Source: an uncultured Bacteroidota bacterium (GTDB lineage: Bacteria > Bacteroidota > Bacteroidia > Flavobacteriales > Flavobacteriaceae). Taken from it: a stretch of 64,000 bases of DNA. The stretch lies in the NCBI GenBank assembly GCA_913047695.1, contig CAJWUI010000005.1, positions 124,001 to 188,000 on the forward strand, given 5' to 3'. The position numbers were made by a program, and so were the translations under genes. The notes under the pieces were generated by a model, which was not told the DNA's origin, searched no databases, and saw nothing but the letters and a program-made list of their open reading frames with translations. Positions 1-64,000 of this stretch are shown here, in pieces (position 1 is the stretch's first letter; every line of letters begins with the position of its first letter).

Positions 1-119
1 TCAACTCCACTAAATGCATTTTTAAGCCGGTTATATTGCCTTTGAATTTGATCACCATTATAAACATATACTGGACCTTCAAAAGTATCTGCGATTGATT
101 TCAATATAAGTTCATCCAT
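1..119 (-). CDS. lysA: Diaminopimelate decarboxylase, N-terminal fragment (partial)
   Basis: Only the first 39 codons lie in the window; the gene runs off the left edge. The translation begins MDELILKSIADTFEGPVYVY and continues NGDQIQRQYNRLKNAF. This matches the N-terminus of LysA-type, PLP-dependent diaminopimelate decarboxylases, which open with a 'xTPxYVYD...I..r...l..aF' pattern. The enzyme makes lysine from meso-diaminopimelate in the cytoplasm. dapD and dapB of the same pathway are also in this window but not adjacent. The catalytic lysine and the C-terminal barrel are outside the window, so the call rests on the N-terminus alone. A related PLP decarboxylase of the same fold cannot be excluded. 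Confidence 0.7.
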   Translation of the reverse strand, partial: MDELILKSIADTFEGPVYVYNGDQIQRQYNRLKNAFSGV

Positions 120-288
120 TTCAAAAAATATTCAGCTAAAATAATGACTAAATATTAAATGAATCAATTAAACCAATTATCTAATTCAAAATATTCATGT
201 AATGTTATGTTTATAACAAATTTTTTAAGTTATTCTTTTAAAATGTAATCCATTGTTTATATCTTTTTTCCAAGATTTTAGAATTAAT

Positions 289-1482
289 ATGAATTTACAT
301 GAGTATCAGGGCAAGGAATTGCTTGCAAGTTTTGGAGTAACTGTTCAAAGAGGTATAGTTGCAAAAACAGTTTCAGAGGCAATGTCTGCTGGAAAAGAAC
401 TTTCAAAGTCAACAGGTTCTAATTGGCATGTCATTAAAGCTCAGATCCATGCAGGTGGAAGAGGTAAAGGGGGAGGAGTCAAATTGGCCAAAACTTCTGA
501 TGAATTGGAAAAGATTGCAGGAGAAATTTTAGGAATGCAATTAATTACACCCCAGACACCAAAGGAGGGGAAAAAAGTAAATCAAGTTTTAATAGCTGAG
601 GATGTATATTATAAGGGTAAATCTGAGCCAAGCGAATATTACATTTCTGTATTATTAAACAGGGGGTCAGGTAAAAACATGATAATGTATTCCACTGAGG
701 GAGGGATGGACATAGAAGCTGTTGCTGAAAAGACACCACATCTAATTTTCACTGAAGAGATTGACCCTGCACTAGGTCTTCAAGGTTTTCAAGCAAGAAA
801 AATAGCTTTTAATTTGGGACTTTCAGGTGTGGCATTTAAGGATATGGTAAAGTTTGTAACATCATTATATAAAGCCTACATAGGTTCTGACGCCTCCCTA
901 TTTGAAATTAATCCAGTGCTGAAAACATCTGACGACAGAATCATAGCTGTAGATGCTAAGGTAACTCTTGACGACAATGGTCTTTTTCGACATAAGGAAT
1001 TTGAGTCTATGCGAGATTTAAGTGAAGAAAATCCAGTAGAAGTAGAGGCTAGAGAAGTCGGTTTAAATTATGTTGACCTTGACGGTAACGTAGGATGCAT
1101 GGTAAACGGAGCGGGACTAGCAATGGCGACAATGGACCTTATTAAGCAGGCTGGAGGTGAACCAGCGAACTTTCTTGATGTAGGTGGGACAGCAGATGCG
1201 AATAGAGTTGAAACTGCTTTTCGATTGATCTTAAAAGACCCGAAGGTAAAAGCGATCCTAGTTAATATTTTTGGTGGTATAGTAAGATGTGACCGTGTAG
1301 CTCAAGGGATTGTTGATGCTTATAAAAACTTAGGAGATTCTGTTAAAGTTCCAATTATTGTGCGACTTCAGGGGACAAATTCAGATATAGCCAAAGACCT
1401 TATTGACTCATCTGGATTAAATGTTTTGACTGCCACTGCCTTCCAAGAGGCGGCAGATAAAGTTCAAGAAACACTTATTTAA
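289..1482 (+). CDS. sucC: Succinate-CoA ligase (ADP-forming) beta subunit
   Basis: This is the beta subunit of the TCA-cycle enzyme that interconverts succinyl-CoA and succinate with nucleotide phosphorylation. I chose the ATG at 289, giving 397 aa that begin MNLHEYQGKELL, the near-universal SucC N-terminus. An in-frame extension up to 253 would add 12 unrelated residues. Visible features are an ATP-grasp N-terminal part with HAGGRGKGGGVKLA, SLFEINPVLKT (nucleotide/Mg site) and the C-terminal ligase domain with GGTADANRVETAF and NIFGGIVRCDRVAQG. Length is normal for the family. sucD is not adjacent: the next gene is a small heat shock gene, so the alpha subunit must be elsewhere. Confidence 0.97.
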   Translation: MNLHEYQGKELLASFGVTVQRGIVAKTVSEAMSAGKELSKSTGSNWHVIKAQIHAGGRGKGGGVKLAKTSDELEKIAGEILGMQLITPQTPKEGKKVNQVLIAEDVYYKGKSEPSEYYISVLLNRGSGKNMIMYSTEGGMDIEAVAEKTPHLIFTEEIDPALGLQGFQARKIAFNLGLSGVAFKDMVKFVTSLYKAYIGSDASLFEINPVLKTSDDRIIAVDAKVTLDDNGLFRHKEFESMRDLSEENPVEVEAREVGLNYVDLDGNVGCMVNGAGLAMATMDLIKQAGGEPANFLDVGGTADANRVETAFRLILKDPKVKAILVNIFGGIVRCDRVAQGIVDAYKNLGDSVKVPIIVRLQGTNSDIAKDLIDSSGLNVLTATAFQEAADKVQETLI

Positions 1483-1521
1483 AGACAAAAAGTCAGTTAA
1501 ATTAAAAAAAAAGATGACATA

Positions 1522-1552
1522 TTGTCAATAATATGATTTGGTCTTAATTTTG
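1522..1552 (+). promoter_or_regulatory. Bacteroidota-type promoter for hsp20
   Basis: TTG at 1522-1524 and TAATTTTG at 1545-1552 are separated by 20 bases and match the flavobacterial pattern TTG-N17-23-TAnnTTTG. Transcription would start near 1556, leaving a leader of about 37 bases before the ATG at 1594. The match is direct; promoter function is inferred. Confidence 0.6.
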
Positions 1553-1593
1553 CTCTTGTATTAAAGAAATATTGTTTAATAAAAAAAATAATT

Positions 1594-2016
1594 ATGAATT
1601 TAATACAAAAACAAAATACACTCATACCATTCTTTTTTGATGATTTTATCAATCGAGAATTAAATTTAGATAAGTCCTTATTTGAAAAATTCCCAGCAGT
1701 AAATATCAAAGAATTAGATTCCTCGTTCCAAATAGAACTTGCTGTTCCAGGAAAAAATAAAAACGATTTTCAAATTGAAATTGAGGAAGGCCTTTTAACG
1801 ATTTCTTCAAACGTTGAAGAGAAGAATAATTCTGATAACTTTAAATTTACAAAACGTGAATTCAGTTATGAAAGTTTCCAAAGAACCTTCACTCTTCCAG
1901 AGGCTATTGACAAAACTAAAATAGACGCAAAATATTCTGAAGGGGTCTTAAATGTTAGTTTACCAAAACTAAAGGAGTCAGTGGTTCAGTCCAAAAAAAT
2001 AATCAAAATAAAATAA
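1594..2016 (+). CDS. Small heat shock protein, Hsp20/alpha-crystallin family
   Basis: A 140-aa ATP-independent holdase chaperone that binds unfolding proteins in the cytoplasm. The alpha-crystallin domain spans about residues 33-130. It shows the beta-strand pattern ELAVPGKNKNDFQIEIEEG followed by LLTIS, the family signature near the end (YSEGVLNVSLPK, an A-x-x-x-GVL-type motif) and a C-terminal I-x-I-like tail (IIKIK) used for oligomer contacts. The short N-terminal arm carries hydrophobic FFFDDFI. It is a single-gene unit with its own promoter upstream and a strong hairpin terminator downstream, consistent with stress-controlled expression, although no known heat-shock operator is visible. 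Confidence 0.93.
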   Translation: MNLIQKQNTLIPFFFDDFINRELNLDKSLFEKFPAVNIKELDSSFQIELAVPGKNKNDFQIEIEEGLLTISSNVEEKNNSDNFKFTKREFSYESFQRTFTLPEAIDKTKIDAKYSEGVLNVSLPKLKESVVQSKKIIKIK

Positions 2017-2041
2017 AATCTGTTATTTATTTTTGTTTAAA

Positions 2042-2064
2042 AAAGTCCCCTACATGGGGACTTT
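2042..2064. terminator. Bidirectional intrinsic terminator between hsp20 and the nagX-like gene
   Basis: A perfect 9-bp stem, AAAGTCCCC (2042-2050) and GGGGACTTT (2056-2064), encloses the loop TACAT. It is followed by a T-rich tract on the plus strand and preceded by an A-rich tract that reads as T-rich on the minus strand. It lies between the convergent genes ending at 2016 and 2068, so it can serve both. Confidence 0.85.
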
Positions 2065-2067
2065 CTT

Positions 2068-3171
2068 TTATAATTTAATGAATATTCTTTTTCTATAAAG
2101 ATAGTAAGTTGGTATCCACAGTATAATCACATAAAATATTGCATAGATTAGAGATCCCAGTTTCATGGGAAAGCCAATATTTTCGAAAATTCTCATGAAT
2201 TCAGAATTAAGTGCAACTCCAATCCACTCTGAATTATAAAAGATTATAGTTAACATGCTTGAGAGGGAATAAGCAAAAATTGAATTTACACCAAAAACAT
2301 GTGCAAATCTAAATTTGTATTTACTTTTATTAAGGTCAAAAAAGTAAATCGAGGCAGCTAAGCCAAGAGTACTTACTCCGCCCATTAATAGAGTAAAAGA
2401 TGTACTCCATAAGTTTTTATTAAGTGGGAAAAACCATTGAAATAAATCTCCAAGAAAGAGAAACAAAAAGCCAGTAAAAAATAACTTATTTAGGCGCTGG
2501 CCAAGGGATTCTTTATTTAATAAAATATATCCTGAAAACATTCCTATTATTCCAGTAGCAATAGATGGTAACGTACTCAATATTCCTTCAGGGTCCCATG
2601 TGTCCTCCCAAAGAACACCAGGCAATAATAGTGAATCAATATAATGAGCCCAATTTCTTTCAGGAACACTCAAATCTGGAAATCCAATACCAGGAACCGG
2701 AACATAAACCATAATTATCCAATAAAATAACAATAAAAATATTCCTAAGTAGATCTGAAATTTTCTAGAGGTATACAAAAATAAAAGTGCACAAGCTAAA
2801 AAAACAAAAGAAATACGGTGTAGTACACCAACCCAACGAATTTCATCAAAGTTAAAATCAGGCCAAATCCACAAAAAAATTCCAACACCGTAGATCTTTA
2901 AGGCCCGAATTAAAGTTTTTTTTGTCATATCAACTTTACTTTTTCCAATTTCAATTTGTTTGGTAAAAGATAGAACTATTGATACCCCAACCATAAATAG
3001 AAAAGTTGGAAATATATAATCAGTAGGAGTAATTCCGTTCCACTCAGCGTGAAGCAAAGGCGGATAGACATAACTCCAAGAGCCTGGAGTATTTACAATA
3101 ATCATTAAAATTATCGTCAGACCTCTTAGTATGTCAAGGGATAGTAATCTCTGGTTTTGTATTTCTTTCAT
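2068..3171 (-). CDS. NagX-like transmembrane acyltransferase (DUF5009 / heparan-alpha-glucosaminide N-acetyltransferase family)
   Basis: A 367-aa polytopic inner-membrane protein with roughly ten hydrophobic segments. The N-terminus has the family pattern RLLSLDILRGLTIILMIIVN, with the SLDxLRGLxI motif, then TPTDYIFPTFLFMVGVSI. This matches the DUF1624/DUF5009 group that includes the lysosomal heparan-alpha-glucosaminide acetyltransferase and bacterial NagX. The bacterial members are often encoded beside N-acetylglucosamine or chitin genes. Its ATG shares one base with the stop of the upstream GH20 gene (TAATG), so the two are probably co-translated and act on amino sugars at the envelope. 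The acyl donor and acceptor are not known from sequence; NagX transport or acetylation of GlcNAc is an inference. Confidence 0.82.
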   Translation of the reverse strand: MKEIQNQRLLSLDILRGLTIILMIIVNTPGSWSYVYPPLLHAEWNGITPTDYIFPTFLFMVGVSIVLSFTKQIEIGKSKVDMTKKTLIRALKIYGVGIFLWIWPDFNFDEIRWVGVLHRISFVFLACALLFLYTSRKFQIYLGIFLLLFYWIIMVYVPVPGIGFPDLSVPERNWAHYIDSLLLPGVLWEDTWDPEGILSTLPSIATGIIGMFSGYILLNKESLGQRLNKLFFTGFLFLFLGDLFQWFFPLNKNLWSTSFTLLMGGVSTLGLAASIYFFDLNKSKYKFRFAHVFGVNSIFAYSLSSMLTIIFYNSEWIGVALNSEFMRIFENIGFPMKLGSLIYAIFYVIILWIPTYYLYRKRIFIKL

Positions 3172-5675
3172 TATTTCTGGATTTTTATTGAATTCCCTCC
3201 TCGTCCGTTAGAGTCAAAAACACGTAAAATAACCTGATCGTTAGATTTAATTTTTACAGGGGAGGTATATAAATGGTCATTTTTTTCTGGCTTTTTGCCG
3301 TTTAGTGTATATCTTATTTCAAGACCAGGGAATTGTTGGCGAGCTTTAAGTGTAAAATTATCTATTATTGCTCCAGGTTTCGGTAAATCAAAATTAATTT
3401 CTTTAAAATTATCAGATATATACAGCAGATGCCTTTGTCCTATGGTGTTTACAAACCGGTTCCATGACTTTAATAATAAAGGTTTTTGTTTTTCAGCTGT
3501 AATTTCCTCTAGCCAAGTTTCTTTGGGGCTCCAGGCCCTTTCGGAGAATACAATTAAATTAGGCATTAGCATTCGATCAAATTGGTATGAGTCTGTTGCT
3601 GTTTCAGTCCAAAGTTGAGATTGGATTCCAAGAAAATTGGAAACACTATTTTTTTTAAGTTTTTTGTATTTAATAAGTTCATTTTCATCTGCATTGAGTT
3701 CTTTTAATTTCACCTTGTTGGCAAAGACATTTAACGGTTCGGTACCCCAGGTATCTTGATAATCAACATAACCAGACCAATTTAATCCCCCGTTTTCAAT
3801 GTCTTTGTCATCTGTCATGTCAAAATAGAATGCAGATGAATTACTCATTACCGACTTAAACCCTTTGTTAGCTAATTTGTATATCATATCCTCTCTTCCA
3901 TCACCCCAGGTATTGTTCCATACGAGTGGTATAAAATTTAAATCAATTAAATTTTTATTAATTCTAATTTCAGATTGACTTTTTTCACTTAAAACTAAAA
4001 GTACATCCTCCCAACCTGACATTTTTGCTCCAGAATCTGAAATAATTCTATTTAATTTTTTTACACTTGCATCATACAAAGATTGAAAAGAGCTTAAGTC
4101 GGGTGATTTAGAAATAAGTTTATTACATAGTGGTGATTTTCTCCACGAACCGTGAGGTACTTCATCAGCACCGATGTTAAAAATTTTCATAGGCACAGAT
4201 GAGGAATCATACATAGCTTTAATTTCAAAAAATACTTTTTCAAAAAACTTAAAAGCACTTTGCCGACAAATACAAATAACATTATCGTTAAATAGCTGTG
4301 CTGAAGTATATTCACTTTTATCATTTGGGTCATGAAGTCGATATTGATTAGCGGATACTAGATCTCCTTTTTCCAAAAATTTGTAATATCGTGCTTCCAT
4401 AGCTATAATTGCAGCTCTAGCGTGGGAAGGAAAACTTATTTGGGGGATTACTTCAATATTTCTTTTAGTAGCTTCTTTAATGATTTTAATAAAATCATCT
4501 CTACTGAGATAACCATTACCCGGGCTATTTTTTTCTCCTGATCCTGAGCCATACATAGGGATTAATCTATCTTTCTCATTTAACGTGAAACCACGTTTAC
4601 CTCCAATATCAGTTAGCTCTTCTAATCCTGGTATTTCTATTCGCCAGCCCTCATCGTCTGAAAGCCTTAGGTCAAGGATATTAAGTTTATAATGAGTCAT
4701 AAGTTCTAAGATCTGTAGAATTTTATTTTTTGGATAAAAGTTTCTTGATAGATCTAACATAAATCCACGATGTTTAAATCGTGGAGCATCCTCAATATAG
4801 AGTAATGGAATATCTTTCTTCTCAATTTGGGCATTATAAAGAATTTGACGCAACGAGGAAAAACTATATAGAAGCCCTTTATAGTTTGAGACACTTATTC
4901 TGATTATGTCTTTATCAATTTTTAAATGGTACGCTTCTTCATCAAGATTTGAATCTCTATTCACTATAATTTGGGGAGGCTCACCTGTATATTTAACATC
5001 TATGCTTAAACCTTTTTGCAGATAATTTTTTAGAAACTCATGATCATTTTTAAAATTCCCGAAGTCTATATTCAATGATTTAGGAAAACCAAATTTTTGA
5101 TTTTGTAAAATCATTTTTCTAGGAGTAGGGATTACCCAATGTAAATCTTCTTTAGATAAAGTTTTAATTCCTTCATACTTTAAGAAGCGATCTGCTGCAG
5201 AGGGTATATTTAAACTTTCCAGTCCTTTAGCATTTTGCCAAATAATTTTGCTTTCTAAATCATGAAACTTACTATTTTTTTGATCATAAACAAAAAAACC
5301 TACTGGACCCATTACTAATCTTTTCATTATTCCTTTTTGAATTGCTGAAAAGCTAAATTTATCCCCTGGACTAATTGAAAATGAATCTCCAAAACTAAGT
5401 CTGTAGTATTGAATATTTTTAGTTGGTATCAACTTAATTCCATTGGGAAGGCTTTTTTTATCTATATCACCACTAAATTGATTCCAATTTAATTCCCATT
5501 TTCCTGCCTCCCATATTTGATTTGAATTATTAACTAATTCAAAAGTTACTTCCATTTGATCATTGTCAAAGTCAAAATTATTGATGTGGAATTGAATTTT
5601 GGAAGTTTCTTTTTCTTTAGGCTTGCATTGAATTAAAAATGAAGAAATAAAAACAAGAAGCAAGAAATTTTTCAT
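3171..5675 (-). CDS. Beta-N-acetylhexosaminidase lipoprotein, GH20 family
   Basis: An 834-aa exported glycosidase that removes terminal GlcNAc/GalNAc from chito-oligosaccharides or glycans by the GH20 substrate-assisted mechanism. The N-terminus is a lipoprotein signal (MKNFLLLVFISSFLIQC). Domains in order: a CHB_HEX-like carbohydrate-binding domain (about 25-145), a GH20b domain (about 175-295), a GH20 catalytic TIM barrel (about 300-700) starting RFKHRGFMLDLSRNFYPK with LRLSDDEGWRIEI, and a C-terminal chitobiase-type Ig-like domain (about 760-834). The catalytic Asp-Glu pair is D504-E505 in FNIGADEVPHG. It is translationally coupled to the NagX-like gene downstream, suggesting periplasmic release and handling of N-acetylhexosamine. 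Exact substrate is not determined by sequence. Confidence 0.95.
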   Translation of the reverse strand: MKNFLLLVFISSFLIQCKPKEKETSKIQFHINNFDFDNDQMEVTFELVNNSNQIWEAGKWELNWNQFSGDIDKKSLPNGIKLIPTKNIQYYRLSFGDSFSISPGDKFSFSAIQKGIMKRLVMGPVGFFVYDQKNSKFHDLESKIIWQNAKGLESLNIPSAADRFLKYEGIKTLSKEDLHWVIPTPRKMILQNQKFGFPKSLNIDFGNFKNDHEFLKNYLQKGLSIDVKYTGEPPQIIVNRDSNLDEEAYHLKIDKDIIRISVSNYKGLLYSFSSLRQILYNAQIEKKDIPLLYIEDAPRFKHRGFMLDLSRNFYPKNKILQILELMTHYKLNILDLRLSDDEGWRIEIPGLEELTDIGGKRGFTLNEKDRLIPMYGSGSGEKNSPGNGYLSRDDFIKIIKEATKRNIEVIPQISFPSHARAAIIAMEARYYKFLEKGDLVSANQYRLHDPNDKSEYTSAQLFNDNVICICRQSAFKFFEKVFFEIKAMYDSSSVPMKIFNIGADEVPHGSWRKSPLCNKLISKSPDLSSFQSLYDASVKKLNRIISDSGAKMSGWEDVLLVLSEKSQSEIRINKNLIDLNFIPLVWNNTWGDGREDMIYKLANKGFKSVMSNSSAFYFDMTDDKDIENGGLNWSGYVDYQDTWGTEPLNVFANKVKLKELNADENELIKYKKLKKNSVSNFLGIQSQLWTETATDSYQFDRMLMPNLIVFSERAWSPKETWLEEITAEKQKPLLLKSWNRFVNTIGQRHLLYISDNFKEINFDLPKPGAIIDNFTLKARQQFPGLEIRYTLNGKKPEKNDHLYTSPVKIKSNDQVILRVFDSNGRGGNSIKIQK

Positions 5676-5710
5676 TAAAAAAGTATTTATTCTAAAATAG
5701 CAAATTTTCT

Positions 5711-5730
5711 AGGATGGTTTTTAACATCCT
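5711..5730 (-). terminator. Weak hairpin between the CarboxypepD_reg-like gene and the GH20 gene
   Basis: AGGATG (5711-5716) pairs with CATCCT (5725-5730) across an 8-base loop in the 72-base gap between two minus-strand genes. There is no clear U-tract after the stem on the minus strand, so it may be an attenuating or processing hairpin rather than a terminator. Confidence 0.3.
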
Positions 5731-5747
5731 AAATAAATAGGTGCAAT

Positions 5748-7235
5748 TTAGTTTTGATTTTCAATTGTTAGATTTTTAATTACTGCATTAGGTTCAATAA
5801 TTGAATAGCCTTTCCAAAAATCAGGATCGTAAGATGTTTTATTTTCTGGTAAAATTTCCCCTGTTTCTTCAAAATTTTTGAACTCATTATCATCAATTTT
5901 TTTTGTATCAAAAACTATTAGTTGATAGCGTTGGCTATTTCTATTAGAGATGTTTAAATCCATTTTAAGTTGATTTTGTTTATTCCTTCCTCGGACTATC
6001 TTATTTTTTTCTGTAACAACTAGTGGCCTATCGAAACCTCCTTCAAATCCTGTGGTATAATCAAAAAATTCTAAGCAATATTTACCAGTTTTCATTTTTT
6101 TAAATTGAATAATTACTTTTCTCAAATCTTCTTTAAAATAAACACCAAACATGCTAAAGTCCCTAATAGGTTTAACATTAGTATATTCTAATCTAATTAG
6201 GGCAAGCAAATCAGCATCTACATACATTCTTCCTTTATAATTGGCATTTCCATCTGGTCTAAAATCGATTATATAAACAGGTGTATTTCCTAAGTATGTA
6301 AAATCAGTTTGAATAAATTTATATTTAAATGATTTATTTAGTATTGATAGATCAAGTTCTTTCTTGTTAAATAATTCTGAAATAATATTTACAAGTACTC
6401 CTTTTCTTGATTTTAAATAGTTTTCTTTTCTTTTCTGAATTTTTTGCTCTTTAGATAGAGTATCCTCTAAACCGATATCTTCAGCTTCTACTTTACCACC
6501 TATTATTCCTGATCTGACCTTAAAAAATGAATTTGTCTTAACATTATCTTTTAATATAGTATCAAATAATTTTTCAATATTTTTAAAAATTTCAGTTTTC
6601 CTTTTGTCTTGTAGATTGAGAGCTTTTAATAATTCTAACTTTTGTTTTTCTTTATTATAGTTTCCATAAAGATTTCCAATAAATTCAAAATACCAATTGT
6701 TTTCTCTAGGAACTTTTAACAGCACACTGTCCCAAAAGATCTGATTCAAAATGGGTATGGAGGTTTTTTTAATCTTTACTCTTAATGAGTTAAATTTTTG
6801 CTGTCCAGTTTCCCTAAAAAATAGTTTCTTTTTATTTAATCCTAATTCATATTTTTCTGATGCATTTTCTTTAATTTTTTTGATTATATCCGCAACAGTA
6901 AGTTGCTTATTACTCAGAATAATAGTGTTTAATTCAATAGCTTTTGGTTTTAAGTAAAATATGGTGTCATTAAACTTAGAGTAGGGGATTGCAAGTGTTT
7001 CGAAGCCCATACAAGAAATATAAATTGAATCTTTTTCCTGGAGAGTATTTGTTTTAAGTCTAAAATAACCCTCTTCATTCGAGACTACACCATCTCCTGA
7101 TTTAAGATAAATACTTGCAAATGGAATTGATTTTTCAGTTAAGCTGTCTTTTACGAAAGCACTAGTTTCTTGGGTATAATTGAGAAAACAATTAAAAAAA
7201 AATAAATAGACTAAAAGATTTTTTAGATGTCTCAT
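5748..7235 (-). CDS. Exported protein with carboxypeptidase-like regulatory domain
   Basis: A 495-aa protein with a signal peptide (MRHLKNLLVYLFFFNCFLNYTQ, cleavage near residue 22). It then has a CarboxypepD_reg-like beta-sandwich at about 25-105 (SIPFASIYLKSGDGVVSNEE, GYFRLKTN, DSIYISCMGFETLAIPY), the domain found at the N-terminus of many Bacteroidota envelope proteins. The rest (about 110-495) is lysine-rich and beta-rich, with YKGRMYVDADLLALIRLEY, a pattern shared with Bacteroidota outer-membrane-associated proteins that read 'Y.G.iyID..t.Ai...e'. No transporter barrel or catalytic motif is visible. It ends 72 bases before the GH20 gene and starts 23 bases after uvrB, so it may be read from the uvrB transcript. 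Function unknown. Confidence 0.75.
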   Translation of the reverse strand: MRHLKNLLVYLFFFNCFLNYTQETSAFVKDSLTEKSIPFASIYLKSGDGVVSNEEGYFRLKTNTLQEKDSIYISCMGFETLAIPYSKFNDTIFYLKPKAIELNTIILSNKQLTVADIIKKIKENASEKYELGLNKKKLFFRETGQQKFNSLRVKIKKTSIPILNQIFWDSVLLKVPRENNWYFEFIGNLYGNYNKEKQKLELLKALNLQDKRKTEIFKNIEKLFDTILKDNVKTNSFFKVRSGIIGGKVEAEDIGLEDTLSKEQKIQKRKENYLKSRKGVLVNIISELFNKKELDLSILNKSFKYKFIQTDFTYLGNTPVYIIDFRPDGNANYKGRMYVDADLLALIRLEYTNVKPIRDFSMFGVYFKEDLRKVIIQFKKMKTGKYCLEFFDYTTGFEGGFDRPLVVTEKNKIVRGRNKQNQLKMDLNISNRNSQRYQLIVFDTKKIDDNEFKNFEETGEILPENKTSYDPDFWKGYSIIEPNAVIKNLTIENQN

Positions 7236-7258
7236 CTTTTCAAGATAGTTTAAATAAT

Positions 7259-9247
7259 CTAAAGCTGATCTTGTAAAATTTTAATTTCATCACGAAATTT
7301 TGCAGCTTCAATAAAGTCGAGCGATTTAGCAGCATTTTCCATAGCTTTTCTTATCTCGCGAATTTTCTTTTCAATTTCAGATTTTGAAAGATAAGCTATG
7401 TTTTTTCTTTCAATTTTTTGCTTCACAATATCATCCTTTTTTGTTACTACTGAGTTTTTAGCTAGTGCACTATCTAAAGATTTATTTAAAGCTTTTGGTT
7501 TTATTTTATTTATTCTATTATAATTAATTTGTTTTTCTCGACGGTAATTGGTTTCATCGATGGTTTTTTTCATGCTCTGCGTAACAGTATCAGCGTACAT
7601 TATCGCTTTACCATTTATATGTCTCGCGGCACGACCAACCGTCTGTGTTAATGACCGATTAGATCTCAGAAAACCTTCTTTATCTGCATCCAGAATAACT
7701 ACTAATGAAACTTCAGGTAAATCAAGACCTTCACGAAGTAAATTTACACCTATCAAAACATCGAAAAGACCTTTCCTTAAGTCTTGCATGATTTCAACTC
7801 TTTCGAGTGTATCAATGTCGCTGTGAATGTAACGGCAACGTATTTGTAATTTAGTTAAATATTGAGTTAACTCTTCAGCCATTCTTTTTGTAAGTGTTGT
7901 TACTAGCACTCTTTCTTCTTTTTCAGTACATCTATGTATCTCTTCAATTAAATCATCTATTTGATCATTGCTAGGGCGAATTTCAATTTTAGGATCTAAT
8001 AGTCCAGTGGGACGTATTACTTGTTCTACAAAAACTCCTTCGGTTTTTTTAAGCTCGTAATCAGCTGGAGTTGCACTTACATATAAAACTTGGTTTTGTA
8101 AAGCTTCAAACTCTTCAAATTTTAAAGGTCTATTATCCATTGCTGCTGGTAAACGAAAGCCATATTCTACCAAATTTTCTTTTCTGCTTCGATCACCTCC
8201 GTACATTGCATGCACTTGTGAGATGGTTACATGACTTTCATCTACAATCATTAAAAAATCTTTTGGGAAGTAGTCTAGAAGACAAAAAGGGCGACTTCCC
8301 GGTGAACGACCATCTAAATAACGTGAATAGTTTTCAATTCCCGAACAATACCCTAATTCCTTAATCATCTCTAAATCGAATTCAGTTCTTTCTTCGAGAC
8401 GTTTCGCTTCAAGGAATTTTCCACTATTTTTAAAGTATTCTACTTGTTTTACAAGGTCTTCTTGTATTTGGTATATTGCGTTTTGAAGAATATCAGGAGA
8501 GGTTACAAATATATTTGCTGGAAAAATATTGACTTTCTCATATTGTTCAATTTTTTTATTGTTAATGGGATCGAAAGCCTCAATTAATTCAATTTCGTCT
8601 CCAAAAAAGTGGATTTTAAAAGCAATGTCAGCATAACCAGGAAAAACATCTATAATATCTCCTAAAACTCTAAAATTACCTCTAGATAAGTCTGATGTTG
8701 TCCGAGAATATAGACTTTGGACCAACTGATACATAAGCTTTGTTCTTGAAATGATTTGATTTTTTTTAATTTCAATGACATTTTTTTCAAACTCTTTTGG
8801 ATTTCCGATTCCATACAAACAAGATACTGATGCAACTACAAGCACATCTCTTCTTCCAGAAAGGAGTGAAGATGTTGTACTTAGTCTCAATTTTTCTATT
8901 TCTTCATTAATAGAAAGGTCCTTTTCTATGTAAATACCTGTAGTTGGTATGTATGCCTCAGGTTGATAGTAATCATAATACGAGACAAAATACTCAACAG
9001 CATTTTTCGGGAAAAATTGCTTGAATTCGGAATAGAGTTGAGCAGCCAGTGTTTTATTATGAGCTAATACCAGTGTAGGCCTTTTTAATTTTTCGACAGC
9101 ATTTGCCATTGTAAATGTCTTTCCAGAACCTGTAACTCCTTGAAGAGTAACGTATTTCTCGTTGGATTGGAAATTGGAAACAATTTCTTTGATAGCCTGT
9201 GGTTGGTCTCCAGTTGGCAAAAAATCTGAGACTACTTCAAATTCCAT
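7259..9247 (-). CDS. uvrB: Excinuclease ABC subunit B
   Basis: The DNA-damage-verification helicase-like subunit of nucleotide excision repair, which loads with UvrA and positions UvrC. At 662 aa its length is typical. Visible landmarks: Walker A GVTGSGKT (residues 37-44), the beta-hairpin YFVSYYDYYQPEAY (about 87-99) that threads between DNA strands, VDESHVT (Walker B), the helicase motifs LVTTLTKRMAEELTQYL, GVNLLREGLDLPEV and QTVGRAARHINGKAIMYAD, and a C-terminal UVR domain (about 625-660) that contacts UvrC. A TAAATTTG-type -7 box lies at 9265-9272 on the minus strand, but I found no good TTG element at the right distance. Confidence 0.98.
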   Translation of the reverse strand: MEFEVVSDFLPTGDQPQAIKEIVSNFQSNEKYVTLQGVTGSGKTFTMANAVEKLKRPTLVLAHNKTLAAQLYSEFKQFFPKNAVEYFVSYYDYYQPEAYIPTTGIYIEKDLSINEEIEKLRLSTTSSLLSGRRDVLVVASVSCLYGIGNPKEFEKNVIEIKKNQIISRTKLMYQLVQSLYSRTTSDLSRGNFRVLGDIIDVFPGYADIAFKIHFFGDEIELIEAFDPINNKKIEQYEKVNIFPANIFVTSPDILQNAIYQIQEDLVKQVEYFKNSGKFLEAKRLEERTEFDLEMIKELGYCSGIENYSRYLDGRSPGSRPFCLLDYFPKDFLMIVDESHVTISQVHAMYGGDRSRKENLVEYGFRLPAAMDNRPLKFEEFEALQNQVLYVSATPADYELKKTEGVFVEQVIRPTGLLDPKIEIRPSNDQIDDLIEEIHRCTEKEERVLVTTLTKRMAEELTQYLTKLQIRCRYIHSDIDTLERVEIMQDLRKGLFDVLIGVNLLREGLDLPEVSLVVILDADKEGFLRSNRSLTQTVGRAARHINGKAIMYADTVTQSMKKTIDETNYRREKQINYNRINKIKPKALNKSLDSALAKNSVVTKKDDIVKQKIERKNIAYLSKSEIEKKIREIRKAMENAAKSLDFIEAAKFRDEIKILQDQL

Positions 9248-9443
9248 AGCTTTTTAAAAGACTTCAAATTTACAAAATGAAAGAAATTTAAATATAATAG
9301 TTAAAATAAAAACTTTGATAACAAAGTTTTACTGGTTGAAGGAAATTATTTTTTTGAATAGCCTTTTTTTATTATTATTATCGGTTAAAGTTGTAAAATT
9401 TAAAATTAATTGTTTCGGATTAAATTTTAAAATTCAATAATAT

Positions 9444-9451
9444 TAAATTTG
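9444..9451 (+). promoter_or_regulatory. Candidate -7 box upstream of the kinase-like gene
   Basis: TAAATTTG lies 14 bases before the ATG at 9466 and matches the Bacteroidota -7 element. No TTG occurs 17-23 bases upstream, so this is a half-match. The rest of the 218-base gap from 9248 holds only AT-rich sequence in which I see no gene or stable hairpin. Confidence 0.35.
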
Positions 9452-9465
9452 ATGGAAATGCGATT

Positions 9466-10527
9466 ATGGAAGATAAATTAATTTCACAAAAAAAACCATT
9501 TTATCCTATATGCTTAGATCTTGAGAAATTTTTAAAGTCCTATGATCGTTGGATTGAAACTCCCGTTTGCTACAGCGATTTATTAAGATTTTCGGGTTCG
9601 ATTATTTTATATGATAAAAATGATAACGACACACTTTGGGTTAGTGTATTTTTTTCCGAAACTGAAAGGCGTGATATTGATTATAATTTAAAGAAAATTT
9701 ATACTCTACTTCATTCAGATGGAAATGAATCTGGTATTCAATATCTTAGTGTAGATTCAATTGACTATTGCACCTTTGGCAACTCAAAACCATTTAGAGT
9801 TAAAATTAGAAATATCCTAAATGACAACTTTACTTATTACTATATTAAAAAAACCGATGCTTCAAGAATTTATGGTTTAGAATATGAGCACATGCTTTCA
9901 CCATACAACCTAAATTTCTTAGTTAATGAAAATACGCTAGTTGAAGAACATATTGCGGGAATTCCAGGAGATACTTTTATAAGAGATTTTTTACCGAAAT
10001 GTAATGAATCAGAAAAATCACAAATTGCAAAAGAATATGTTAAGTTTAATGAACGAAGTATGATTCGCCTTTTAGGAGATATGAGAGCCTATAATTATGT
10101 TGTTGTGCCAACACACGATTTTGATCAAGTAGTTTACAAAATTCGTCCAATTGATTTTGACCAACAATCATTTGAAGGTAAATTTTCTGTTTATCGTCCT
10201 CAGTTTTTCAAAGAGAATTTCCCAATAATGGAATTAGTTCGCAGTAAACTCAATAGAGATTCAATTAATCAGTACAAAATTGAAGAGCGATCCATTGTTG
10301 CAAGAAGAATAATAAGTTCTGGGAATCGTTTAAAAAAACTCTTAAAAATAATGCAAAGTGACGAGACAACTTTAAAATCTAATCTTAGAAGACTTAAAAA
10401 AGAAATTTACAATTTTACCAAAGATCAGGATTTTCTGAAGAGCAAATCTATGGGAGATGTTATGAGCGCAGCATTAAATTTTGTAAGATTAAATTATGAA
10501 AAAGTAAACATGCAAGATTTTTTTTAA
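9466..10527 (+). CDS. Unrecognised cytoplasmic protein with kinase-like (APH/choline-kinase-like) motifs
   Basis: A 353-aa protein without signal peptide or membrane segments; I do not recognise a named family. Its middle reads like a protein-kinase-like fold. A basic beta strand YYYIKK (about 124-129) could hold the ATP-binding lysine. A following helix GLEYEH (about 137-142) could hold the paired glutamate. A hinge-like VEEHIAGIPGDTFI sits at about 159-172. A catalytic-loop-like GDMRAYNYVVV has D205 and N210, spaced as in the APH-type HGDxxxxN loop. IRPIDFDQQSF (D230) resembles the DFG/IDFD metal-binding motif. The last 100 residues are helical and basic. It is transcribed alone, divergent from uvrB, and overlaps the convergent gene at 10524 by 4 bases. 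Substrate unknown; the kinase idea is inference from motif order. Confidence 0.6.
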   Translation: MEDKLISQKKPFYPICLDLEKFLKSYDRWIETPVCYSDLLRFSGSIILYDKNDNDTLWVSVFFSETERRDIDYNLKKIYTLLHSDGNESGIQYLSVDSIDYCTFGNSKPFRVKIRNILNDNFTYYYIKKTDASRIYGLEYEHMLSPYNLNFLVNENTLVEEHIAGIPGDTFIRDFLPKCNESEKSQIAKEYVKFNERSMIRLLGDMRAYNYVVVPTHDFDQVVYKIRPIDFDQQSFEGKFSVYRPQFFKENFPIMELVRSKLNRDSINQYKIEERSIVARRIISSGNRLKKLLKIMQSDETTLKSNLRRLKKEIYNFTKDQDFLKSKSMGDVMSAALNFVRLNYEKVNMQDFF

Positions 10528-11015
10528 TAAAAGGAATCTTCGTTGTAATCTAAATTCAGGTCCTCTTCATTATCTTGACTTTGGTCAGACATGAGATCTC
10601 CGTCTGTTTGAAATTTTTTTTCAGGAGGATCTTCAGGTACATCACCTTGACTGTTAATTAGATTGGGGTAATCTATTCCAGAAATAGTTTTACCTGATTC
10701 TTTTAGCTCAATATAAAAAGTCCACATTTTTAAAAAGTCGTAAACATATATAAGTCTCTTCTGAGAATCTTTGAAAATTTGATCTAGTTTCTCATTCTCC
10801 ATTGAAGCATTATCATCGATTGAGAATATGGGAAGCTCTTTTACTTGCCCCCAGTCTTTATCTGATTCATAAAATGAAGCTAATTCGTTTCCGAGAAAAC
10901 CAAACGATTTTGAAATTGCTTCATGTAAATTTTTAAGTGTGCTGTTAGCTTCAATTTCAATGTCTCTTAGCACATCTTCTTCAACATCTAATATTACTCT
11001 AATTCTGAAAATCAT
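10524..11015 (-). CDS. Plasmid pRiA4b ORF-3-like family protein
   Basis: A 163-aa acidic protein resembling the pRiA4b ORF-3 / IS1096 passenger TnpR-like family, which is chromosomal in many Bacteroidota. The N-terminal half has the family layout: FRIRVILDVEEDVLRDIEIE, NSTLKNLHEAISKSFGF, then a hydrophobic-aromatic block LIYVYDFLKMWTFYIEL corresponding to the family's 'YxYDFGDxWxhxI'. The C-terminal 45 residues are acidic and low-complexity (DQSQDNEEDLNLDYNEDSFY). Its start overlaps the 3' end of ctaA by 17 bases, so it is probably co-transcribed with it. There are no transposon ends or transposase nearby, so the family name does not imply mobility here. Function unknown. Confidence 0.7.
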   Translation of the reverse strand: MIFRIRVILDVEEDVLRDIEIEANSTLKNLHEAISKSFGFLGNELASFYESDKDWGQVKELPIFSIDDNASMENEKLDQIFKDSQKRLIYVYDFLKMWTFYIELKESGKTISGIDYPNLINSQGDVPEDPPEKKFQTDGDLMSDQSQDNEEDLNLDYNEDSFY

Positions 11016-12027
11016 ATTTTTTAAAGATACGAATCATAAAAAAACTTTGAGCTCCAAATAATAATGAAGCCAAGAACAAATGAATGGGTTGAGTAGAAAA
11101 TGGAAATTTAAAATAGTACATCATAATTCCTGTGAGAATTTCTAATCCTATAAAAAGTATAATGCATTTAAATAAAAGAGGAATCTGTCCATTTTTTAAT
11201 AATTTAAATCCAATAAAAACGTTAACCGCAAGGACAATGAGAGAAAAACTTCTATGAATATAAAAAAGGATAGGTGCTTTTGCTAACCAATTTGATTTTT
11301 TTTGCAAGCCCCAATAATTTATTTGAATATCAACAAACTCTCTTACTTGTACTCCAAATCCAATCTGGAGAACTGTCATTATTAAACTAATTAATATTAA
11401 AATTTTAAATGATTTTTCTCTTGGGAAATTTATATTGGACTGATTTTTTCTCTCTAAAAGAAAAACTAACAACAAGATAATTATCAAAGCCATAGCCATA
11501 TGGGATGAAATTTTATATGACATTAAGTTCGAATCAACAACCAATTTTCCCAACCATGCTTGGAAGCCCATTCCAAGGATTAAAAAAAATGAAAATAAAA
11601 TTTTAAAATAATCTTTTTTAAAACTAAAAATTGCCGTAATAAAAAGTAAAAGTGTAACAAGACCAGCAACCGCACCAAGGAGACGATTTAAAAATTCAAC
11701 CCAAGTATGTGTAGAATTAAAAATTGAGTATTCATGTTTAGTATATGCCACCCAATTTTGTGAATTGTATATTTTGGTTGTTGTAAAATCATTTACAGCA
11801 ACATAAAGGGATTCATCGACAATAATAATTTGTCCTTTCTTGTAATTATGATTTTTTTTCCAGTCTAGTTGCGACCGATCGGTTGGAGGGATAATGTAAC
11901 CGAAACATTTGGGCCAGTCAGGACATCCCATACCACTTCCTGTCATTCTTACTGTAGCTCCAGCAGCTATAACTAAATAAACAAGTATTACACTTAAAAT
12001 CAAAAGAAAATTATATGCTTTATTCAT
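10999..12027 (-). CDS. ctaA: Heme A synthase, COX15/CtaA family
   Basis: A 342-aa inner-membrane protein with about eight transmembrane helices that oxidises the heme O methyl group to make heme A for aa3-type cytochrome oxidases. Visible features: helix 1 followed by ATVRMTGSGMGCPDWPKCFG, the conserved loop with a Cys pair, then heme-ligand histidines in FNSTHTWVEFLNRLLGA, KISSHMAMAL, FYIHRSFSLIV and QPIHLFLASLLFG. The loop of about 60 residues after helix 1 is periplasmic and slightly enlarged, as in Bacteroidota members. It overlaps cca by 8 bases and the pRiA4b-like gene by 17 bases. No cyoE/ctaB or oxidase genes are adjacent. Confidence 0.93.
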   Translation of the reverse strand: MNKAYNFLLILSVILVYLVIAAGATVRMTGSGMGCPDWPKCFGYIIPPTDRSQLDWKKNHNYKKGQIIIVDESLYVAVNDFTTTKIYNSQNWVAYTKHEYSIFNSTHTWVEFLNRLLGAVAGLVTLLLFITAIFSFKKDYFKILFSFFLILGMGFQAWLGKLVVDSNLMSYKISSHMAMALIIILLLVFLLERKNQSNINFPREKSFKILILISLIMTVLQIGFGVQVREFVDIQINYWGLQKKSNWLAKAPILFYIHRSFSLIVLAVNVFIGFKLLKNGQIPLLFKCIILFIGLEILTGIMMYYFKFPFSTQPIHLFLASLLFGAQSFFMIRIFKKYDFQN

Positions 12028-13450
12028 CTGGTTTTAATCCTAATCTTTCCCCCTCATTTTTCATTTTTTCAAAAGCTGATTCAAATTCGTTTGAAATTTC
12101 TCCATCTAATATTGCTTCTTTAATGGCATCTTTTATCAGTCCAATTTTTTTTGATGGCCCTAAACCAAAGTAACTCATTATTTCTTTTCCGCTAATAGGT
12201 GGCTTGAAATTTCTGAGTTGATCTTTTTCTTCAACTAAAGCGATCTTTTCTCTAACAATTTTGAAATTATTAAGGTATTTTTTTAAACGTATTTGATTTT
12301 TAGTTGTAATATCTGCTTCACATAAGGTAATTAAGTCATCAATGTCGGCTCCTGCATCAAAAATTAATCTTCTTACTGCAGAATCAGTAATATAATCTTC
12401 CGATATTATTATTGGTCTTGAGCTCATAAGTATTATTTTTTGGATATATTTTATCTTTTCATTTAAGGGCATTTTTAACCGCTTAAAAATCTTATAAACC
12501 ATCTTAGAACCAACATACTCATGATTATGAAATGTCCAACCTGTTTTTGAATCAAATTTTCTAGTAGAAGCTTTCCCAATATCATGAAATAGGGCTGCCC
12601 AACGCAACCAAATATTTTTACTTTTTAAACATAAATTATCAACTACTTCTAATGTATGATAAAAATTGTCCTTATGTCTTTTTCCATCAATTTCTTCAAT
12701 TCCTTTTAGTGAAACTAATTCTGGTAGTATGTGATCTAAAAGTTTCGTTTTTTCTAAAAGATAAAATCCCTTTGAGGGCCTTTCACAACACAAGATTTTA
12801 GTTAATTCTCCGACTATTCTTTCTTTTGAGATAATATCTATTCTTTCAGAATTACGAGTTATTGCGTCTAATGATCCTTTTTCGATTTGGAAACCAAGTT
12901 CAGTAGCAAATCGAATTGCTCTTAGCATTCTAAGTGGATCATCTGAATATGTAGTATTTGGATTTAATGGTGTACGTATAATCCCCTTTTTCAAATCATT
13001 TAAACCATTAAAAGGGTCAATTAGATTTCCATAATCTATTTTATTTAGACTAATGGCAATAGCATTAATTGTAAAGTCTCTTCTATTTTGATCATCTTCA
13101 AGTGTACCTGAAAACACTTTTGGGTTTCTACTTTGAAATGAATAAGATTCTTTTCTAGCACCAACAAATTCAATTTCTATACCTTTCCACTGGATCATCG
13201 CAGTTCCATAAGTTTTGAATGTTTTAACAGGTTTTGAACCCTTTAATTTCTTTTGAACTTCTGAAGCTAATTCAATTCCTGAACCTACAGCTACTATGTC
13301 AATATCTTTTTTAGGTTTTAATTTAATTAGATTATCTCTAACAAAACCACCAACGATATAAGATTCTATTTTTAATAGAGCAGAGGTAGTACTAATAATC
13401 TTAAATAGTTGTTCGTGTTTAGATCCAAATGAGAGATTTACAAATTCCAA
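12020..13450 (-). CDS. cca: CCA-adding tRNA nucleotidyltransferase with HD domain
   Basis: A 476-aa class II polymerase-beta-like nucleotidyltransferase that builds or repairs the 3' CCA of tRNAs. Motifs: YIVGGFVRDNLI (about 31-42), DIDIVAVGSG with the two metal-binding aspartates, RRDFTINAIAI, DPLRMLRAIRFATELGF, and a C-terminal HD phosphohydrolase-like domain (LRWAALFHDIGKASTRK, then H and D in FHNHEYVGSKM). The start codon must be TTG at 13450: a stop codon lies two codons upstream and the first internal Met is well inside the catalytic domain. The two tRNA-Pro genes in this window lack an encoded CCA and so depend on this enzyme. It lies between dapD and ctaA in a minus-strand run. Confidence 0.95.
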   Translation of the reverse strand: MEFVNLSFGSKHEQLFKIISTTSALLKIESYIVGGFVRDNLIKLKPKKDIDIVAVGSGIELASEVQKKLKGSKPVKTFKTYGTAMIQWKGIEIEFVGARKESYSFQSRNPKVFSGTLEDDQNRRDFTINAIAISLNKIDYGNLIDPFNGLNDLKKGIIRTPLNPNTTYSDDPLRMLRAIRFATELGFQIEKGSLDAITRNSERIDIISKERIVGELTKILCCERPSKGFYLLEKTKLLDHILPELVSLKGIEEIDGKRHKDNFYHTLEVVDNLCLKSKNIWLRWAALFHDIGKASTRKFDSKTGWTFHNHEYVGSKMVYKIFKRLKMPLNEKIKYIQKIILMSSRPIIISEDYITDSAVRRLIFDAGADIDDLITLCEADITTKNQIRLKKYLNNFKIVREKIALVEEKDQLRNFKPPISGKEIMSYFGLGPSKKIGLIKDAIKEAILDGEISNEFESAFEKMKNEGERLGLKPDE

Positions 13451-13486
13451 AATTTAGTATGATTATTAAATTAGCTAGAACTTATT

Positions 13487-14293
13487 TTAAGCAGAAACAT
13501 TGTGCTCTCTAAGTGCTTCATTCAGTGATGTTTTTTTATCGGTACTTTCTTTTCTTTTGCCAATTATTAATGCACATGGTACTTGATAGGAACCAGATTT
13601 AAAATTTTTGTTATAACTTCCTGGTATAACAACTGATCTTACTGGAATATTCCCTTTGGATTCAACTGGACTCTCACCAGTTACATCAATAATTTTTGTT
13701 GAGGCTGTTAAAACAACGTTAGCTCCTAAAACAGCTTCCTTTTGCACACGTACGCCTTCTACAACAATGCAACGAGAGCCAATAAACACATCATCTTCTA
13801 TTATGACCGGTGCTGCTTGAATTGGTTCTAAAACACCACCAATTCCCACACCACCACTTAAATGAACATTCTTTCCAATCTGTGCACAGCTACCTACTGT
13901 AGCCCATGTATCAACCATTGATCCCTTGTCAACATATGCCCCAATGTTTACATAACTAGGCATAAGAATTACACCTGACGAGATGTAGGCTCCTTTTCTA
14001 GCTATAGCGTGAGGTACAACTCGAATTTGTTTGGATGCAAAGTTCTTTTTCAAAGGTATTTTGTCATGAAACTCAAGTGCCCCCATTTCTATAGTTTTCA
14101 TTTTTTGAATTGGAAAATATAGAATAACAGCCTTTTTAATCCATTCGTTTACTTTCCAGTCCCGTTTTAAAGGTTCAGCTACCCTTAATATACCTTTGTC
14201 TAGCAGATCGATAACTTCTCTGATAGTTTCCTGAGTTTTCGATTCCATCAACAGGGATCTGTTTTCCCATGCAGCTTCAATAATTTCTTGCAT
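13487..14293 (-). CDS. dapD: 2,3,4,5-tetrahydropyridine-2,6-dicarboxylate N-succinyltransferase
   Basis: This enzyme succinylates tetrahydrodipicolinate in the succinylase branch of lysine/diaminopimelate synthesis. I set the start at the ATG at 14293 (MQEIIEAAWENRSLL), giving 268 aa, the usual DapD length. A longer open frame up to 14440 would add a spurious hydrophobic stretch overlapping ruvX. The protein is a left-handed beta-helix of hexapeptide repeats: RKGAYISSGVILMPSYVNIG, DKGSMVDTWATVGSCAQIG, HLSGGVGIGGVL and EDDVFIGSRCIVVEGVRV. A TTG-N22-TAAATTTG promoter sits 12 bases before the start. dapB and lysA of the same pathway are elsewhere in the window. Confidence 0.96.
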   Translation of the reverse strand: MQEIIEAAWENRSLLMESKTQETIREVIDLLDKGILRVAEPLKRDWKVNEWIKKAVILYFPIQKMKTIEMGALEFHDKIPLKKNFASKQIRVVPHAIARKGAYISSGVILMPSYVNIGAYVDKGSMVDTWATVGSCAQIGKNVHLSGGVGIGGVLEPIQAAPVIIEDDVFIGSRCIVVEGVRVQKEAVLGANVVLTASTKIIDVTGESPVESKGNIPVRSVVIPGSYNKNFKSGSYQVPCALIIGKRKESTDKKTSLNEALREHNVSA

Positions 14294-14305
14294 ATAATTT
14301 TTTTC

Positions 14306-14338
14306 CAAATTTAAAGAATTAGAAAATATTATAATCAA
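14306..14338 (-). promoter_or_regulatory. Bacteroidota-type promoter for dapD
   Basis: Read on the minus strand, TTG (14338-14336), 22 bases, then TAAATTTG (14313-14306). Only 12 bases separate the box from the dapD ATG at 14293, so the leader would be under 10 bases. It lies in the 83-base divergent gap shared with ruvX. Confidence 0.6.
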
Positions 14339-14358
14339 TATGATCAATATGAATAAAG

Positions 14359-14366
14359 TATATTTG
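14359..14366 (+). promoter_or_regulatory. Candidate -7 box for ruvX
   Basis: TATATTTG matches TAnnTTTG and ends 10 bases before the ruvX ATG at 14377, implying a very short leader. No TTG lies 17-23 bases upstream, so the -33 element is missing or diverged. Confidence 0.4.
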
Positions 14367-14376
14367 CTAAAAAAAT

Positions 14377-14799
14377 ATGGGCTGTTTAATAGGTATTGAT
14401 TATGGAGAGAAAAGAACTGGTCTAGCATATACTGATCCAAATAAAATTATAGCTACTGGTCTGAAAAGCATCTTAACAAAAGACGTGATTAAATTTCTTA
14501 CAGCCTATTTCGAAAAAGTTGAAGTTGAAATGCTAATTATTGGAAAACCAATTCAAAAGAACGGAAAACCTTCAGATGTCGAGGAAAAAATCAAGAAATT
14601 TATTAAGAATATAAAAACTAATTTCCCAGAAATAAAAATTGATCGTTATGATGAAAGATATACCTCAAAAATTGCAAGGAATTTTATTAATGGATCTGGA
14701 ATGAAAAAAAAGATTAGACATGATAAGGGAATTATTGATAAAATTAGTGCCACTTTGATATTGCAATCTTACATTGAGTTTAAAAAAAATAAATTATGA
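14377..14799 (+). CDS. ruvX: RuvX/YqgF-family RNase H-fold nuclease
   Basis: A 140-aa RNase H-fold nuclease, annotated as a putative Holliday junction resolvase and also implicated in 16S rRNA 5' processing. It begins CLIGIDYGEKRTGLAYTD with the first catalytic Asp, has LIIGKPIQKNGKPSDVEEK and the RYDERYTSKIA segment with the acidic residues, and ends with KGIIDKISATLILQSYI carrying the last active-site Asp. Length is normal. Its stop overlaps the next ATG (ATGA), so it is translationally coupled to def. Confidence 0.95.
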   Translation: MGCLIGIDYGEKRTGLAYTDPNKIIATGLKSILTKDVIKFLTAYFEKVEVEMLIIGKPIQKNGKPSDVEEKIKKFIKNIKTNFPEIKIDRYDERYTSKIARNFINGSGMKKKIRHDKGIIDKISATLILQSYIEFKKNKL

Positions 14800-15383
14800 T
14801 TTTACCAATACTAGGCTATGGCTCACCTGTTTTAAAAAAAGCAGCAATTGATATTTCGCCTGAGTACCCAAACTTAAATGAACTAATTAGTAATATGTGG
14901 GATACTATGTATGCTGCAAAGGGTGTTGGTTTAGCCGCACCTCAAATAGGTTTGTCAATACGTCTTTTTGTAATCGACGCAACTCCATTTTTAGATGACG
15001 AAAATATGAATGACTTTGAATTAAATTCTATAAAGAACTTTAAAAAAGTCTTTATTAATCCAAAAATTATTGAGGAGAATGGAAATCATTGGGATTTTAA
15101 TGAGGGCTGCTTAAGTATACCTGAAATAAGAGAAGATGTATCAAGAAGAAGTAAACTAATAATTGAATATTTTGATGAAAATTTTCAATCTAACAAATTA
15201 AAACTTAGTGGACTCGCTGCACGGGTTGTTCAACATGAGTATGATCATATAGAAGGAATTTTATTCATCGATCACATATCATCATTAAAAAAAAGACTTA
15301 TCAAAGGTAAACTAAATAATATTTCCTCGGGATCAATTAAAGTTGACTACGAGATGAAGTTTATGAATAGAAAACTAAAATAA
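14796..15383 (+). CDS. def: Peptide deformylase
   Basis: A 195-aa metal enzyme that removes the N-formyl group from nascent proteins at the ribosome. All three signature motifs are intact: GVGLAAPQIG (residues 43-52), EGCLSIP (103-109, metal ligand C105) and QHEYDHIEG (146-154, two His ligands and the catalytic Glu-containing HExxH-like motif, here HEYDH). The ATG overlaps the ruvX stop by four bases. A 29-base gap precedes mazG. Confidence 0.98.
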   Translation: MILPILGYGSPVLKKAAIDISPEYPNLNELISNMWDTMYAAKGVGLAAPQIGLSIRLFVIDATPFLDDENMNDFELNSIKNFKKVFINPKIIEENGNHWDFNEGCLSIPEIREDVSRRSKLIIEYFDENFQSNKLKLSGLAARVVQHEYDHIEGILFIDHISSLKKRLIKGKLNNISSGSIKVDYEMKFMNRKLK

Positions 15384-15412
15384 TTTTTAGCTATTATAAT
15401 TATATTTCAATA

Positions 15413-16189
15413 ATGAATTCGAAATCAAAAAAATTAGATGCTTTTGCTAGGCTACTTGATATAATGGATTTGCTTAGAAATGATTGTCCGTGGGATAAAA
15501 AACAAACGATCGAAAGTTTGAGGCATCTGACAATTGAGGAAACATACGAATTGTCAGAATCAATTTTAAAAGGAGACAGGAATGGTATTAAAGAAGAACT
15601 TGGTGACGTATTATTACATGTAGTTTTCTATTCTAAAATTGCCAGTGAAGAAAATGCATTTGATATTAAAGATGTAATTGAGAAAATTTGTGAGAAATTA
15701 ATTTATCGTCATCCACACATATTTGGTAAGATTAAAGTAAGGGACGAATATGAGGTAAAAAAAAACTGGGAAGCGCTAAAACTTAAAAAGGGTAAAAATA
15801 ATTTATTAAGTGGAGTTCCACATTCACTTCCTTCTTTAATTAAAGCCCAACGAATTCAAGAAAAAGCTGCAGGTGTCGGTTTTGATTGGAGTACTGCAGA
15901 GGAAGTTTGGTCAAAAGTCGAAGAAGAATTGGCTGAGCTTAGAATTGAAATAAAGAAAGGAAATAAAAATAAAATTCAAGAAGAATTTGGAGATCTTTTT
16001 TTCTCTATAATTAATTATGCTCGTTTTTTGAATATTGATTCTGATAGTGCTCTGGAGAGAACAAATCAAAAGTTTACAAAACGTTTGTCTTTTATTGAAA
16101 ATATTGCCAAAAAAAACGGAAAATCAATTAATGAGTTAACTATCAAACAGTTAAATAATTTATGGTCAGAAGCAAAAAATCACGACTGA
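15413..16189 (+). CDS. mazG: Nucleoside triphosphate pyrophosphohydrolase MazG
   Basis: A 258-aa house-cleaning enzyme that hydrolyses NTPs to NMP and pyrophosphate. It has the two tandem MazG domains of the long form. The first (about 8-110) has LLRNDCPWDKKQTIESLRHL, TIEETYELSESI and EELGDVLLHVVFYSKIA with the E-x-x-E/E-x-x-D metal-binding set. The second (about 140-255) has AEEVWSKVEEELAELRIEI and EEFGDLFFSIINYARF. It is the last gene of the ruvX-def-mazG run and overlaps the convergent DUF349 gene by 10 bases. It is the housekeeping MazG, not the short phage form. Confidence 0.96.
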   Translation: MNSKSKKLDAFARLLDIMDLLRNDCPWDKKQTIESLRHLTIEETYELSESILKGDRNGIKEELGDVLLHVVFYSKIASEENAFDIKDVIEKICEKLIYRHPHIFGKIKVRDEYEVKKNWEALKLKKGKNNLLSGVPHSLPSLIKAQRIQEKAAGVGFDWSTAEEVWSKVEEELAELRIEIKKGNKNKIQEEFGDLFFSIINYARFLNIDSDSALERTNQKFTKRLSFIENIAKKNGKSINELTIKQLNNLWSEAKNHD

Positions 16190-18210
16190 CTAGCAGAAGA
16201 AGTTTTCAGACCTTCTGAAGACTTACTATTATCTTCAATTGTTTCATTTTCGTTGGCTGATTTACTTTTTGAAGTTTTAATTTGTTTCAAATAAATATGT
16301 TCTTCATGAAGCTTTTTAATTTTCTTTTCGCAACTTTTTATTTGTTTCTCTACATTTTTAAATAATGGATTTTCAGAACTTGAATTGCTAAAAAATTCCA
16401 AATTATTTTCAAGCTGAGTCAGTTCACCCTTTAAATCTGATAACTCGTTTTTGACATTCTCATATTTGATATCCAATAGGTTTGAATCATATTCGAACAT
16501 TTTTGTATTTATCGTTTTTAAAATGTCTTTTAACTCATCTTTTTCTAAATCAACTTTTTTAACTTTTGAAGTTATGCATTTAAAAAAAAGCTGATTATTT
16601 TTCGACTCATTTTTCATATCTAAAGTTCCCAAATCACTCCATATATTCAAGTATTCATTTAATTGATTTTGGATCAATTCTACACTATTATTAAATTGGG
16701 TTTTTTCGATTTTGTTCAAAAATAATTTTTTCTCCTCAAGTAATTTTTCTTGTTCACTTGTGATTCGTTTGTATCCTTTTTTTAACCGATCAAAATAAAC
16801 TTTCTGAATTCCTGAAAATTCGTTCCACAGTTTGTTTTCAATTTTTCTTGGAATAAACCCAACATTTTTCCATTTTTTTTGAGTATTTTTCATTTCCTCA
16901 ACACAACTATCCCAGTTATCACTTTCAAGTATTTTTTTTGAAAAATTTATAATTTCCTTTTTTTCATTGATGTTATTATTAAATATTTTTTTTTGTTCTT
17001 TATAAAATGCATTTTTCTTGCGCATAAAATCTGTACCGTACTCTCTAAAACTTTTCCATGAAGTTTTACTATTCTTAGCTGGAACGTAACCAATTTTTTT
17101 AAATTCTTCTCTTAACAAATTAAATTTTTTAAGTGTGTTTTGCCATCCATTATGATTATCAGGTATTTCATCGATGATTTTTTTCATATCCTTTAAAAGG
17201 CTATTTTTTTTAATCAGATTTTCTTGCATCAGTCCAAGTTTATTTTTCTGATATTCTTGTCTTTTTGTTTGAATCACCTTTGAGGCTTTCTGGAATCGAA
17301 GCCACAGACTTTCTCTATGTTCTTTAGCAACTGGACCTAAATCATTTTTCCATTTTTGATGAAGAATATTTAGATCACGAGACGCTTTCAATATATCCGT
17401 AGTATTTTTTAATGCTTCGGCTTTTTCAATAATTTTTAGCTTTTCATCATAATTATGCTTGTAATCAAGATCCCTAAATTCTCGGTCAAGATGTAAAAAA
17501 GCATAAAATCTTTCTACATGATGTTTAAATGTTTCCCAAATATTTTGACTCTCGCTTCTCGGGACTTGACCAATATTATACCAAGTTTCTTGAAGTGTTC
17601 TAAATGATTTATATGTCTTAGGATCTATTTGGTTTTGGTCTATTAGTTTTTTAATTTCCTCAATTATATTAATTTTTCTTTCGAGATTAATTTTTTTCGT
17701 TGCTTCCAGATTTTTATAGTAATCTCTTCTCTTTTTTCTGTACTCAAATGATATTTGATCAAAGTTTTTTTTGTAATCTGGTTTAAAAAAAAAGTCTATT
17801 TCATTACCCCCACCCTTTACAAATATTTTTTTTTGTTTATCTACTTCAATCTGAAATTTTTCTTCAAAAAGTTGCTCAATTTGCTTAATGTGTTGATGAT
17901 TTTTTAACCATGCATCATCTTTACACATCTCATCTAAGGTTTTTAAAAGCTTGTCTAAAGAATATTTACTGTAATCAGTTATTTTCTCATTAAAATCTTT
18001 TTCATCTATATTTTTAGTCTTTTTTAATTCTCTTGGTTTATCTCCTATTATGTTTTTTTTTATTTTTTCCGTGGAGTTTTTCGATTCTTTTTTTTGAGAA
18101 ATTATTTTACTATCAGATTTATCAGTCTTCTTTTTTTTTGATACTGTATCTTTCTTTTTTTGCGGCTTTGATTTTTCCTCCGCACTAGGTTGTAGAGTTT
18201 TCTCTTCCAT
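16180..18210 (-). CDS. DUF349 repeat protein, long lysine-rich coiled coil
   Basis: A 676-aa protein made of several DUF349 repeats, each with the pattern 'W..iG.vP......lW..F...' . Visible copies include ETWYNIGQVPRSESQNIWET, KWKNDLGPVAKEHRESLW, EEFKKIGYVPAKNSKTSW, KWKNVGFIPRKIENKLWNEF and IWSDLGTLDMKNESKNNQ. The N-terminal 90 residues are a low-complexity KKK/SE-rich tail and the C-terminus is a coiled coil ending in a Ser/Glu-rich tail. I use the ATG at 18210; an upstream in-frame TTG at 18243 would add 11 residues. It lacks a signal peptide, so it is cytoplasmic. DUF349 proteins are common in Bacteroidota; their role is not established. Likely in one transcript with aroE and the DUF368 genes. 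Confidence 0.9.
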   Translation of the reverse strand: MEEKTLQPSAEEKSKPQKKKDTVSKKKKTDKSDSKIISQKKESKNSTEKIKKNIIGDKPRELKKTKNIDEKDFNEKITDYSKYSLDKLLKTLDEMCKDDAWLKNHQHIKQIEQLFEEKFQIEVDKQKKIFVKGGGNEIDFFFKPDYKKNFDQISFEYRKKRRDYYKNLEATKKINLERKINIIEEIKKLIDQNQIDPKTYKSFRTLQETWYNIGQVPRSESQNIWETFKHHVERFYAFLHLDREFRDLDYKHNYDEKLKIIEKAEALKNTTDILKASRDLNILHQKWKNDLGPVAKEHRESLWLRFQKASKVIQTKRQEYQKNKLGLMQENLIKKNSLLKDMKKIIDEIPDNHNGWQNTLKKFNLLREEFKKIGYVPAKNSKTSWKSFREYGTDFMRKKNAFYKEQKKIFNNNINEKKEIINFSKKILESDNWDSCVEEMKNTQKKWKNVGFIPRKIENKLWNEFSGIQKVYFDRLKKGYKRITSEQEKLLEEKKLFLNKIEKTQFNNSVELIQNQLNEYLNIWSDLGTLDMKNESKNNQLFFKCITSKVKKVDLEKDELKDILKTINTKMFEYDSNLLDIKYENVKNELSDLKGELTQLENNLEFFSNSSSENPLFKNVEKQIKSCEKKIKKLHEEHIYLKQIKTSKSKSANENETIEDNSKSSEGLKTSSASQS

Positions 18211-18264
18211 AAGGTTTGTTTGTATTTGTACCTTAATATACAATTTTTTATTTTTGTACTAGGT

Positions 18265-19032
18265 TTAGTAAAGTTTAGGCTTTTTCGACCAAAGCCCCCA
18301 TGATTTTTCTGCTTGGTATTTAAGCATTTTGTATCCATTTGTAATTTGGCATCCATTTGTCTTACCCCTTTTTAAAAACTCTGTTTCTTTTGGATTATAT
18401 ATTAGATCAAATAGCAAATGTTCTGAGTCTAAGTAGTTGTATGGAATGTTTGGTGCTTCATTAATTTTCGGGTATGTTCCGACTGGTGTTGTATTAATAA
18501 TAAGGTTAGTTTTTTGTATGATTTCTTTAGTTATTTGGTAATAACCAATTTGATTTTTATCAGGATGACGAGAAACAATTTTAAAATCACATCCGATTTT
18601 ATTTAATACATATTTTACGGCTTCTGAAGCACCTCCTGAACCAAGAATTAGTGCATTTTCTGGTTTCGATTTACATTTTTCTTTGAGTGCTTTATCAAAT
18701 CCCAGGTAATCTGTGTTGTGTCCTATTTTCCTACCAGATGATTCAAAAACAATTGTATTAACCGCATTTATAGCCCTGGCTTCGTCTGATAGTTCGTCTA
18801 AGAATGGAATAATTGTTTTTTTGTAAGGAATTGTGACATTTAAACCCTTTAATGATCGGTTTTTATTTATGATTTTGTTAAAATCATTAATTTCCTTTAG
18901 ATCGAAATTAAGATAAATACAATCATTCAAATTATTTTTTTTAAATTTTTCAGTGAAGTATTTTCTTGAAAAAGAGTAATCGATATTTCTACCAATTAAA
19001 CCAAACAACTTAATTCGTTCTTTTTTCTTCAT
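18265..19032 (-). CDS. aroE: Shikimate dehydrogenase
   Basis: A 255-aa NADPH-dependent enzyme reducing 3-dehydroshikimate to shikimate in aromatic amino acid synthesis. Landmarks: FGLIGRNIDYSFSRKYF (substrate-binding Ser pair), LNVTIPYKK with the catalytic lysine, ARAINAVNTIV, GHNTDYLGF with the catalytic Asp, the nucleotide-binding LILGSGGASEAVKYVL and NTTPVGTYP. The start overlaps the upstream DUF368 gene by 23 bases. No other aro genes are nearby. Confidence 0.95.
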   Translation of the reverse strand: MKKKERIKLFGLIGRNIDYSFSRKYFTEKFKKNNLNDCIYLNFDLKEINDFNKIINKNRSLKGLNVTIPYKKTIIPFLDELSDEARAINAVNTIVFESSGRKIGHNTDYLGFDKALKEKCKSKPENALILGSGGASEAVKYVLNKIGCDFKIVSRHPDKNQIGYYQITKEIIQKTNLIINTTPVGTYPKINEAPNIPYNYLDSEHLLFDLIYNPKETEFLKRGKTNGCQITNGYKMLKYQAEKSWGLWSKKPKLY

Positions 19033-20029
19033 AATAATTCAAAACTAGAATAACCATTATACCAAATATAATACTTGAAAATTCAATATAAGTTTCTAAT
19101 TTGTTTAGATCGGGCAGGTAATATTGAAAATTTGAAACGCTTTCTTTACCAACTGAGTTTAAAATGAAGTTTCCATATTCGTCATATAAATATTCTTTCG
19201 CTTTCCAGGGATATGCAAGTATTATTGTACCCAAAATGAAGCCGATTATTGTTGAAATTGTTTGGTTTGGAAATTTAATTAATACCAATTTTAGAAAATT
19301 GGAGAACATAACCAATCCAAAAATAGAACCTAAAATGAAAATACTTAAGATTAATAAAAGCCTTCTTGTGTAGGGTTCAAATAGAGATGAAAAATCAAAA
19401 TAAATAAATTCAGAAATTAGGTAATACAGATTATTTACGGCATCAACAAGTAGTAAGTTATAATTTCCCATGATCAAAAGCAAAAAAGAACCTGAAAGAC
19501 CAGGAATAGTCATTCCTGAGACACTTACGATGCCACAAAAAAATATAAAGAGTAGATTATCATTTTCTGTCATTGGATTTACAAAGCTTAGTAATAAACC
19601 AAATGTAAATCCCAAAAAACAGAAAAAAATTACACTTTTTTCCCATTTATCTATTTTCCTAAAAATTAAAAATATAGAAGCGAGAATCATACCAAAAAAA
19701 CATGCCATGACATTAGTTTCGTAAAATTTTAGTAGATAATCTAGTATCAGCGAAAAACTAAAATAACTAATGACCACCCCTCCAAAAATTAAGAATAAAA
19801 ATCTACCATTAACATATTTCCAAAATGCCTTAAATTCAAAATTTAAGAGTCGACTTAAAGCATTTAAATTTAATTTTTGAAAAGAATCAATAAGTTCGTT
19901 ATAAAATCCAAAGACCAAGGCAATAATTCCTCCTGAAACTCCTGGCACTTTGTTTGCTATACCCATAGCTATACCCTTTATAATTAAAATTAGACCATTA
20001 CTGATTGATTTTTTACTTGACAAAGTCAT
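19010..20029 (-). CDS. DUF368 membrane protein, PopT-like polyprenyl-phosphate translocase (copy 2)
   Basis: A 339-aa polytopic membrane protein with about nine hydrophobic segments. It has the DUF368 signature twice: GIAMGIANKVPGVSGGIIAL with VFGFYNELI near the N-terminus, and MTIPGLSGSFLLLIMGNYN in the second half, an internal repeat typical of the family. DUF368 proteins (PopT) have been shown in other bacteria to return undecaprenyl phosphate across the inner membrane for reuse in cell-wall and glycan synthesis. Its ATG shares a base with the stop of the adjacent paralogue (TAATG), indicating translational coupling. An approximately 30-residue loop after the last-but-one helix (AKEYLYDEYGNFILNSVGKE) distinguishes it from its neighbour. 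Substrate assignment comes from the family. Confidence 0.85.
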   Translation of the reverse strand: MTLSSKKSISNGLILIIKGIAMGIANKVPGVSGGIIALVFGFYNELIDSFQKLNLNALSRLLNFEFKAFWKYVNGRFLFLIFGGVVISYFSFSLILDYLLKFYETNVMACFFGMILASIFLIFRKIDKWEKSVIFFCFLGFTFGLLLSFVNPMTENDNLLFIFFCGIVSVSGMTIPGLSGSFLLLIMGNYNLLLVDAVNNLYYLISEFIYFDFSSLFEPYTRRLLLILSIFILGSIFGLVMFSNFLKLVLIKFPNQTISTIIGFILGTIILAYPWKAKEYLYDEYGNFILNSVGKESVSNFQYYLPDLNKLETYIEFSSIIFGIMVILVLNYYEEKRTN

Positions 20030-20967
20030 TATTTTCCAAAGAACGATTTAACTTTCTGTAAACCAAAAATTACTATAAAACCTAAAAACGCAAATCCAAC
20101 TGCTTTGCTTAATTCTGGATCATCTCCATTATAATTTTGTGGTAATACAGAAAGCATCTTAAGATCACTATAAGTTTCACTAATGCTATTTCGCCAGGGC
20201 CAAACCTTATTTAAAGCACCAATCATTAATCCAATTAAAAATGACATAGTATTTTTTGGATACTTTTTCAAAAGAAAAGTTAAAAATTTAGAAAAAAACT
20301 TGATACCGAAGATAATACCAAAAAAAAATACTCCAAGAACAGGAGTTACCTTTGTAAATATCTCATTATTAAAATCTAAAATAAGCTCAAGTGCTTGCCG
20401 AAAATTTCTTAAAATAGTTTGATAGACACCCATTAAAAGAAGAATGTATGCTCCAGACACTCCAGGGAGAATCATAGCCGAAATTCCAAAAAAACCAGCT
20501 ATAAATATATACCAAAGCGAGGCCACATTGATTGGATCTGGACTAATTTTTGATATTTGGTATGAGATCAAAACTCCAATTAAAAGTGAAATAAATGAAA
20601 ATGTTTTTTTTTGAATTTCAATTTTAAGAAGATATATAAAACTTGCTAACAAAATTCCAAAAAAAAATGACCAAATAGCAATAGTTTCATTTTTTAAAAG
20701 CCACTCGAATATCCACGAAAATAAAATTATACTTGTTAAAATACCTGATAAAACCGCTATCAAAAAGTTACCATTAATTTTATTCCAAACAAATTTTATT
20801 CCGCTTGTTTTTATTTTACTAAAGGTTTTCCAGCTAATTGAATTTATTGTTTTCAGCAGTTCTTCGTAGATACCTGTGATTAATGCTACAGTGCCGCCAG
20901 AAACACCTGGAATTAAGTCTGCCCCACCTATCAGCAAACCTTTCATAAACAATACTAAATAACGCAT
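20029..20967 (-). CDS. DUF368 membrane protein, PopT-like polyprenyl-phosphate translocase (copy 1)
   Basis: A 312-aa polytopic membrane protein, paralogous to the gene immediately downstream. The N-terminal motif is GLLIGGADLIPGVSGGTVAL with ITGIYEELL, and the second-half repeat is MILPGVSGAYILLLMGVYQ. This copy is closer to the generic DUF368 motif (DLIPGVSGGT) than copy 2 (NKVPGVSGGI). The pair probably arose by duplication and may form a heteromer or handle different polyprenyl carriers; that is inference. It is the first gene of a minus-strand run through aroE to the DUF349 gene, with a 55-base gap to the TPR gene upstream. Confidence 0.87.
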   Translation of the reverse strand: MRYLVLFMKGLLIGGADLIPGVSGGTVALITGIYEELLKTINSISWKTFSKIKTSGIKFVWNKINGNFLIAVLSGILTSIILFSWIFEWLLKNETIAIWSFFFGILLASFIYLLKIEIQKKTFSFISLLIGVLISYQISKISPDPINVASLWYIFIAGFFGISAMILPGVSGAYILLLMGVYQTILRNFRQALELILDFNNEIFTKVTPVLGVFFFGIIFGIKFFSKFLTFLLKKYPKNTMSFLIGLMIGALNKVWPWRNSISETYSDLKMLSVLPQNYNGDDPELSKAVGFAFLGFIVIFGLQKVKSFFGK

Positions 20968-21022
20968 TTATACTTTCTTAGAAATTAAAGTAGCAATTAT
21001 AAATTAAAACAATTTTTTAGAT

Positions 21023-22387
21023 TTATGCTTTCGCAACTAAATTATTGAGCCCAGGGAATAAAAACAAGAATAATTTTTTTTCTTCATTATTTAATTGATG
21101 AGGATTAAGTATTAATAACCCTTCATCAATTTTATTTAAATTAAGACAACAGCCTGCAATCCTAATTTCTAGATTTCTATTGTTCGGACAAAAAGAATAA
21201 GCATTTTCAGCTATAGAATGAGCTTTTTTCCAGTCTCTATTCTTAATTAAAAAATCAATAATTTTAAAAATAATATCGGATTCATAATACCCTAGACTTA
21301 TCAGTTTCTGGCATGCTCTGAAAGCATCATTTTTATTCCTAATCTTTAAGCACAGTTCTGCATTATTTTTCCATAACTCAATAGAATCATCATTAATCGC
21401 CAAAGACTTTTCAAGATTAACTCTTGCTTTTTCAAATTTCTTACGTGAGATTAGAAAAATAATTAATGACTCCCAACACCTCTCATTTGTAGGCTCTAAC
21501 TCCACAGATTCAAAATAAAATGTTTCAGCAGCATCAAAATTTCCAAGATTTTCATGACACCTTCCAATAGAATTTTGAATGAATGCATTTGATTCAGTTG
21601 TTTTTAAGGCTAGTTCATAATTCAAAATAGCCTCATTTAATCTTCCTAGCGATTCGAGTAATTTTCCTTTTTCAATATATGCGCCTGTGAAACTGTCATC
21701 ACTAATTATAGCAAACTCGAAGGCTGATAATGCTTCCTTGCTTTTACCACATTTTAAGTAAACTTTACCTAGTTGATGCCATGCTACTTCACAATAGGGA
21801 TCTGATTCTAAAACTTTGTTAAGAGAATCAATTGCAGCTTCTGTCATATTAAGTTGTTCATAACAGTATAATAAATTGTAAAGAGATGGGTAGTCTTCAG
21901 GATTATTACTCAGACAGTTCTTAAAAAAATAAGAAGCTTCGCTATAATTTTCAACAAGCAAATGTTCCATTCCTAGAAGATTCCAAATTTCATCAGGATC
22001 ATCTGAAATTTTTAAAGCTTTGTGTAAGTAATTTATTGAACCAATATGGTCTCCTTTTTTTGAAGCTATATTAGCTCTTTGCAATGAAATTTCTTCATTA
22101 AATGGGTTTAGTTTCTCAATATATTCCAAAAGTTTTATAGCAACTTCATAATTTTCATCTAGAATATATATTTCGCTTTGTAAAAGAAGTAATCCGTGAA
22201 AACTTGGGTGTTGTTCTAGGCCCATTTTAAGAGCTCTTTTTGCCAGTTGTTTATCTCCGTGACTTAAATAATGAACAATAATTTCTTCAAATTCTTGAGG
22301 ATCAAAATAGAAATTCATGTTAGTTTTTAGCATACGCTTAAACTTTTCTACACACGATTTAGTTTCGCCTGAATTGTGATTGTACAT
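21023..22387 (-). CDS. Tetratricopeptide repeat protein
   Basis: A 454-aa soluble protein made almost entirely of TPR motifs (about ten to eleven, residues 35-430), for example EISLQRANIASKKGDHIGSI, EIWNLLGMEHLLVENYSEAS, SLYNLLYCYEQLNMTEAAID, AWHQLGKVYLKCGKSKEALS and AYIEKGKLLESLGRLNEAIL. It has no signal peptide or membrane segment, so it is probably a cytoplasmic scaffold. The ATG at 22387 is used, but Met codons at 19 and 24 residues in (before FYFDPQEFEEI) could be the true start. A similar gene accompanies DUF368 and aroE in other flavobacteria as I recall them; partner unknown. Confidence 0.85.
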   Translation of the reverse strand: MYNHNSGETKSCVEKFKRMLKTNMNFYFDPQEFEEIIVHYLSHGDKQLAKRALKMGLEQHPSFHGLLLLQSEIYILDENYEVAIKLLEYIEKLNPFNEEISLQRANIASKKGDHIGSINYLHKALKISDDPDEIWNLLGMEHLLVENYSEASYFFKNCLSNNPEDYPSLYNLLYCYEQLNMTEAAIDSLNKVLESDPYCEVAWHQLGKVYLKCGKSKEALSAFEFAIISDDSFTGAYIEKGKLLESLGRLNEAILNYELALKTTESNAFIQNSIGRCHENLGNFDAAETFYFESVELEPTNERCWESLIIFLISRKKFEKARVNLEKSLAINDDSIELWKNNAELCLKIRNKNDAFRACQKLISLGYYESDIIFKIIDFLIKNRDWKKAHSIAENAYSFCPNNRNLEIRIAGCCLNLNKIDEGLLILNPHQLNNEEKKLFLFLFPGLNNLVAKA

Positions 22388-22481
22388 AGGTTAAAAACAA
22401 CAGCTAAATTTAAAAACTCCTAACTAGAATAAAATTTTAGATCAATATTGTTTTTAACAAATTAATTAACACAAGAATACA

Positions 22482-23666
22482 TTACAAAGTATTTAATACC
22501 TCACGAATAATCTTGCAACCTTTTTTTATTTCCCTTTCACTAATCGTTAATGGTGGCGATATCCTAAGCGCATTTTTTTTCCAAAGTAGTCTAAATAATA
22601 AGACACCCTTTTCAAGACATTCTTCTATAATTTTGTCAACCATTTCTGAATTTTTAACGATAGCTGCTAACATCAAACCTTTTCCTGTCAATTTAATAAT
22701 TTCTGGATGTTTCAATTCATTTCTAAAAAGAGTCTCTTTTGTTTTAATCTGGCTAATTAAATTTGAATCTCTTAATACCCTCAGGGTAGCAAGTGCCGCT
22801 GATGCTACTACTGGATTACCTCCAAAAGTTGTAATGTGTCCAAGTTTAGGTTTGTCTTGGAAACATTTCATTAAATTATAAGAAGACGAAAAAGCTCCTA
22901 TTGGTAATCCACCACCCATTCCCTTTCCCATTACAATTATATCAGGCTGAACATTAAAATGTTCAAACCCAAAAAAACGTCCTGTTCTTCCAAAACCTGG
23001 CTGAATCTCATCTAATATTAGTAATGCTCCCATTGAGTCGCACTTCGATTTTACATTTTGTAAATAATTAATGTCTGGTACAATAAATCCAGCACCACCT
23101 TGGATAGTCTCAAGTAAAACAGCAGCAGTTTTTTTTGTAATTTTTTCTAATTCACTATTATCATTAAATTTTATAAACTTTATTTCTGGTAATAATGGGC
23201 CATAACCTTTCTTTTGATTTTCTGAGCCTAACAAACTCAAGGACCCATGGGTACTTCCATGATAACTATTGTGAGCACCTATTAATTCAATTCTTCCAGT
23301 AGCTTTTTTGGCTAATTTTAAAGCTCCCTCAATTGCTTCGGTTCCTGAATTTGTCAGATAAACAGTTTCATGGTTTTTTGGAAGAAGCTCTAATAGTTCT
23401 TTACACAAGTTAACAGCTGGAGCTTGAGCGAATTCTCCATAAACCATAACGTGCATGTACTTTTTTATTTGATTCTTTATTGCTCTAGTTACTTTGGGAT
23501 GGAGATGTCCTAAACTGCATGCTGATACACCAGCTACGAAATCTAAATATTTTTTCCCGTTGGTTGTTGTAATATAAGAACCTTTTGCTTTTTTAATCTC
23601 TAAAGAAAGTGGATAGGGATTCGTTTTTGCTTGAAATTTCAAAAAATCTTCTTTTAACGAATTCAT
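22482..23666 (-). CDS. Class III (acetylornithine/ornithine-type) aminotransferase
   Basis: A 394-aa PLP-dependent aminotransferase of subgroup III. Features: YLDFVAGVSACSLGHLHPKV, LTNSGTEAIEGALKLAKKAT (PLP-phosphate binding), HNSYHGSTHGSLSLLGS, LLILDEIQPGFGRTGRFFGF with the cofactor-binding Asp, and DIIVMGKGMGGGLPIGAF with the Schiff-base lysine. The family includes ArgD, RocD, GabT and lysine aminotransferases. No argB/argC/argJ or proline genes are adjacent, so the substrate cannot be fixed. It follows the OstA-like gene by 34 bases and is probably the last gene of the purA transcript. Confidence 0.88.
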   Translation of the reverse strand: MNSLKEDFLKFQAKTNPYPLSLEIKKAKGSYITTTNGKKYLDFVAGVSACSLGHLHPKVTRAIKNQIKKYMHVMVYGEFAQAPAVNLCKELLELLPKNHETVYLTNSGTEAIEGALKLAKKATGRIELIGAHNSYHGSTHGSLSLLGSENQKKGYGPLLPEIKFIKFNDNSELEKITKKTAAVLLETIQGGAGFIVPDINYLQNVKSKCDSMGALLILDEIQPGFGRTGRFFGFEHFNVQPDIIVMGKGMGGGLPIGAFSSSYNLMKCFQDKPKLGHITTFGGNPVVASAALATLRVLRDSNLISQIKTKETLFRNELKHPEIIKLTGKGLMLAAIVKNSEMVDKIIEECLEKGVLLFRLLWKKNALRISPPLTISEREIKKGCKIIREVLNTL

Positions 23667-23700
23667 TTTTCACTTATTTTAATATAAATTTTTAAAAGTT

Positions 23701-25317
23701 TTAAGGCTTAATTAATTTTTCATCTTTATCATAATTATCGAAAAGATCATATACACTAGTTGGGCGTTCATCGTCTCTCCAAATAAATCCTTTTAAAGTA
23801 CGATCATTCAGTGGTATTTCATTCTCAGGATACACATTACCGGTTGGTGCAACCAAAAAAGTGATATCATTTATTTCTCCTTCCAAAAAATTCATCATTA
23901 GTCCACTACAGGTAGTTTTATCAATACCAATAAGTTGTAAGTCTTCATCATTATAGAGATAATAAATCATCTCAGTATTTTTTGTTATGATAATATTATC
24001 AAGATTTCCGTCTTTGAATGATCCATCTAGTAAACCCCCTTTGATTTGGTTAAAACCATTTTCACTCAACGTATCTTTTTCAATGATTAAAACATTTCCA
24101 ATAATTTTTAAAGAATCTAATTTATTGGTTTCTTTATTTGAAATTAAATAAATTTTATCTCCTGACATTTGACTTTTGTCAAACCATATCACAGGATTAG
24201 ATTTATTTTTTTGAGCTTCAGTGAAAATCTGTTCTTGTTTTCTTGTTAATGGTTTTCTCAATAGTTTAGTCAAACCAACTAATCTATCTAAATGAAGTGA
24301 ATCTGATCGACCTGTAATGTCATTTTTTAGAATTTTTACATCATAATAGCCCCTAATTATCCTTTTTTCTTCAGGTCCCGTTGCAAGAAGTGTATCTGCA
24401 TGAATATAAAGTGTGTCTTTATCAATAATATTGATAGATAATGCATTTTTTGTAACAACTGCTGAATCCCTAGCCTTAAATATTTCAGCATAGTGACCTT
24501 TAATAATTGAATTATTTATAGAATCAATAATACTAACATTTTCAGTTCCTGCTGCATAATTTTTTTCGTTTTCAAAGTATAGACTGTCACCTTTAATTAT
24601 TTTATTATCATAGTAAAGGGTAGCATCTTTTTTAAAATATCCTTTTTCATTTTTAAGGTCATAAAAACCGCTCTTACATTCAATTGTGTAATTTTCACCT
24701 TCAATTTTTGAATCTCCAAAAAGGTAGGCTTCGTTTAGTTCTGTATAGTAATCTAATTGATTTGAATTAACAGTGTATTGTGGGTTGTATATGTTGACAT
24801 TCGTAACAAATCGATATTTTTTTTCTTCTATATAGTATTTACCTCTGCTGCTAGTTAGTGTACTCGAACTATCAACAATTACTCCTTTACTTTCATAAAA
24901 AGCCTGATTAGTAACTCGATTCAATTTTAATTCCTCAGTAGAGAGTGATGTATCAGGACGTTTTAAAAAAACATTTCCGTTAGCTTTTGCAATTTTTGTT
25001 TTTCCATTGTATTCAATCTTTTTACATGTCATTTTTATTGTGTCTCCTTGTGTAAAAATTACATTCCCCTCAGCTTTAAAAAAATTATCTTTTGAATAAA
25101 AATAAGCCAAGTCTGATTCAATTAAAGCCCCTTCGTGAAATAGTAAGACCCTATTGTTTGTATCTTTAAAAAGTATATTTGCTCCAGGATAAGTTTGTTG
25201 ATCTTTCCTTGATCCTCCTGCCTTTCGGATTTCGATAATCTTATTTTCTTGGCCCAATAAAGAGAAATTGATTGTAAATACTAATGTGAATATTAGAACA
25301 TTAGATGAAATCCCCAT
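23701..25317 (-). CDS. OstA/LptA-like exported protein
   Basis: A 538-aa protein with a cleavable signal peptide (MGISSNVLIFTLVFTINFSLLGQ). The repeated beta-jellyroll units are typical of the LptA/LptD N-terminal (OstA) domain: SDLAYFYSKDNFFKAEGNVI, FTQGDTIKMTCKKIEYNGK, TKIAKANGNVFLKRPDTSLS, and YNPQYTVNSNQLDYYTELNE. Such proteins bind or convey lipopolysaccharide through the periplasm; in Bacteroidota this long form is a common OstA-like gene of unproven role. No LptD-type outer-membrane barrel is evident in the C-terminus. Its start overlaps purA by 17 bases. Confidence 0.82.
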   Translation of the reverse strand: MGISSNVLIFTLVFTINFSLLGQENKIIEIRKAGGSRKDQQTYPGANILFKDTNNRVLLFHEGALIESDLAYFYSKDNFFKAEGNVIFTQGDTIKMTCKKIEYNGKTKIAKANGNVFLKRPDTSLSTEELKLNRVTNQAFYESKGVIVDSSSTLTSSRGKYYIEEKKYRFVTNVNIYNPQYTVNSNQLDYYTELNEAYLFGDSKIEGENYTIECKSGFYDLKNEKGYFKKDATLYYDNKIIKGDSLYFENEKNYAAGTENVSIIDSINNSIIKGHYAEIFKARDSAVVTKNALSINIIDKDTLYIHADTLLATGPEEKRIIRGYYDVKILKNDITGRSDSLHLDRLVGLTKLLRKPLTRKQEQIFTEAQKNKSNPVIWFDKSQMSGDKIYLISNKETNKLDSLKIIGNVLIIEKDTLSENGFNQIKGGLLDGSFKDGNLDNIIITKNTEMIYYLYNDEDLQLIGIDKTTCSGLMMNFLEGEINDITFLVAPTGNVYPENEIPLNDRTLKGFIWRDDERPTSVYDLFDNYDKDEKLIKP

Positions 25318-26587
25318 TTTTAAAAATTGTTTGTTTTCGATCAGGACCTACTGAGATTATTTCTATTGGAACTTCTAATACATTCTCTAAAAAAGAGATG
25401 TAGCTTTTGAAATTTTTAGGAAGATCAGAGAAATTTTTAATTCTCGTTAGATCATCATCCCATCCCAAAAATTCCTTATATATTGGTTTAATGCTATTAG
25501 AATTTATATCAAAAGGAAAGTAATCAATTTCAACACCATCAACCTTGTATGCGGTACATATTTTTACTTTTTTAAGTCCACTAAGTACGTCTCCTTTCAT
25601 CATCATTAATTTAGTTACGCCATTGATGTTTATAGAGTATTTTAAAGAAACAAGGTCAATCCAACCACATCGTCTCGCCCTTCCAGTGGTTGAACCAAAC
25701 TCATTTCCAATTTTAGCTATTTTTTCAGCCTCTGAGTTAAAAAGTTCAGTAGGAAATGGACCACTTCCTACTCTAGTAGAATAAGCCTTGAATATTCCAT
25801 AAACCTCCCCAATTTGGTTTGGAGCGACTCCAAGACCAATACAAGCTCCCGCAGCAGTTGTGGTTGAAGATGTAACAAATGGATAAGTACCAAAATCGAT
25901 ATCAAGAAGTGAACCCTGAGCACCCTCACCCAAAATTTTCATTCCAGCTTGTATTGAGTTTAATAAAAATTGTTCACTATCAATAAGTTGTAGTTTTTTA
26001 AGTGATTCTACACTTTTAAAAAATTTTTTTTCATACTCATTTAGATTATAATCCTTAGTAGGATTGTAATTTTTTAAAATTTCCAAGTGTTTTTTAGTTA
26101 GCTTGAAATACTTTATCTTCCATTTCTTGTCTAAAATATCCCCGACACGTAGACCATTTCTCCCAGTTTTATCCATGTAAGTAGGACCAATTCCTTTAAG
26201 GGTAGATCCGATTTTTAATTTTCCTTTCGCTTCTTCTGAAGCTTCATCAAGAATTTTATGAGTAGGAAGAATTATGTGCGCCTTTTTAGAAATTAAAAGT
26301 TTTTTATAAAAATCTATATTGTATGAACCTAGGCCATCTATTTCACTTTTAAGAGTTATAGGATCTATTACAACACCATTTCCTATGAGGTTTAAGGAAT
26401 TAGGATGAAAAATTCCCGAGGGAATTGTGTGGAGCACGTGCTTTTTTCCATTAAATATTAATGTATGTCCAGCATTTGGTCCTCCTTGAAATCTTGCAAC
26501 TATATCATATTTATTAGTTAATACATCAACAATCTTTCCTTTTCCCTCATCTCCCCACTGAAGTCCTAGAATTAAATCAATTCCCAT
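25301..26587 (-). CDS. purA: Adenylosuccinate synthetase
   Basis: A 428-aa GTP-dependent enzyme joining IMP and aspartate in AMP synthesis. Motifs: LQWGDEGKGKIVD (P-loop-like, residues 10-22, with catalytic Asp), GGPNAGHTL, NLIGNGVVIDPITL, KGIGPTYMDKTGRNGLRVGD, GEGAQGSLLDIDFGTYPFVT, GEVYGIFKAYSTRVGSGPFP, GSTTGRARRCGWIDL and the C-terminal SVGPDRKQTI. Length and motifs are complete. The ATG is 5 bases after the Fur-family gene's stop, so the regulator and purA share a transcript. Confidence 0.98.
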   Translation of the reverse strand: MGIDLILGLQWGDEGKGKIVDVLTNKYDIVARFQGGPNAGHTLIFNGKKHVLHTIPSGIFHPNSLNLIGNGVVIDPITLKSEIDGLGSYNIDFYKKLLISKKAHIILPTHKILDEASEEAKGKLKIGSTLKGIGPTYMDKTGRNGLRVGDILDKKWKIKYFKLTKKHLEILKNYNPTKDYNLNEYEKKFFKSVESLKKLQLIDSEQFLLNSIQAGMKILGEGAQGSLLDIDFGTYPFVTSSTTTAAGACIGLGVAPNQIGEVYGIFKAYSTRVGSGPFPTELFNSEAEKIAKIGNEFGSTTGRARRCGWIDLVSLKYSININGVTKLMMMKGDVLSGLKKVKICTAYKVDGVEIDYFPFDINSNSIKPIYKEFLGWDDDLTRIKNFSDLPKNFKSYISFLENVLEVPIEIISVGPDRKQTIFKNGDFI

Positions 26588-26592
26588 TGAAA

Positions 26593-27039
26593 TTATTTAT
26601 TTTTTTTGGTACCGTAGAAATATAGTGAATGATTTAAAATTTCGACCTCAAAAATGTCTTCAATAGTTTTTTTTATTTCTTGGATTCTAGGGTCACAAAA
26701 CTCCTTAACTTCTCCAGTTTCTGTATTTATAAAATGATCATGCTGGTGATCAAAATAACATTTTTCGTACTGAGCTTGATTTTTACCAAACTGATGCTTT
26801 CTAACTAAACCGCAATCTAGAAGAAGTTCAATTGTGTTATATAAGGTTGCTCTACTCACACGATAGTTTTTGTTTTTCATTTTGATGTAAAGGGATTCAA
26901 TGTCAAAATGTTCAATACTATCATATATTTCAAATAATATGGCAAATCTTTCGGGTGTCTTACGGTGACCATTCAGGTTAAGAAAATTTACAAAAACCTC
27001 TTTTACGATATCTTGATTAGATTTTTTAAATTGTATCAT
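26593..27039 (-). CDS. Fur-family transcriptional regulator
   Basis: A 148-aa regulator with an N-terminal winged helix (about 15-85: [40 protein letters not shown], the DNA-recognition helix) and a dimerisation domain with regulatory-metal ligands in [20 protein letters not shown]. The paired Cys-x-x-Cys motifs that bind structural zinc in many Fur/PerR proteins are absent: only single Cys occur at CYFD and FCDP. It could be Fur, PerR or another subtype; the linkage to purA and relA/spoT does not settle it. A TTG-N22-TATCTTTG promoter ends only 4 bases before the ATG, predicting a leaderless or nearly leaderless mRNA. Confidence 0.9.
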
Positions 27040-27043
27040 ACTG

Positions 27044-27076
27044 CAAAGATAGGTATTAAGGTTTATTCTCTGACAA
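27044..27076 (-). promoter_or_regulatory. Bacteroidota-type promoter for the Fur-family gene, inside the 3' end of relA/spoT
   Basis: On the minus strand: TTG (27076-27074), 22 bases, TATCTTTG (27051-27044), then 4 bases to the ATG at 27039. The -33 element lies within the last codons of the relA/spoT gene, which ends at 27063. The predicted start site falls at or next to the A of the ATG. Confidence 0.65.
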
Positions 27077-29264
27077 TTTTATCAATACCATTAACCTTGG
27101 ATAAATTTTTAACTAATTTTATTAAAACGTTTTTATTAGGAACACTCACATGAATTACTCCTGTAAAGTAGGAATCTTCACTATCGAAATTTATTTTGCT
27201 AATATCGACACTCATATTATTGGAAATCAGTTTCGTAACCTCGTTAACTAAACCTTTTCTGTCAATTCCAGATAATTTTAATGTAGCGTTGTATTCTTGA
27301 GAACTTGAATCAACCCATTTTGAAGATATTACTCTATATGCAAAATTGGATTGTAAACTTAAAGCATTTTGACATTCCTTGTGGTGTACTTTTATTCCTT
27401 CATTTGAAGTTACAAATCCAAAAATAGGGTCCCCAGGAATTGGACTACAACAACTGGCAATACTATGGGCAAGCTTTTCTTTTTCCTTCCCGAAAATAAT
27501 TTGATCAAGTCTTTCACTATATTTTTGATTTTCTTTTTCAGATGGATCTTTTTTCTTTTTTACTCTCCTCTTAAAAAAATTTAATAATTTGTTCTGGTAT
27601 GATTTTGCAAACTCTTTGAGCTTTTTATTGTCAAGCGAACCAATTGCTACCCTGTAGTGGAGGTCTTGAACATTTTTTAATTTAAAATATTCTAACATTT
27701 GACTTATGGTTTTATCACTTTGATTTAATTTTAGTGATTTAAGTTTTCTTCTAAGGATTTCCTTTCCTTCAATTACTCTAATTTTTTTCTCTTCATTTAT
27801 GGAGGATTTTATAATTGACCTAGCACGTGATGTTACAACAAAATCTAACCAATTAATTGTGGGTTTAATATTTTCTGATGTAATTACTTCTATCTGATCA
27901 CCACTCTTTAATATTTTACTCAGTGGAACCAGTCTATTATTAACCCTAATACCTCGTGTTTTTTTTCCAATCTCAGAGTGAATAAAAAAAGCAAAATCTA
28001 ATGCTGTAGAACCTTGTGGTAAAGACTTTAACTCTCCTTTTGGAGTAAATACAAAAATTTCCTCAGCATAAAGATTTAGCTTAAAATCTTGAACAAAATC
28101 AACAGCATTACCTGTATTATTTTCTAAAACCTCTCGAAGTCTATTTAGCCAGTTTTCTATACCAATATCTTTATGATTTCCTTGTTTGTATTTGTAATGA
28201 GCAGCATATCCTTTTTCTGCAATTTCATTCATTCTTTCGGATCTTATTTGAATTTCAACCCATTTATTTGAAGGTCCCATTACGGTAATATGTAGAGCCT
28301 CATAGCCAGTAGATTTTGGAGCCGAAATCCAATCTCTTAGTCTAGTAGGATTAGGGGTGAAGTTGTCTGTAATAATCGAATAAATTTTCCATGCTAAAAA
28401 CTTTTCGTCACTCTGATTTGATTTGTAAATAATTCTTATGGCAAATTTGTCATAAACTTTTTCAAAAGAAATGTTTTGAGTCAGCATCTTCCTGTGAATT
28501 GAATAGATAGATTTACTCCTTCCTTTTATTGCAAATTTGAGGCTTTCTTTTCTTAATTCCTTACCTAAAAATCTTGTAAAAGATTTAATGTACTCATCTT
28601 GTAATTCTTTTGTTTCTTCGACTTTTTCTTTAATTGACTGATATCTCTCTGGCTCAGTATATTTTAAGCTCAGGTCCTCTAATTCATTCTTAACATTATA
28701 AAGCCCTATTCGATGTGCTAGTGGAGCATAAATGTAAAGTGTTTCTGAAGCTATTTTTATTTGTTTATATTCAGGCATAGCATCCATGGTTTGCATATTA
28801 TGCAAACGGTCGGCAATTTTAATAATTATAACTCTTACATCGTCATTAAGTGTTAGTAACATTTTTCTAAAATTTTCTGCTTGTAGAGAAATGTTCTTAT
28901 CCTTCTTTAGGTTAGAAATTTTTGTAAGTCCATGAACAATTTTAGCAACGTTATTTCCAAGCAATTTTTCAATATCTCCTAGAGTAAATTTTGTGTCTTC
29001 AGCCACATCATGTAACAGTGCTGCACAAATAGAGGTTGAATCCAACCCAATTTGTTGAGCAACAATTTTTGCAACACTTATAGGATGAAAAATATATGCT
29101 TCACCTGATTTTCGTCTTTGTTCACTGTGAGCCTCTACGGCCATATCAAATGCGAGTCTTATCATTTTTTTATCCGAATCACCCAAGGTTTGATAGCTAA
29201 TTCTTAATAACTCTTTATATTGATTTGCAATTTTTTTGTTCTCTATTTTAGAATCTACAACCAT
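27063..29264 (-). CDS. Bifunctional (p)ppGpp synthetase/hydrolase, RelA/SpoT family
   Basis: A 733-aa stringent-response enzyme. Domains in order: HD hydrolase (about 40-150; [16 protein letters not shown] and [11 protein letters not shown] with H85-D86, so hydrolase residues are intact); synthetase (about 240-355; [30 protein letters not shown]); TGS (about 390-450; [20 protein letters not shown]); and a C-terminal zinc-finger-like region ([17 protein letters not shown]) plus ACT domain (about 660-733). Intact motifs in both catalytic domains point to a bifunctional Rel as usual in Bacteroidota. It follows the RNA methyltransferase by 15 bases, and the fur promoter is embedded in its 3' end. 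Confidence 0.96.
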
Positions 29265-29279
29265 ACTAAATGAAATATA

Positions 29280-30092
29280 CTAAAGAAATATGTTCTTATC
29301 AAGTTTGTTGTTTTTTCGAACAGCTTCATATATTAATATGCCTGCGGAAACTGATAAATTTAAAGAATTAGATTTTTTCGCCATTGGGATAACTAAATTT
29401 TCACTTGCTACTTCTGACCATAAATTGCTCAAGCCTTCACTTTCTGATCCAATCACTAATGCACATGGTAATTGATAATCGAACAAATCATATCTTACTG
29501 AATCTTTCTTAATAAATGTAGTTAAGATGCTAAACTCCTTTTTTTTTAAAAATGATACAACATTTTCATTAGATTCAATTGCAGTAGGTATTTTAAATAT
29601 ATCTCCAAGGCTAGAACGTATACTGTTTGGATTGTAGAAATCGGTTTTTGGATTAGAAATTATAATTGCATCAATTTTAGCTGCAGCTGCAGTTCTGAAC
29701 AACGCCCCTATATTTCCTGGTTTTTCCGGTTCTTCCAAAACAACAATTATCGATTTTCTGGAGAGCTTAAGAGTTTTTAATACATGTGATTTACTTCTTG
29801 CTATAGCTATGATTTTTTCACCACCTGATCTAATACTTATTTTTTTAAAAGTTTTTTTTTCTATAACTGAAGTTGGTGTATTATTGATTGCACTTTTTAT
29901 GTTAACATTATTAAAGCCAATTCCTTCTTCTAAAAAAATTCTTTCAAGTATATAATTAGAATTTAGTGCATTAATAATTTCTCTTTCGCCTTCAATAACA
30001 AATAGACCCTGTTTTTTTCTTTCTCTTGACTTTTTATAAAGAAGAAGCATTTTTTTAAGTTCCAAATTTTTAGCACTTCTTATAACTTTCAC
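29280..30092 (-). CDS. TrmH/SpoU-family RNA 2'-O-methyltransferase
   Basis: A 270-aa SPOUT-class methyltransferase acting on tRNA or rRNA. It has an N-terminal substrate-binding domain (about 1-100; LFVIEGEREI) and a C-terminal trefoil-knot domain with the three SpoU motifs: motif 1 EKPGNIGALFRTAAAA, motif 2 LVIGSESEGLS, motif 3 LNLSVSAGILIYEA. The start is a GTG at 30092 (MKVIRSAKNLELKK); no ATG lies upstream in frame within the gap. Which nucleotide it modifies cannot be told from sequence. It sits between DUF3810 and relA/spoT with gaps of 29 and 15 bases. Confidence 0.9.
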   Translation of the reverse strand: MKVIRSAKNLELKKMLLLYKKSRERKKQGLFVIEGEREIINALNSNYILERIFLEEGIGFNNVNIKSAINNTPTSVIEKKTFKKISIRSGGEKIIAIARSKSHVLKTLKLSRKSIIVVLEEPEKPGNIGALFRTAAAAKIDAIIISNPKTDFYNPNSIRSSLGDIFKIPTAIESNENVVSFLKKKEFSILTTFIKKDSVRYDLFDYQLPCALVIGSESEGLSNLWSEVASENLVIPMAKKSNSLNLSVSAGILIYEAVRKNNKLDKNIFL

Positions 30093-30121
30093 TAATGTAT
30101 TTTAAAATTGCAGTCATCAAA

Positions 30122-31192
30122 TTAATCAAATTTGTATTTATATACATTATTTTTTTTAAGATACCCTATAACTAATCCCACCATTCCATCATAGCTCTCA
30201 ATTCCCATTGATTGGCCATTAGCTTTTAAATATGAATCATAACTTTCTTTTATTAGTGGTTCAAATGGATTCTCATATTGATTCCAAAACCTTGATATTT
30301 CTTTGTAGCTCTCAAGTATCCCAGGGTTTAATAATTTCATATATTTTTTTGCACTAACAGGATCTGTTTTTAACAGTTCTGAATAACAATAACTTAATGC
30401 GAAAGTAAGTCCTGCATATTTAATATAAGGGTCCGAATTTTTTAAACTTGTAATAAAAGCAATGAAGTTTGCCTCACTTTCAGATGCAAAGCCAGCTTGG
30501 TGTGCTATTTCGTGAGCAGCGGTAATAATAAAATTCAGCTTGGGAATATTTAAGTTGATATTAGATTCTAAAGTGAAAGGATTCAAGTAGCCAGCAAAAC
30601 CCATATAATTTAATAAATTACTCCATAATGATTTTTTTATAAATGGTCTTCTTTCAAACTTTTGAAAGAAATTAAAGTCTCTGCAAATTATTTCAATAAT
30701 CTGATCTGATTCATATGTAACTTTCACAACTTCACCTTTATGATCTGTCAATTTGTTATGTAATAAATTTGATGATTTAACAAGATAATCTACAGTATTT
30801 ATTAATTCATTCTTTTTATACTTTAAATCCAAATTCATTTTTTTGTTAAGTGGCAAACGGTAATAATTTAATCCCCAGTTTAGATTAAAAACTAAAAAAA
30901 TCAATGAAAAAGTTGAAGTGGAGTTTATAAAAATTGAACTTATTGATAATTTTTTTCTAAATAGTTTTAAAAATAACAATGGAATCATAATTATACCAAA
31001 ACCATACAACAAATCTCCTACTGGATAATAAAAATTGTTAAAAAAGAAGACATGGGTTTTGTAGATAAATGGGTATATATGTGCACTGTAATATGTTTCA
31101 ATCCATTTGGGATTATCTTTAAAAAAATTTAACGCAATAATCTGAATTGGCAATAAACAAATAAGAGTTAAACGAACATTTTTAGACCTCAA
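30122..31192 (-). CDS. DUF3810 membrane protein, probable metalloprotease
   Basis: A 356-aa protein with about three N-terminal transmembrane segments (residues 5-22, 55-75, 85-105) and a long soluble domain. The latter contains NFIITAAHEIAHQAGFASES followed by EANFIAF, an HExxH zinc-protease motif with a downstream Glu, typical of DUF3810. The start is TTG at 31192 (no in-frame ATG upstream); the next Met codon is too far in. The substrate is unknown. It lies 26 bases after the cyclophilin-FKBP gene, in the same minus-strand run as gldI and nrnA. Confidence 0.88.
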   Translation of the reverse strand: MRSKNVRLTLICLLPIQIIALNFFKDNPKWIETYYSAHIYPFIYKTHVFFFNNFYYPVGDLLYGFGIIMIPLLFLKLFRKKLSISSIFINSTSTFSLIFLVFNLNWGLNYYRLPLNKKMNLDLKYKKNELINTVDYLVKSSNLLHNKLTDHKGEVVKVTYESDQIIEIICRDFNFFQKFERRPFIKKSLWSNLLNYMGFAGYLNPFTLESNINLNIPKLNFIITAAHEIAHQAGFASESEANFIAFITSLKNSDPYIKYAGLTFALSYCYSELLKTDPVSAKKYMKLLNPGILESYKEISRFWNQYENPFEPLIKESYDSYLKANGQSMGIESYDGMVGLVIGYLKKNNVYKYKFD

Positions 31193-31218
31193 TTTATTAA
31201 TTCGTGATTTTTTAAGAA

Positions 31219-32301
31219 CTAATCTTCTACAGAGTTAATCTCTATCTCAAAAATTAAATCAGACATTGGAGGAATACCCTGTACTCCATTATCGCCATAA
31301 GCAATTTTATAGGGTAAAAATAGTGTCGCTTTATCACCTACTTTGAGTAATCGTACCCCTTCTTTGAAGCCTTCAATCATAGCATCATTTTGACCCACAC
31401 TTGCCAATATGGGTTGGTATCTTCCAGAATTCTTTCTTTGCATACTGAAAACTCCATTGAAATTTGCTACTTCTTCAACACTTGTCTCTAAAAGAGTCCC
31501 ATCTTTAAAATATACGGAATAATTTAATCTTGCTTTATTAGATACCTTTACAGCTCTTCCGTCACCTTTAGAGGTTATAATATATTTTAAACCTGATTTT
31601 GTTTTTTTAGATTGTTTTTCAAGCGAGGTAAATTTTAAATAATTTTTATTTGTGGCATTGGATTTTTTTTCTTCATTTTCTTTTGCTACTAATTCCTTTT
31701 TCACAAAATAATTTTCGAAAATTTTTGATGCATCAAAATTTTTTGCCTCATCCCCATTTCTAATTATTTTTATGCTTTTAATTAGGTCATTTTGTTCAAT
31801 ACTATCGACAACCTTTTGTCCTCTTATAACTTCTCCAAAAACAGTGTGCCTGCCGTCCAGCCAAGGGGTTGCTTTATGTGTGATAAAAAACTGGCTTCCA
31901 TTAGTTCCAGGACCACTATTTGCCATAGACAGAATTCCTGGACCTTTGTGTGTTAACTCACTAAACTCGTCATCAAATTTATAACCTGGTCCTCCTGTTC
32001 CATTTCCCAGGGGATCACCGCCTTGTATCATAAAATCATCAATAACCCTATGGAATTTTAAACCGTCATAAAACATTTTTGATTTAAATTCTTCATTAAC
32101 TCTTGGGTTGTCCCCTTGACTTAGGGACACAAAATTTGCAACAGTAACAGGGGCTTCTTTGATGGCTAATTTTAAAATTATAGGACCTTTATTTGTTTCT
32201 ATTTGAGCATAAAGTCCTTCCTCCAGGTCAGGATTTATATCATCACAATATAAAAATAAACTTATTAGCAGTAGAATTGAAATATTTTTTTTAGAAATCA
32301 T
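31219..32301 (-). CDS. Cyclophilin-FKBP fusion peptidyl-prolyl isomerase, lipoprotein
   Basis: A 360-aa two-domain prolyl isomerase, exported as a lipoprotein ([19 protein letters not shown]). Residues about 33-195 form a cyclophilin domain ([48 protein letters not shown]). A charged linker of about 45 residues follows, then an FKBP domain at about 250-360 ([60 protein letters not shown]). Dual immunophilins of this order are known from a few bacteria including flavobacteria. The adjacent gene is gldI, another FKBP, so the locus supplies several envelope folding catalysts. Both active sites look intact. Confidence 0.95.
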
Positions 32302-32316
32302 AATTTTATAAATAGT

Positions 32317-32835
32317 TTATAATCTTTCGATTGTGTAACGAAGAGGTTGGTTAACTCCAACTTTATTTCCATCACCTTGGAATCCATAACAAAGGTATGA
32401 AGGAAAAAGAAATACAACAATTTCATTGGGTCTCATCAGGCGAATTCCTTCTCTTAAAGCAGGTAATATATTGTCTTTGTCAACTATATAGTCAACAATG
32501 CCTGATTCATTTTTGGGGTAGAGTAATTTTTTATCTAAATCTTCGACTTTATAACTAAAACGCAATCTTGTCCCTTTTTGAGGAAGAGGTTTTCTCTCAG
32601 AAACCTTTTTAACATATGCATATAAAAATCCTTTTTGTGAATTATTAAAGGATAGTAGACTATCTTTTTTCGCGGATTCCTTTATCATTAAATCCTCTCT
32701 AGCTAAAAGGATTTTATTTCTTGAAGCTGAGTCGCTCAAAAATGTTCTCTTTCCTTTATTTAAAGGATAGCGGGCATTATTTTCTAAACACGAACAAAAA
32801 ATTACAATTAACAGATAAAATAAATCCCGTTTCAT
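32317..32835 (-). CDS. gldI: GldI-like FKBP-type peptidyl-prolyl isomerase lipoprotein
   Basis: A 172-aa lipoprotein (MKRDLFYLLIVIFCSC) with a C-terminal FKBP domain (about 85-172; ILPALREGIRLMRPNEIVVF, PSYLCYGFQGDGNKVGVNQ). It has an N-terminal extension RYPLNKGKRTFLSDSASRNK like that of GldI, the gliding-motility-associated FKBP of flavobacteria that supports the type IX secretion/gliding machinery. No other gld or spr genes are in the window, so motility itself is not shown. It lies 11 bases after nrnA and 15 before the dual immunophilin gene; this order is familiar in flavobacterial genomes. Confidence 0.82.
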   Translation of the reverse strand: MKRDLFYLLIVIFCSCLENNARYPLNKGKRTFLSDSASRNKILLAREDLMIKESAKKDSLLSFNNSQKGFLYAYVKKVSERKPLPQKGTRLRFSYKVEDLDKKLLYPKNESGIVDYIVDKDNILPALREGIRLMRPNEIVVFLFPSYLCYGFQGDGNKVGVNQPLRYTIERL

Positions 32836-32846
32836 AGATAAATTAG

Positions 32847-33857
32847 CTATATCAATTCAGATATGTGATTTTTCAAAGCATTTTTGAAATGAGTTATTGT
32901 TTTATCCAAGGATTCCATCGATACACCACCGGCAGCATTTAGGTGACCTCCACCATTAAAATAATTTCTTGCAAAATTGTCAACAGAAAAATTACCTTGT
33001 GATCTGAATGACATTTTTATTTTGCCTTCATTTTCGTTTTCGATCATCATACACGAAAAATTTACACCTTTTAAACTAAGTCCGTAGTTAACGAATCCCT
33101 CAGTATCCCCTTTTTTAAAGTCACATAAAACCAATTCTTTCTTTGAAAGTGTAATATAAACGACTGGCAGATCAGGAATTTTAATTAAATTTGAAAGAGA
33201 AATACCGAGCAATTTTAATCTGCTCAACGAAGAACTATCAAATATTTTTTGATGGATATCACTACCATTTGCTCCAAGATTTATAAGATGTGATACAACT
33301 TTATGGGTAGTAGAGGTTGTAGAAGGATATCGAAATGAGCCTGTATCAGTCATGATACCCGTGTATAGACAACATGCAATTTTTTTATCCAGTAATTTAG
33401 ATTCTGATGCATTAATAATATTGTAAACCATCTCACATGTAGAACTCATACTTGGATCGGAATAATTAAGATTTGCAAAAAATTCAGGTGATTCGTGGTG
33501 ATCTATCATGATTTTATCAACTTTGGTTTTTTTAACAATTTCACTCAGATCTTGTATCCTTGAAAGGGAGTTAAAATCCAAACCAAAAATTAATTCTGCA
33601 CTATTAATCTTATCCCTTGCAATACTTGGTGTTTTTGAAAATTTTATTATATCTGACTCTCCAGGTAGCCACTTTAGAAAGTTTGGGTAATCATTAGGGG
33701 AAACAATGTTTACTTCATGTTTTTTTGCATCCAGAAAGTGTTTTAATGCTAGTGCACTTCCGAGTGCGTCACCATCTGGGTTTCGGTGAGGAATAATTAC
33801 AATTTTTTTTTGGGTCGATATTATTTTCTTAAAAGCAGATAAAAAATTATTTTCCAT
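32847..33857 (-). CDS. nrnA: DHH-family oligoribonuclease / pAp phosphatase NrnA
   Basis: A 336-aa bifunctional enzyme degrading short RNA oligonucleotides and 3'-phosphoadenosine-5'-phosphate. The DHH domain has IIPHRNPDGDALGSALAL (metal-binding Asp residues), LIFGLDFNSLSRI, KIMIDHHESPEF (the DHH motif) and GIMTDTGSFRYPSTT. The C-terminal DHHA1 domain has the RNA-binding GGGHLNAAGG. Length is typical. A near-leaderless promoter (TTG-N22-TATCTTTG) lies directly upstream. It heads a minus-strand run nrnA-gldI-PPIase-DUF3810-trmH-relA/spoT with gaps of 30 bases or less. Confidence 0.94.
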   Translation of the reverse strand: MENNFLSAFKKIISTQKKIVIIPHRNPDGDALGSALALKHFLDAKKHEVNIVSPNDYPNFLKWLPGESDIIKFSKTPSIARDKINSAELIFGLDFNSLSRIQDLSEIVKKTKVDKIMIDHHESPEFFANLNYSDPSMSSTCEMVYNIINASESKLLDKKIACCLYTGIMTDTGSFRYPSTTSTTHKVVSHLINLGANGSDIHQKIFDSSSLSRLKLLGISLSNLIKIPDLPVVYITLSKKELVLCDFKKGDTEGFVNYGLSLKGVNFSCMMIENENEGKIKMSFRSQGNFSVDNFARNYFNGGGHLNAAGGVSMESLDKTITHFKNALKNHISELI

Positions 33858-33863
33858 TTAAGG

Positions 33864-33896
33864 CAAAGATAGTACTTTAGTAATTGTTTGATTCAA
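33864..33896 (-). promoter_or_regulatory. Bacteroidota-type promoter for nrnA
   Basis: On the minus strand: TTG (33896-33894), 22 bases, TATCTTTG (33871-33864), then 6 bases to the ATG at 33857. Same spacing and same -7 octamer as the fur promoter; predicts a leader of about 0-3 bases. Confidence 0.65.
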
Positions 33897-33976
33897 CAGA
33901 AAACTTATTTTATGAAGCAAATAAAATTCATTTACAAGCAGACGATACATCCAACTTTATTAATTTTACTAAAAAA

Positions 33977-34393
33977 ATGGAAAATATAACTTTTATGATG
34001 ATTAAGCCAGATGCTGTTGAAAATGGTTTTATTGGAAATATAATCGAAAAAGTAACATCTGCTGGATTTAAATTTAAAGCCCTTAAACTAACTCATCTGT
34101 CAAAAAAAAACGCTGAGAAATTTTATAAAGTCCACGAAGATCAACCGTTTTATGATGAGCTTGTAAAATTTATTTGTAGGAGTCCAATTGTAGTAGCTGT
34201 GTTAGAAAAAGAAAATGCTGTGAGTGATTTTAGGACTTTAATTGGATCAACGAATCCGGATGATGCCGCGGATGGTACAATAAGAAGGCTTTATGGTAAA
34301 TCAAAAGGGGAAAATGCAATACACGGTTCTGATAGTGAAGAAAATGCTCAATTAGAGACTTCATTTCATTTTTCGGGTTTTGATATTTATTAA
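33977..34393 (+). CDS. ndk: Nucleoside diphosphate kinase
   Basis: A 138-aa enzyme that phosphorylates NDPs through a phospho-histidine intermediate. I take the ATG at 33977 ([17 protein letters not shown]), where family members normally start. The frame is open to a TTG at 33884, but the extra 31 residues are not family-like. Landmarks are [14 protein letters not shown], the [12 protein letters not shown] segment, [19 protein letters not shown] with active-site H116, and the terminal FSGFDIY. It overlaps the convergent DUF721 gene by 4 bases. No promoter match is clear in the 119-base divergent gap on this strand. Confidence 0.97.
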
Positions 34394-34677
34394 CGCAAAA
34401 TAATTTTTTTAACATATTTCCCATTTAAATGTTTGTTCAGATTTTCTATTATAATATCTGACTTATAGCTTAATTCCGTTCTTAAGGCTGCAGATTTAAT
34501 TCCAATAAATAGGGTTTTTCGTGAAAATCGAATTTGAGTTGTATACATTGAAATGTTATCTCCCATGACTTCTTTCCAAGCATTACATACTCTCACATTT
34601 GTCATGCCTTTTTGTAAAGACTTTTGTGAAACAAAACGTTTCAAAATATTTTTTAATGAGTTGGTCTGAAAATCCAT
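34390..34677 (-). CDS. DUF721 (DciA-like) protein
   Basis: A 95-aa basic protein of the DUF721 family: [60 protein letters not shown]. The KH-like DciA domain in other bacteria loads the replicative helicase DnaB, and DUF721 genes often lie near recF or dnaA, as here (recF is two genes upstream). The Bacteroidota form is short, close to a minimal DciA core. A role in helicase loading is an inference from the family. Confidence 0.88.
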
Positions 34678-34697
34678 TTTGGTTTTTTCCTTTACAC

Positions 34698-35102
34698 TTA
34701 TAATTGAATTTTTGGTCTTTTATAGTGAAAAGCCCTGTTTGCGTTTTCAAGAATAAGTTTTTTACTATCTAAAAAATTTATTCTAAATTTCCACTCATCC
34801 CATCGAGATTTATAATTTATGTAGAATTTCTTTTGATTTTTTTCAATTTCAAAAAATGTCTTGTCTTTTGAGGTTTTATATGATCCATTTAATTCAAGGG
34901 TTACTTTATTTAAAAATCCTTTGGGATATTCAATTTGATAGTGATCAAAAGTTGGTTGAGATACTTTTGGGAAAAACTTCTCTCCATTCTGATAGACAAA
35001 TTCAATTTCCCAATATCCATTTAACCGGTCTATTTGAATTCTTTCATTAATAGAACAATTAACAATAAAAATAAATATCAAACACAGAACAACTACTCTC
35101 AT
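34698..35102 (-). CDS. Lipocalin-like lipoprotein
   Basis: A 134-aa lipoprotein (MRVVVLCLIFIFIVNCS, lipidation at the Cys) followed by a beta-rich domain: DRLNGYWEIEFVYQNGE, KVTLELNGSYKTSKDKTFF, WDEWKFRINFLDSKKLILEN. This resembles the lipocalin-like domain families of Bacteroidota envelope proteins, where GxW is near the N-terminus. I chose the ATG at 35102, one base after the recF stop; an earlier ATG at 35123 would add KYSDYK and overlap recF. It is co-transcribed with recF and precedes DUF721 by 20 bases. Ligand unknown. Confidence 0.75.
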   Translation of the reverse strand: MRVVVLCLIFIFIVNCSINERIQIDRLNGYWEIEFVYQNGEKFFPKVSQPTFDHYQIEYPKGFLNKVTLELNGSYKTSKDKTFFEIEKNQKKFYINYKSRWDEWKFRINFLDSKKLILENANRAFHYKRPKIQL

Positions 35103-35103
35103 T

Positions 35104-36183
35104 TTATAGTCTGAATATTTCATAAGTTGATTTTATGTTTTTTAATGCTTCAATTATTCTTTCTTCATGGGTATCAGTTATAAATATTTGACCAAAATAA
35201 TTTTGATCAACTAGAGATAGAATTTGAGTAACTCTTTTTTGATCTAATTTATCAAATGCGTCATCAAAAAGAAGAAGAGGACTAAATCCATTTAAATTTT
35301 CTAAAAAATTAAATTGTGCTAGCTTTAGTGCAATTAGAAAAGTTTTTTGCTGCCCTTGACTTCCAAATTTTTTTATAGGTTTTCCATCTAAAGATAAAGA
35401 TATGTCATCTTTATGAATGCCCGTTGTTGTATATTGAAAAATCTTGTCCTTTTCAATACTATCAATGAGAAGACGCGAATGATTTTTAAATTTTAATTGA
35501 CTTTCGTATGTCAATGTTGCATTTTCATTTTTTTGACTAATTTTTTTGTATGTTTCAATAAAAACAGGAACAAAATCATCCATGAAAGCTTTTCTTTTTT
35601 CAAATATTAGATGACTTCTTTCGACCAACTGATTATTATAAATTTCAAGCGTATCTTGATCAAATGCTTTATTCAATGCAAAATATTTAAGTAATGAATT
35701 TCGCTGAGATAAGATTTTGTTATATTCCAAAAGATTGTTTAAAAAAATCAAGTCTGTTTGACCTATAACACTATCAATGAACTTTCTTCTTGTATTACTT
35801 CCATCAATAATTATATCACGATCTGCTGGTGAAATAATAACAGTTGGAATCATACCAATATGCTCAGATATTTTTTTGTAAGCATTTCCATTTCTTTTAA
35901 TAATTTTTTTCTGTCCCTTTTTGAATGAACAAATTATTTTTTCCTCACGTAACTTTTTTTCATAAATACCCTTAATTATAAAAAAATCCGTTCCAATTTG
36001 AATATTCTGAACCGAAATAGGGTTGAAATAACTTTTACAAAATGACAAATGATAAATTGCATCAAGTATGTTAGATTTTCCAACACCGTTTTCGCCTACG
36101 AAACAATTAATATTAGGATTAAATTCATATGAAGCAGAACTAAAGTTTTTATACTGCGTAAGTGTTAATTGTTTTAAATGCAT
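35104..36183 (-). CDS. recF: DNA replication and repair protein RecF
   Basis: A 359-aa SMC-like ATPase that helps RecO/RecR load RecA at gaps. It starts MHLKQLTLTQYKNFSS, has Walker A FVGENGVGKSNILDAI (about 29-44), the ABC signature-like KKFGSQGQQKTFLIALKLA, Walker B LLLFDDAFDKLD and the D-loop region. Length is normal. dnaA, dnaN and gyrB are not adjacent, so this is not an oriC-type cluster. Confidence 0.96.
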   Translation of the reverse strand: MHLKQLTLTQYKNFSSASYEFNPNINCFVGENGVGKSNILDAIYHLSFCKSYFNPISVQNIQIGTDFFIIKGIYEKKLREEKIICSFKKGQKKIIKRNGNAYKKISEHIGMIPTVIISPADRDIIIDGSNTRRKFIDSVIGQTDLIFLNNLLEYNKILSQRNSLLKYFALNKAFDQDTLEIYNNQLVERSHLIFEKRKAFMDDFVPVFIETYKKISQKNENATLTYESQLKFKNHSRLLIDSIEKDKIFQYTTTGIHKDDISLSLDGKPIKKFGSQGQQKTFLIALKLAQFNFLENLNGFSPLLLFDDAFDKLDQKRVTQILSLVDQNYFGQIFITDTHEERIIEALKNIKSTYEIFRL

Positions 36184-36222
36184 AACTCTATAAAAATAAC
36201 AAGTTCAAACTATTGATCCGTT

Positions 36223-36250
36223 TTGATTTAGAATAAAAAGATTAATTTTG
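36223..36250 (+). promoter_or_regulatory. Bacteroidota-type promoter for the TPR-ribH-mutL run
   Basis: TTG (36223-36225), 17 bases, TAATTTTG (36243-36250), 18 bases before the ATG at 36269. It lies in the 85-base divergent gap with recF and could drive the whole plus-strand run to 42311. Confidence 0.55.
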
Positions 36251-36268
36251 TAGATATATTATATTTAA

Positions 36269-37039
36269 ATGGCAACTTACAAAAAAAGAGGAGCGAAAAA
36301 ATCATTGGGTAAAAAAAATGATTCTGATGAAATTAATGAAAGTAAGACAGCTGAGGTATTTGACAGTCTTGATATTACTGCTAATAAGACTGAGAATTGG
36401 GTAGTCAAATACCAAAATATAATTTTAATTTTTATAGGTACAATTGCAGTTTGTGCACTTAGTTATTTAGGTTATCAAAATATGGTTTATAGACCAAAAG
36501 CTCAAGAAGCTATAAGTGAATTGAATCAAGCACAATACTATTTTGACCTTGCAATTAATAACTACAATGAATCAGATTCTTTATTTAAAAAATCACTAAA
36601 TGGAGGAGATGGAAAATTTGGATTCTTAGATATAATAAAAAAATATGAAGGTACACCAGCTGCAAAACTAGCGAGGTATAGTGCAGGAATGGCATATTTA
36701 AATTTGAAAGAATATAAAAATGCTATAATTTATCTTGATGAATTTTCATCGGATGATGTCCTTCTAAGCTCTTTGTCCAAAGGAGCTATTGGAGATGCTT
36801 TCGCACAAATTAATCAACCTGAAGAAGCATATCAATATTATTTAGAAGCTGCAAAAATTAATAACAATTTGTATAGTACACCTAAATATTTATTTAAAGC
36901 TGCAATGATTGGTGTTGAGTTAGATAAAATCACCAATTCTCTTTCTTATTTAATGCGAATAAAGAAAGAGTTTCCAGAATCAGAAGAGGCTAATTATGTT
37001 GATGTACAAATTGTAAAGCTAAAAACTTTATTGCAGTAA
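36269..37039 (+). CDS. Membrane-anchored tetratricopeptide repeat protein, YfgM-like
   Basis: A 256-aa protein with a basic, Lys-rich cytoplasmic N-terminus (MATYKKRGAKKSLGKKND), one transmembrane helix at about 52-72 (ILIFIGTIAVCALSYLGY) and a periplasmic TPR-type domain (KLARYSAGMAYLNLKEYKNA, YLDEFSSDDVLLSSLSKGAI, EEAYQYYLEAAKINNN). The layout resembles YfgM/TPR_21 proteins linked to the Sec translocon and periplasmic chaperones; that role is inferred. Its stop is two bases before the ribH ATG, indicating an operon. Confidence 0.82.
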   Translation: MATYKKRGAKKSLGKKNDSDEINESKTAEVFDSLDITANKTENWVVKYQNIILIFIGTIAVCALSYLGYQNMVYRPKAQEAISELNQAQYYFDLAINNYNESDSLFKKSLNGGDGKFGFLDIIKKYEGTPAAKLARYSAGMAYLNLKEYKNAIIYLDEFSSDDVLLSSLSKGAIGDAFAQINQPEEAYQYYLEAAKINNNLYSTPKYLFKAAMIGVELDKITNSLSYLMRIKKEFPESEEANYVDVQIVKLKTLLQ

Positions 37040-37041
37040 AT

Positions 37042-37536
37042 ATGGCTTCTGCAAACAAGAAGAGTTTTGAGCATGATTCTCATGCTTTACCAAATGGGGA
37101 GAATTTTAAATTTCATCTTGTTGTGTCTGAATGGAACAAGACTATTACTTACTCTCTATCATCAGCTGCCAGAAAGACATTACTCGAGGCAGGTGTAAAA
37201 GAAGAAAATATATTGACCTGGAGCGTCCCTGGTAGTTTTGAGCTTATTTATGGATCCAAAAAAGCACAGAAAAATAATCCAAATGCGGTCATCGCAATTG
37301 GGAGTATTATTCAAGGTCAAACAAAACACTTTGAATACATTTGTCAAGCAGTTACACATGGAATAAAGGATCTTAATGTAAATTCTGAAGTACCTGTGAT
37401 CTTTTGCGTTTTAACTGATTACAATATTGATCAAGCAAAAGCAAGAAGTGGAGGTAAATATGGAAATAAAGGCGTTGAAGCTGCAATAACTGCCCTCAAA
37501 ATGGCAAAATTAAATCCAAAGTCAAAATTGAAATAA
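37042..37536 (+). CDS. ribH: 6,7-dimethyl-8-ribityllumazine synthase
   Basis: A 164-aa enzyme of riboflavin synthesis that condenses 5-amino-6-ribitylaminouracil with dihydroxybutanone phosphate. Conserved segments: FKFHLVVSEWNKTIT, TWSVPGSFELIYGSKKA, VIAIGSIIQGQTKHFEYIC (catalytic region with His), VPVIFCVLTDYNIDQAKARS and GNKGVEAAITALKMAKL. Other rib genes and an FMN riboswitch are absent. It is preceded by a TPR gene (2-base gap) and followed after 48 bases by a small conserved gene. Confidence 0.96.
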   Translation: MASANKKSFEHDSHALPNGENFKFHLVVSEWNKTITYSLSSAARKTLLEAGVKEENILTWSVPGSFELIYGSKKAQKNNPNAVIAIGSIIQGQTKHFEYICQAVTHGIKDLNVNSEVPVIFCVLTDYNIDQAKARSGGKYGNKGVEAAITALKMAKLNPKSKLK

Positions 37537-37584
37537 TCATATTCAAAAAAAAATGTAAAATTTTCCATATACTTTTAATTTAAA

Positions 37585-37884
37585 ATGTTCAAATCTAACT
37601 TATTTAAACTTCGCAAGAACAAAAGATATAATTATACACCAAGGTACTTTAAAGGAAAAGAACTTAATAATGTTTACGATTTTGATTCAAAATTCTTAAA
37701 ATATCGCGAAACATATAATAGGAACGATTTTGGGCAACAATGGCGAAATAAACGCTTGGAAATGCGTGTTTACAAAAACAGACATTTCTCCATGCGTTTA
37801 ATTATAATAATTACATTATTAACTTTATTAGTACTTTATATTTTAGATTTTGATTTAAGCATTTTTACACGGTCCAATTCATGA
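37585..37884 (+). CDS. Small conserved membrane protein between ribH and mutL
   Basis: A 99-aa protein with a very basic, aromatic-rich N-terminal 70 residues (KLRKNKRYNYTPRYFKGKEL, FLKYRETYNRNDFGQQWRNK) and one C-terminal transmembrane helix at about 71-90 (LIIIITLLTLLVLYILDFDL). Such a protein recurs at this position between ribH and mutL in Bacteroidota as far as I recall, sometimes mislabelled as a riboflavin synthase subunit. It is tail-anchored with the basic part in the cytoplasm. Its stop overlaps the mutL ATG by four bases. Function unknown. Confidence 0.75.
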   Translation: MFKSNLFKLRKNKRYNYTPRYFKGKELNNVYDFDSKFLKYRETYNRNDFGQQWRNKRLEMRVYKNRHFSMRLIIIITLLTLLVLYILDFDLSIFTRSNS

Positions 37885-39680
37885 CTACCAGAATAAAACT
37901 ATTACCTGACCATATATCAAACCAAATCGCTGCTGGGGAAGTCATTCAACGTCCTTCTTCTGTAGTAAAAGAACTTTTAGAAAATTCGGTTGATGCAAAT
38001 TCAAAAAATATTCAACTTATAATTAAAGACGGAGGAAAAACCCTTATTCAAGTTATTGATGATGGCTCGGGTATTAATAGAGATGATTTGAGTTTGGCTT
38101 TTCAGCGGCATGCTACCTCTAAAATAAGGCGAACAGATGATTTGTATAATTTAAAAACTAAAGGATTTAGAGGAGAAGCTCTTGCTTCAATTGCTGCAAT
38201 ATCAAACATAGAGATTCATACTCGCGCATTTAAAGATGAAGTCTCTCAATTTACAAAAATGGAGGGAGGACAAGTTACTGAACAAAAGTTTTCAACTCAA
38301 CCTAAGGGAACATCTATTTCTATCAAAAACTTATTTTACAATGTACCTGCAAGAAGAAATTTTTTGCGTTCCGATACAGTTGAATTTAGACATATTGTAG
38401 ATGAATTTAATAGAATATCACTAGCTCACCCAGAGATAAATTTTTTGTTTTATAATAATGGGAATGAATTATTTGATCTTTCGGTCAATAAATCAAAAAA
38501 AAGAATTTGTTCTGTCTTTGGATCAAAATGGGAAAACCAACTTATACCAATAACAGAAACTACAACACTTGTCAAGATTGAAGGGTTTATTGTGAAGCCT
38601 GAATTTTCAAAAAAAACAAGGGGGCACCAGTTTTTCTTTGTTAACAATCGATTCATAAAGAGTCCTTTTTTGCATCATGCTGTGTGCAGTGCATTTGACG
38701 GTTTATTAAGAACAGGATACAATCCTGGTTATTTTTTGTATTTCACAGTCGACCCTAAGTCTATTGATATAAATATACATCCAACAAAAACTGAAATTAA
38801 ATTTGAAGAGGATCAAAGTATTTATTCTATTTTGAGAGCTGCAGTTAAGCATAGTTTAGGAATATTTCAAGTCATTCCAGCTTTAGATTTCGATAAAGAC
38901 AAATCTTTTGACATACCTTATTCTTTTAATCAAAAAAAACCAACTTTTCCTACCATTGAAGTTGATTCAAATTTTAATCCATTTACTAATACATCTATTT
39001 TTACAAAAAAACAAAAAGATCAATCCTGGAAGGATATTCCATCGAATGTAAAACTCGATTATAATTTGAAAAATAATTATAATAGTTATGGTAGTGAAGA
39101 GCTTTTTGATGTCACACAAAATAATAGAGTTTTCCAGTTATTTTCTAAATATATTGTATGTCCACTTAAAACTAGTATGATTATAATTGATCAATGTAGA
39201 GCTCATCAGAGAGTACTGTATGAAAGATTTTTGTCATCAATGACATCAAAAAAGAGTGTGACCCAAAAATTGCTATACCCACTAGAAATTAAATTAAATA
39301 CTGAGCAAAAAAATGTGTACTCTGAAATAAAAGATGTGATTGAATCTTTGGGTTTCGAAATAAAGCAAAAAAAACAATCCATATTATTAATCTTGAGCTG
39401 CCCTCAATATTTCCCTCAATCAAAAATAGAGGAATTAATAGATTATATACTTTCTAGTGATTACAAAAAAATAACAGAGGACTATTTTAGCCAAGCTGAT
39501 AAAATTGCAAAACTGCTATCTAAGCAATTATCAATAAAAAAGGGGAAATATCTTGAGTCCGAAGAATTGCAATCACTTCTAGATGACTTCTTTGGGTGTA
39601 AGGAGACAAGAATTTCTCCCTTTAATAAGCCTATTTTTATTAACTTAGAAAAGAGCGAATTGGATCAAAAACTCAATTAG
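37881..39680 (+). CDS. mutL: DNA mismatch repair protein MutL
   Basis: A 599-aa GHKL ATPase that links MutS mismatch recognition to strand removal. The N-terminal ATPase domain is intact: PDHISNQIAAGEVIQRPSSV, KELLENSVDANS, VIDDGSGI, KTKGFRGEALASIAAIS and PKGTSISIKNLFYNVPARR. The C-terminal dimerisation domain starts near 410. At the endonuclease motif position (DQHA-x2-E-x4-E in nicking MutL proteins) the sequence is DQCRAHQRVLYE (D437 to E448), lacking the His, second Ala and middle Glu. It starts on the 99-aa gene's ATGA overlap and directly abuts the rhomboid gene. Confidence 0.96.
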   Translation: MTTRIKLLPDHISNQIAAGEVIQRPSSVVKELLENSVDANSKNIQLIIKDGGKTLIQVIDDGSGINRDDLSLAFQRHATSKIRRTDDLYNLKTKGFRGEALASIAAISNIEIHTRAFKDEVSQFTKMEGGQVTEQKFSTQPKGTSISIKNLFYNVPARRNFLRSDTVEFRHIVDEFNRISLAHPEINFLFYNNGNELFDLSVNKSKKRICSVFGSKWENQLIPITETTTLVKIEGFIVKPEFSKKTRGHQFFFVNNRFIKSPFLHHAVCSAFDGLLRTGYNPGYFLYFTVDPKSIDINIHPTKTEIKFEEDQSIYSILRAAVKHSLGIFQVIPALDFDKDKSFDIPYSFNQKKPTFPTIEVDSNFNPFTNTSIFTKKQKDQSWKDIPSNVKLDYNLKNNYNSYGSEELFDVTQNNRVFQLFSKYIVCPLKTSMIIIDQCRAHQRVLYERFLSSMTSKKSVTQKLLYPLEIKLNTEQKNVYSEIKDVIESLGFEIKQKKQSILLILSCPQYFPQSKIEELIDYILSSDYKKITEDYFSQADKIAKLLSKQLSIKKGKYLESEELQSLLDDFFGCKETRISPFNKPIFINLEKSELDQKLN

Positions 39681-40421
39681 ATGAGAAGTATTACTGAGAC
39701 TGTAAAGCACCTTTTAATAATAAACATAATTTTTTTTATAGCTTCAATTTCCATCGGTGATTTAGTTTACGATTTATTTGCACTTCACTACCCTTCAAAT
39801 GAGAAATTTCAGTATTGGCAACCACTTACTCATATGTTCATGCATGGGGATTTAGGACATATTTTTTTCAATATGTTTGGGCTTTATATGTTCGGAACTC
39901 CGATAGAGCAAATGTGGGGTAAAGGCAAATTTATTTTCTTTTATTTGTCAACTGGTTTTGGGGCTGCCGCCCTGCAATTACTTCTTTACAACTACCAAAT
40001 TAATAATGTTTACTCCACTTTAATGGGTGAAGGTTTAACTCAAATAGATATTGAAAGTTTTTTTGGTTCGGGTGATTTACCTTTTTCCTACATAAATAGT
40101 GTTGGTAGAGATAATTTGATTTCTGCTCTTTCAGCTTTTAACGGTGTTATGGTTGGTGCTTCTGGAGCCTTATATGGTGTTTTAGTTGCGTTCGCATTTC
40201 TATTTCCAAATGCACGACTTATGTTGCTATTTCCACCTATACCTGTTAAAGCTAAATTTCTTGTACCTCTTCTTATACTTGGTGACTTATTTTTTGGGTT
40301 TACATCATATTCAATTGGACCAATTGCACATTTTGCACATGTTGGGGGTGCTATTACCGGGCTTATTATGATGTGGTATTGGAAAAAGAATCAATTTGAT
40401 AACAATCGCTGGGATTTATGA
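39681..40421 (+). CDS. Rhomboid family intramembrane serine protease (first of two)
   Basis: A 246-aa membrane protease with six to seven hydrophobic segments. The catalytic pair is visible: MVGASGALYGVLVAF with S161 (GxSx motif), and HFAHVGGAITGLI with H220. The conserved loop WQPLTHMFMHGDLGHIFFNM, with the His-x-x-x-Asn oxyanion region, precedes it. Compared with the second rhomboid it has an extra loop of about 40 residues (QINNVYSTLMGEGLTQIDIE) before the Ser helix. It starts immediately after the mutL stop and overlaps the next rhomboid ATG by four bases. Confidence 0.93.
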   Translation: MRSITETVKHLLIINIIFFIASISIGDLVYDLFALHYPSNEKFQYWQPLTHMFMHGDLGHIFFNMFGLYMFGTPIEQMWGKGKFIFFYLSTGFGAAALQLLLYNYQINNVYSTLMGEGLTQIDIESFFGSGDLPFSYINSVGRDNLISALSAFNGVMVGASGALYGVLVAFAFLFPNARLMLLFPPIPVKAKFLVPLLILGDLFFGFTSYSIGPIAHFAHVGGAITGLIMMWYWKKNQFDNNRWDL

Positions 40422-41293
40422 AGCTAAAAGATCAGATACAATATAGAATTCAGCAACTTAATATTGTGGAAAAAATTATCCTTATAAATATTCTTTGCTT
40501 TGTATTCCCATTACTTTTTAGAACTATACTTTTTTTGTTTAGTTTGTCTGAGAATTTTTTTGTCGGTCTTTTTGAGCTTTCTTCCTCATTTCAAGATTTA
40601 GTTTTTAGACCATGGACAATTTTGACATATGGTTTTTTGCACTCAGGTTTTTTTCATCTTTTTTGGAATATGTATTTACTTTACTTTTCATCACGCTTAT
40701 TATTAAATCTATTTAATTCTAAAATATTCTTAAAACTATATTTTTTGGGAATTATTATAGGTGGCATGACATTCATTTTAAGTTACAATTTTTTTCCTGT
40801 ATTTCAAGATACTAATCCTTATATGGTAGGGGCTTCTGCGGGTGTTATGTCAGTATTTATATTTATGTGTACGTATTCCCCTAATTTAGAAATAAAGCTA
40901 ATTTTATTTAATATAAAGTTACGTTATCTGGGTATTGCTTTTGTTCTACTTGATGTAATTCAAATTCCTTATGGAAACTCTGGGGGGCATATTGCTCATC
41001 TAGGAGGTGCCTTTTTTGGTTTTTTTTATGCTCAACGCCTTCAAAAAGGATTCGATATAGGTTTACCGTTAGATAATTTGGTTGAGAAAATATCCCAATT
41101 ATTTGTTAGAAATTCAAAAATGAAAACAGTTTACAAAAGTAAAGACAAGTCTATTATACAGAACCAAAAAACCTCCATAGAAAGAGATCACCAAAGAAGA
41201 ATTGATGAAATATTAGACAAAATCAGCGTATCAGGTTATGAGAGTCTTTCAAATGAGGAAAAAGATTTCCTTTTTAGGATAGGCAAGAAATAA
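40418..41293 (+). CDS. Rhomboid family intramembrane serine protease (second of two)
   Basis: A 291-aa membrane protease paralogous to the upstream gene. Motifs: RPWTILTYGFLHSGFFHLFW with NMYLLYF, MVGASAGVMSVFIFM with S140, and GHIAHLGGAFFGFFYAQ with H194. Residues after about 205 form a soluble C-terminal tail with a basic, helical stretch ending NEEKDFLFRIGKK, which resembles the DUF6576-type tail seen in some flavobacterial rhomboids. Substrates are not predictable. It is coupled by an ATGA overlap to the first rhomboid, and the EEP gene follows after 10 bases. Confidence 0.92.
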   Translation: MKLKDQIQYRIQQLNIVEKIILINILCFVFPLLFRTILFLFSLSENFFVGLFELSSSFQDLVFRPWTILTYGFLHSGFFHLFWNMYLLYFSSRLLLNLFNSKIFLKLYFLGIIIGGMTFILSYNFFPVFQDTNPYMVGASAGVMSVFIFMCTYSPNLEIKLILFNIKLRYLGIAFVLLDVIQIPYGNSGGHIAHLGGAFFGFFYAQRLQKGFDIGLPLDNLVEKISQLFVRNSKMKTVYKSKDKSIIQNQKTSIERDHQRRIDEILDKISVSGYESLSNEEKDFLFRIGKK

Positions 41294-41303
41294 CTATAAA
41301 TTT

Positions 41304-42311
41304 ATGAATGGGAGTATAATACTATTCAACACAGGACTTTCTATAAATCTTATATTTTTAGTTTTATTATTTTTTGGCGTTAATAGTTCTAGTTTTAACC
41401 TTGAGTTGCCAATAATTACTTTAATTACTCCTTTCCTCATTATTATTAATGCTATTTTTTTTATCTATTGGCTATCTCAACTGAAATGGCCCGCAATTCT
41501 GTTTCTTCTTTACCTTGTATTTGGATTTGATTCGTGGAAATTAGTTTATCAATTTAAATCTGACGCTGTCATAACCTCAAAGGGACTTGATATTATGAGC
41601 TTTAATATTCGTTCATTTAATCGCTTCAGTTGGTTAGATAAAGAAAATATTCCTGCTTCAATTGCTGCATTCATAAAACAGGCCTCACCTGATGTTATAT
41701 GTTTTCAAGAGTTTGCAGAAGATTTATCTCCAGAATTTGACGACTATCCTTTCAAGGTTTTTAAGCCTTATGTATTTGATGGACATATTGGCTCATCTAT
41801 AATTTCAAAATATCCATTGTTAAACTCAAAAGCAATATCATTTGCAAAATCATCAAATGGTGGTATGCAGAGTGATTTGATTTGGAAAAGAGATACATTT
41901 CGCTTGTATAATATTCATTTTGAATCATTAAGATTTGATCGAAATGAAAACTTACTTTTCTCTAAAGAATATAAAAAATCAGTTGAGAAAATAAAACACG
42001 TTTTTGATCTTCAAAAACAGCAAGCTGTTAGATTTAAAGATATTTTAATATCAAATGATTATCCTGAAATTATATGCACCGATTTAAATAATAACGCTTT
42101 TTCAAAAAATTATACCATTTTAACCAATAACCGCTATGATGCATTTACTGAAAAGGGGAGTGGTTTTGGAGCAACATATAAATTTCAGTACTTACCCGTT
42201 AGAATTGACTATATTTTTGTTTCTAAGAAAATTAAAGTTATTGATTTCACCGTTCATGATATTACTCTATCAGATCATAAACCAATTTCAGCTAGATTAA
42301 AGTGGCCTTAA
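41304..42311 (+). CDS. Membrane-anchored endonuclease/exonuclease/phosphatase (EEP) family protein
   Basis: A 335-aa protein with about three N-terminal transmembrane helices (residues 5-85) and a C-terminal EEP (DNase I-like) domain: IMSFNIRSFNRFSW (Asn of the metal site), VICFQEFAED (catalytic Glu), RLYNIHFES, IICTDLNNNAFS (Asp-x-Asn) and LSDHKPISARL (SDHxP, general-base His). The catalytic set is complete, so it is an active phosphodiesterase or phosphatase facing the periplasm or cytoplasm. Substrate (nucleic acid or lipid) unknown. Its stop overlaps the convergent WbqC gene by four bases. Confidence 0.9.
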   Translation: MNGSIILFNTGLSINLIFLVLLFFGVNSSSFNLELPIITLITPFLIIINAIFFIYWLSQLKWPAILFLLYLVFGFDSWKLVYQFKSDAVITSKGLDIMSFNIRSFNRFSWLDKENIPASIAAFIKQASPDVICFQEFAEDLSPEFDDYPFKVFKPYVFDGHIGSSIISKYPLLNSKAISFAKSSNGGMQSDLIWKRDTFRLYNIHFESLRFDRNENLLFSKEYKKSVEKIKHVFDLQKQQAVRFKDILISNDYPEIICTDLNNNAFSKNYTILTNNRYDAFTEKGSGFGATYKFQYLPVRIDYIFVSKKIKVIDFTVHDITLSDHKPISARLKWP

Positions 42312-42925
42312 TTTAAGTCAAGTTTAATACCATTCAAATAAGTCTTAGTTTCCGGACCTAAATTAAACAAAAGATCCAAAATGCTCAGGTTTGGTAAAAA
42401 TCCAAATTTATTTCCAAAAACTTGGATATATTCATTAAACTCACTTCTAACTTCTTTCTTAGATGAAATCAATGAATTAAGTTTTACAATTTGTTTTGTT
42501 TTAGGCTTTATGATTTCGTAATCAAAAGAGTGATCAATCAATAACATCAACTTTTCAATTAATCTAATATTTAAAATAAAAAGTGTAATTTCTTTTTTTT
42601 GAAAAAATGGATAAAGCTCTGATTCAAAATATTCAAAATATGGAGATGACCTGTAAGCCGAGCATATTGACTTCCAATGCTTTTTTTGCCAATCTATGTC
42701 ATATGCAATACATACATCCTTATCTAATTTTCGAAATCCTCCATGTAAATGTTTTATGGGAATAGTCAGTTTTAGCTTACCATTTGCTCCATAAATTTCA
42801 GTTCTATTTCTGAAGCTTTGCTTTTGGTAATTTAATCCCCCATAGAAATGAACTTTTTGCTGACTTATCATCCAGGAGAAGTTTTCTATGTTTGGTAGGT
42901 AAGTTGGGCATAAAGCGATTTTCAT
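42308..42925 (-). CDS. WbqC family protein
   Basis: A 205-aa soluble protein of the WbqC family: ALCPTYLPNIENFSWMIS, FYGGLNYQKQSFRNRTEIYG, GKLKLTIPIKHL and DIDWQKKHWKSICSAYRSSP with YFEYF. The family occurs in O-antigen clusters and, as here, directly downstream of lepB in flavobacteria; its reaction has not been established from sequence. The ATG overlaps the lepB stop (ATGA). Confidence 0.88.
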   Translation of the reverse strand: MKIALCPTYLPNIENFSWMISQQKVHFYGGLNYQKQSFRNRTEIYGANGKLKLTIPIKHLHGGFRKLDKDVCIAYDIDWQKKHWKSICSAYRSSPYFEYFESELYPFFQKKEITLFILNIRLIEKLMLLIDHSFDYEIIKPKTKQIVKLNSLISSKKEVRSEFNEYIQVFGNKFGFLPNLSILDLLFNLGPETKTYLNGIKLDLN

Positions 42926-44625
42926 CCTATTTTATTATTTTTCCTTCTTCGATAAAAAACTACACCTTGCCATATTAATATAAAACCAATGAAGTAGGGA
43001 AAATAAGAAACTCTTTTTCCAGGTCCATCTACGGTCGTAAAGACCCTATCCCATCGAACTTTCCAATTTTTAATACCGTCATTTATACCTTTAATGCTAA
43101 ACCAAATGAAAACTGGTTTTCCTACTATGTGGTCATCTGGAACAAATCCCCAAAAACGGCTATCTTCAGATTTATGTCTATTGTCTCCCATCATCCAATA
43201 ATAGTCTTTTTTAAATGTGTATTTTGATGAGTATTCTCCATTTATTTTTACACCTTGTTGATTCAATTCAAGCATGTTACCCTCATATTCACCTATAATT
43301 TTTTTGTATATGGAAAGGTTTTTTTGATTCAAATCAACAGTCATTCCTATTTTAGGAATTACAATTGGTCCAAAATTATCTTCATTCCAATCAAATGGGA
43401 CTTTATTTGGAAAAAATGCTTCATTAGGAACTTTTACTTGGTTTATTCTTCTAACAACACTGTCTATTCCTTCAACTTTCCTTAAATTTTCAGCTTCCCT
43501 TAAAGTCAGGGTAATTTCTTTTTTTAATTCGAGTATTTCGCTAACCTTAAGCCCAGTCTTATAAATCAATTCAGTTGGTAGACCTTTGCTTCCAGTTATT
43601 ACTCTGAAATCTTCTATAGTATTACCTCTTCTTCCGATTATATATGGTAATATTTGCTTGTATGTAGTTTCGCTAATATTTTCAATTTTGTAGGTACGAG
43701 TATAATCCGAATAACCTCTTGAGCTTAATTTTCTTGATGAAACTCCTTTTTGGCTGTAAGCATAATGAGTATATTGAACTTTTGCCCTATCTGGCAAAAT
43801 ATTTTTTGATCCATTTGTATGTACAAACCCATTTAAAATTTCTAAGGTATCTCCTGGAATTCCAAGGCAGCGCTTGACATAATTAGATTTTTTGTCAATT
43901 GGTTTATCAACCCTTTTCTCCTTAACAAAGAATTGGCGAACTGTATCAGCAGGCCAGCTAAATACCACAATTTCATTACGTTTAATTTTTTTGACACCAG
44001 GCAATCTTAGGTAAGGTAGTTGTGGTTTTTTTAAATAGGAGCGTGTTTTTAATAAAGGAATAGTATCGTGAACCATTGGTAGAGAAATAGCGGTCATTGG
44101 AACTCTTGCACCATAGTGAAACTTGCTAACAAAAAGAAAGTCTCCTATAAGTAAAGACTTTTCTAATGATCCCGTTGGTATGATATATGGTTGAATGACA
44201 TAGTTGTGAACAATGGTGGCTGCAACAATAGCGAATAATATTGAGCTAATTGTTTCTCCAAAACTTGTTTTTGGTTTCAAACTTCTATTTCGAATATATT
44301 TTGGATTATCGCTGTAATTTAATGCATAAATGTAGAATCCTGCAGATATGATTACCAACATAGTATTTTTTGTTGAATTCCATCCAAAACTTCGAAGAGT
44401 TTCAACCCAGATGACCGCGAATATAATTAGGTTTATTGTAGGAATAAACAAAAGTAAAACCCACCATTTTGGGCGTCTAATGATTTGCATCAATACATAG
44501 GCATTATATATAGGTATTAAAGCTTGCCAAAAATTAAAACCTGCAGCCTTATAAAGTCTCCAGGTGCCCAAAAAATGGACTACTTGTACAAGAAAAAAGA
44601 ACAAAACCCATTGAAGTAGCGTCAT
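42922..44625 (-). CDS. lepB: Signal peptidase I, long Bacteroidota form
   Basis: A 567-aa membrane serine protease that cleaves signal peptides of secreted proteins. It has an N-terminal set of three to four hydrophobic segments (about 3-100, DUF5684-like), a further helix at about 127-145, then the catalytic Ser in IIPTGSLEKSLLIGDFLFVSK motif region (S153) and the catalytic Lys in YVKRCLGIPGD (K251). Box E is YWMMGDNRHKSEDSRFWGFV and a transmembrane segment lies near the C-terminus. The nucleophile box is PTGSLE instead of the enteric PSGSM, as in many Bacteroidota. The insert of about 180 residues between the Lys box and box E makes it almost twice the length of short enzymes. It is in a run with dapB and WbqC. 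Confidence 0.93.
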   Translation of the reverse strand: MTLLQWVLFFFLVQVVHFLGTWRLYKAAGFNFWQALIPIYNAYVLMQIIRRPKWWVLLLFIPTINLIIFAVIWVETLRSFGWNSTKNTMLVIISAGFYIYALNYSDNPKYIRNRSLKPKTSFGETISSILFAIVAATIVHNYVIQPYIIPTGSLEKSLLIGDFLFVSKFHYGARVPMTAISLPMVHDTIPLLKTRSYLKKPQLPYLRLPGVKKIKRNEIVVFSWPADTVRQFFVKEKRVDKPIDKKSNYVKRCLGIPGDTLEILNGFVHTNGSKNILPDRAKVQYTHYAYSQKGVSSRKLSSRGYSDYTRTYKIENISETTYKQILPYIIGRRGNTIEDFRVITGSKGLPTELIYKTGLKVSEILELKKEITLTLREAENLRKVEGIDSVVRRINQVKVPNEAFFPNKVPFDWNEDNFGPIVIPKIGMTVDLNQKNLSIYKKIIGEYEGNMLELNQQGVKINGEYSSKYTFKKDYYWMMGDNRHKSEDSRFWGFVPDDHIVGKPVFIWFSIKGINDGIKNWKVRWDRVFTTVDGPGKRVSYFPYFIGFILIWQGVVFYRRRKNNKIG

Positions 44626-44679
44626 ATCGATTTTTTTTCAAATATAATGGTGATAGATCCAATTCCATTCATAGGAATA

Positions 44680-45381
44680 TTAAATTTTTAAGACATCGTC
44701 CATACTGAAAACACCTTTTTTATCAATCAACCACTCAGCTGCAATAATTGCTCCTAGTGCGAATCCATCTCTTTTAAATGCCTCATGTTTGATTGATATT
44801 TCATCAACTTTAGATTGATAGTTGACTGAGTGAGTTCCAGGATTATTTGCATTTCTAAAAGATTCTATTTGTAAAGAGTCATTATTTTGTTTTCCCAACT
44901 TCCATTTTTTGTATTCTGAATTTCTAATAACATCCTCAGCTAATCTTATAGCAGTTCCACTTGGTGAATCTAATTTTTTGGTATGGTGAATTTCATTAAT
45001 TGAAGCTTTATAATTAGTACCACGTTTGTACATTAGTTTTGCTAAAAATGTATTCACTTTAAAGAAAATATTTACACCTATACTGAAGTTTGAGGCATGT
45101 AAAAAGGCACTATCATTCTCAAGACAAACTTTTTCTATTTCAGTAATTTTATCAAGCCAACCGGTTGTTCCACAAACAACAGGAATTTGATTTTTTAAGG
45201 CAAGCTTAATATTTGAAACAGCTGCTTCTGGAACACTAAAATTTATCGCTATGTCTGCTTGACTTAATGAACCCCTTTGATAATCTTTATCAAGAATAAA
45301 AGCGATTTTGTGTTTTCTTTTTTTGGCATATGAGTCAATCATTTTACCCATTCTTCCATATCCTAATAGTGCTATATTCAT
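44680..45381 (-). CDS. dapB: 4-hydroxy-tetrahydrodipicolinate reductase
   Basis: A 233-aa NAD(P)H-dependent reductase of the lysine/diaminopimelate pathway. Motifs: LLGYGRMGKMIDSYA (Rossmann), INFSVPEAAVSNI, VVCGTTGWLDKI, HASNFSIGVNIFFKV, INEIHHTKKLDSPSGTAIRL (catalytic His-His and Lys) and HSVNYQSKVDEISIKHEAF. Slightly shorter than enteric DapB (about 270 aa), as usual for Bacteroidota. It lies 3 bases after DUF5683 and 54 before lepB in a minus-strand set beginning with parA. Confidence 0.95.
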   Translation of the reverse strand: MNIALLGYGRMGKMIDSYAKKRKHKIAFILDKDYQRGSLSQADIAINFSVPEAAVSNIKLALKNQIPVVCGTTGWLDKITEIEKVCLENDSAFLHASNFSIGVNIFFKVNTFLAKLMYKRGTNYKASINEIHHTKKLDSPSGTAIRLAEDVIRNSEYKKWKLGKQNNDSLQIESFRNANNPGTHSVNYQSKVDEISIKHEAFKRDGFALGAIIAAEWLIDKKGVFSMDDVLKI

Positions 45382-45384
45382 AGT

Positions 45385-45969
45385 TTAAAATTTTAATGCT
45401 AAACGAAAACCCCTAATTTCTTCATCTATTATCAAATTTGGTTTTACCGAGAGGTCTTCACTCACATTAAATTGAAGTAGATGTGCACTTACATTTGCTT
45501 CTAATATATTAAGCATGTAAGAAAGAGCAGCTAAAACTATTGCTATATCTCTATAGTTTTTATGAAACTCCATACCAAGGAGAAGTTGTTCTGTAGTAAT
45601 TGGTCTAGCAAGTTCAAGAAATCTGTCATCGTAAAAGCCGTTTAATCTTCTTTTGTATGCATTTCTATATTCATTCATCTCTTTATTATTAACATCAAAG
45701 TAATAAAGAGACGCCCCAATTGCAGCGTAAATTATTGGTATTTTCCAAGCTTTTCCCAAATAAGCTTGACCTAGTCCTGGTATTACAGCGGAGTAAAATG
45801 CAGCTTTTGAGGGGGTTGTTGGATCATCTATTAAAAGTTTTGTTCTCAAAGAGTAATTTAACTCACTGGGGATACTATCTTTAACTAAAGGGTCAGGTTG
45901 AATTTTTTGAGAAAAATTTAAATTACATAGTAACAAAAAGACAAAAAAATTTATTTCTTTAACTTTCAC
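45385..45969 (-). CDS. DUF5683 membrane protein
   Basis: A 194-aa exported protein with signal peptide (MKVKEINFFVFLLLCNLNFS) and the DUF5683 core SKAAFYSAVIPGLGQAYLGK followed by AWKIPIIYAAIGASLYYF. A second hydrophobic stretch is at about 135-155 (DIAIVLAALSYMLNILEANV) and a conserved C-terminal beta segment EEIRGFRLALKF follows. The start is GTG at 45969, overlapping parB by 11 bases. The family is found between parB and dapB in flavobacteria. No enzymatic motif is visible; function unknown. Confidence 0.85.
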   Translation of the reverse strand: MKVKEINFFVFLLLCNLNFSQKIQPDPLVKDSIPSELNYSLRTKLLIDDPTTPSKAAFYSAVIPGLGQAYLGKAWKIPIIYAAIGASLYYFDVNNKEMNEYRNAYKRRLNGFYDDRFLELARPITTEQLLLGMEFHKNYRDIAIVLAALSYMLNILEANVSAHLLQFNVSEDLSVKPNLIIDEEIRGFRLALKF

Positions 45970-46849
45970 CTTTAATTTTATTTAAAATATCCTGTAGTCT
46001 TTCTTGGGAATCAAACACAATTTTTAAGTATCCTTCACCTTTATTATTTGAAATTAATGATACTGAGGTTTTAAAAATCTCCTTTAATTCAACTGCTGTC
46101 TGGTTTAAAAATGGTGATGAATAATTATATGATTTAGTTTTCGGACTTTTAATTTCCTTAACCAATTTTTCTACCTGGCGAACTGAAAGTCTTTTTTTAA
46201 TAATTTTTTTATATAATTCTACCTGAATATTTAAATCTTGAACATTTATAAGTGCACGTCCATGTCCCATGGAAATAAATTTATCTCTGATACCCGTCTG
46301 AATTATAGGATCTAATTTTAACAAGCGTATATAATTCGCTATTGTAGACCTTTTTTTACCTATCCTCTCACTAAGTTGGTCTTGGGTCAAATTAATTTCT
46401 ACTAAAAGTCTTTGATAGGATAATGCGATTTCAATTGGATCAAGGTCTTCTCTTTGAATGTTTTCAACTAGAGCCATTTCCAATAACTCTGAATCATTTG
46501 CTAAACGAATGTAGGCGGGAATTTCTTCTATACCAGCAATTTTTGATGCCTTTAGTCTTCGTTCTCCTGAAACTAGTTCGTATAAGTCGTCTTTCATTTT
46601 TCTAACTGTTACGGGCTGGATTATTCCAAGTTCTCTAATTGATAAACTTAGTTCCCTTAATGATTCTTCATTAAAATTTGTCCTAGGTTGTAAAGGGTTT
46701 GTTTTTATTTTAGATATGGGTAAATTAATTATACTACCTATTATATTACTTTCTTTTTTTTCTGAAATTGATTTTGCTAAATCTTTTGGATCATTTAACA
46801 ATGCTGAAAGTCCTCTTCCTAGAGCTTGCTTTCTATTTGATTTTCCCAT
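45959..46849 (-). CDS. parB: Chromosome partitioning protein ParB
   Basis: A 296-aa parS-binding CTPase of chromosome segregation. It starts RKQALGRGLSALLND, has the ParB/Srx-type N-terminal domain (LPISKIKTNPLQPRTNFNEE, LVSGERRLKASKIAG with the GERRxRA CTP motif), VENIQREDLDPIEIALSYQR, the helix-turn-helix LTQDQLSERIGKKRSTIANY with IRLL, and a C-terminal dimerisation segment (about 255-296). It overlaps parA by 31 bases. I did not find a convincing parS in the window. Confidence 0.95.
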   Translation of the reverse strand: MGKSNRKQALGRGLSALLNDPKDLAKSISEKKESNIIGSIINLPISKIKTNPLQPRTNFNEESLRELSLSIRELGIIQPVTVRKMKDDLYELVSGERRLKASKIAGIEEIPAYIRLANDSELLEMALVENIQREDLDPIEIALSYQRLLVEINLTQDQLSERIGKKRSTIANYIRLLKLDPIIQTGIRDKFISMGHGRALINVQDLNIQVELYKKIIKKRLSVRQVEKLVKEIKSPKTKSYNYSSPFLNQTAVELKEIFKTSVSLISNNKGEGYLKIVFDSQERLQDILNKIKGES

Positions 46850-47613
46850 TGTTTATTTCTTTTAATTATTTCATTTCCTAATGATAAATAACTCTTAGCT
46901 CCCCTGCTTGAGACATCGTATTTTATAATATCTTCTCCAAAACTTGGTGCTTCACTTAGCTTTATATTTCTTTGAATGATAGTTTTAAAAACCATTTTAC
47001 CAAAGTGTTTTTTAACCTCTTCAACAACTTGATTTGATAATCTTAAACGTATATCATACATTGTTAATAAGAGGCCCTCAATATCTAATTCTTTATTATG
47101 AATTTTTTGTACACTTTTTATTGTGTTTAACAATTTTCCTAATCCCTCAAGAGCGAAATATTCACATTGAATTGGAATCATCACAGCCTGTGCTGCAACA
47201 AGAGCGTTTAGTGTTATTAAACCCAATGAAGGGGCACAATCAATTAAAATAAAATCATAAATACCTTGAACATCTTTAAGGTTTTTTTTAAGCATATATT
47301 CTCTATCATCTTTGTCAACCAATTCAATTTCTGAAGCTACTAAGTCTATATGAGAAGGAATTAAATCAACATTTATACTTTTTGTTTTAATTATACTTTC
47401 AGAAGCGGAAGCACTGTTATTAAGTAGTTGATAAGTGCCATTTTTTTTGCTGTCGAAATTTATGCCTAAGCCAGAGGTGGCGTTTGCTTGCGGATCTGCG
47501 TCAATTAATAATATTTTTTTTTCTAAAACACCTAAAGCAGCTGCAAGATTTACTGCGGTTGTTGTTTTGCCAACCCCACCCTTTTGGTTCGCTATAGCGA
47601 TGATTTTACCCAT
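46819..47613 (-). CDS. parA: Chromosome partitioning ATPase ParA (Soj)
   Basis: A 264-aa deviant-Walker ATPase that forms the DNA-bound gradient positioning ParB-parS complexes. KGGVGKTTTAVNLAAALG (residues 10-27) has the signature lysine of the ParA/MinD class, followed by ILLIDADPQANATSGLG, DFILIDCAPSLGLITLNALV and IPIQCEYFALEGLGKLLNTI. Length is normal for chromosomal Soj. It starts the run parA-parB-DUF5683-dapB-lepB-wbqC. The 114 bases upstream (47614-47727) are AT-rich; I see no consensus promoter match there. Confidence 0.96.
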   Translation of the reverse strand: MGKIIAIANQKGGVGKTTTAVNLAAALGVLEKKILLIDADPQANATSGLGINFDSKKNGTYQLLNNSASASESIIKTKSINVDLIPSHIDLVASEIELVDKDDREYMLKKNLKDVQGIYDFILIDCAPSLGLITLNALVAAQAVMIPIQCEYFALEGLGKLLNTIKSVQKIHNKELDIEGLLLTMYDIRLRLSNQVVEEVKKHFGKMVFKTIIQRNIKLSEAPSFGEDIIKYDVSSRGAKSYLSLGNEIIKRNKQWENQIESKL

Positions 47614-47727
47614 AAATAAAGAAAAATATTTTTTTAAAAATACAATAATTTAATCCCTCAAGAAAGATTCTTTTGATATGATTTCAGAATTATTTAAAAG
47701 ATTTGCAACAATATTTTTAGGCTTATT

Positions 47728-48042
47728 TTAATCCTCGGTTTCAATTATGAAAATTGTTTCGTTTTCTTTTTTGTGACCATAATTTTCTCTCGCAAAACTT
47801 TCTAGACTGTCAATGTTTTTCAATTGCTTCACAATTTTTCTGTCATTTTCAATTATTGTTTCAAGTCCTTTTTTCTCACTTTCAAGTTTTTTAATCTCTT
47901 TGTTAAGTTCTCTGTGAATTACCAACGAATGTGAATCAATAAAAACCATCCATATTGTAAAGCCAATCAATATAGCTCCGTAGATATAATATGAGCTTTT
48001 AGGTGAATTAAACTTAAACCAATTAAAATTACTTTTATTCAT
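47728..48042 (-). CDS. FtsB/DivIC-like septum formation protein
   Basis: A 104-aa bitopic membrane protein with a short cytoplasmic N-terminus, a transmembrane helix at about 19-36 (YIYGAILIGFTIWMVFID), a coiled coil (HRELNKEIKKLESEKKGLET, IIENDRKIVKQLKNI) and the DivIC-type tail DSLESFARENYGHKKENETI. In other bacteria this protein bridges FtsL and FtsQ in the divisome. Its ATG overlaps the cytochrome c stop (ATGA), so division and redox genes share a transcript here. Confidence 0.87.
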   Translation of the reverse strand: MNKSNFNWFKFNSPKSSYYIYGAILIGFTIWMVFIDSHSLVIHRELNKEIKKLESEKKGLETIIENDRKIVKQLKNIDSLESFARENYGHKKENETIFIIETED

Positions 48043-48452
48043 TTAATGATGGATTTTTCGACTTTACTTACCCTTTCAGCGGTAACGAATTCTTCTGAAC
48101 TATTACCCCACTCATTTAATATGTAATTCATAATGTCAGCAATCTCCCCATTGTCTAGTCCTTGGTATGCCATATAGCTATTATATAACTTACCATTAAC
48201 AATTATTTTACCCTTTAAACCATATTTTAATCCTGCTATTGAAAGGTCAATATTATTTAATAAATAATCCGAAGATTTTAATGGGGGGATCAAATCTGTT
48301 TGACCTTCTCCATTAAAACCGTGGCATCTGTAACAAAAATCTCTGTATAAATCAGATCCATTTTTTATGCTTTCAGATTTATTTTTTTGTGCTTTTAAGC
48401 TTAAAATTCCAATAAAACAAAAAGTTAGAAAGAATAAAAAAAAGGGTTTCAT
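48039..48452 (-). CDS. Periplasmic class I c-type cytochrome
   Basis: A 137-aa exported mono-heme cytochrome: signal peptide MKPFFLFFLTFCFIGILSLK with AQ cleavage, heme-binding CYRCHG (about 40-45) and a likely axial Met in KLYNSYMAYQGLDNGEIADI, with the usual helical C-terminus. It is overlapped on both sides by ATGA junctions: with the sugar dehydrogenase upstream and the DivIC-like gene downstream. The likely role is to accept electrons from the adjacent dehydrogenase and pass them to an oxidase; the pairing is inferred from coupling. Confidence 0.88.
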   Translation of the reverse strand: MKPFFLFFLTFCFIGILSLKAQKNKSESIKNGSDLYRDFCYRCHGFNGEGQTDLIPPLKSSDYLLNNIDLSIAGLKYGLKGKIIVNGKLYNSYMAYQGLDNGEIADIMNYILNEWGNSSEEFVTAERVSKVEKSIIK

Positions 48453-49582
48453 TTTGCAGGTAAAACTTTAACTATTCCTTTCCCCTCGATACCTAGGTAT
48501 AGATATCCGTCTGGTCCTTCAACAACATTTCTTACTCTACCAATTCCATCTAAAATTTTTTCTCTTTTGACAACCTTGTTTTCTTCGATAACCAAACGCT
48601 CTAAATATTCGAACTTTAGTGATCCTACAAATAAATCATCTTTCCAATCACTATATACATTAGAAGTGCAAAAGGCCATACCACTTGGAGCTATTGATGG
48701 AACCCAATAATACAAAGGTTGTTCCATACCTGGAAGACTCGTCGTTTTTTCTAAAGGATTACTCCCAACGTAGGTAAGATAGTCTTTTCCATATGTAATT
48801 TTTGGCCATCCATAATTTAATCCCTCTTTTATAATATTAATTTCGTCACCACCACGTGGTCCATGTTCATGTTCCCAAATTTGGCCAGTTTTTGGATGAA
48901 CTGTCATTCCTTGCGGATTTCTGTGACCGAAAGAGAAAATGGCATCCTTAACATTTTTTAATCCAACAAAGGGATTATCAATTGGGATTGTACCATCTAG
49001 ATTTAAGCGATAAATTTTACCACCATCCCTTGTTATATCTTGGGGATTTATGTCTCTTTCTCCCCGATCTCCTATACCAAAATAAATATGGCCTTCTTTA
49101 TCAAATACTATTCGAGATCCCCAATGTTGTGCTGTTTTGGTATTAGGAATTGCTTTATAAAGTAATTTTACATTTGTTAATTTCAAACCGTCGATTACAC
49201 CTGAGTATAGAGATGTATTCCCACCTTTGTTATCATTTTCAGTGTTTACCCCTTGAGTGAAAAATACAGTTTTATTACTATCAAAATTTGGGTGAAGTGC
49301 AATATCTAGAAGACCCCCTTGCCCTCTAAAATATACATCTGGAAGACCCTTAATTTCATTCTTTACTCCATTTTTAACATGATAAAGTATACCTGATTGC
49401 TCAGTTACAAGCAACTCATCTGACTTAATAAAAGCCATACCCCAAGGAACAGAAATATCATCAACAATCAACTCATAGGAGTAATTTTTTTCTTGCCCGA
49501 GAATTGGTGGCGTATTTTCTTGTGAACAAGCTGTTTGAAAGTAAATAATTGCAATAAAAAATTTAAAGATACTTTTGCTCAT
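48449..49582 (-). CDS. PQQ-dependent sugar dehydrogenase lipoprotein (glucose/sorbosone dehydrogenase family)
   Basis: A 377-aa six-bladed beta-propeller oxidoreductase. I use the ATG at 49582 because it opens a lipoprotein signal (MSKSIFKFFIAIIYFQTAC); a TTG 36 bases upstream would add 12 unlikely residues. Family motifs: SVPWGMAFIKSDELLVTEQS, GGLLDIALHPNFDSNKTVFF, AQHWGSRIVFDKEGHIYFGI with GDRGERD, FSFGHRNPQGMTVHPKTGQI (catalytic His), EHGPRGGDEINII and NYGWPKITYG. It oxidises aldoses, passing electrons through PQQ to the coupled cytochrome c. Cofactor biosynthesis genes are not in the window, so PQQ use is inferred from the family; some homologues are inactive with PQQ. Confidence 0.9.
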   Translation of the reverse strand: MSKSIFKFFIAIIYFQTACSQENTPPILGQEKNYSYELIVDDISVPWGMAFIKSDELLVTEQSGILYHVKNGVKNEIKGLPDVYFRGQGGLLDIALHPNFDSNKTVFFTQGVNTENDNKGGNTSLYSGVIDGLKLTNVKLLYKAIPNTKTAQHWGSRIVFDKEGHIYFGIGDRGERDINPQDITRDGGKIYRLNLDGTIPIDNPFVGLKNVKDAIFSFGHRNPQGMTVHPKTGQIWEHEHGPRGGDEINIIKEGLNYGWPKITYGKDYLTYVGSNPLEKTTSLPGMEQPLYYWVPSIAPSGMAFCTSNVYSDWKDDLFVGSLKFEYLERLVIEENKVVKREKILDGIGRVRNVVEGPDGYLYLGIEGKGIVKVLPAK

Positions 49583-49669
49583 AATTGTCTTTTTTTGTAA
49601 TCTACAAATGTTTTTCAACTTAATTTTCTAATTTAAGAATTCAATACAAATCTAAAAAATTAACATTAG

Positions 49670-49743
49670 TCGGGATGACAGGATTTGAACCTGCGACCCC
49701 ACGCACCCCATGCGTGTGCGCTACCAGGCTGCGCCACATCCCG
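49670..49743 (-). tRNA. tRNA-Pro (anticodon GGG)
   Basis: Read on the minus strand: acceptor CGGGATG/CATCCCG (7 bp), D arm GCGC-AGCCTGGTA-GCGC, anticodon stem CACGC/GCGTG enclosing the loop ATGGGGT (anticodon GGG, decodes CCC and CCU), T arm with GTTCAAATC. Discriminator A. The 3' CCA is not encoded. It lies 19 bases after the tRNA-Pro(UGG) gene and is co-transcribed with it. Confidence 0.95.
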
Positions 49744-49762
49744 AAAAGAGACAGAGTTATTG

Positions 49763-49837
49763 TCGGGGTGGCAGGATTCGAACCTGCGACCTCCTGCTCC
49801 CAAAGCAGGCGCGATGACCGGGCTACGCTACACCCCG
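49763..49837 (-). tRNA. tRNA-Pro (anticodon UGG)
   Basis: Read on the minus strand: acceptor CGGGGTG/CACCCCG (7 bp), D arm with GCCCGGTCATCGC, anticodon stem CCTGC/GCAGG enclosing TTTGGGA (anticodon TGG, decodes CCA and CCG), T arm GCAGG-TTCGAAT-CCTGC. Discriminator A; CCA not encoded. First gene of the two-tRNA transcript; a promoter lies 9 bases upstream. Confidence 0.96.
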
Positions 49838-49846
49838 AAATGAGGG

Positions 49847-49876
49847 CAAATATAACATTTAATAAAGTTTCTTCAA
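49847..49876 (-). promoter_or_regulatory. Bacteroidota-type promoter for the tRNA-Pro pair
   Basis: On the minus strand: TTG (49876-49874), 19 bases, TATATTTG (49854-49847). The predicted start is a few bases before the tRNA 5' end at 49837, as expected for a short-leader tRNA transcript. The rest of the gap to 50038 is AT-rich with no other feature that I can support. Confidence 0.65.
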
Positions 49877-50038
49877 ACCTAAATTTTAATACTGTGGTTA
49901 GTTAATTAAAAGTTGATTAAGTGTTATAATTTATTAACATTAAATATTAAAAATATCTATCTCATTATTTTTTAACATTTCTACAACACTAAAAAGTTAT
50001 AAAACTATATAAATTGCTTGCTACAAATGAAACTGATT

Positions 50039-50224
50039 ATGTCGAAGAATTTAGATTATTACATACAGATTTTAAAAAAAGTTAGCTTTGATGTAGCGCT
50101 TTTTAAAAAAGAGCTAGAAAAGGCACTTAACTATCTGACACCAAATGAACAGCATGTACTTCGTATGTGGGTAAACGAATTTGTTTCAGATAGACAAGAC
50201 CTTAAAATATTTATATCAAACTGA
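50039..50224 (+). CDS. Small conserved hypothetical protein
   Basis: A 61-aa soluble protein reading MSKNLDYYIQILKKVSFDVA, then LFKKELEKALNYLTPNEQHV and LRMWVNEFVSD. The pattern 'LDYY...LkKVSFD..LF.KEL.KA...L.p.E...L..W' is one I recall from small Bacteroidota proteins of unknown role. An in-frame ATG at 50027 would add four residues (MKLI), and the frame is open back to 50018. It has no signal peptide; helical throughout. It is convergent with oxyR, ending 3 bases away. Function unknown. Confidence 0.65.
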   Translation: MSKNLDYYIQILKKVSFDVALFKKELEKALNYLTPNEQHVLRMWVNEFVSDRQDLKIFISN

Positions 50225-50227
50225 AAA

Positions 50228-51154
50228 TTATTTTGGTGCAATTAATTGAATGTTATCAAATTTAATTGCCCCTCTAATTATGCCCTCAATTTGGTTTGAA
50301 AGAGCATCGATAATAGGCAGCTTTAATTGACTTTTATTGTATACAATACTAATCTCCCTTGCAGGTTCAGGGTTTTTGAAGTACCTCAAATTGGCTTTAT
50401 CGATTGATGACATTTTAAGTGTTTGTAAGTATGGTAAAATTGTTACCCAAGGACCTTCGTTAACTAAGTTCACCAAAGTTTCAAAACTTCCACTTTTTAA
50501 ATCAAATGATTTTGTAATAGTAGTCGTTTTACATAGTTTTAGAACATGATTTCTAAAACAATGGCCATCCTCTAAAACAAGTATTTCTAATTCCTCTATA
50601 TCTACAGGTTCAATATATTCTAATTTTGATAGAGGGTGTGATTTTGGGATATAACCAACAAAAGGTTCATAGTATAAAGGTTTTTCTATTAATTTGGTAT
50701 TTTCAAGAGGTGTTGCAGCAATTCCTGCGTCCAATCTGCCACCTAATAGTTTTTCCTCTATCGAAGATGTATTTAGATCTTCTATTTTTAAGTTAACTTT
50801 AGGGTACTTTTTAATAAAGTTATTTAAAAACATTGGCAACAATGTTGGCATCACAGTTGGAATAATACCAAGTTTAAACTCTCCCTTAACCTCTCCTTTT
50901 TCCATTGACACAATATCATCCATACGCTTTGACTCTTCAACTATCGTTTTAGCTTGAGTCAGAATTTTGGATCCAATAGGAGTTAAACCTATCGGTTTGG
51001 TGTTTCTGTTAAATAGTTTTACACCCAGTTCGTCCTCAAGTTTTTGTACTTGCATACTAAGGGTTGGTTGAGTGACAAAACATTTTTCAGCTGCCAAAGT
51101 AAAATTACCAACCTCAGCTACTGCAAGTGTGTACTCCAATTGTGTTAAAGTCAT
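50228..51154 (-). CDS. oxyR: LysR-family hydrogen peroxide regulator OxyR
   Basis: A 308-aa LysR-type regulator. The N-terminal helix-turn-helix (about 1-60) reads MTLTQLEYTLAVAEVGNFTL, AAEKCFVTQPTLSMQVQKLE, DELGVKLFNRNTKPIGLTP. The substrate domain (about 90-300) carries the redox pair position expected for OxyR: EDGHCFRNHVLKLCKTT, with the Cys residues nine positions apart, and SFETLVNLVNEGPWVTILPY. It senses peroxide by disulfide formation and activates catalase and peroxidase genes. No catalase is adjacent. It is transcribed alone; the upstream 96 bases show no clear promoter match. Confidence 0.9.
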   Translation of the reverse strand: MTLTQLEYTLAVAEVGNFTLAAEKCFVTQPTLSMQVQKLEDELGVKLFNRNTKPIGLTPIGSKILTQAKTIVEESKRMDDIVSMEKGEVKGEFKLGIIPTVMPTLLPMFLNNFIKKYPKVNLKIEDLNTSSIEEKLLGGRLDAGIAATPLENTKLIEKPLYYEPFVGYIPKSHPLSKLEYIEPVDIEELEILVLEDGHCFRNHVLKLCKTTTITKSFDLKSGSFETLVNLVNEGPWVTILPYLQTLKMSSIDKANLRYFKNPEPAREISIVYNKSQLKLPIIDALSNQIEGIIRGAIKFDNIQLIAPK

Positions 51155-51250
51155 GAAAACTATTATTTATGTAAATTTAATAAGAAATACTTATAACGGT
51201 AATAAATTTTATATTCAAATTGAGTTTTGACTTGATTTTGGTGTAATATT

Positions 51251-51997
51251 TTACTTGAGAATAGAAACTTCCATGAAAACATTTGTCAAAGGAGTTTCTC
51301 TATTATCGGTTTTTTGCTTGTTAATTTTATCAACAACATCCATTCCTTTTATAACTTTCCCAAATACAGTATAATTTCCATCTAGGTGATAAGCACCTGG
51401 ACTTTTCTGAACGATGAAAAATTCGTAAGGTGAGGCAAGTTTGTGGGGGTTTTCGATTTCACTACTTGGCATGGAAATTACACCTCTGTGATGCTTGTAC
51501 CCCTTTTTGGTATCAGGTGGAAGAAGATATTTTCCTATATGACTTCTTTTTTTAGCTGTTTCATATCTATCAGAGTTTCCACCTTGAATTATAAAATCTG
51601 GAACAACTCTATGAAAGGTTGTTTTATTAAAGTATTTCATTTTTGTTAAATAAATAAAGTTTGCGCGGTGGTATGGTGTATTATTAAAAAGTTGTAATTC
51701 AATATTTCCAAATCGTGTTGAAATACGGACTTTATCTTCTAGATTCTCCTTGCCGTAATTAAAAAAAAATGGTATAGCATTTTTATCATTTAGTATTATT
51801 TTTTTTTCTTGGTCAATTAAATCTACTTTTTCAATTTCTTTGACAATATTTGTTTTCTCTGAAATTTTTTTTTTCGAATCTTTCTGGGTTTTTTTTATGC
51901 TCATTGTCGAGGATTTTTTGTCATTGTTGTTGAAATTACAACTAGCCATTGTTAATTGAAAAATGAACATATATATGAGTATTTTAGTTTTCTCCAT
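51251..51997 (-). CDS. Cyclophilin-type peptidyl-prolyl isomerase lipoprotein
   Basis: A 248-aa lipoprotein (MEKTKILIYMFIFQLTMASC). A Lys/Asn-rich linker of about 60 residues follows, then a cyclophilin domain at about 90-248: IELQLFNNTPYHRANFIYLT, KTTFHRVVPDFIIQGGNSDR, HHRGVISMPSSEIENPHKLA with SPYEFFIVQK, and HLDGNYTVFGKVIKGMDVVD. The canonical GSQFFI is replaced by PYEFFIV, and the catalytic Arg (FHRV) is kept. It is the third prolyl isomerase in the window and is exported to the periplasm. Its ATG (51997-51995) overlaps the divergent NUDIX ATG (51996-51998). Confidence 0.9.
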   Translation of the reverse strand: MEKTKILIYMFIFQLTMASCNFNNNDKKSSTMSIKKTQKDSKKKISEKTNIVKEIEKVDLIDQEKKIILNDKNAIPFFFNYGKENLEDKVRISTRFGNIELQLFNNTPYHRANFIYLTKMKYFNKTTFHRVVPDFIIQGGNSDRYETAKKRSHIGKYLLPPDTKKGYKHHRGVISMPSSEIENPHKLASPYEFFIVQKSPGAYHLDGNYTVFGKVIKGMDVVDKINKQKTDNRETPLTNVFMEVSILK

Positions 51998-52623
51998 GAA
52001 TTATAAAAATTTCAATAAATTTTTTTCAAAAACAGGTGACTTTACCTTACCTGGTAAAAAAGTACAATTCATATTATCTCCTGTTAGCCCAAAAATAATT
52101 GTCAATAAAAATAATCCAAAAAAAGCTTCGGTCTTAATTTTTTGTTATCCAAAAAATGACAAGATGCATATTATTTTAATTAAGAGATCTGATTATATCG
52201 GTTTTCATTCAGGAGAAATTAGTTTTCCTGGGGGTAAATTTGATAATCAGGATAAAAATCTACAACAAACTGCTTTGAGAGAATTTTATGAAGAATTGGA
52301 AGTTAAACTGATTTCAAAAAAGAATTTGATAAAATTTACCCCACTATATATACCGCCAAGTAATTTTATAGTATTTCCATTTTTAACATATGTGAATTTC
52401 ACTCCACGATTTTATCCAGATATTGAATGAAGTTGCTAAAATAATTGAACTCCCTATTTCAGAAATCTTCAATTTAAAAATAAAATATACCAATTTTTTG
52501 TATGGACCGATGAAAGGTAGAGAGGTCCCATGCTTTGAGTTTAAAAAGTATTTAATTTGGGGGGCAACTGCAATGATTCTGAATGAATTTAAGTTTTTTT
52601 TAGCTTCTAATAGCATTAATTAA
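51996..52623 (+). pseudogene. CoA pyrophosphatase (NUDIX, NudL-like) with a frameshift
   Basis: The first frame (51996-52430) encodes MNYKNFNKFFSKTGDFTLPG, then IKRSDYIGFHSGEISFPGG and TALREFYEELEV, the CoA-pyrophosphatase version of the NUDIX box. It stops at TGA 52428-52430. A second, shifted frame (from about 52426 to 52623) continues the same protein: NEVAKIIELPISEIFNLK, then GREVPCFEFKKYLIWGATAM. The junction reads PDI then NEV if one base near 52425 is skipped. Both halves look fully conserved. It may be a recent disabling mutation, a sequence error or a recoded gene. If intact it would hydrolyse CoA to 4'-phosphopantetheine and ADP. The plsC-like gene downstream is a familiar neighbour. 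Confidence 0.8.
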
Positions 52624-52626
52624 TTC

Positions 52627-52634
52627 TATATTTG
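52627..52634 (+). promoter_or_regulatory. Candidate -7 box for the plsC-like gene
   Basis: TATATTTG lies 19 bases before the ATG at 52654 and just after the end of the broken NUDIX gene. There is no TTG at 17-23 bases upstream, so this is a partial match only. Confidence 0.35.
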
Positions 52635-52653
52635 ATCACCAGTATGTACTTTC

Positions 52654-53451
52654 ATGTTTAAAAAAAATCCTTTTGGTCATTACTTGATATTAAAGAAATG
52701 GTTAATTAGATATATGGGCTTTATGACTCATCGTCGCTACAGAGGATTTAATAAATTAAAAATTGAAGGATCAGATATTATAAAAAATCTACCTGATAAA
52801 AATGTACTCTTTATTTCAAATCATCAAACTTATTTTGCAGATGTTGTAGCTATGCTTCATGTATTTAATGCAAGTCTAAGTGGAAGAATAGATAGCATAA
52901 AAAATGTTGGGTATTTATGGAGGCCAAAACTAAATATATATTACGTCGCAGCTAAGGAGACTATGAAAGCAGGAATTTTACCAAGAATTCTTGCATATGC
53001 CGGTTCAGTTTCAATTGAGAGAACTTGGCGTGAGAATGGCGTTGATATTAATAGACAAGTTAAAATGAGTGATATATCTAATATAGGCGTTGCATTGGAC
53101 GATGGGTGGGTTATTACATTTCCCCAAGGAACTACTAAACCATTTAAGCCAGTTAGGAAGGGAACTGCTCATTTAATTAAACATTTTAAACCAATTGTTA
53201 TTCCCATAGTGATAGACGGATTTAGAAGATCGTTTGATAAAAAAGGTTTAATGATTAAAAAAAGAGGAATTTTACAGTCAATGATAATTAAGAATCCGCT
53301 TGATATAGATTATAAAAATGATAGTTTGGAAAGTATAAAGGAACAAATAGAGTATGCAATTGAGCAACACCCATCATTTTTGAAAGTTATACCAAAACAT
53401 GTCCTTGAGGCTGAAGAAAAATTAGATGTAACTCGTCAATGGAATTTCTAA
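52654..53451 (+). CDS. 1-acyl-sn-glycerol-3-phosphate acyltransferase-like (PlsC family)
   Basis: A 265-aa membrane-associated acyltransferase of the LPLAT family. The catalytic box is LFISNHQTYFADVVAML (NHx4D, about 50-66), followed by VAAKETMKAGILPRILAYAG, VSIERTWRE, ITFPQGTTKPFKPVRKGTAH (FPxGT box) and PIVIPIVIDGFRR. It adds the second acyl chain in phosphatidic acid synthesis or acylates another lysolipid. Length is typical. The family also includes ornithine-lipid and glycerolipid acyltransferases, so the exact acceptor is open. Confidence 0.87.
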   Translation: MFKKNPFGHYLILKKWLIRYMGFMTHRRYRGFNKLKIEGSDIIKNLPDKNVLFISNHQTYFADVVAMLHVFNASLSGRIDSIKNVGYLWRPKLNIYYVAAKETMKAGILPRILAYAGSVSIERTWRENGVDINRQVKMSDISNIGVALDDGWVITFPQGTTKPFKPVRKGTAHLIKHFKPIVIPIVIDGFRRSFDKKGLMIKKRGILQSMIIKNPLDIDYKNDSLESIKEQIEYAIEQHPSFLKVIPKHVLEAEEKLDVTRQWNF

Positions 53452-53561
53452 TTTCAAATTATAGATTGTAGACTTTTATTCAATTTTTAGTAACACACAA
53501 ATAATTTTCATTAATTAGCAATAAATTTTACCCTTATTAAAAATTGTTAAAATAGTATAAA

Positions 53562-54272
53562 ATGAAAAAAAATATCCTAATAATTATAGTATTGATTGCC
53601 CTAGCCTCCTGCGATAATAGCAAAGGAATCTCTCTAACCAAACTTACAGGCTCTCCAACATATGGTAAAGCAAAACTTAGATTAAATGATTTTAATGAAA
53701 ATGAGAAAAATGAATTTTCCTTTGAGGTAGAAAATTATGAACTTGGTATTCAAACAAAAAATGATTTTAAATATAAACTTGCAAACTCTGACAAAGGACA
53801 GCATATTCATTTAATAGTAAATAACCAGCCATATTCGGCGCACTATTCAAATAACTTTCAAAAAAAATTAGAAGGTGGTAATAATGTAGTCTTAGCATTT
53901 TTATCAAGATCTCACCATGAGTCAGTGAAAAACCCAAATGCTTACATTTTTACTCAAATCGGAGACGGTAAAAAAATTGACTTAGAAAAACAGTATTTAT
54001 TTTATAGCAGACCTAAAGGGACTTACACAGGTTCTGACACAGAGAAGCTGCTCTTAGATTTCTATTTAGTTAACACAAGCATTTCTGCAAAAGGTAATAA
54101 AGTAAGAGTTACTATTCAAGATACCGAATTTTTAGTTGATGAATGGGCTCCATATATAATAGAGGGTTTACCGAAAGGGGAAATTTCCATAAAACTTGAA
54201 CTATTGAATTCTTATGGAGAGCTTATTGAAAATCCATTTAATCCATCAATTAGAAAAGTTATATTGAAATAA
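53562..54272 (+). CDS. Uncharacterised lipoprotein
   Basis: A 236-aa lipoprotein (MKKNILIIIVLIALASC). I recognise no named domain. Visible features: KLTGSPTYGKAKLRLNDF near the N-terminus, a GQHIHLIVNNQPYSAHYSNN segment rich in His and aromatic residues, then VVLAFLSRSHHESVKN and a C-terminal beta-rich portion with LLDFYLVNTSISAKGNKVRV and ILVNTS-like strands. The GQHIHLI.N..PY and FLSRS.HES motifs recur in Bacteroidota proteins annotated as unknown. It is followed 42 bases later by the DUF3089 lipoprotein. The preceding 110 bases hold no clear promoter. Function unknown. Confidence 0.7.
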   Translation: MKKNILIIIVLIALASCDNSKGISLTKLTGSPTYGKAKLRLNDFNENEKNEFSFEVENYELGIQTKNDFKYKLANSDKGQHIHLIVNNQPYSAHYSNNFQKKLEGGNNVVLAFLSRSHHESVKNPNAYIFTQIGDGKKIDLEKQYLFYSRPKGTYTGSDTEKLLLDFYLVNTSISAKGNKVRVTIQDTEFLVDEWAPYIIEGLPKGEISIKLELLNSYGELIENPFNPSIRKVILK

Positions 54273-54314
54273 CTAAGAGTCTCAATTTATTAGCAGAATT
54301 TAAATATCTAATAA

Positions 54315-55322
54315 TTGAAAAAAGCTATCTTATTTTTTTTGGTGGTGTTAGTATCTTCATGTAAAATGAACTATAAAACTGTTGAGTTTAGTCAAAAAGA
54401 TCTACCTCCAGCCCCTGATTACTCCAAAAATGAAAGTTGGGCTGTTTTACCTACTCTTTGGAATAAATCACTAGAAGGTGTAGTTGGAATACCAGAAAAA
54501 AAATTTGCTGATGTTTTTTATGTCTATCCTACATTATTTTCAAATAAAAAAAACATGTGTTGGAATGCTAATATTTTTGATCAAGAAATAAGAAGAGATG
54601 TAATAGAAAAAGCAGTTACATACCAAGCATCAGCTTGGGTTAAAGCGGCAAACCTTTATGTTCCATTTTACAGACAAGCACACTACAGAATTTTTTTAGA
54701 GCCCTACGCAATTCAAGGCAGAGAGGCTGGTAATGTTGCATATAAGGATGTGAAAAATGCATTTTTATATTTTCTAAAAAATTACAATGGTTCAAGACCA
54801 ATAATTATTGCATCTCACAGTCAAGGAACCCTGCATGCAAAAAGAATTATAAAGGAGTTTTTCGATGGAAAGCCATTGCAAAAAAGACTTATAGCTGCAT
54901 ATTTAATTGGAGCCAGAGTTACACCAAAAGAGTTTAAAAATATAAATGAATTAAATTGTCCAGAATCATTTGGTGGCTTTATTAGTTGGAATACATATAA
55001 GATAAATCACTTACCTCCAAAGTACAATGAGTGGTATAAAGGGGGAGTGGTTTCCAATCCAATTACGTGGGATCAAAACCTTGAGTCCTCAATAAATTCC
55101 CATTTAGGAGTGTTAGGAAAAAACAAAAAAATATATCCCAGAAGCTTGTATACAAAAGAAATAGATGGAATTTTGTGGTCTTCGTTACCAAAAGTCAAAA
55201 ATCGGTTCCTACTATCATTTATAAAAGACTATCACTTTGCAGATATAAATCTTTTTTGGAAAGATATAGAGGAAAATGCAGTTTTAAGAACACAAAACTG
55301 GCTAGTAAATAATCAAAAATGA
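54315..55322 (+). CDS. DUF3089 alpha/beta-hydrolase-like lipoprotein
   Basis: A 335-aa lipoprotein (MKKAILFFLVVLVSSC) that can only start at TTG 54315, which directly follows an in-frame TAA. The DUF3089 domain includes FADVFYVYPTLFSNKKNMCW, RIFLEPYAIQGREAGNVAYK and the nucleophile elbow PIIIASHSQGTLHAKRIIKE (SHSQG, a GxSxG variant), then LIAAYLIGARV. The family is a predicted esterase/lipase fold. Substrate unknown. Its stop overlaps the next ATG by four bases, coupling it to the PNPOx-like gene. Confidence 0.87.
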   Translation: MKKAILFFLVVLVSSCKMNYKTVEFSQKDLPPAPDYSKNESWAVLPTLWNKSLEGVVGIPEKKFADVFYVYPTLFSNKKNMCWNANIFDQEIRRDVIEKAVTYQASAWVKAANLYVPFYRQAHYRIFLEPYAIQGREAGNVAYKDVKNAFLYFLKNYNGSRPIIIASHSQGTLHAKRIIKEFFDGKPLQKRLIAAYLIGARVTPKEFKNINELNCPESFGGFISWNTYKINHLPPKYNEWYKGGVVSNPITWDQNLESSINSHLGVLGKNKKIYPRSLYTKEIDGILWSSLPKVKNRFLLSFIKDYHFADINLFWKDIEENAVLRTQNWLVNNQK

Positions 55323-55858
55323 CCCTAGAAAATATATTATTAGATTGTAAGAAACAGTTAAGTGGTGCCCTAAATCATAAAAAACACCCCTTTCGATATT
55401 TTACGTTAGCATCAATATCTGAAAACGATACTCCAAACTTAAGAACCGTAGTTCTAAGAGAATTCAATGCTAATAAATTCCAACTTTCAATATTTACTGA
55501 TGCACGATCAAAAAAAGTCGAAGAATTAAAATTAAATCAAAATGGTAAATTTTTATTTTACGATTCATCAAGACTTATTCAATTAATACTTAACGTTAAA
55601 ATGATTGAAATCATAGATTTAAAAAACGATTTTAAAGCATTACCACATCCAAGTAAAAAAGATTATACATCAGTTTTAAAGCCAGGTGCTAAAATTAAAT
55701 CCCCAGATAAGGTGAATTATGACTATTCAAATGATTATTTTAGAAAGATTATTTTTCAGACAATTAATTTGGAGTATTTAAAGCTTAAAAGACCAAATCA
55801 CATTAGAGCTTTTTTTAGTGCGGATGATAAATGGAAAGGCACTTATTTGGTTCCTTGA
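55319..55858 (+). CDS. Pyridoxamine 5'-phosphate oxidase-like FMN-binding protein
   Basis: A 179-aa cytoplasmic split-barrel protein: RYFTLASISENDTPNLRTVV with LREFNANKFQLSIFTDARSK, which is the FMN-binding N-terminal half of PNPOx-like enzymes, then KKVEELKLNQNGKFLFYDSS. It is shorter than PdxH (about 215 aa). The C-terminus (LEYLKLKRPNHIRAFFSADD, WKGTYLVP) replaces the usual PNPOx tail with its R-L-x-P motif. That makes it an uncharacterised homologue (general stress or Alr4036-type) rather than PdxH itself. It is coupled to the DUF3089 gene by ATGA. Confidence 0.78.
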   Translation: MTLENILLDCKKQLSGALNHKKHPFRYFTLASISENDTPNLRTVVLREFNANKFQLSIFTDARSKKVEELKLNQNGKFLFYDSSRLIQLILNVKMIEIIDLKNDFKALPHPSKKDYTSVLKPGAKIKSPDKVNYDYSNDYFRKIIFQTINLEYLKLKRPNHIRAFFSADDKWKGTYLVP

Positions 55859-55861
55859 AAT

Positions 55862-55894
55862 TTGTTAATTAGCCTAATATTTTTTGTAAATTTG
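55862..55894 (+). promoter_or_regulatory. Bacteroidota-type promoter for the Gfo/Idh/MocA gene
   Basis: TTG (55862-55864), 22 bases, TAAATTTG (55887-55894), 22 bases before the ATG at 55917. A second TAAATTTG at 55903-55910 lies only 6 bases before the ATG and has a TTG 16 bases upstream of it (55884-55886), so two overlapping starts are possible. Confidence 0.6.
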
Positions 55895-55916
55895 ATTTGG
55901 ATTAAATTTGACAGGT

Positions 55917-57380
55917 ATGAATGGAAAAAAAACTTTCTTAAAGAAAATCAAAAGAAGAAAATTTATTAAAAACGGAGTTGCTGCCAGCTCTATATTTATA
56001 GTTCCCAGACACGTTTTAGGAGGAAATGGATTCACGGCTCCAAGTGACAAACTTGCTTTGGCCGCGATTGGTTCTGGGGGAAAAGGTGCTAGTGATATCT
56101 CAAATTCTGAATCAAAAGGTAAAGAAAAAGTAGTAGCTCTGTGTGATGTAGACTTAAAAGGTAGTGCATTAGAAACAATAAAAAAGTATCCGAAAGCTAG
56201 AAAATATGAAGATTTTAGGGAAATGTTGGATAAGGAAAAAAATATTGATGCAGTAACAATTTCTACTCCTGATCATACACACGCCCCTGCTGCGGTAAAT
56301 GCTATAAAAAGAGGTATACATGTATATGTCCAAAAACCATTAACGCACAATGTCAATGAAGCACGCCTTTTGACTGAATTAGCCCGTGAGTATAAAGTTG
56401 TTACTCAAATGGGAAATCAAGGAGCCTCTAACCCTGATCAATTAAAAATACAAGAGTGGATTAATCAAAAGAAAATTGGTTCTATATCTAGGGTTGATGT
56501 TTGGACTGATAGACCAATTTGGCCATCAGGTAATCCTATGCCAAAAGCAAACAAATCTCTAAAACCAAAAGGCTTAAATTGGGATTTATGGCTCGGACCT
56601 GCAAAGAATACTGAATATATACCGGAGATGCATCCCTTCAATTGGAGAGGATGGTGGGATTACGGAACGGGTGCACTAGGCGACATGGGCTGTCATTTAA
56701 TAGATGTTCCTTTCAAAGCATTAGCTTTAAAATATCCAAAGTCAGTTGAATGTAGCATTGGAAAAATCCTCACAGGTATGTATCAAAGTGCTTATACACC
56801 AGAGGGTTGTCCTCCATCTGCTGCAGTTTCACTCATTTTTGGTGCTACCGAAAAAAATGATACTGATATTCAGATGACGTGGATGGATGGTGGGATAAAA
56901 CCATTTCACCCAGAGCTTTTACCTGCCGACGTGCCAATTGATGATGGAGGTGTAATGATAATTGGAGAAAAGGGTGTGATTACTTGTAATGATTACGGGT
57001 ATAATCCAAGACTTTATCTTAAAGGAGAACCAGTAATTAAAGGTGATATGAAAAAAGATTTAAATGTCTCTGAATTTGATCATCAAAGAAAATGGGTTGA
57101 TGCTTGTAAAGAGGGATTTGATAGTAAAAAACATAGAGAATTGACTTCAAGTTTCGATTATTCTGGACCCATGACAGAAACAGTTTTAATGGGTAACATA
57201 GCTATCAGGAGTTATATGATTGAGGGCATATCTAAAAGGAAAGAATATGGTAACCCTGTACCAAACTATATAGGTAGAAAAAAATTACTTTGGGATGGTG
57301 ATAATATGAAGATCACAAACTTTGAAGAAGCAAACCAGTTTGTTAGAAGGATTTATAGAAAAGGCTGGCAAATAAGCTAA
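55917..57380 (+). CDS. Exported Gfo/Idh/MocA-family oxidoreductase
   Basis: A 487-aa NAD(P)-dependent oxidoreductase with a Tat-type signal (IKRRKFIKNGVAASSIFIVP). A TTG at 55908 would add three residues; I use the ATG at 55917. The Rossmann domain has LALAAIGSGGKGASDISNSE, VVALCDVD, ISTPDHTHAPAAVNAI and VYVQKPLTHNVNEARLLTEL, where QKP replaces the usual EKP. The C-terminal domain has WDYGTGALGDMGCHLIDVPF and MHPFNWRGWW. Members of this exported group oxidise sugar C3 hydroxyls or act on keto-sugars. It pairs with a paralogue at 63205 and with the DUF1080 and isomerase-like genes. The exact sugar is unknown. Confidence 0.88.
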   Translation: MNGKKTFLKKIKRRKFIKNGVAASSIFIVPRHVLGGNGFTAPSDKLALAAIGSGGKGASDISNSESKGKEKVVALCDVDLKGSALETIKKYPKARKYEDFREMLDKEKNIDAVTISTPDHTHAPAAVNAIKRGIHVYVQKPLTHNVNEARLLTELAREYKVVTQMGNQGASNPDQLKIQEWINQKKIGSISRVDVWTDRPIWPSGNPMPKANKSLKPKGLNWDLWLGPAKNTEYIPEMHPFNWRGWWDYGTGALGDMGCHLIDVPFKALALKYPKSVECSIGKILTGMYQSAYTPEGCPPSAAVSLIFGATEKNDTDIQMTWMDGGIKPFHPELLPADVPIDDGGVMIIGEKGVITCNDYGYNPRLYLKGEPVIKGDMKKDLNVSEFDHQRKWVDACKEGFDSKKHRELTSSFDYSGPMTETVLMGNIAIRSYMIEGISKRKEYGNPVPNYIGRKKLLWDGDNMKITNFEEANQFVRRIYRKGWQIS

Positions 57381-57390
57381 TTAATTTAAT

Positions 57391-58410
57391 TTGAAAATAC
57401 TTGTAACAGGTGGTTTAGGATATATTGGGTCACATGTAGTAGTTTTGCTTTTAGAGCAAAATGTAGAGGTATTATGTATTGACAATCTTGACAACTCAAG
57501 ATTTGAAGTTCTTGACGGAATAAAAAAAATAACTGACAGAAAGCCTTTATTCAAGAATTTAGATTTAAAAAATAAATCTGAAATAGACGTCTTTTTTAAG
57601 GAGCATTCTAATATCCAAGGAATCATTCATTTCGCTGCACATAAAGCTGTTAATGAAAGTTCAGAAAAACCTTTATTGTATTACAATAATAACATTACAG
57701 GACTTCTAAATATTTTAGATTTTTCAATTAAAAAAGATATTCCTTTTATTTACAGTTCTTCATGTACAGTTTATGGGGATGCCAAGTCCTTTCCCATTAA
57801 TGAAGATACTTTAACTAGTAATCCAAAATCTCCCTACGGTAATACGAAATTGATGGGAGAACAAATATTAAAAGATTGTTTTAATGCCTATAGTAAATTT
57901 AAAACAATCATTCTCAGATATTTCAATCCCATTGGAGCACATCCAACTGGAAATATAGGAGAATTTCCTTTAGGAACTCCTCAAAATTTAATTCCATATT
58001 TAACTCAAACCGTCATTGGTAAATACCCTTTTTTGAAGATATATGGATCTGATTATGAAACAGAAGATGGTACATGTGTCCGTGACTATATTCATATTAT
58101 GGATCTTGCTGAGGCTCATATTAAAAGTATAAATTATCTAATATCTTCTAAGAATAAGAAAATGTATGAGATATTTAATGTTGGTACTGGAAAAGGCTCT
58201 AGTGTATTAGATGTAATAAATGCCTTTGAAAAAGTTACAGGTGAAAATGTTCCTCATAAATTTGTTGGTCCAAGAGAGGGTGACGTTCCAATTGCCATTG
58301 CCGGTGTAAAAAAAATTAATAGTAAAATGGGATGGAAGGCAAAATTTACTTTGGAAGATGGATTAAGATCTGCATGGAATTGGGAAAAGGAAATAGCAAA
58401 AAAGTCTTAA
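57391..58410 (+). CDS. galE: UDP-glucose 4-epimerase
   Basis: A 339-aa SDR-family epimerase interconverting UDP-glucose and UDP-galactose (and possibly the N-acetyl forms). It starts KILVTGGLGYIGSHVVVLLL (Rossmann GxxGxxG), then CIDNLDNSRF, IIHFAAHKAVNES, PFIYSSSCTVYGDAKSFPIN, and the catalytic SPYGNTKLMGEQIL (Tyr-x3-Lys) with YFNPIGAHPTG. The only possible start is TTG at 57391: an in-frame stop lies two codons upstream and the first internal Met comes after the cofactor site. It begins 10 bases after the Gfo/Idh gene stop, so the two may be co-transcribed. Confidence 0.95.
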   Translation: MKILVTGGLGYIGSHVVVLLLEQNVEVLCIDNLDNSRFEVLDGIKKITDRKPLFKNLDLKNKSEIDVFFKEHSNIQGIIHFAAHKAVNESSEKPLLYYNNNITGLLNILDFSIKKDIPFIYSSSCTVYGDAKSFPINEDTLTSNPKSPYGNTKLMGEQILKDCFNAYSKFKTIILRYFNPIGAHPTGNIGEFPLGTPQNLIPYLTQTVIGKYPFLKIYGSDYETEDGTCVRDYIHIMDLAEAHIKSINYLISSKNKKMYEIFNVGTGKGSSVLDVINAFEKVTGENVPHKFVGPREGDVPIAIAGVKKINSKMGWKAKFTLEDGLRSAWNWEKEIAKKS

Positions 58411-58453
58411 AAACTTTTTAAATTGTAAAATCAATTTTAATAAAATTATTAAG

Positions 58454-59359
58454 ATGTTAGGGAAAAATAAAAAACTCAATCGTAGAAATGCAATAAAAAA
58501 AATAGCTATGGGAACAACAGCCATTACAATCCCAAAAATTCAAAATACAAATTATTTGAAAAAAAGTAAATCATTGAAGGGTAATATTAAACAATCAGTC
58601 TGTCAGTGGTGTTACTCCGACGTTCCTCTTAAAAAGTTAGCGGAAGAATCCAAAAAAATTGGTCTTGTTGGAATCGATCTTATTGGGAAAGAAGGATGGG
58701 ACACTTTAAAAGAGTATGATTTAATATCAACAATGTGCTATGGCGATTTAGAAGGAAAGTCTACAAGAAGTTTGACTAACGGTTGGTGTGATAAAAGATT
58801 TCATAAAGATCTTATAAATAACTATAAACGTCACATAAAACAAGTCTCTGAAGCAGGATGGACCAACTTAATCTGTTTTAGCGGGAATAGAAGAGGAATG
58901 AGTGATGATGAGGGCTTAAAAAATTGTATTAATGGTTTAAAGAAAATAGTCAAAATAGCTGAAGATTATGGGGTAGTATTACAAATGGAGCTATTAAATT
59001 CAAAAATTAGTCATCCAGATTATTTGTGTGACAATACAAAATGGGGTATTAAACTTTGTAAATCGATAGATTCAGAAAATTTTAAATTATTGTATGATAT
59101 TTTTCACATGCAAGTTATGGAGGGAGATATAATAGATACTATTCGGAAAAATTATAAATATTTTGGACATTTTCATACTGCAGGTGTACCGGGAAGAAAT
59201 GAAATAGATGAAACACAGGAACTTTTTTATCCTGCAATTATGGAGGCAATAAAGGAAACTGGATTTAATGGTTATGTAGCCCAAGAGTTTATTCCGCTAG
59301 ATAAAACTGATTTTGGAATGAAATCTCTTATAGAAGCTGTAATAACTTGTGACGTTTAA
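58454..59359 (+). CDS. Exported hydroxypyruvate isomerase-like / sugar isomerase-epimerase TIM barrel
   Basis: A 301-aa protein of the AP endonuclease family 2 TIM-barrel fold (xylose-isomerase-like), with a Tat-like signal (KKLNRRNAIKKIAMGTTAIT). Motifs: IKQSVCQWCYSDVPLKKLAE with ESKKIGLVGIDLIGKEGW, SEAGWTNLICFSGNRRGMSD, VVLQMELLNSKISHPDYLCD (metal-binding Glu), FKLLYDIFHMQVMEGD (Asp and His) and GHFHTAGVPGRNEIDETQEL. It resembles hydroxypyruvate isomerases, but export makes a keto-sugar epimerase/isomerase partner of the nearby oxidoreductases more likely. It is convergent with the S10 gene; stops are one base apart. Confidence 0.85.
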   Translation: MLGKNKKLNRRNAIKKIAMGTTAITIPKIQNTNYLKKSKSLKGNIKQSVCQWCYSDVPLKKLAEESKKIGLVGIDLIGKEGWDTLKEYDLISTMCYGDLEGKSTRSLTNGWCDKRFHKDLINNYKRHIKQVSEAGWTNLICFSGNRRGMSDDEGLKNCINGLKKIVKIAEDYGVVLQMELLNSKISHPDYLCDNTKWGIKLCKSIDSENFKLLYDIFHMQVMEGDIIDTIRKNYKYFGHFHTAGVPGRNEIDETQELFYPAIMEAIKETGFNGYVAQEFIPLDKTDFGMKSLIEAVITCDV

Positions 59360-59360
59360 T

Positions 59361-60842
59361 TCAATACTTTGCTGGGAGACCGTTAGTTTGTGTATTTAAA
59401 ATAAAATTTCTTAAATCTTCATTAGCATTCTTGAGGTCTTCATTCCTTAGATACATCATATGTCCACTTCTATAACCCTTGAATTTAAATCTATTTTTCA
59501 ATTTACTACTCGGATCAACTTGCCACATTGTATACTTAGCATTAAAGTAGGTGGTAGCTCCATCGTAATAACCTGATTGAATTAATACATTTAAATAAGG
59601 ATTCTCTGCCATTGCTCTTCTTAGATCTTCCCTAGTATTATCATTATCGTTGTTCCATGGGTGTACGGGGCCGAACATATTATATTTGATATCTGTTTTA
59701 AACTTTAAATCTTTTCTAATGTAATGATTAATAGCAGGGGTAAAAGAATGAAGCCATGAGGTTAGTTCTGCATTATAATCAGGTTTTATTCCTGCATCTT
59801 TGCGATCAATACCTAGATATCTAGAATCTAATCTGCCAATTGTTTTTCCTTGATCTCTTAATAAATCTTTCCAGAAAAAATGATCAGGAATATCTAGGTT
59901 ATTTGACAAAATTGATTCCTGACTAAGTCCAGAATAAAAAGACATTTTTGAAGCAATTTCTTGACGTTCATTATCTGATATAAATCCTCCTTTAGCTATA
60001 GCTGGTATTAACTTATCTATGGTAAATTTTTCAACTTCAGGCAACAGATCAGTCAAATCCTTTTGTTGTAATTTAATATCTAGTTTTTTATGGAACCATG
60101 CTGTTGCGGAAAAATACGGTAAATTTAAAGCAGAAGAAACGGGACCACCTACTCTTATTACCTTATAGTCAGCTGGAGAAACCATAATAACTCCATTCAG
60201 ATACATCCATTGCTTTTCTTGAAGTTCAGCAGACAAACCCATTACTCGTATCCCACCATAGCTTTCACCAATAAGATATTTTGGAGACTCCCATCGTTCT
60301 TTTCTTGTTACAAAAGTGTTAAGCCACTCAGCCAGGTATTCAATATCTTCATTAATTCCAAAAAATTGTTCTCTGTCAGCTTTTTTTCCATCTATTTCCA
60401 AAATCCTTGAATATGCTGTATTGACAGGGTTTATAAATACAATATCTGCAACATCCAAAATTGAGTAAGGATTATTTTTATAGCCGTAGGGTTGTATTGG
60501 GTAACCTTCACTATTAATTTTTAATATTTTAGGACCAGTATATGCGATATGCATCCAAACAGAACCTGAGCCAGGACCACCATTGAATGAGAAAATCAAT
60601 GGTCTTTTATTGTAATTTTTAACGTCAATTCTTTTGTAATAGGTATAGAATAGTGTAGCAATGGGTCTTCCTATTGAATCCCATACAGGCTGTGTTCCAG
60701 CTTGTGCTTGATACTTTATAACTTGGTTTTTAATTGTGGTGGTATGATTTGTAACTACAATTGTGTCAACTGAGATATTTCTTCTTTGACCATTTGCAAA
60801 ATAAAAGAGGAGAAAGAAAAAAAGAGTTGCTATTTTTTTCAT
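59361..60842 (-). CDS. Exported serine carboxypeptidase-like peptidase, S10 family
   Basis: A 493-aa protein with a signal peptide (MKKIATLFFFLLFYFANGQ). It has the S10 layout: RPLIFSFNGGPGSGSVWMHI (oxyanion region), KYLIGESYGGIRVMGLSAEL with nucleophile S194, QSGYYDGATTYF (D427) and YRSGHMMYL (H461). All three catalytic residues are present. It would act in the periplasm or outside the cell as a carboxypeptidase or related acyl hydrolase. Bacterial S10-like genes are common in Bacteroidota; the substrate is unknown. The 134 bases between it and the ompA gene hold the ompA terminator. Confidence 0.92.
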   Translation of the reverse strand: MKKIATLFFFLLFYFANGQRRNISVDTIVVTNHTTTIKNQVIKYQAQAGTQPVWDSIGRPIATLFYTYYKRIDVKNYNKRPLIFSFNGGPGSGSVWMHIAYTGPKILKINSEGYPIQPYGYKNNPYSILDVADIVFINPVNTAYSRILEIDGKKADREQFFGINEDIEYLAEWLNTFVTRKERWESPKYLIGESYGGIRVMGLSAELQEKQWMYLNGVIMVSPADYKVIRVGGPVSSALNLPYFSATAWFHKKLDIKLQQKDLTDLLPEVEKFTIDKLIPAIAKGGFISDNERQEIASKMSFYSGLSQESILSNNLDIPDHFFWKDLLRDQGKTIGRLDSRYLGIDRKDAGIKPDYNAELTSWLHSFTPAINHYIRKDLKFKTDIKYNMFGPVHPWNNDNDNTREDLRRAMAENPYLNVLIQSGYYDGATTYFNAKYTMWQVDPSSKLKNRFKFKGYRSGHMMYLRNEDLKNANEDLRNFILNTQTNGLPAKY

Positions 60843-60925
60843 TTAATCAAATATTTTTTAAACGCATAAAACTAATATGTAACAAAAATTATAAAATTTA
60901 ATTAAGTTATTTCAAAATTAGATGT

Positions 60926-60958
60926 AAAAAAACCTCATCAGTAAGATGAGGTTTTTTT
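60926..60958 (-). terminator. Intrinsic terminator of the OmpA/TSP3 gene
   Basis: A perfect 14-bp stem, AAAAAAACCTCATC (60926-60939) and GATGAGGTTTTTTT (60945-60958), with the loop AGTAA (60940-60944). On the minus strand the stem ends in a run of T. It lies 18 bases after the OmpA gene's stop. Confidence 0.9.
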
Positions 60959-60976
60959 CGAGTGGATTAAAATATT

Positions 60977-62308
60977 TTAATTCACCTTAATCTGAGCACT
61001 TCTGTTAAGCTGTACTCTTCTGTTTCTTGCTCGGCCTTTAGAAGTGTTATTTGGTACAATTGGTTTGGTTTCTCCATAGCCTACTGTGCTTAACCTTTCT
61101 TCACTTATACCTTTATCTACAAGTGATTTTTTAACTACAGCTGCTCTTCTCTCTGAAAGTTTTTGGTTGTAAGCTTCACTGCCATCACTTGAAGCATGAC
61201 CCTCAATTGTAACCGTAGTATTAGGATATTTTTCTAAAAGTGATTTGAATGTGTCTATTATAGTAAGGTCATTAGCATCTAATTTACTACTATCAGCTTT
61301 AAACAATATTCTACTTTTATCACTACTAATAAATGCAAGTAAATCTGAGGGCTCGTCAGGACATCCATTATTGTCAACATTACCAGAAACTTGTGGGCAT
61401 TTATCGTCTTTATCTGCAATACCGTCACCATCACTGTCAATTAGAGGGCAACCTTCATTCTCTGGGTCACCTTTCTCATCAGGACATTTATCTATATTGT
61501 CAGCTACACCATCTCCATCAGAATCAGGACAACCGTTCATTTCGATTGTTCCAGCAACGTTTGGACACTTATCGTCCTTGTCAGCAACACCGTCTCCATC
61601 AGAATCAGGACAACCCTGTAGTTCTTCTACACCTGCTTCTTCAGGACATTTGTCCTTAGTGTCAGGAATTCCATCGCCATCAGTGTCAGGACACCCATTA
61701 AATTCTTTTAGACCAGGTACATCAGGACATTCATCTTTTTTATCTGATACTCCGTCGCCATCAGCATCGCCAGCACCAAAGTTGTAACTTAAACCAATAA
61801 TATGTTGCAAGTGGTTGTAGGACCCGTTGGTTTCCTGAGTACCTCTATACGACGTACTTACATTAATATTGACTTGATCACTAATAGGGATGTCTATACC
61901 AATTCCACCAAAAGTAGTTCTACCACTTTCTAATGAAGGGAAAATTCCTTCTTTGTCTTGGCCATCAGCAAAACGACTTAGTCCGTAACCACCGAATAAG
62001 TAAGGAACAACATTTTCTTCAGTCAGATTAAATCTAACAAAGCCATCTAAATAAGAATAATCTAAATTTACATTATCCTGTGGACTCGCCTTTCCTAGTC
62101 CATACCTGGCACCTATGGAAAACCCAGAAGAAATGTATCTTGACAAACTAAGAGCTGGTGCACCAAAGTTTAAACCAGACTCTACGTTATCACCCTGTAG
62201 GTTAATCAGGTCTGCTCCAACTGATATTGCCCATGGATTTTCGCTCGTTTGGGCATTAAGTCCAAATGACATAATTAAAAGTATTGCAAAGTATTTTACT
62301 GATTTCAT
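60977..62308 (-). CDS. OmpA-family outer-membrane protein with TSP type-3 repeats
   Basis: A 443-aa outer-membrane protein. Signal peptide MKSVKYFAILLIMSFGLNAQ, an N-terminal beta-barrel domain (about 22-175), about five calcium-binding thrombospondin type-3-like repeats (about 178-319; GDADGDGVSDKKDECPD, DTDGDGIPDTKDKCPE, DSDGDGVADKDDKCPN and so on) and a C-terminal OmpA peptidoglycan-binding domain (about 325-440; VTIEGHASSDGSEAYNQKLS, ERRAAVVKKSLVDKGI, LSTVGYGETKPIVPN). It anchors the outer membrane to the peptidoglycan. Candidate -7 box TATATTTG at 62329-62336; strong terminator downstream. Such proteins are abundant in Bacteroidota. Confidence 0.95.
   Translation of the reverse strand: MKSVKYFAILLIMSFGLNAQTSENPWAISVGADLINLQGDNVESGLNFGAPALSLSRYISSGFSIGARYGLGKASPQDNVNLDYSYLDGFVRFNLTEENVVPYLFGGYGLSRFADGQDKEGIFPSLESGRTTFGGIGIDIPISDQVNINVSTSYRGTQETNGSYNHLQHIIGLSYNFGAGDADGDGVSDKKDECPDVPGLKEFNGCPDTDGDGIPDTKDKCPEEAGVEELQGCPDSDGDGVADKDDKCPNVAGTIEMNGCPDSDGDGVADNIDKCPDEKGDPENEGCPLIDSDGDGIADKDDKCPQVSGNVDNNGCPDEPSDLLAFISSDKSRILFKADSSKLDANDLTIIDTFKSLLEKYPNTTVTIEGHASSDGSEAYNQKLSERRAAVVKKSLVDKGISEERLSTVGYGETKPIVPNNTSKGRARNRRVQLNRSAQIKVN
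61350..61775 (-). repeat. DNA region encoding TSP type-3 calcium-binding repeats
   Basis: Within the OmpA gene, units alternate between DSDGDGxADxxDKCP and xxGCPD. On the plus strand the phrase caccATCTCCATCAGAATCAG and close variants recur near 61506 and 61598, with ggaca(a/t)-type units spaced about 35-45 bases. Near-identical copies make slippage or recombination possible. Confidence 0.8.
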
Positions 62309-62328
62309 TCAATTTGTTGTTTAATAAA

Positions 62329-62336
62329 CAAATATA
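62329..62336 (-). promoter_or_regulatory. Candidate -7 box for the OmpA gene
   Basis: On the minus strand TATATTTG, 20 bases before the ATG at 62308. No TTG lies 17-23 bases further upstream, so only half the pattern is present. Confidence 0.4.
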
Positions 62337-62419
62337 CTATTTTTCCCTATCTTAGAAACTAGAATGACTTGTTTTTTGCAATTGATTCATTAAGTTAGAA
62401 GATAATTTAATTTTCAAAT

Positions 62420-63187
62420 ATGTGTAGGTATATTTTTTATTTAAGTGTAATTTTTACTGGGTCAATTTTTTTAAGTTGCAAAACAAAAAATATTGGAAAA
62501 TCCGAGTGGATAAATCTAATTGAAAAGCCCTCAATCGATCAATGGAGAGCGTATAATGGAAAAATGATGCCTCCGGGCTGGAAGGTCATAGACAGCGTTT
62601 TAACATTCAATACAGAGCAAATATTGGAACAAGACTATGATTATAAAGGCAGCAGGGACATCATTTTTGGAGGTGAAATGTTCGACAACTTTGAATTATA
62701 TGTTGAGTGGAAAATACCTGTTGGTGGTAATAGTGGAATTTTTTATCATATCCGTGAAGGTTATGAAGGAATCCCTGAGGTAGCACCCGAATACCAGTTA
62801 ATAGATGATGAAAATTACGCTTCAATTCACGATTTAAAATCCGACAACGAAAGAGTTGGATTTGAAAATCCTTCAGAATTACATCCATTACAACAAACAG
62901 CTTCTGACTACGCGATGCATGTCGCTGCATCCGAAATGAAAATTTTAAATTCTCCAGGTAAATGGAATACTTCAAGAATTATATTTACTGAAAATTTGGT
63001 TGAGCATTGGCTGAATGGTAAAAAAGTCTTATCATTTATCCCTTGGTCAGATGATTGGTACAAAAAGAAAAATTCAGGAAAATGGGATAATATGCCAGAT
63101 TATGGTAAATTTAAATCTGGGTATATAGGATTCCAAGACCATGGTAGTGATCTGTGGTTTAAAAACGTAAAAATCAAAAAATTGTAA
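62420..63187 (+). CDS. DUF1080 lipoprotein (3-keto-disaccharide hydrolase/lyase-like)
   Basis: A 255-aa lipoprotein (MCRYIFYLSVIFTGSIFLSC) whose body is a DUF1080 concanavalin-like domain: WRAYNGKMMPPGWKVIDSVL, SRDIIFGGEMFDNFELYVEW, PVGGNSGIFYHIREGYEGIP, EVAPEYQLIDDENY, SEMKILNSPGKWNTSRIIFT and GYIGFQDHGSDLWFKNVKIK. DUF1080 enzymes have been shown to cleave 3-keto-glycosides. Located 17 bases before a Gfo/Idh/MocA oxidoreductase gene, so the pair likely acts on the same sugar. The ATG at 62420 is the family-consistent start. No consensus promoter is visible in the 111-base gap to the ompA gene. Confidence 0.88.
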   Translation: MCRYIFYLSVIFTGSIFLSCKTKNIGKSEWINLIEKPSIDQWRAYNGKMMPPGWKVIDSVLTFNTEQILEQDYDYKGSRDIIFGGEMFDNFELYVEWKIPVGGNSGIFYHIREGYEGIPEVAPEYQLIDDENYASIHDLKSDNERVGFENPSELHPLQQTASDYAMHVAASEMKILNSPGKWNTSRIIFTENLVEHWLNGKKVLSFIPWSDDWYKKKNSGKWDNMPDYGKFKSGYIGFQDHGSDLWFKNVKIKKL

Positions 63188-63204
63188 TTTAAACTTTCAA
63201 CCAC

Positions 63205-64000
63205 ATGAAAAAAAGAGATTTTCTAAAAACATCGGTTGCTTTGGCATCTACAACCATAATTACCTCGCCACTTTTAGCATCAATTTCATCTAAAAAAAAT
63301 GCTCTTAGAACAGCACATATAGGTGTTGGAGGAATGGGAGCGTCAGATCTCGAGTCAATAGCCTCCCATAAGTCAGTTAATGTAGTAGCACTTTGTGATG
63401 TAGACGAAAATAGTCTTAATGAGGCTCAAAAAAAATATCCAGGTGCAAAGTCGTTTAAGGATTATAGGATCATGCTTAAAGAAATGTCGGAAAATATTGA
63501 TGCTGTAGTTGTTTCGACACCTGATCATACCCATGCACCAGCCTCAATGCTAGCAATGGAGATGAATAAACCTGTTTATTGTCAGAAACCATTAACTCAT
63601 TTTGTTTCTGAGGCAAGGGCAATGAGAAAAATTGCTGAAGAAAAAAAATTAGTAACTCAAATGGGAATTCAGGTTCATTCATTTTATGACTACAAGTTAG
63701 CTACTATTTTAATACAGGCAGGAATTATTGGGAAAGTTCACACAGTTAGAGCTTGGTCACCTAAAAATTGGGGATATGACGGTCCCGAACCATCAGGTAA
63801 TGACGAAATCCCAAAAAACTTGGATTGGAATCTGTGGCTTGGAACTTCTCCAGACCGACCCTACAAAGACAAATATTATCATCCTGCAAACTGGCGTAAG
63901 CTCGTGGATTATGGATGTGGTACACTCGGAGATATGGGAGTTCACATTTTCGATACACCATATAATGCACTAGCTTTAGATGTACCTCTAACAATTAAAA
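63205..64000 (+). CDS. Gfo/Idh/MocA-family oxidoreductase, exported (partial)
   Basis: The gene starts at ATG 63205 and stays open to the window edge (265 codons). It has a signal-anchor or Tat-like N-terminus (MKKRDFLKTSVALASTTIIT; the motif has KR rather than RR). The Rossmann domain reads AHIGVGGMGASDLESIASHK, VVALCDVD, VSTPDHTHAPASMLAMEMNK and YCQKPLTHFVSEARAMRKIA with QKP in place of EKP. The C-terminal domain begins with VDYGCGTLGDMGVHIFDTPY. It is paralogous to the gene at 55917 and probably co-transcribed with DUF1080. The C-terminal half is outside the window. Confidence 0.88.
   Translation, partial: MKKRDFLKTSVALASTTIITSPLLASISSKKNALRTAHIGVGGMGASDLESIASHKSVNVVALCDVDENSLNEAQKKYPGAKSFKDYRIMLKEMSENIDAVVVSTPDHTHAPASMLAMEMNKPVYCQKPLTHFVSEARAMRKIAEEKKLVTQMGIQVHSFYDYKLATILIQAGIIGKVHTVRAWSPKNWGYDGPEPSGNDEIPKNLDWNLWLGTSPDRPYKDKYYHPANWRKLVDYGCGTLGDMGVHIFDTPYNALALDVPLTIK

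Follow-up and report, generated by a model that had tools for sequence, protein, structure and literature searches.

The described systems closest to the protein considered here, which is encoded in a 64,000-nucleotide stretch of DNA from an uncultured Flavobacteriaceae bacterium (hereafter, the window), are the VPS34/PI3K catalytic domains, the Helicobacter kinase CtkA with the HipA-type kinases, the APH/choline kinases and the CotH kinases. The metal motif of PI3K is DFG, whereas the window protein has DFD, and the other domains of the PI3K set are absent from it; the two-lobed kinase fold is common to the window protein and VPS34/PI3K (PDB 7rsp_A, 9lwq_A), in full-length as well as in core alignments. 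The resemblance to CtkA and the HipA-type kinases (PDB 3akk_D) is that of a bacterial kinase fold over the core, but no HipB-like partner was noticed among the neighbours scanned. General PKL motifs are shared with the APH/choline kinases, and a DxD-type metal motif with the CotH kinases. None of these likenesses extends to the Pfam profiles, in that the window protein gave no row for PF00454, HipA_C (PF07804), APH (PF01636) or CotH (PF08757). The Lani_1194 family is reported from Flavobacteriales and carries Arg at the position of the catalytic Lys (PMC9758233), whereas the family of the window protein keeps Lys. SelO is reported to AMPylate redox proteins (PMC10870513).

The gene, its invariant residues and its predicted fold

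A check of the open reading frames of the window found, at positions 9466-10527 (+), a frame with an ATG start that encodes 353 amino acids. Its parts, with the kind of evidence for each in brackets, are:

9466..10527 (+): whole gene, 353 amino acids, predicted PKL-fold protein of an unnamed family (open reading frame, homologues, AlphaFold2 model)
9466..9738 (+): N-terminal region, residues 1-91, helices and a beta hairpin (conservation, predicted secondary structure)
9769..9798 (+): loop CTFGNSKPFR, residues 102-111, between kinase strands 1 and 2, at the position of the nucleotide loop (conservation, model strands 94-102 and 110-116)
9847..9867 (+): KKTDASR, residues 128-134, in which K128 ends the third strand and D131 and R134 are invariant (model, conservation)
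9880..9882 (+): E139 in helix 132-144, at the position of helix C (model, conservation)
9943..9972 (+): EEHIAGIPGD, residues 160-169, hinge after strand 157-162 (model, conservation)
10075..10095 (+): GDMRAYN, residues 204-210, following helix 181-205; putative catalytic loop, containing D205 and N210 (model, conservation)
10153..10161 (+): DFD, residues 230-232, at the position of the metal-binding motif, end of strand 221-230 (model, conservation)
10210..10497 (+): helical C-lobe, residues 249-344 (model)

The residue numbering of the initial annotation, with K128/K129 in YYIKKTDASR, D205 and N210 in GDMRAYN and D230 in RPIDFD, is correct. Of the two neighbours that it named, uvrB does adjoin the gene, in divergent orientation and with 218 bases between the uvrB start and the open reading frame, whereas heme A synthase lies one gene further off; both identities are presumed from reading the sequence. 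Directly downstream lies a convergent PRiA4_ORF3-like gene at 10524-11015 (-), which overlaps the kinase stop by 4 bases and whose product matches Pfam PF07929 (E = 5.4e-20). At 3171-5675 (-), the window encodes a large protein that, by eye, resembles a lipoprotein of the family 20 beta-hexosaminidase type. A probable promoter of its own, also proposed for the gene, did not stand out from chance: there are 9 sigma-70-like sites compared to a mean of 8.7 in shuffled sequence, the best one being at 9269-9298 (11/12 positions matching), and TANNTTTG at 9444, the Bacteroidota -7 motif, is one of 96 copies in the window against 113 expected.

Conservation was counted over 170 aligned rows, in which some genes are entered more than once (L001, which is the window's own locus; L055, the same as L032; L056, the same as L089; and pairs on contigs of equal length, such as L008/L091, L010/L092, L027/L093 and L028/L094). 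In all 170 rows, K128, D131, R134, E160, H162, G165, D205, N210, D230, F231, D232 and Q233 are identical, and so are C102, N106, P109 and R111 of the loop that precedes kinase strand 2; position 139 is E in 169 rows and D in one. In the N-terminal region, K10, R28 and Y36 occur in 170/170 rows and W58 in 169/170. Identity to the window protein falls to 36% in the remotest row of the alignment (A1). The residues that mark the PKL superfamily, i.e. the beta3 Lys, the helix C Glu, the catalytic Asp, the Asn five positions after it and the metal Asp, are thus conserved, and since none of the catalytic residues is lost in any of the 170 rows, a pseudokinase through residue loss was rejected.

The full-length AlphaFold2 model, built from 79 sequences (alignment A2), none of them less than 61% identical to the window protein, has a pLDDT of 86.9 and a pTM of 0.85. 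The predicted order is strands 94-102, 110-116 and 121-129 (with K128 at its end), helix 132-144 (with E139) and strands 151-153 and 157-162, followed by the hinge, helices 168-178 and 181-205, GDMRAYN, strands 209-218 and 221-230, DFD and the helical lobe. The same order of elements was obtained when residues 92-353 were modelled alone (alignment A3, pLDDT 83.0), with pLDDT below 50 at positions 141-156 of that fragment, from the last DFD residues on. The predicted model is accordingly two-lobed, and its key residues lie on the expected elements, in line with the kinase-type order of elements read from the sequence in the initial annotation: the order is that of a PKL protein, with K128, E139, D205, N210 and D230 in the expected places. 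Structure prediction with a fold search had been named there as the check, and variation of the pocket residues among homologues as the finding that would speak against a kinase. The kinase fold was recovered and no such variation was seen at K128, D205, N210 or D230 (170/170 rows each); K129, which had been placed in the pocket as well, is K in just 116 of the 170 rows and drops out of the set.

Foldseek searches of the PDB with the full model and with the core returned 22 and 11 rows, respectively, at E up to 0.001, and all 50 rows listed per search, by Foldseek and by VIA-align, for the full model and for the core, are kinase-fold entries by title. The TM-scores of the Foldseek rows listed are low (0.16-0.37 by query length), and the superposition is poor. 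In predicted structures of viral proteins, the top rows are mostly named as serine/threonine kinases of large DNA viruses. VIA-align, which realigns the top 1000 of Foldseek only, gave best Z values of 8-11, near the 7-8 that the tool quotes as a typical best for models without a clear match; because the values are this close to the background of the tool, we use them as evidence of a kinase fold and only weakly as evidence of a PI3K-like one. A non-kinase fold was rejected on the invariant residues together with the predicted model. As judged from sequence and model, the product is probably a catalytically competent phosphotransferase of the PKL fold.

Distribution and genomic neighbourhood of the family

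Of 100 related genomes searched with the kinase protein, 58 contain a match (29 of the 59 of good quality); in a search across the phylum, 80 of 296 genomes do (79 of the 291 of good quality), though one of the 80, G344, contributes only a 42-residue fragment with a stop in frame. Because of these matches and the invariant catalytic columns, the gene is more than a chance frame and, on sequence comparison, is a real gene of a conserved Bacteroidota family. Among the best 80 of 576 confirmed loci, named genomes with the kinase include Maribacter, Zobellia, Tenacibaculum, Winogradskyella, Olleya and other Flavobacteriaceae. Two more of these best 80 (L129 and L169), at 63-64% identity, come from records titled Rhodospirillaceae and Rhodobacteraceae, which are probably mislabelled metagenome bins. 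Among the 100 related genomes, 15 further families of the order are represented; 11 of them gave no match, and in one of the matching families the kinase was found in only 1 of 3 genomes. The suggestion that the kinase is special to its lineage does not hold, as members are also present in further orders and in a second class of the phylum. The family is normally single-copy per genome; G189 carries a second, divergent copy (36% identity; L085 4977-6080, -) beside Clp-protease-like genes. The genome of the window also encodes a separate CotH protein (G000:C10, E = 3.6e-64). A mobile or viral gene was considered and rejected, given no match in plasmid or phage records; none of 12 pattern stretches in viral contigs is a relative of the kinase by tblastn.

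In the family to which the window belongs, a divergent ABC transporter pair (its two families are present in 60 and 58 of 131 loci) is common upstream of the kinase, and so is uvrB (upstream in 30/131 loci, by clustering); a PRiA4_ORF3-like gene is present in the stretch around the kinase in 80/131 loci, not always adjacent. At L033 (3171-4920) and like loci, the ABC transporter pair lies near the kinase; among the loci whose gene order was inspected, it is mostly upstream and divergent. At seven loci of the same class outside that family, the neighbours vary by locus (RodA, CorA, malic enzyme, Clp protease and others). For the window, the initial view that context gives no substrate was borne out.

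A recurrent partner was found in another class of the phylum, which we suspect to be Rhodothermia. There, 12 of the first 16 loci have bshA upstream of the kinase on the same strand, at an interval of -4 to 86 bases, and a wider sample that includes the first 16 genomes has it so in 41 of 56 loci (29 of the 40 new ones). The median gap is 29 bases; of the 40 pairs measured, 38 have a gap of at most 93, and the remaining two have gaps of 131 and 954. The three BshA proteins scanned score 541-577 bits against the equivalog TIGR03999, compared to a cut-off of 273.7. The kinases of the first 12 bshA loci share 56-97% mutual identity, and because they differ to this extent, the pair has evidently persisted. 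The link is less special in that the whole neighbourhood is conserved in this class: a gene for a metallo-beta-lactamase-fold hydrolase (for example, L075 6020-6667, -) is convergent downstream in 41/56 loci, of which 38 have it within 400 bases and nine are without bshA. At L071, a glycosyltransferase-4 gene three genes from the kinase fell under the BshA threshold and was left uncounted. Among the 115 other loci examined, bshA was found in the flanks of none (tblastn, E up to 1e-20).

In the genome of the window, bshA is on contig C9 and the kinase on C5, which also carries bshC (C5:93727-94854); a bacilliredoxin-family gene is present as well. BshC occurs in 291 of the 296 genomes of the phylum, the 5 without it all being outside the 80 with the kinase, and bacilliredoxin in 218 of the 296, including all 80 with the kinase (lists compared by eye). 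However, 15 of the 20 listed genomes without bacilliredoxin (of 78 in total) belong to one family, f31, which has no member among the 218, and because the co-occurrence is non-discriminating once relatedness is allowed for, it is not strong evidence.

Relationship to known kinases

The initial annotation could match the flanking sequence to no known family, and the absence of a named sequence family was upheld by the lack of a Pfam or NCBIfam match above cut-off. Pfam gave the window protein four weak, unrelated rows at E up to 10 (a range in which the HMMER filters drop most rows above 0.1), all under cut-off, NCBIfam zero matches and PHROGs one weak row. The 37 members of A1, scanned singly, gave scattered weak Pfam rows, none of them APH among the 25 families listed out of 27; the best, CFAP300 (4/37 members, E = 0.0006), was taken for chance. 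By sequence, the PDB gave seven weak rows for the window protein (best E = 0.24) and none for the A1 profile. Long open reading frames at L079 (632 amino acids), L074 and L070 were considered as possible domain fusions and set aside, as a Pfam scan at E up to 0.1 gave none of them a domain; the one at L079 is taken for an open-frame artefact, since its extension overlaps bshA in another frame. Titles and abstract openings in the literature, a scope outside which the KINtaro family table falls, contained no description of the kinase family or of the bshA-kinase pair.

With regard to the kind of kinase, a regulatory protein kinase like HipA, CtkA or Bud32, whose target would be a protein of the cell such as, perhaps, an enzyme of thiol metabolism or of translation, is a reasonable possibility that we hold at less than even confidence. 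The best PDB rows of Foldseek are protein kinases and pseudokinases, and VIA-align aligns the core with bacterial CtkA (Z 7.4, 201 residues, 5.6 A) and Bud32 (Z 7.3, 165 residues). These Z values are middling, however, no conserved substrate-protein or antitoxin-like partner was seen beside the gene among the loci clustered, and the partner in the other class, bshA, encodes a metabolic enzyme.

That same metabolic neighbour counts in favour of a small-molecule kinase of the APH/choline-kinase kind, the branch to which the initial annotation had assigned the protein, as does the resemblance of GDxxxxN and of the hinge EEHIxGIPGD to the APH pattern. We nonetheless consider this assignment rather unlikely, given the absence of an APH row within the reach of the filtered Pfam scan and a low-power profile-profile comparison (hhalign) with 30 APH open reading frames of related genomes that gave zero signal. 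HipA and CotH open reading frames of related genomes likewise gave zero signal in this low-power test, the best CotH match spanning 14-15 columns at 1.8-4.4% probability; because APH, HipA and CotH did not find one another either, the comparison is uninformative. The nearest realigned folds are those of VPS34 and PI3K, and no APH, HipA or CotH title is among the VIA-align rows listed, which are drawn from the top 1000 of Foldseek and cannot exclude APH.

A lipid or polyol kinase like PI3K/VPS34 is quite unlikely, even though titles of PI3K-family catalytic domains fill 50 of the 50 VIA-align rows listed for the full model and 38 of 50 for the core. VPS34 comes first for the full model (Z 10.9, 269 residues aligned over 18-352, 4.5 A, approximately 10% identity) and PI3K-alpha for the core (Z 8.8, 210 residues, 4.6 A, approximately 10% identity), and the spacings of K-x-x-D-x-x-R and GDxxxxN equal those of the p110 kinases. 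Against this, the fold resemblance is at middling Z and low identity, PF00454 gave no row for the window protein and was found in 0 of 148 genomes of the phylum, and phosphoinositide kinases are not known from these bacteria. Least probable of all is a PKL enzyme with another chemistry, e.g. AMPylation as in SelO, redox-tuned by Cys102, for which the presence of this Cys in 170/170 rows at the start of the loop expected over ATP and the redox-gene neighbour bshA can be cited; against it, the protein retains the catalytic Asp and all the usual kinase residues, a pattern accounted for by ordinary phosphotransfer.

A possible place in bacillithiol metabolism

Since the gene follows bshA at a short distance in another class, this phosphotransferase of the PKL fold most likely acts in the metabolism of low-molecular-weight thiols (bacillithiol) or in redox control; this assignment is tentative. 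The pair suggests a bacillithiol link, which may extend to the organism of the window. A more specific version, which we consider unlikely as a whole, is that the family is a new bacillithiol-system kinase whose gene accompanies bshA in one class and stands alone elsewhere; it would phosphorylate a bacillithiol precursor or an enzyme of bacillithiol synthesis or use, and Cys102 would act as a thiol switch. The protein is probably cytosolic, no signal or membrane stretch being evident by eye. ATP-Mg would be held by the loop 102-111, the K128-E139 pair, N210 and D230, and D205 would serve as the base as the gamma-phosphate moves to the substrate; the invariant Cys102 at the nucleotide loop would suit a thiol-switched enzyme.

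The kinase represents an unnamed, normally single-copy family of Bacteroidota within the known PKL superfamily. A kinase-fold family that keeps all catalytic residues down to 36% identity, over several orders and classes of Bacteroidota, and has no Pfam or NCBIfam name constitutes a gap in annotation, and the pair with bshA narrows the candidate substrates to a short, testable list. We know of no phosphorylation step or switch in the bacillithiol system; if the thiol link is true, this family would provide one.
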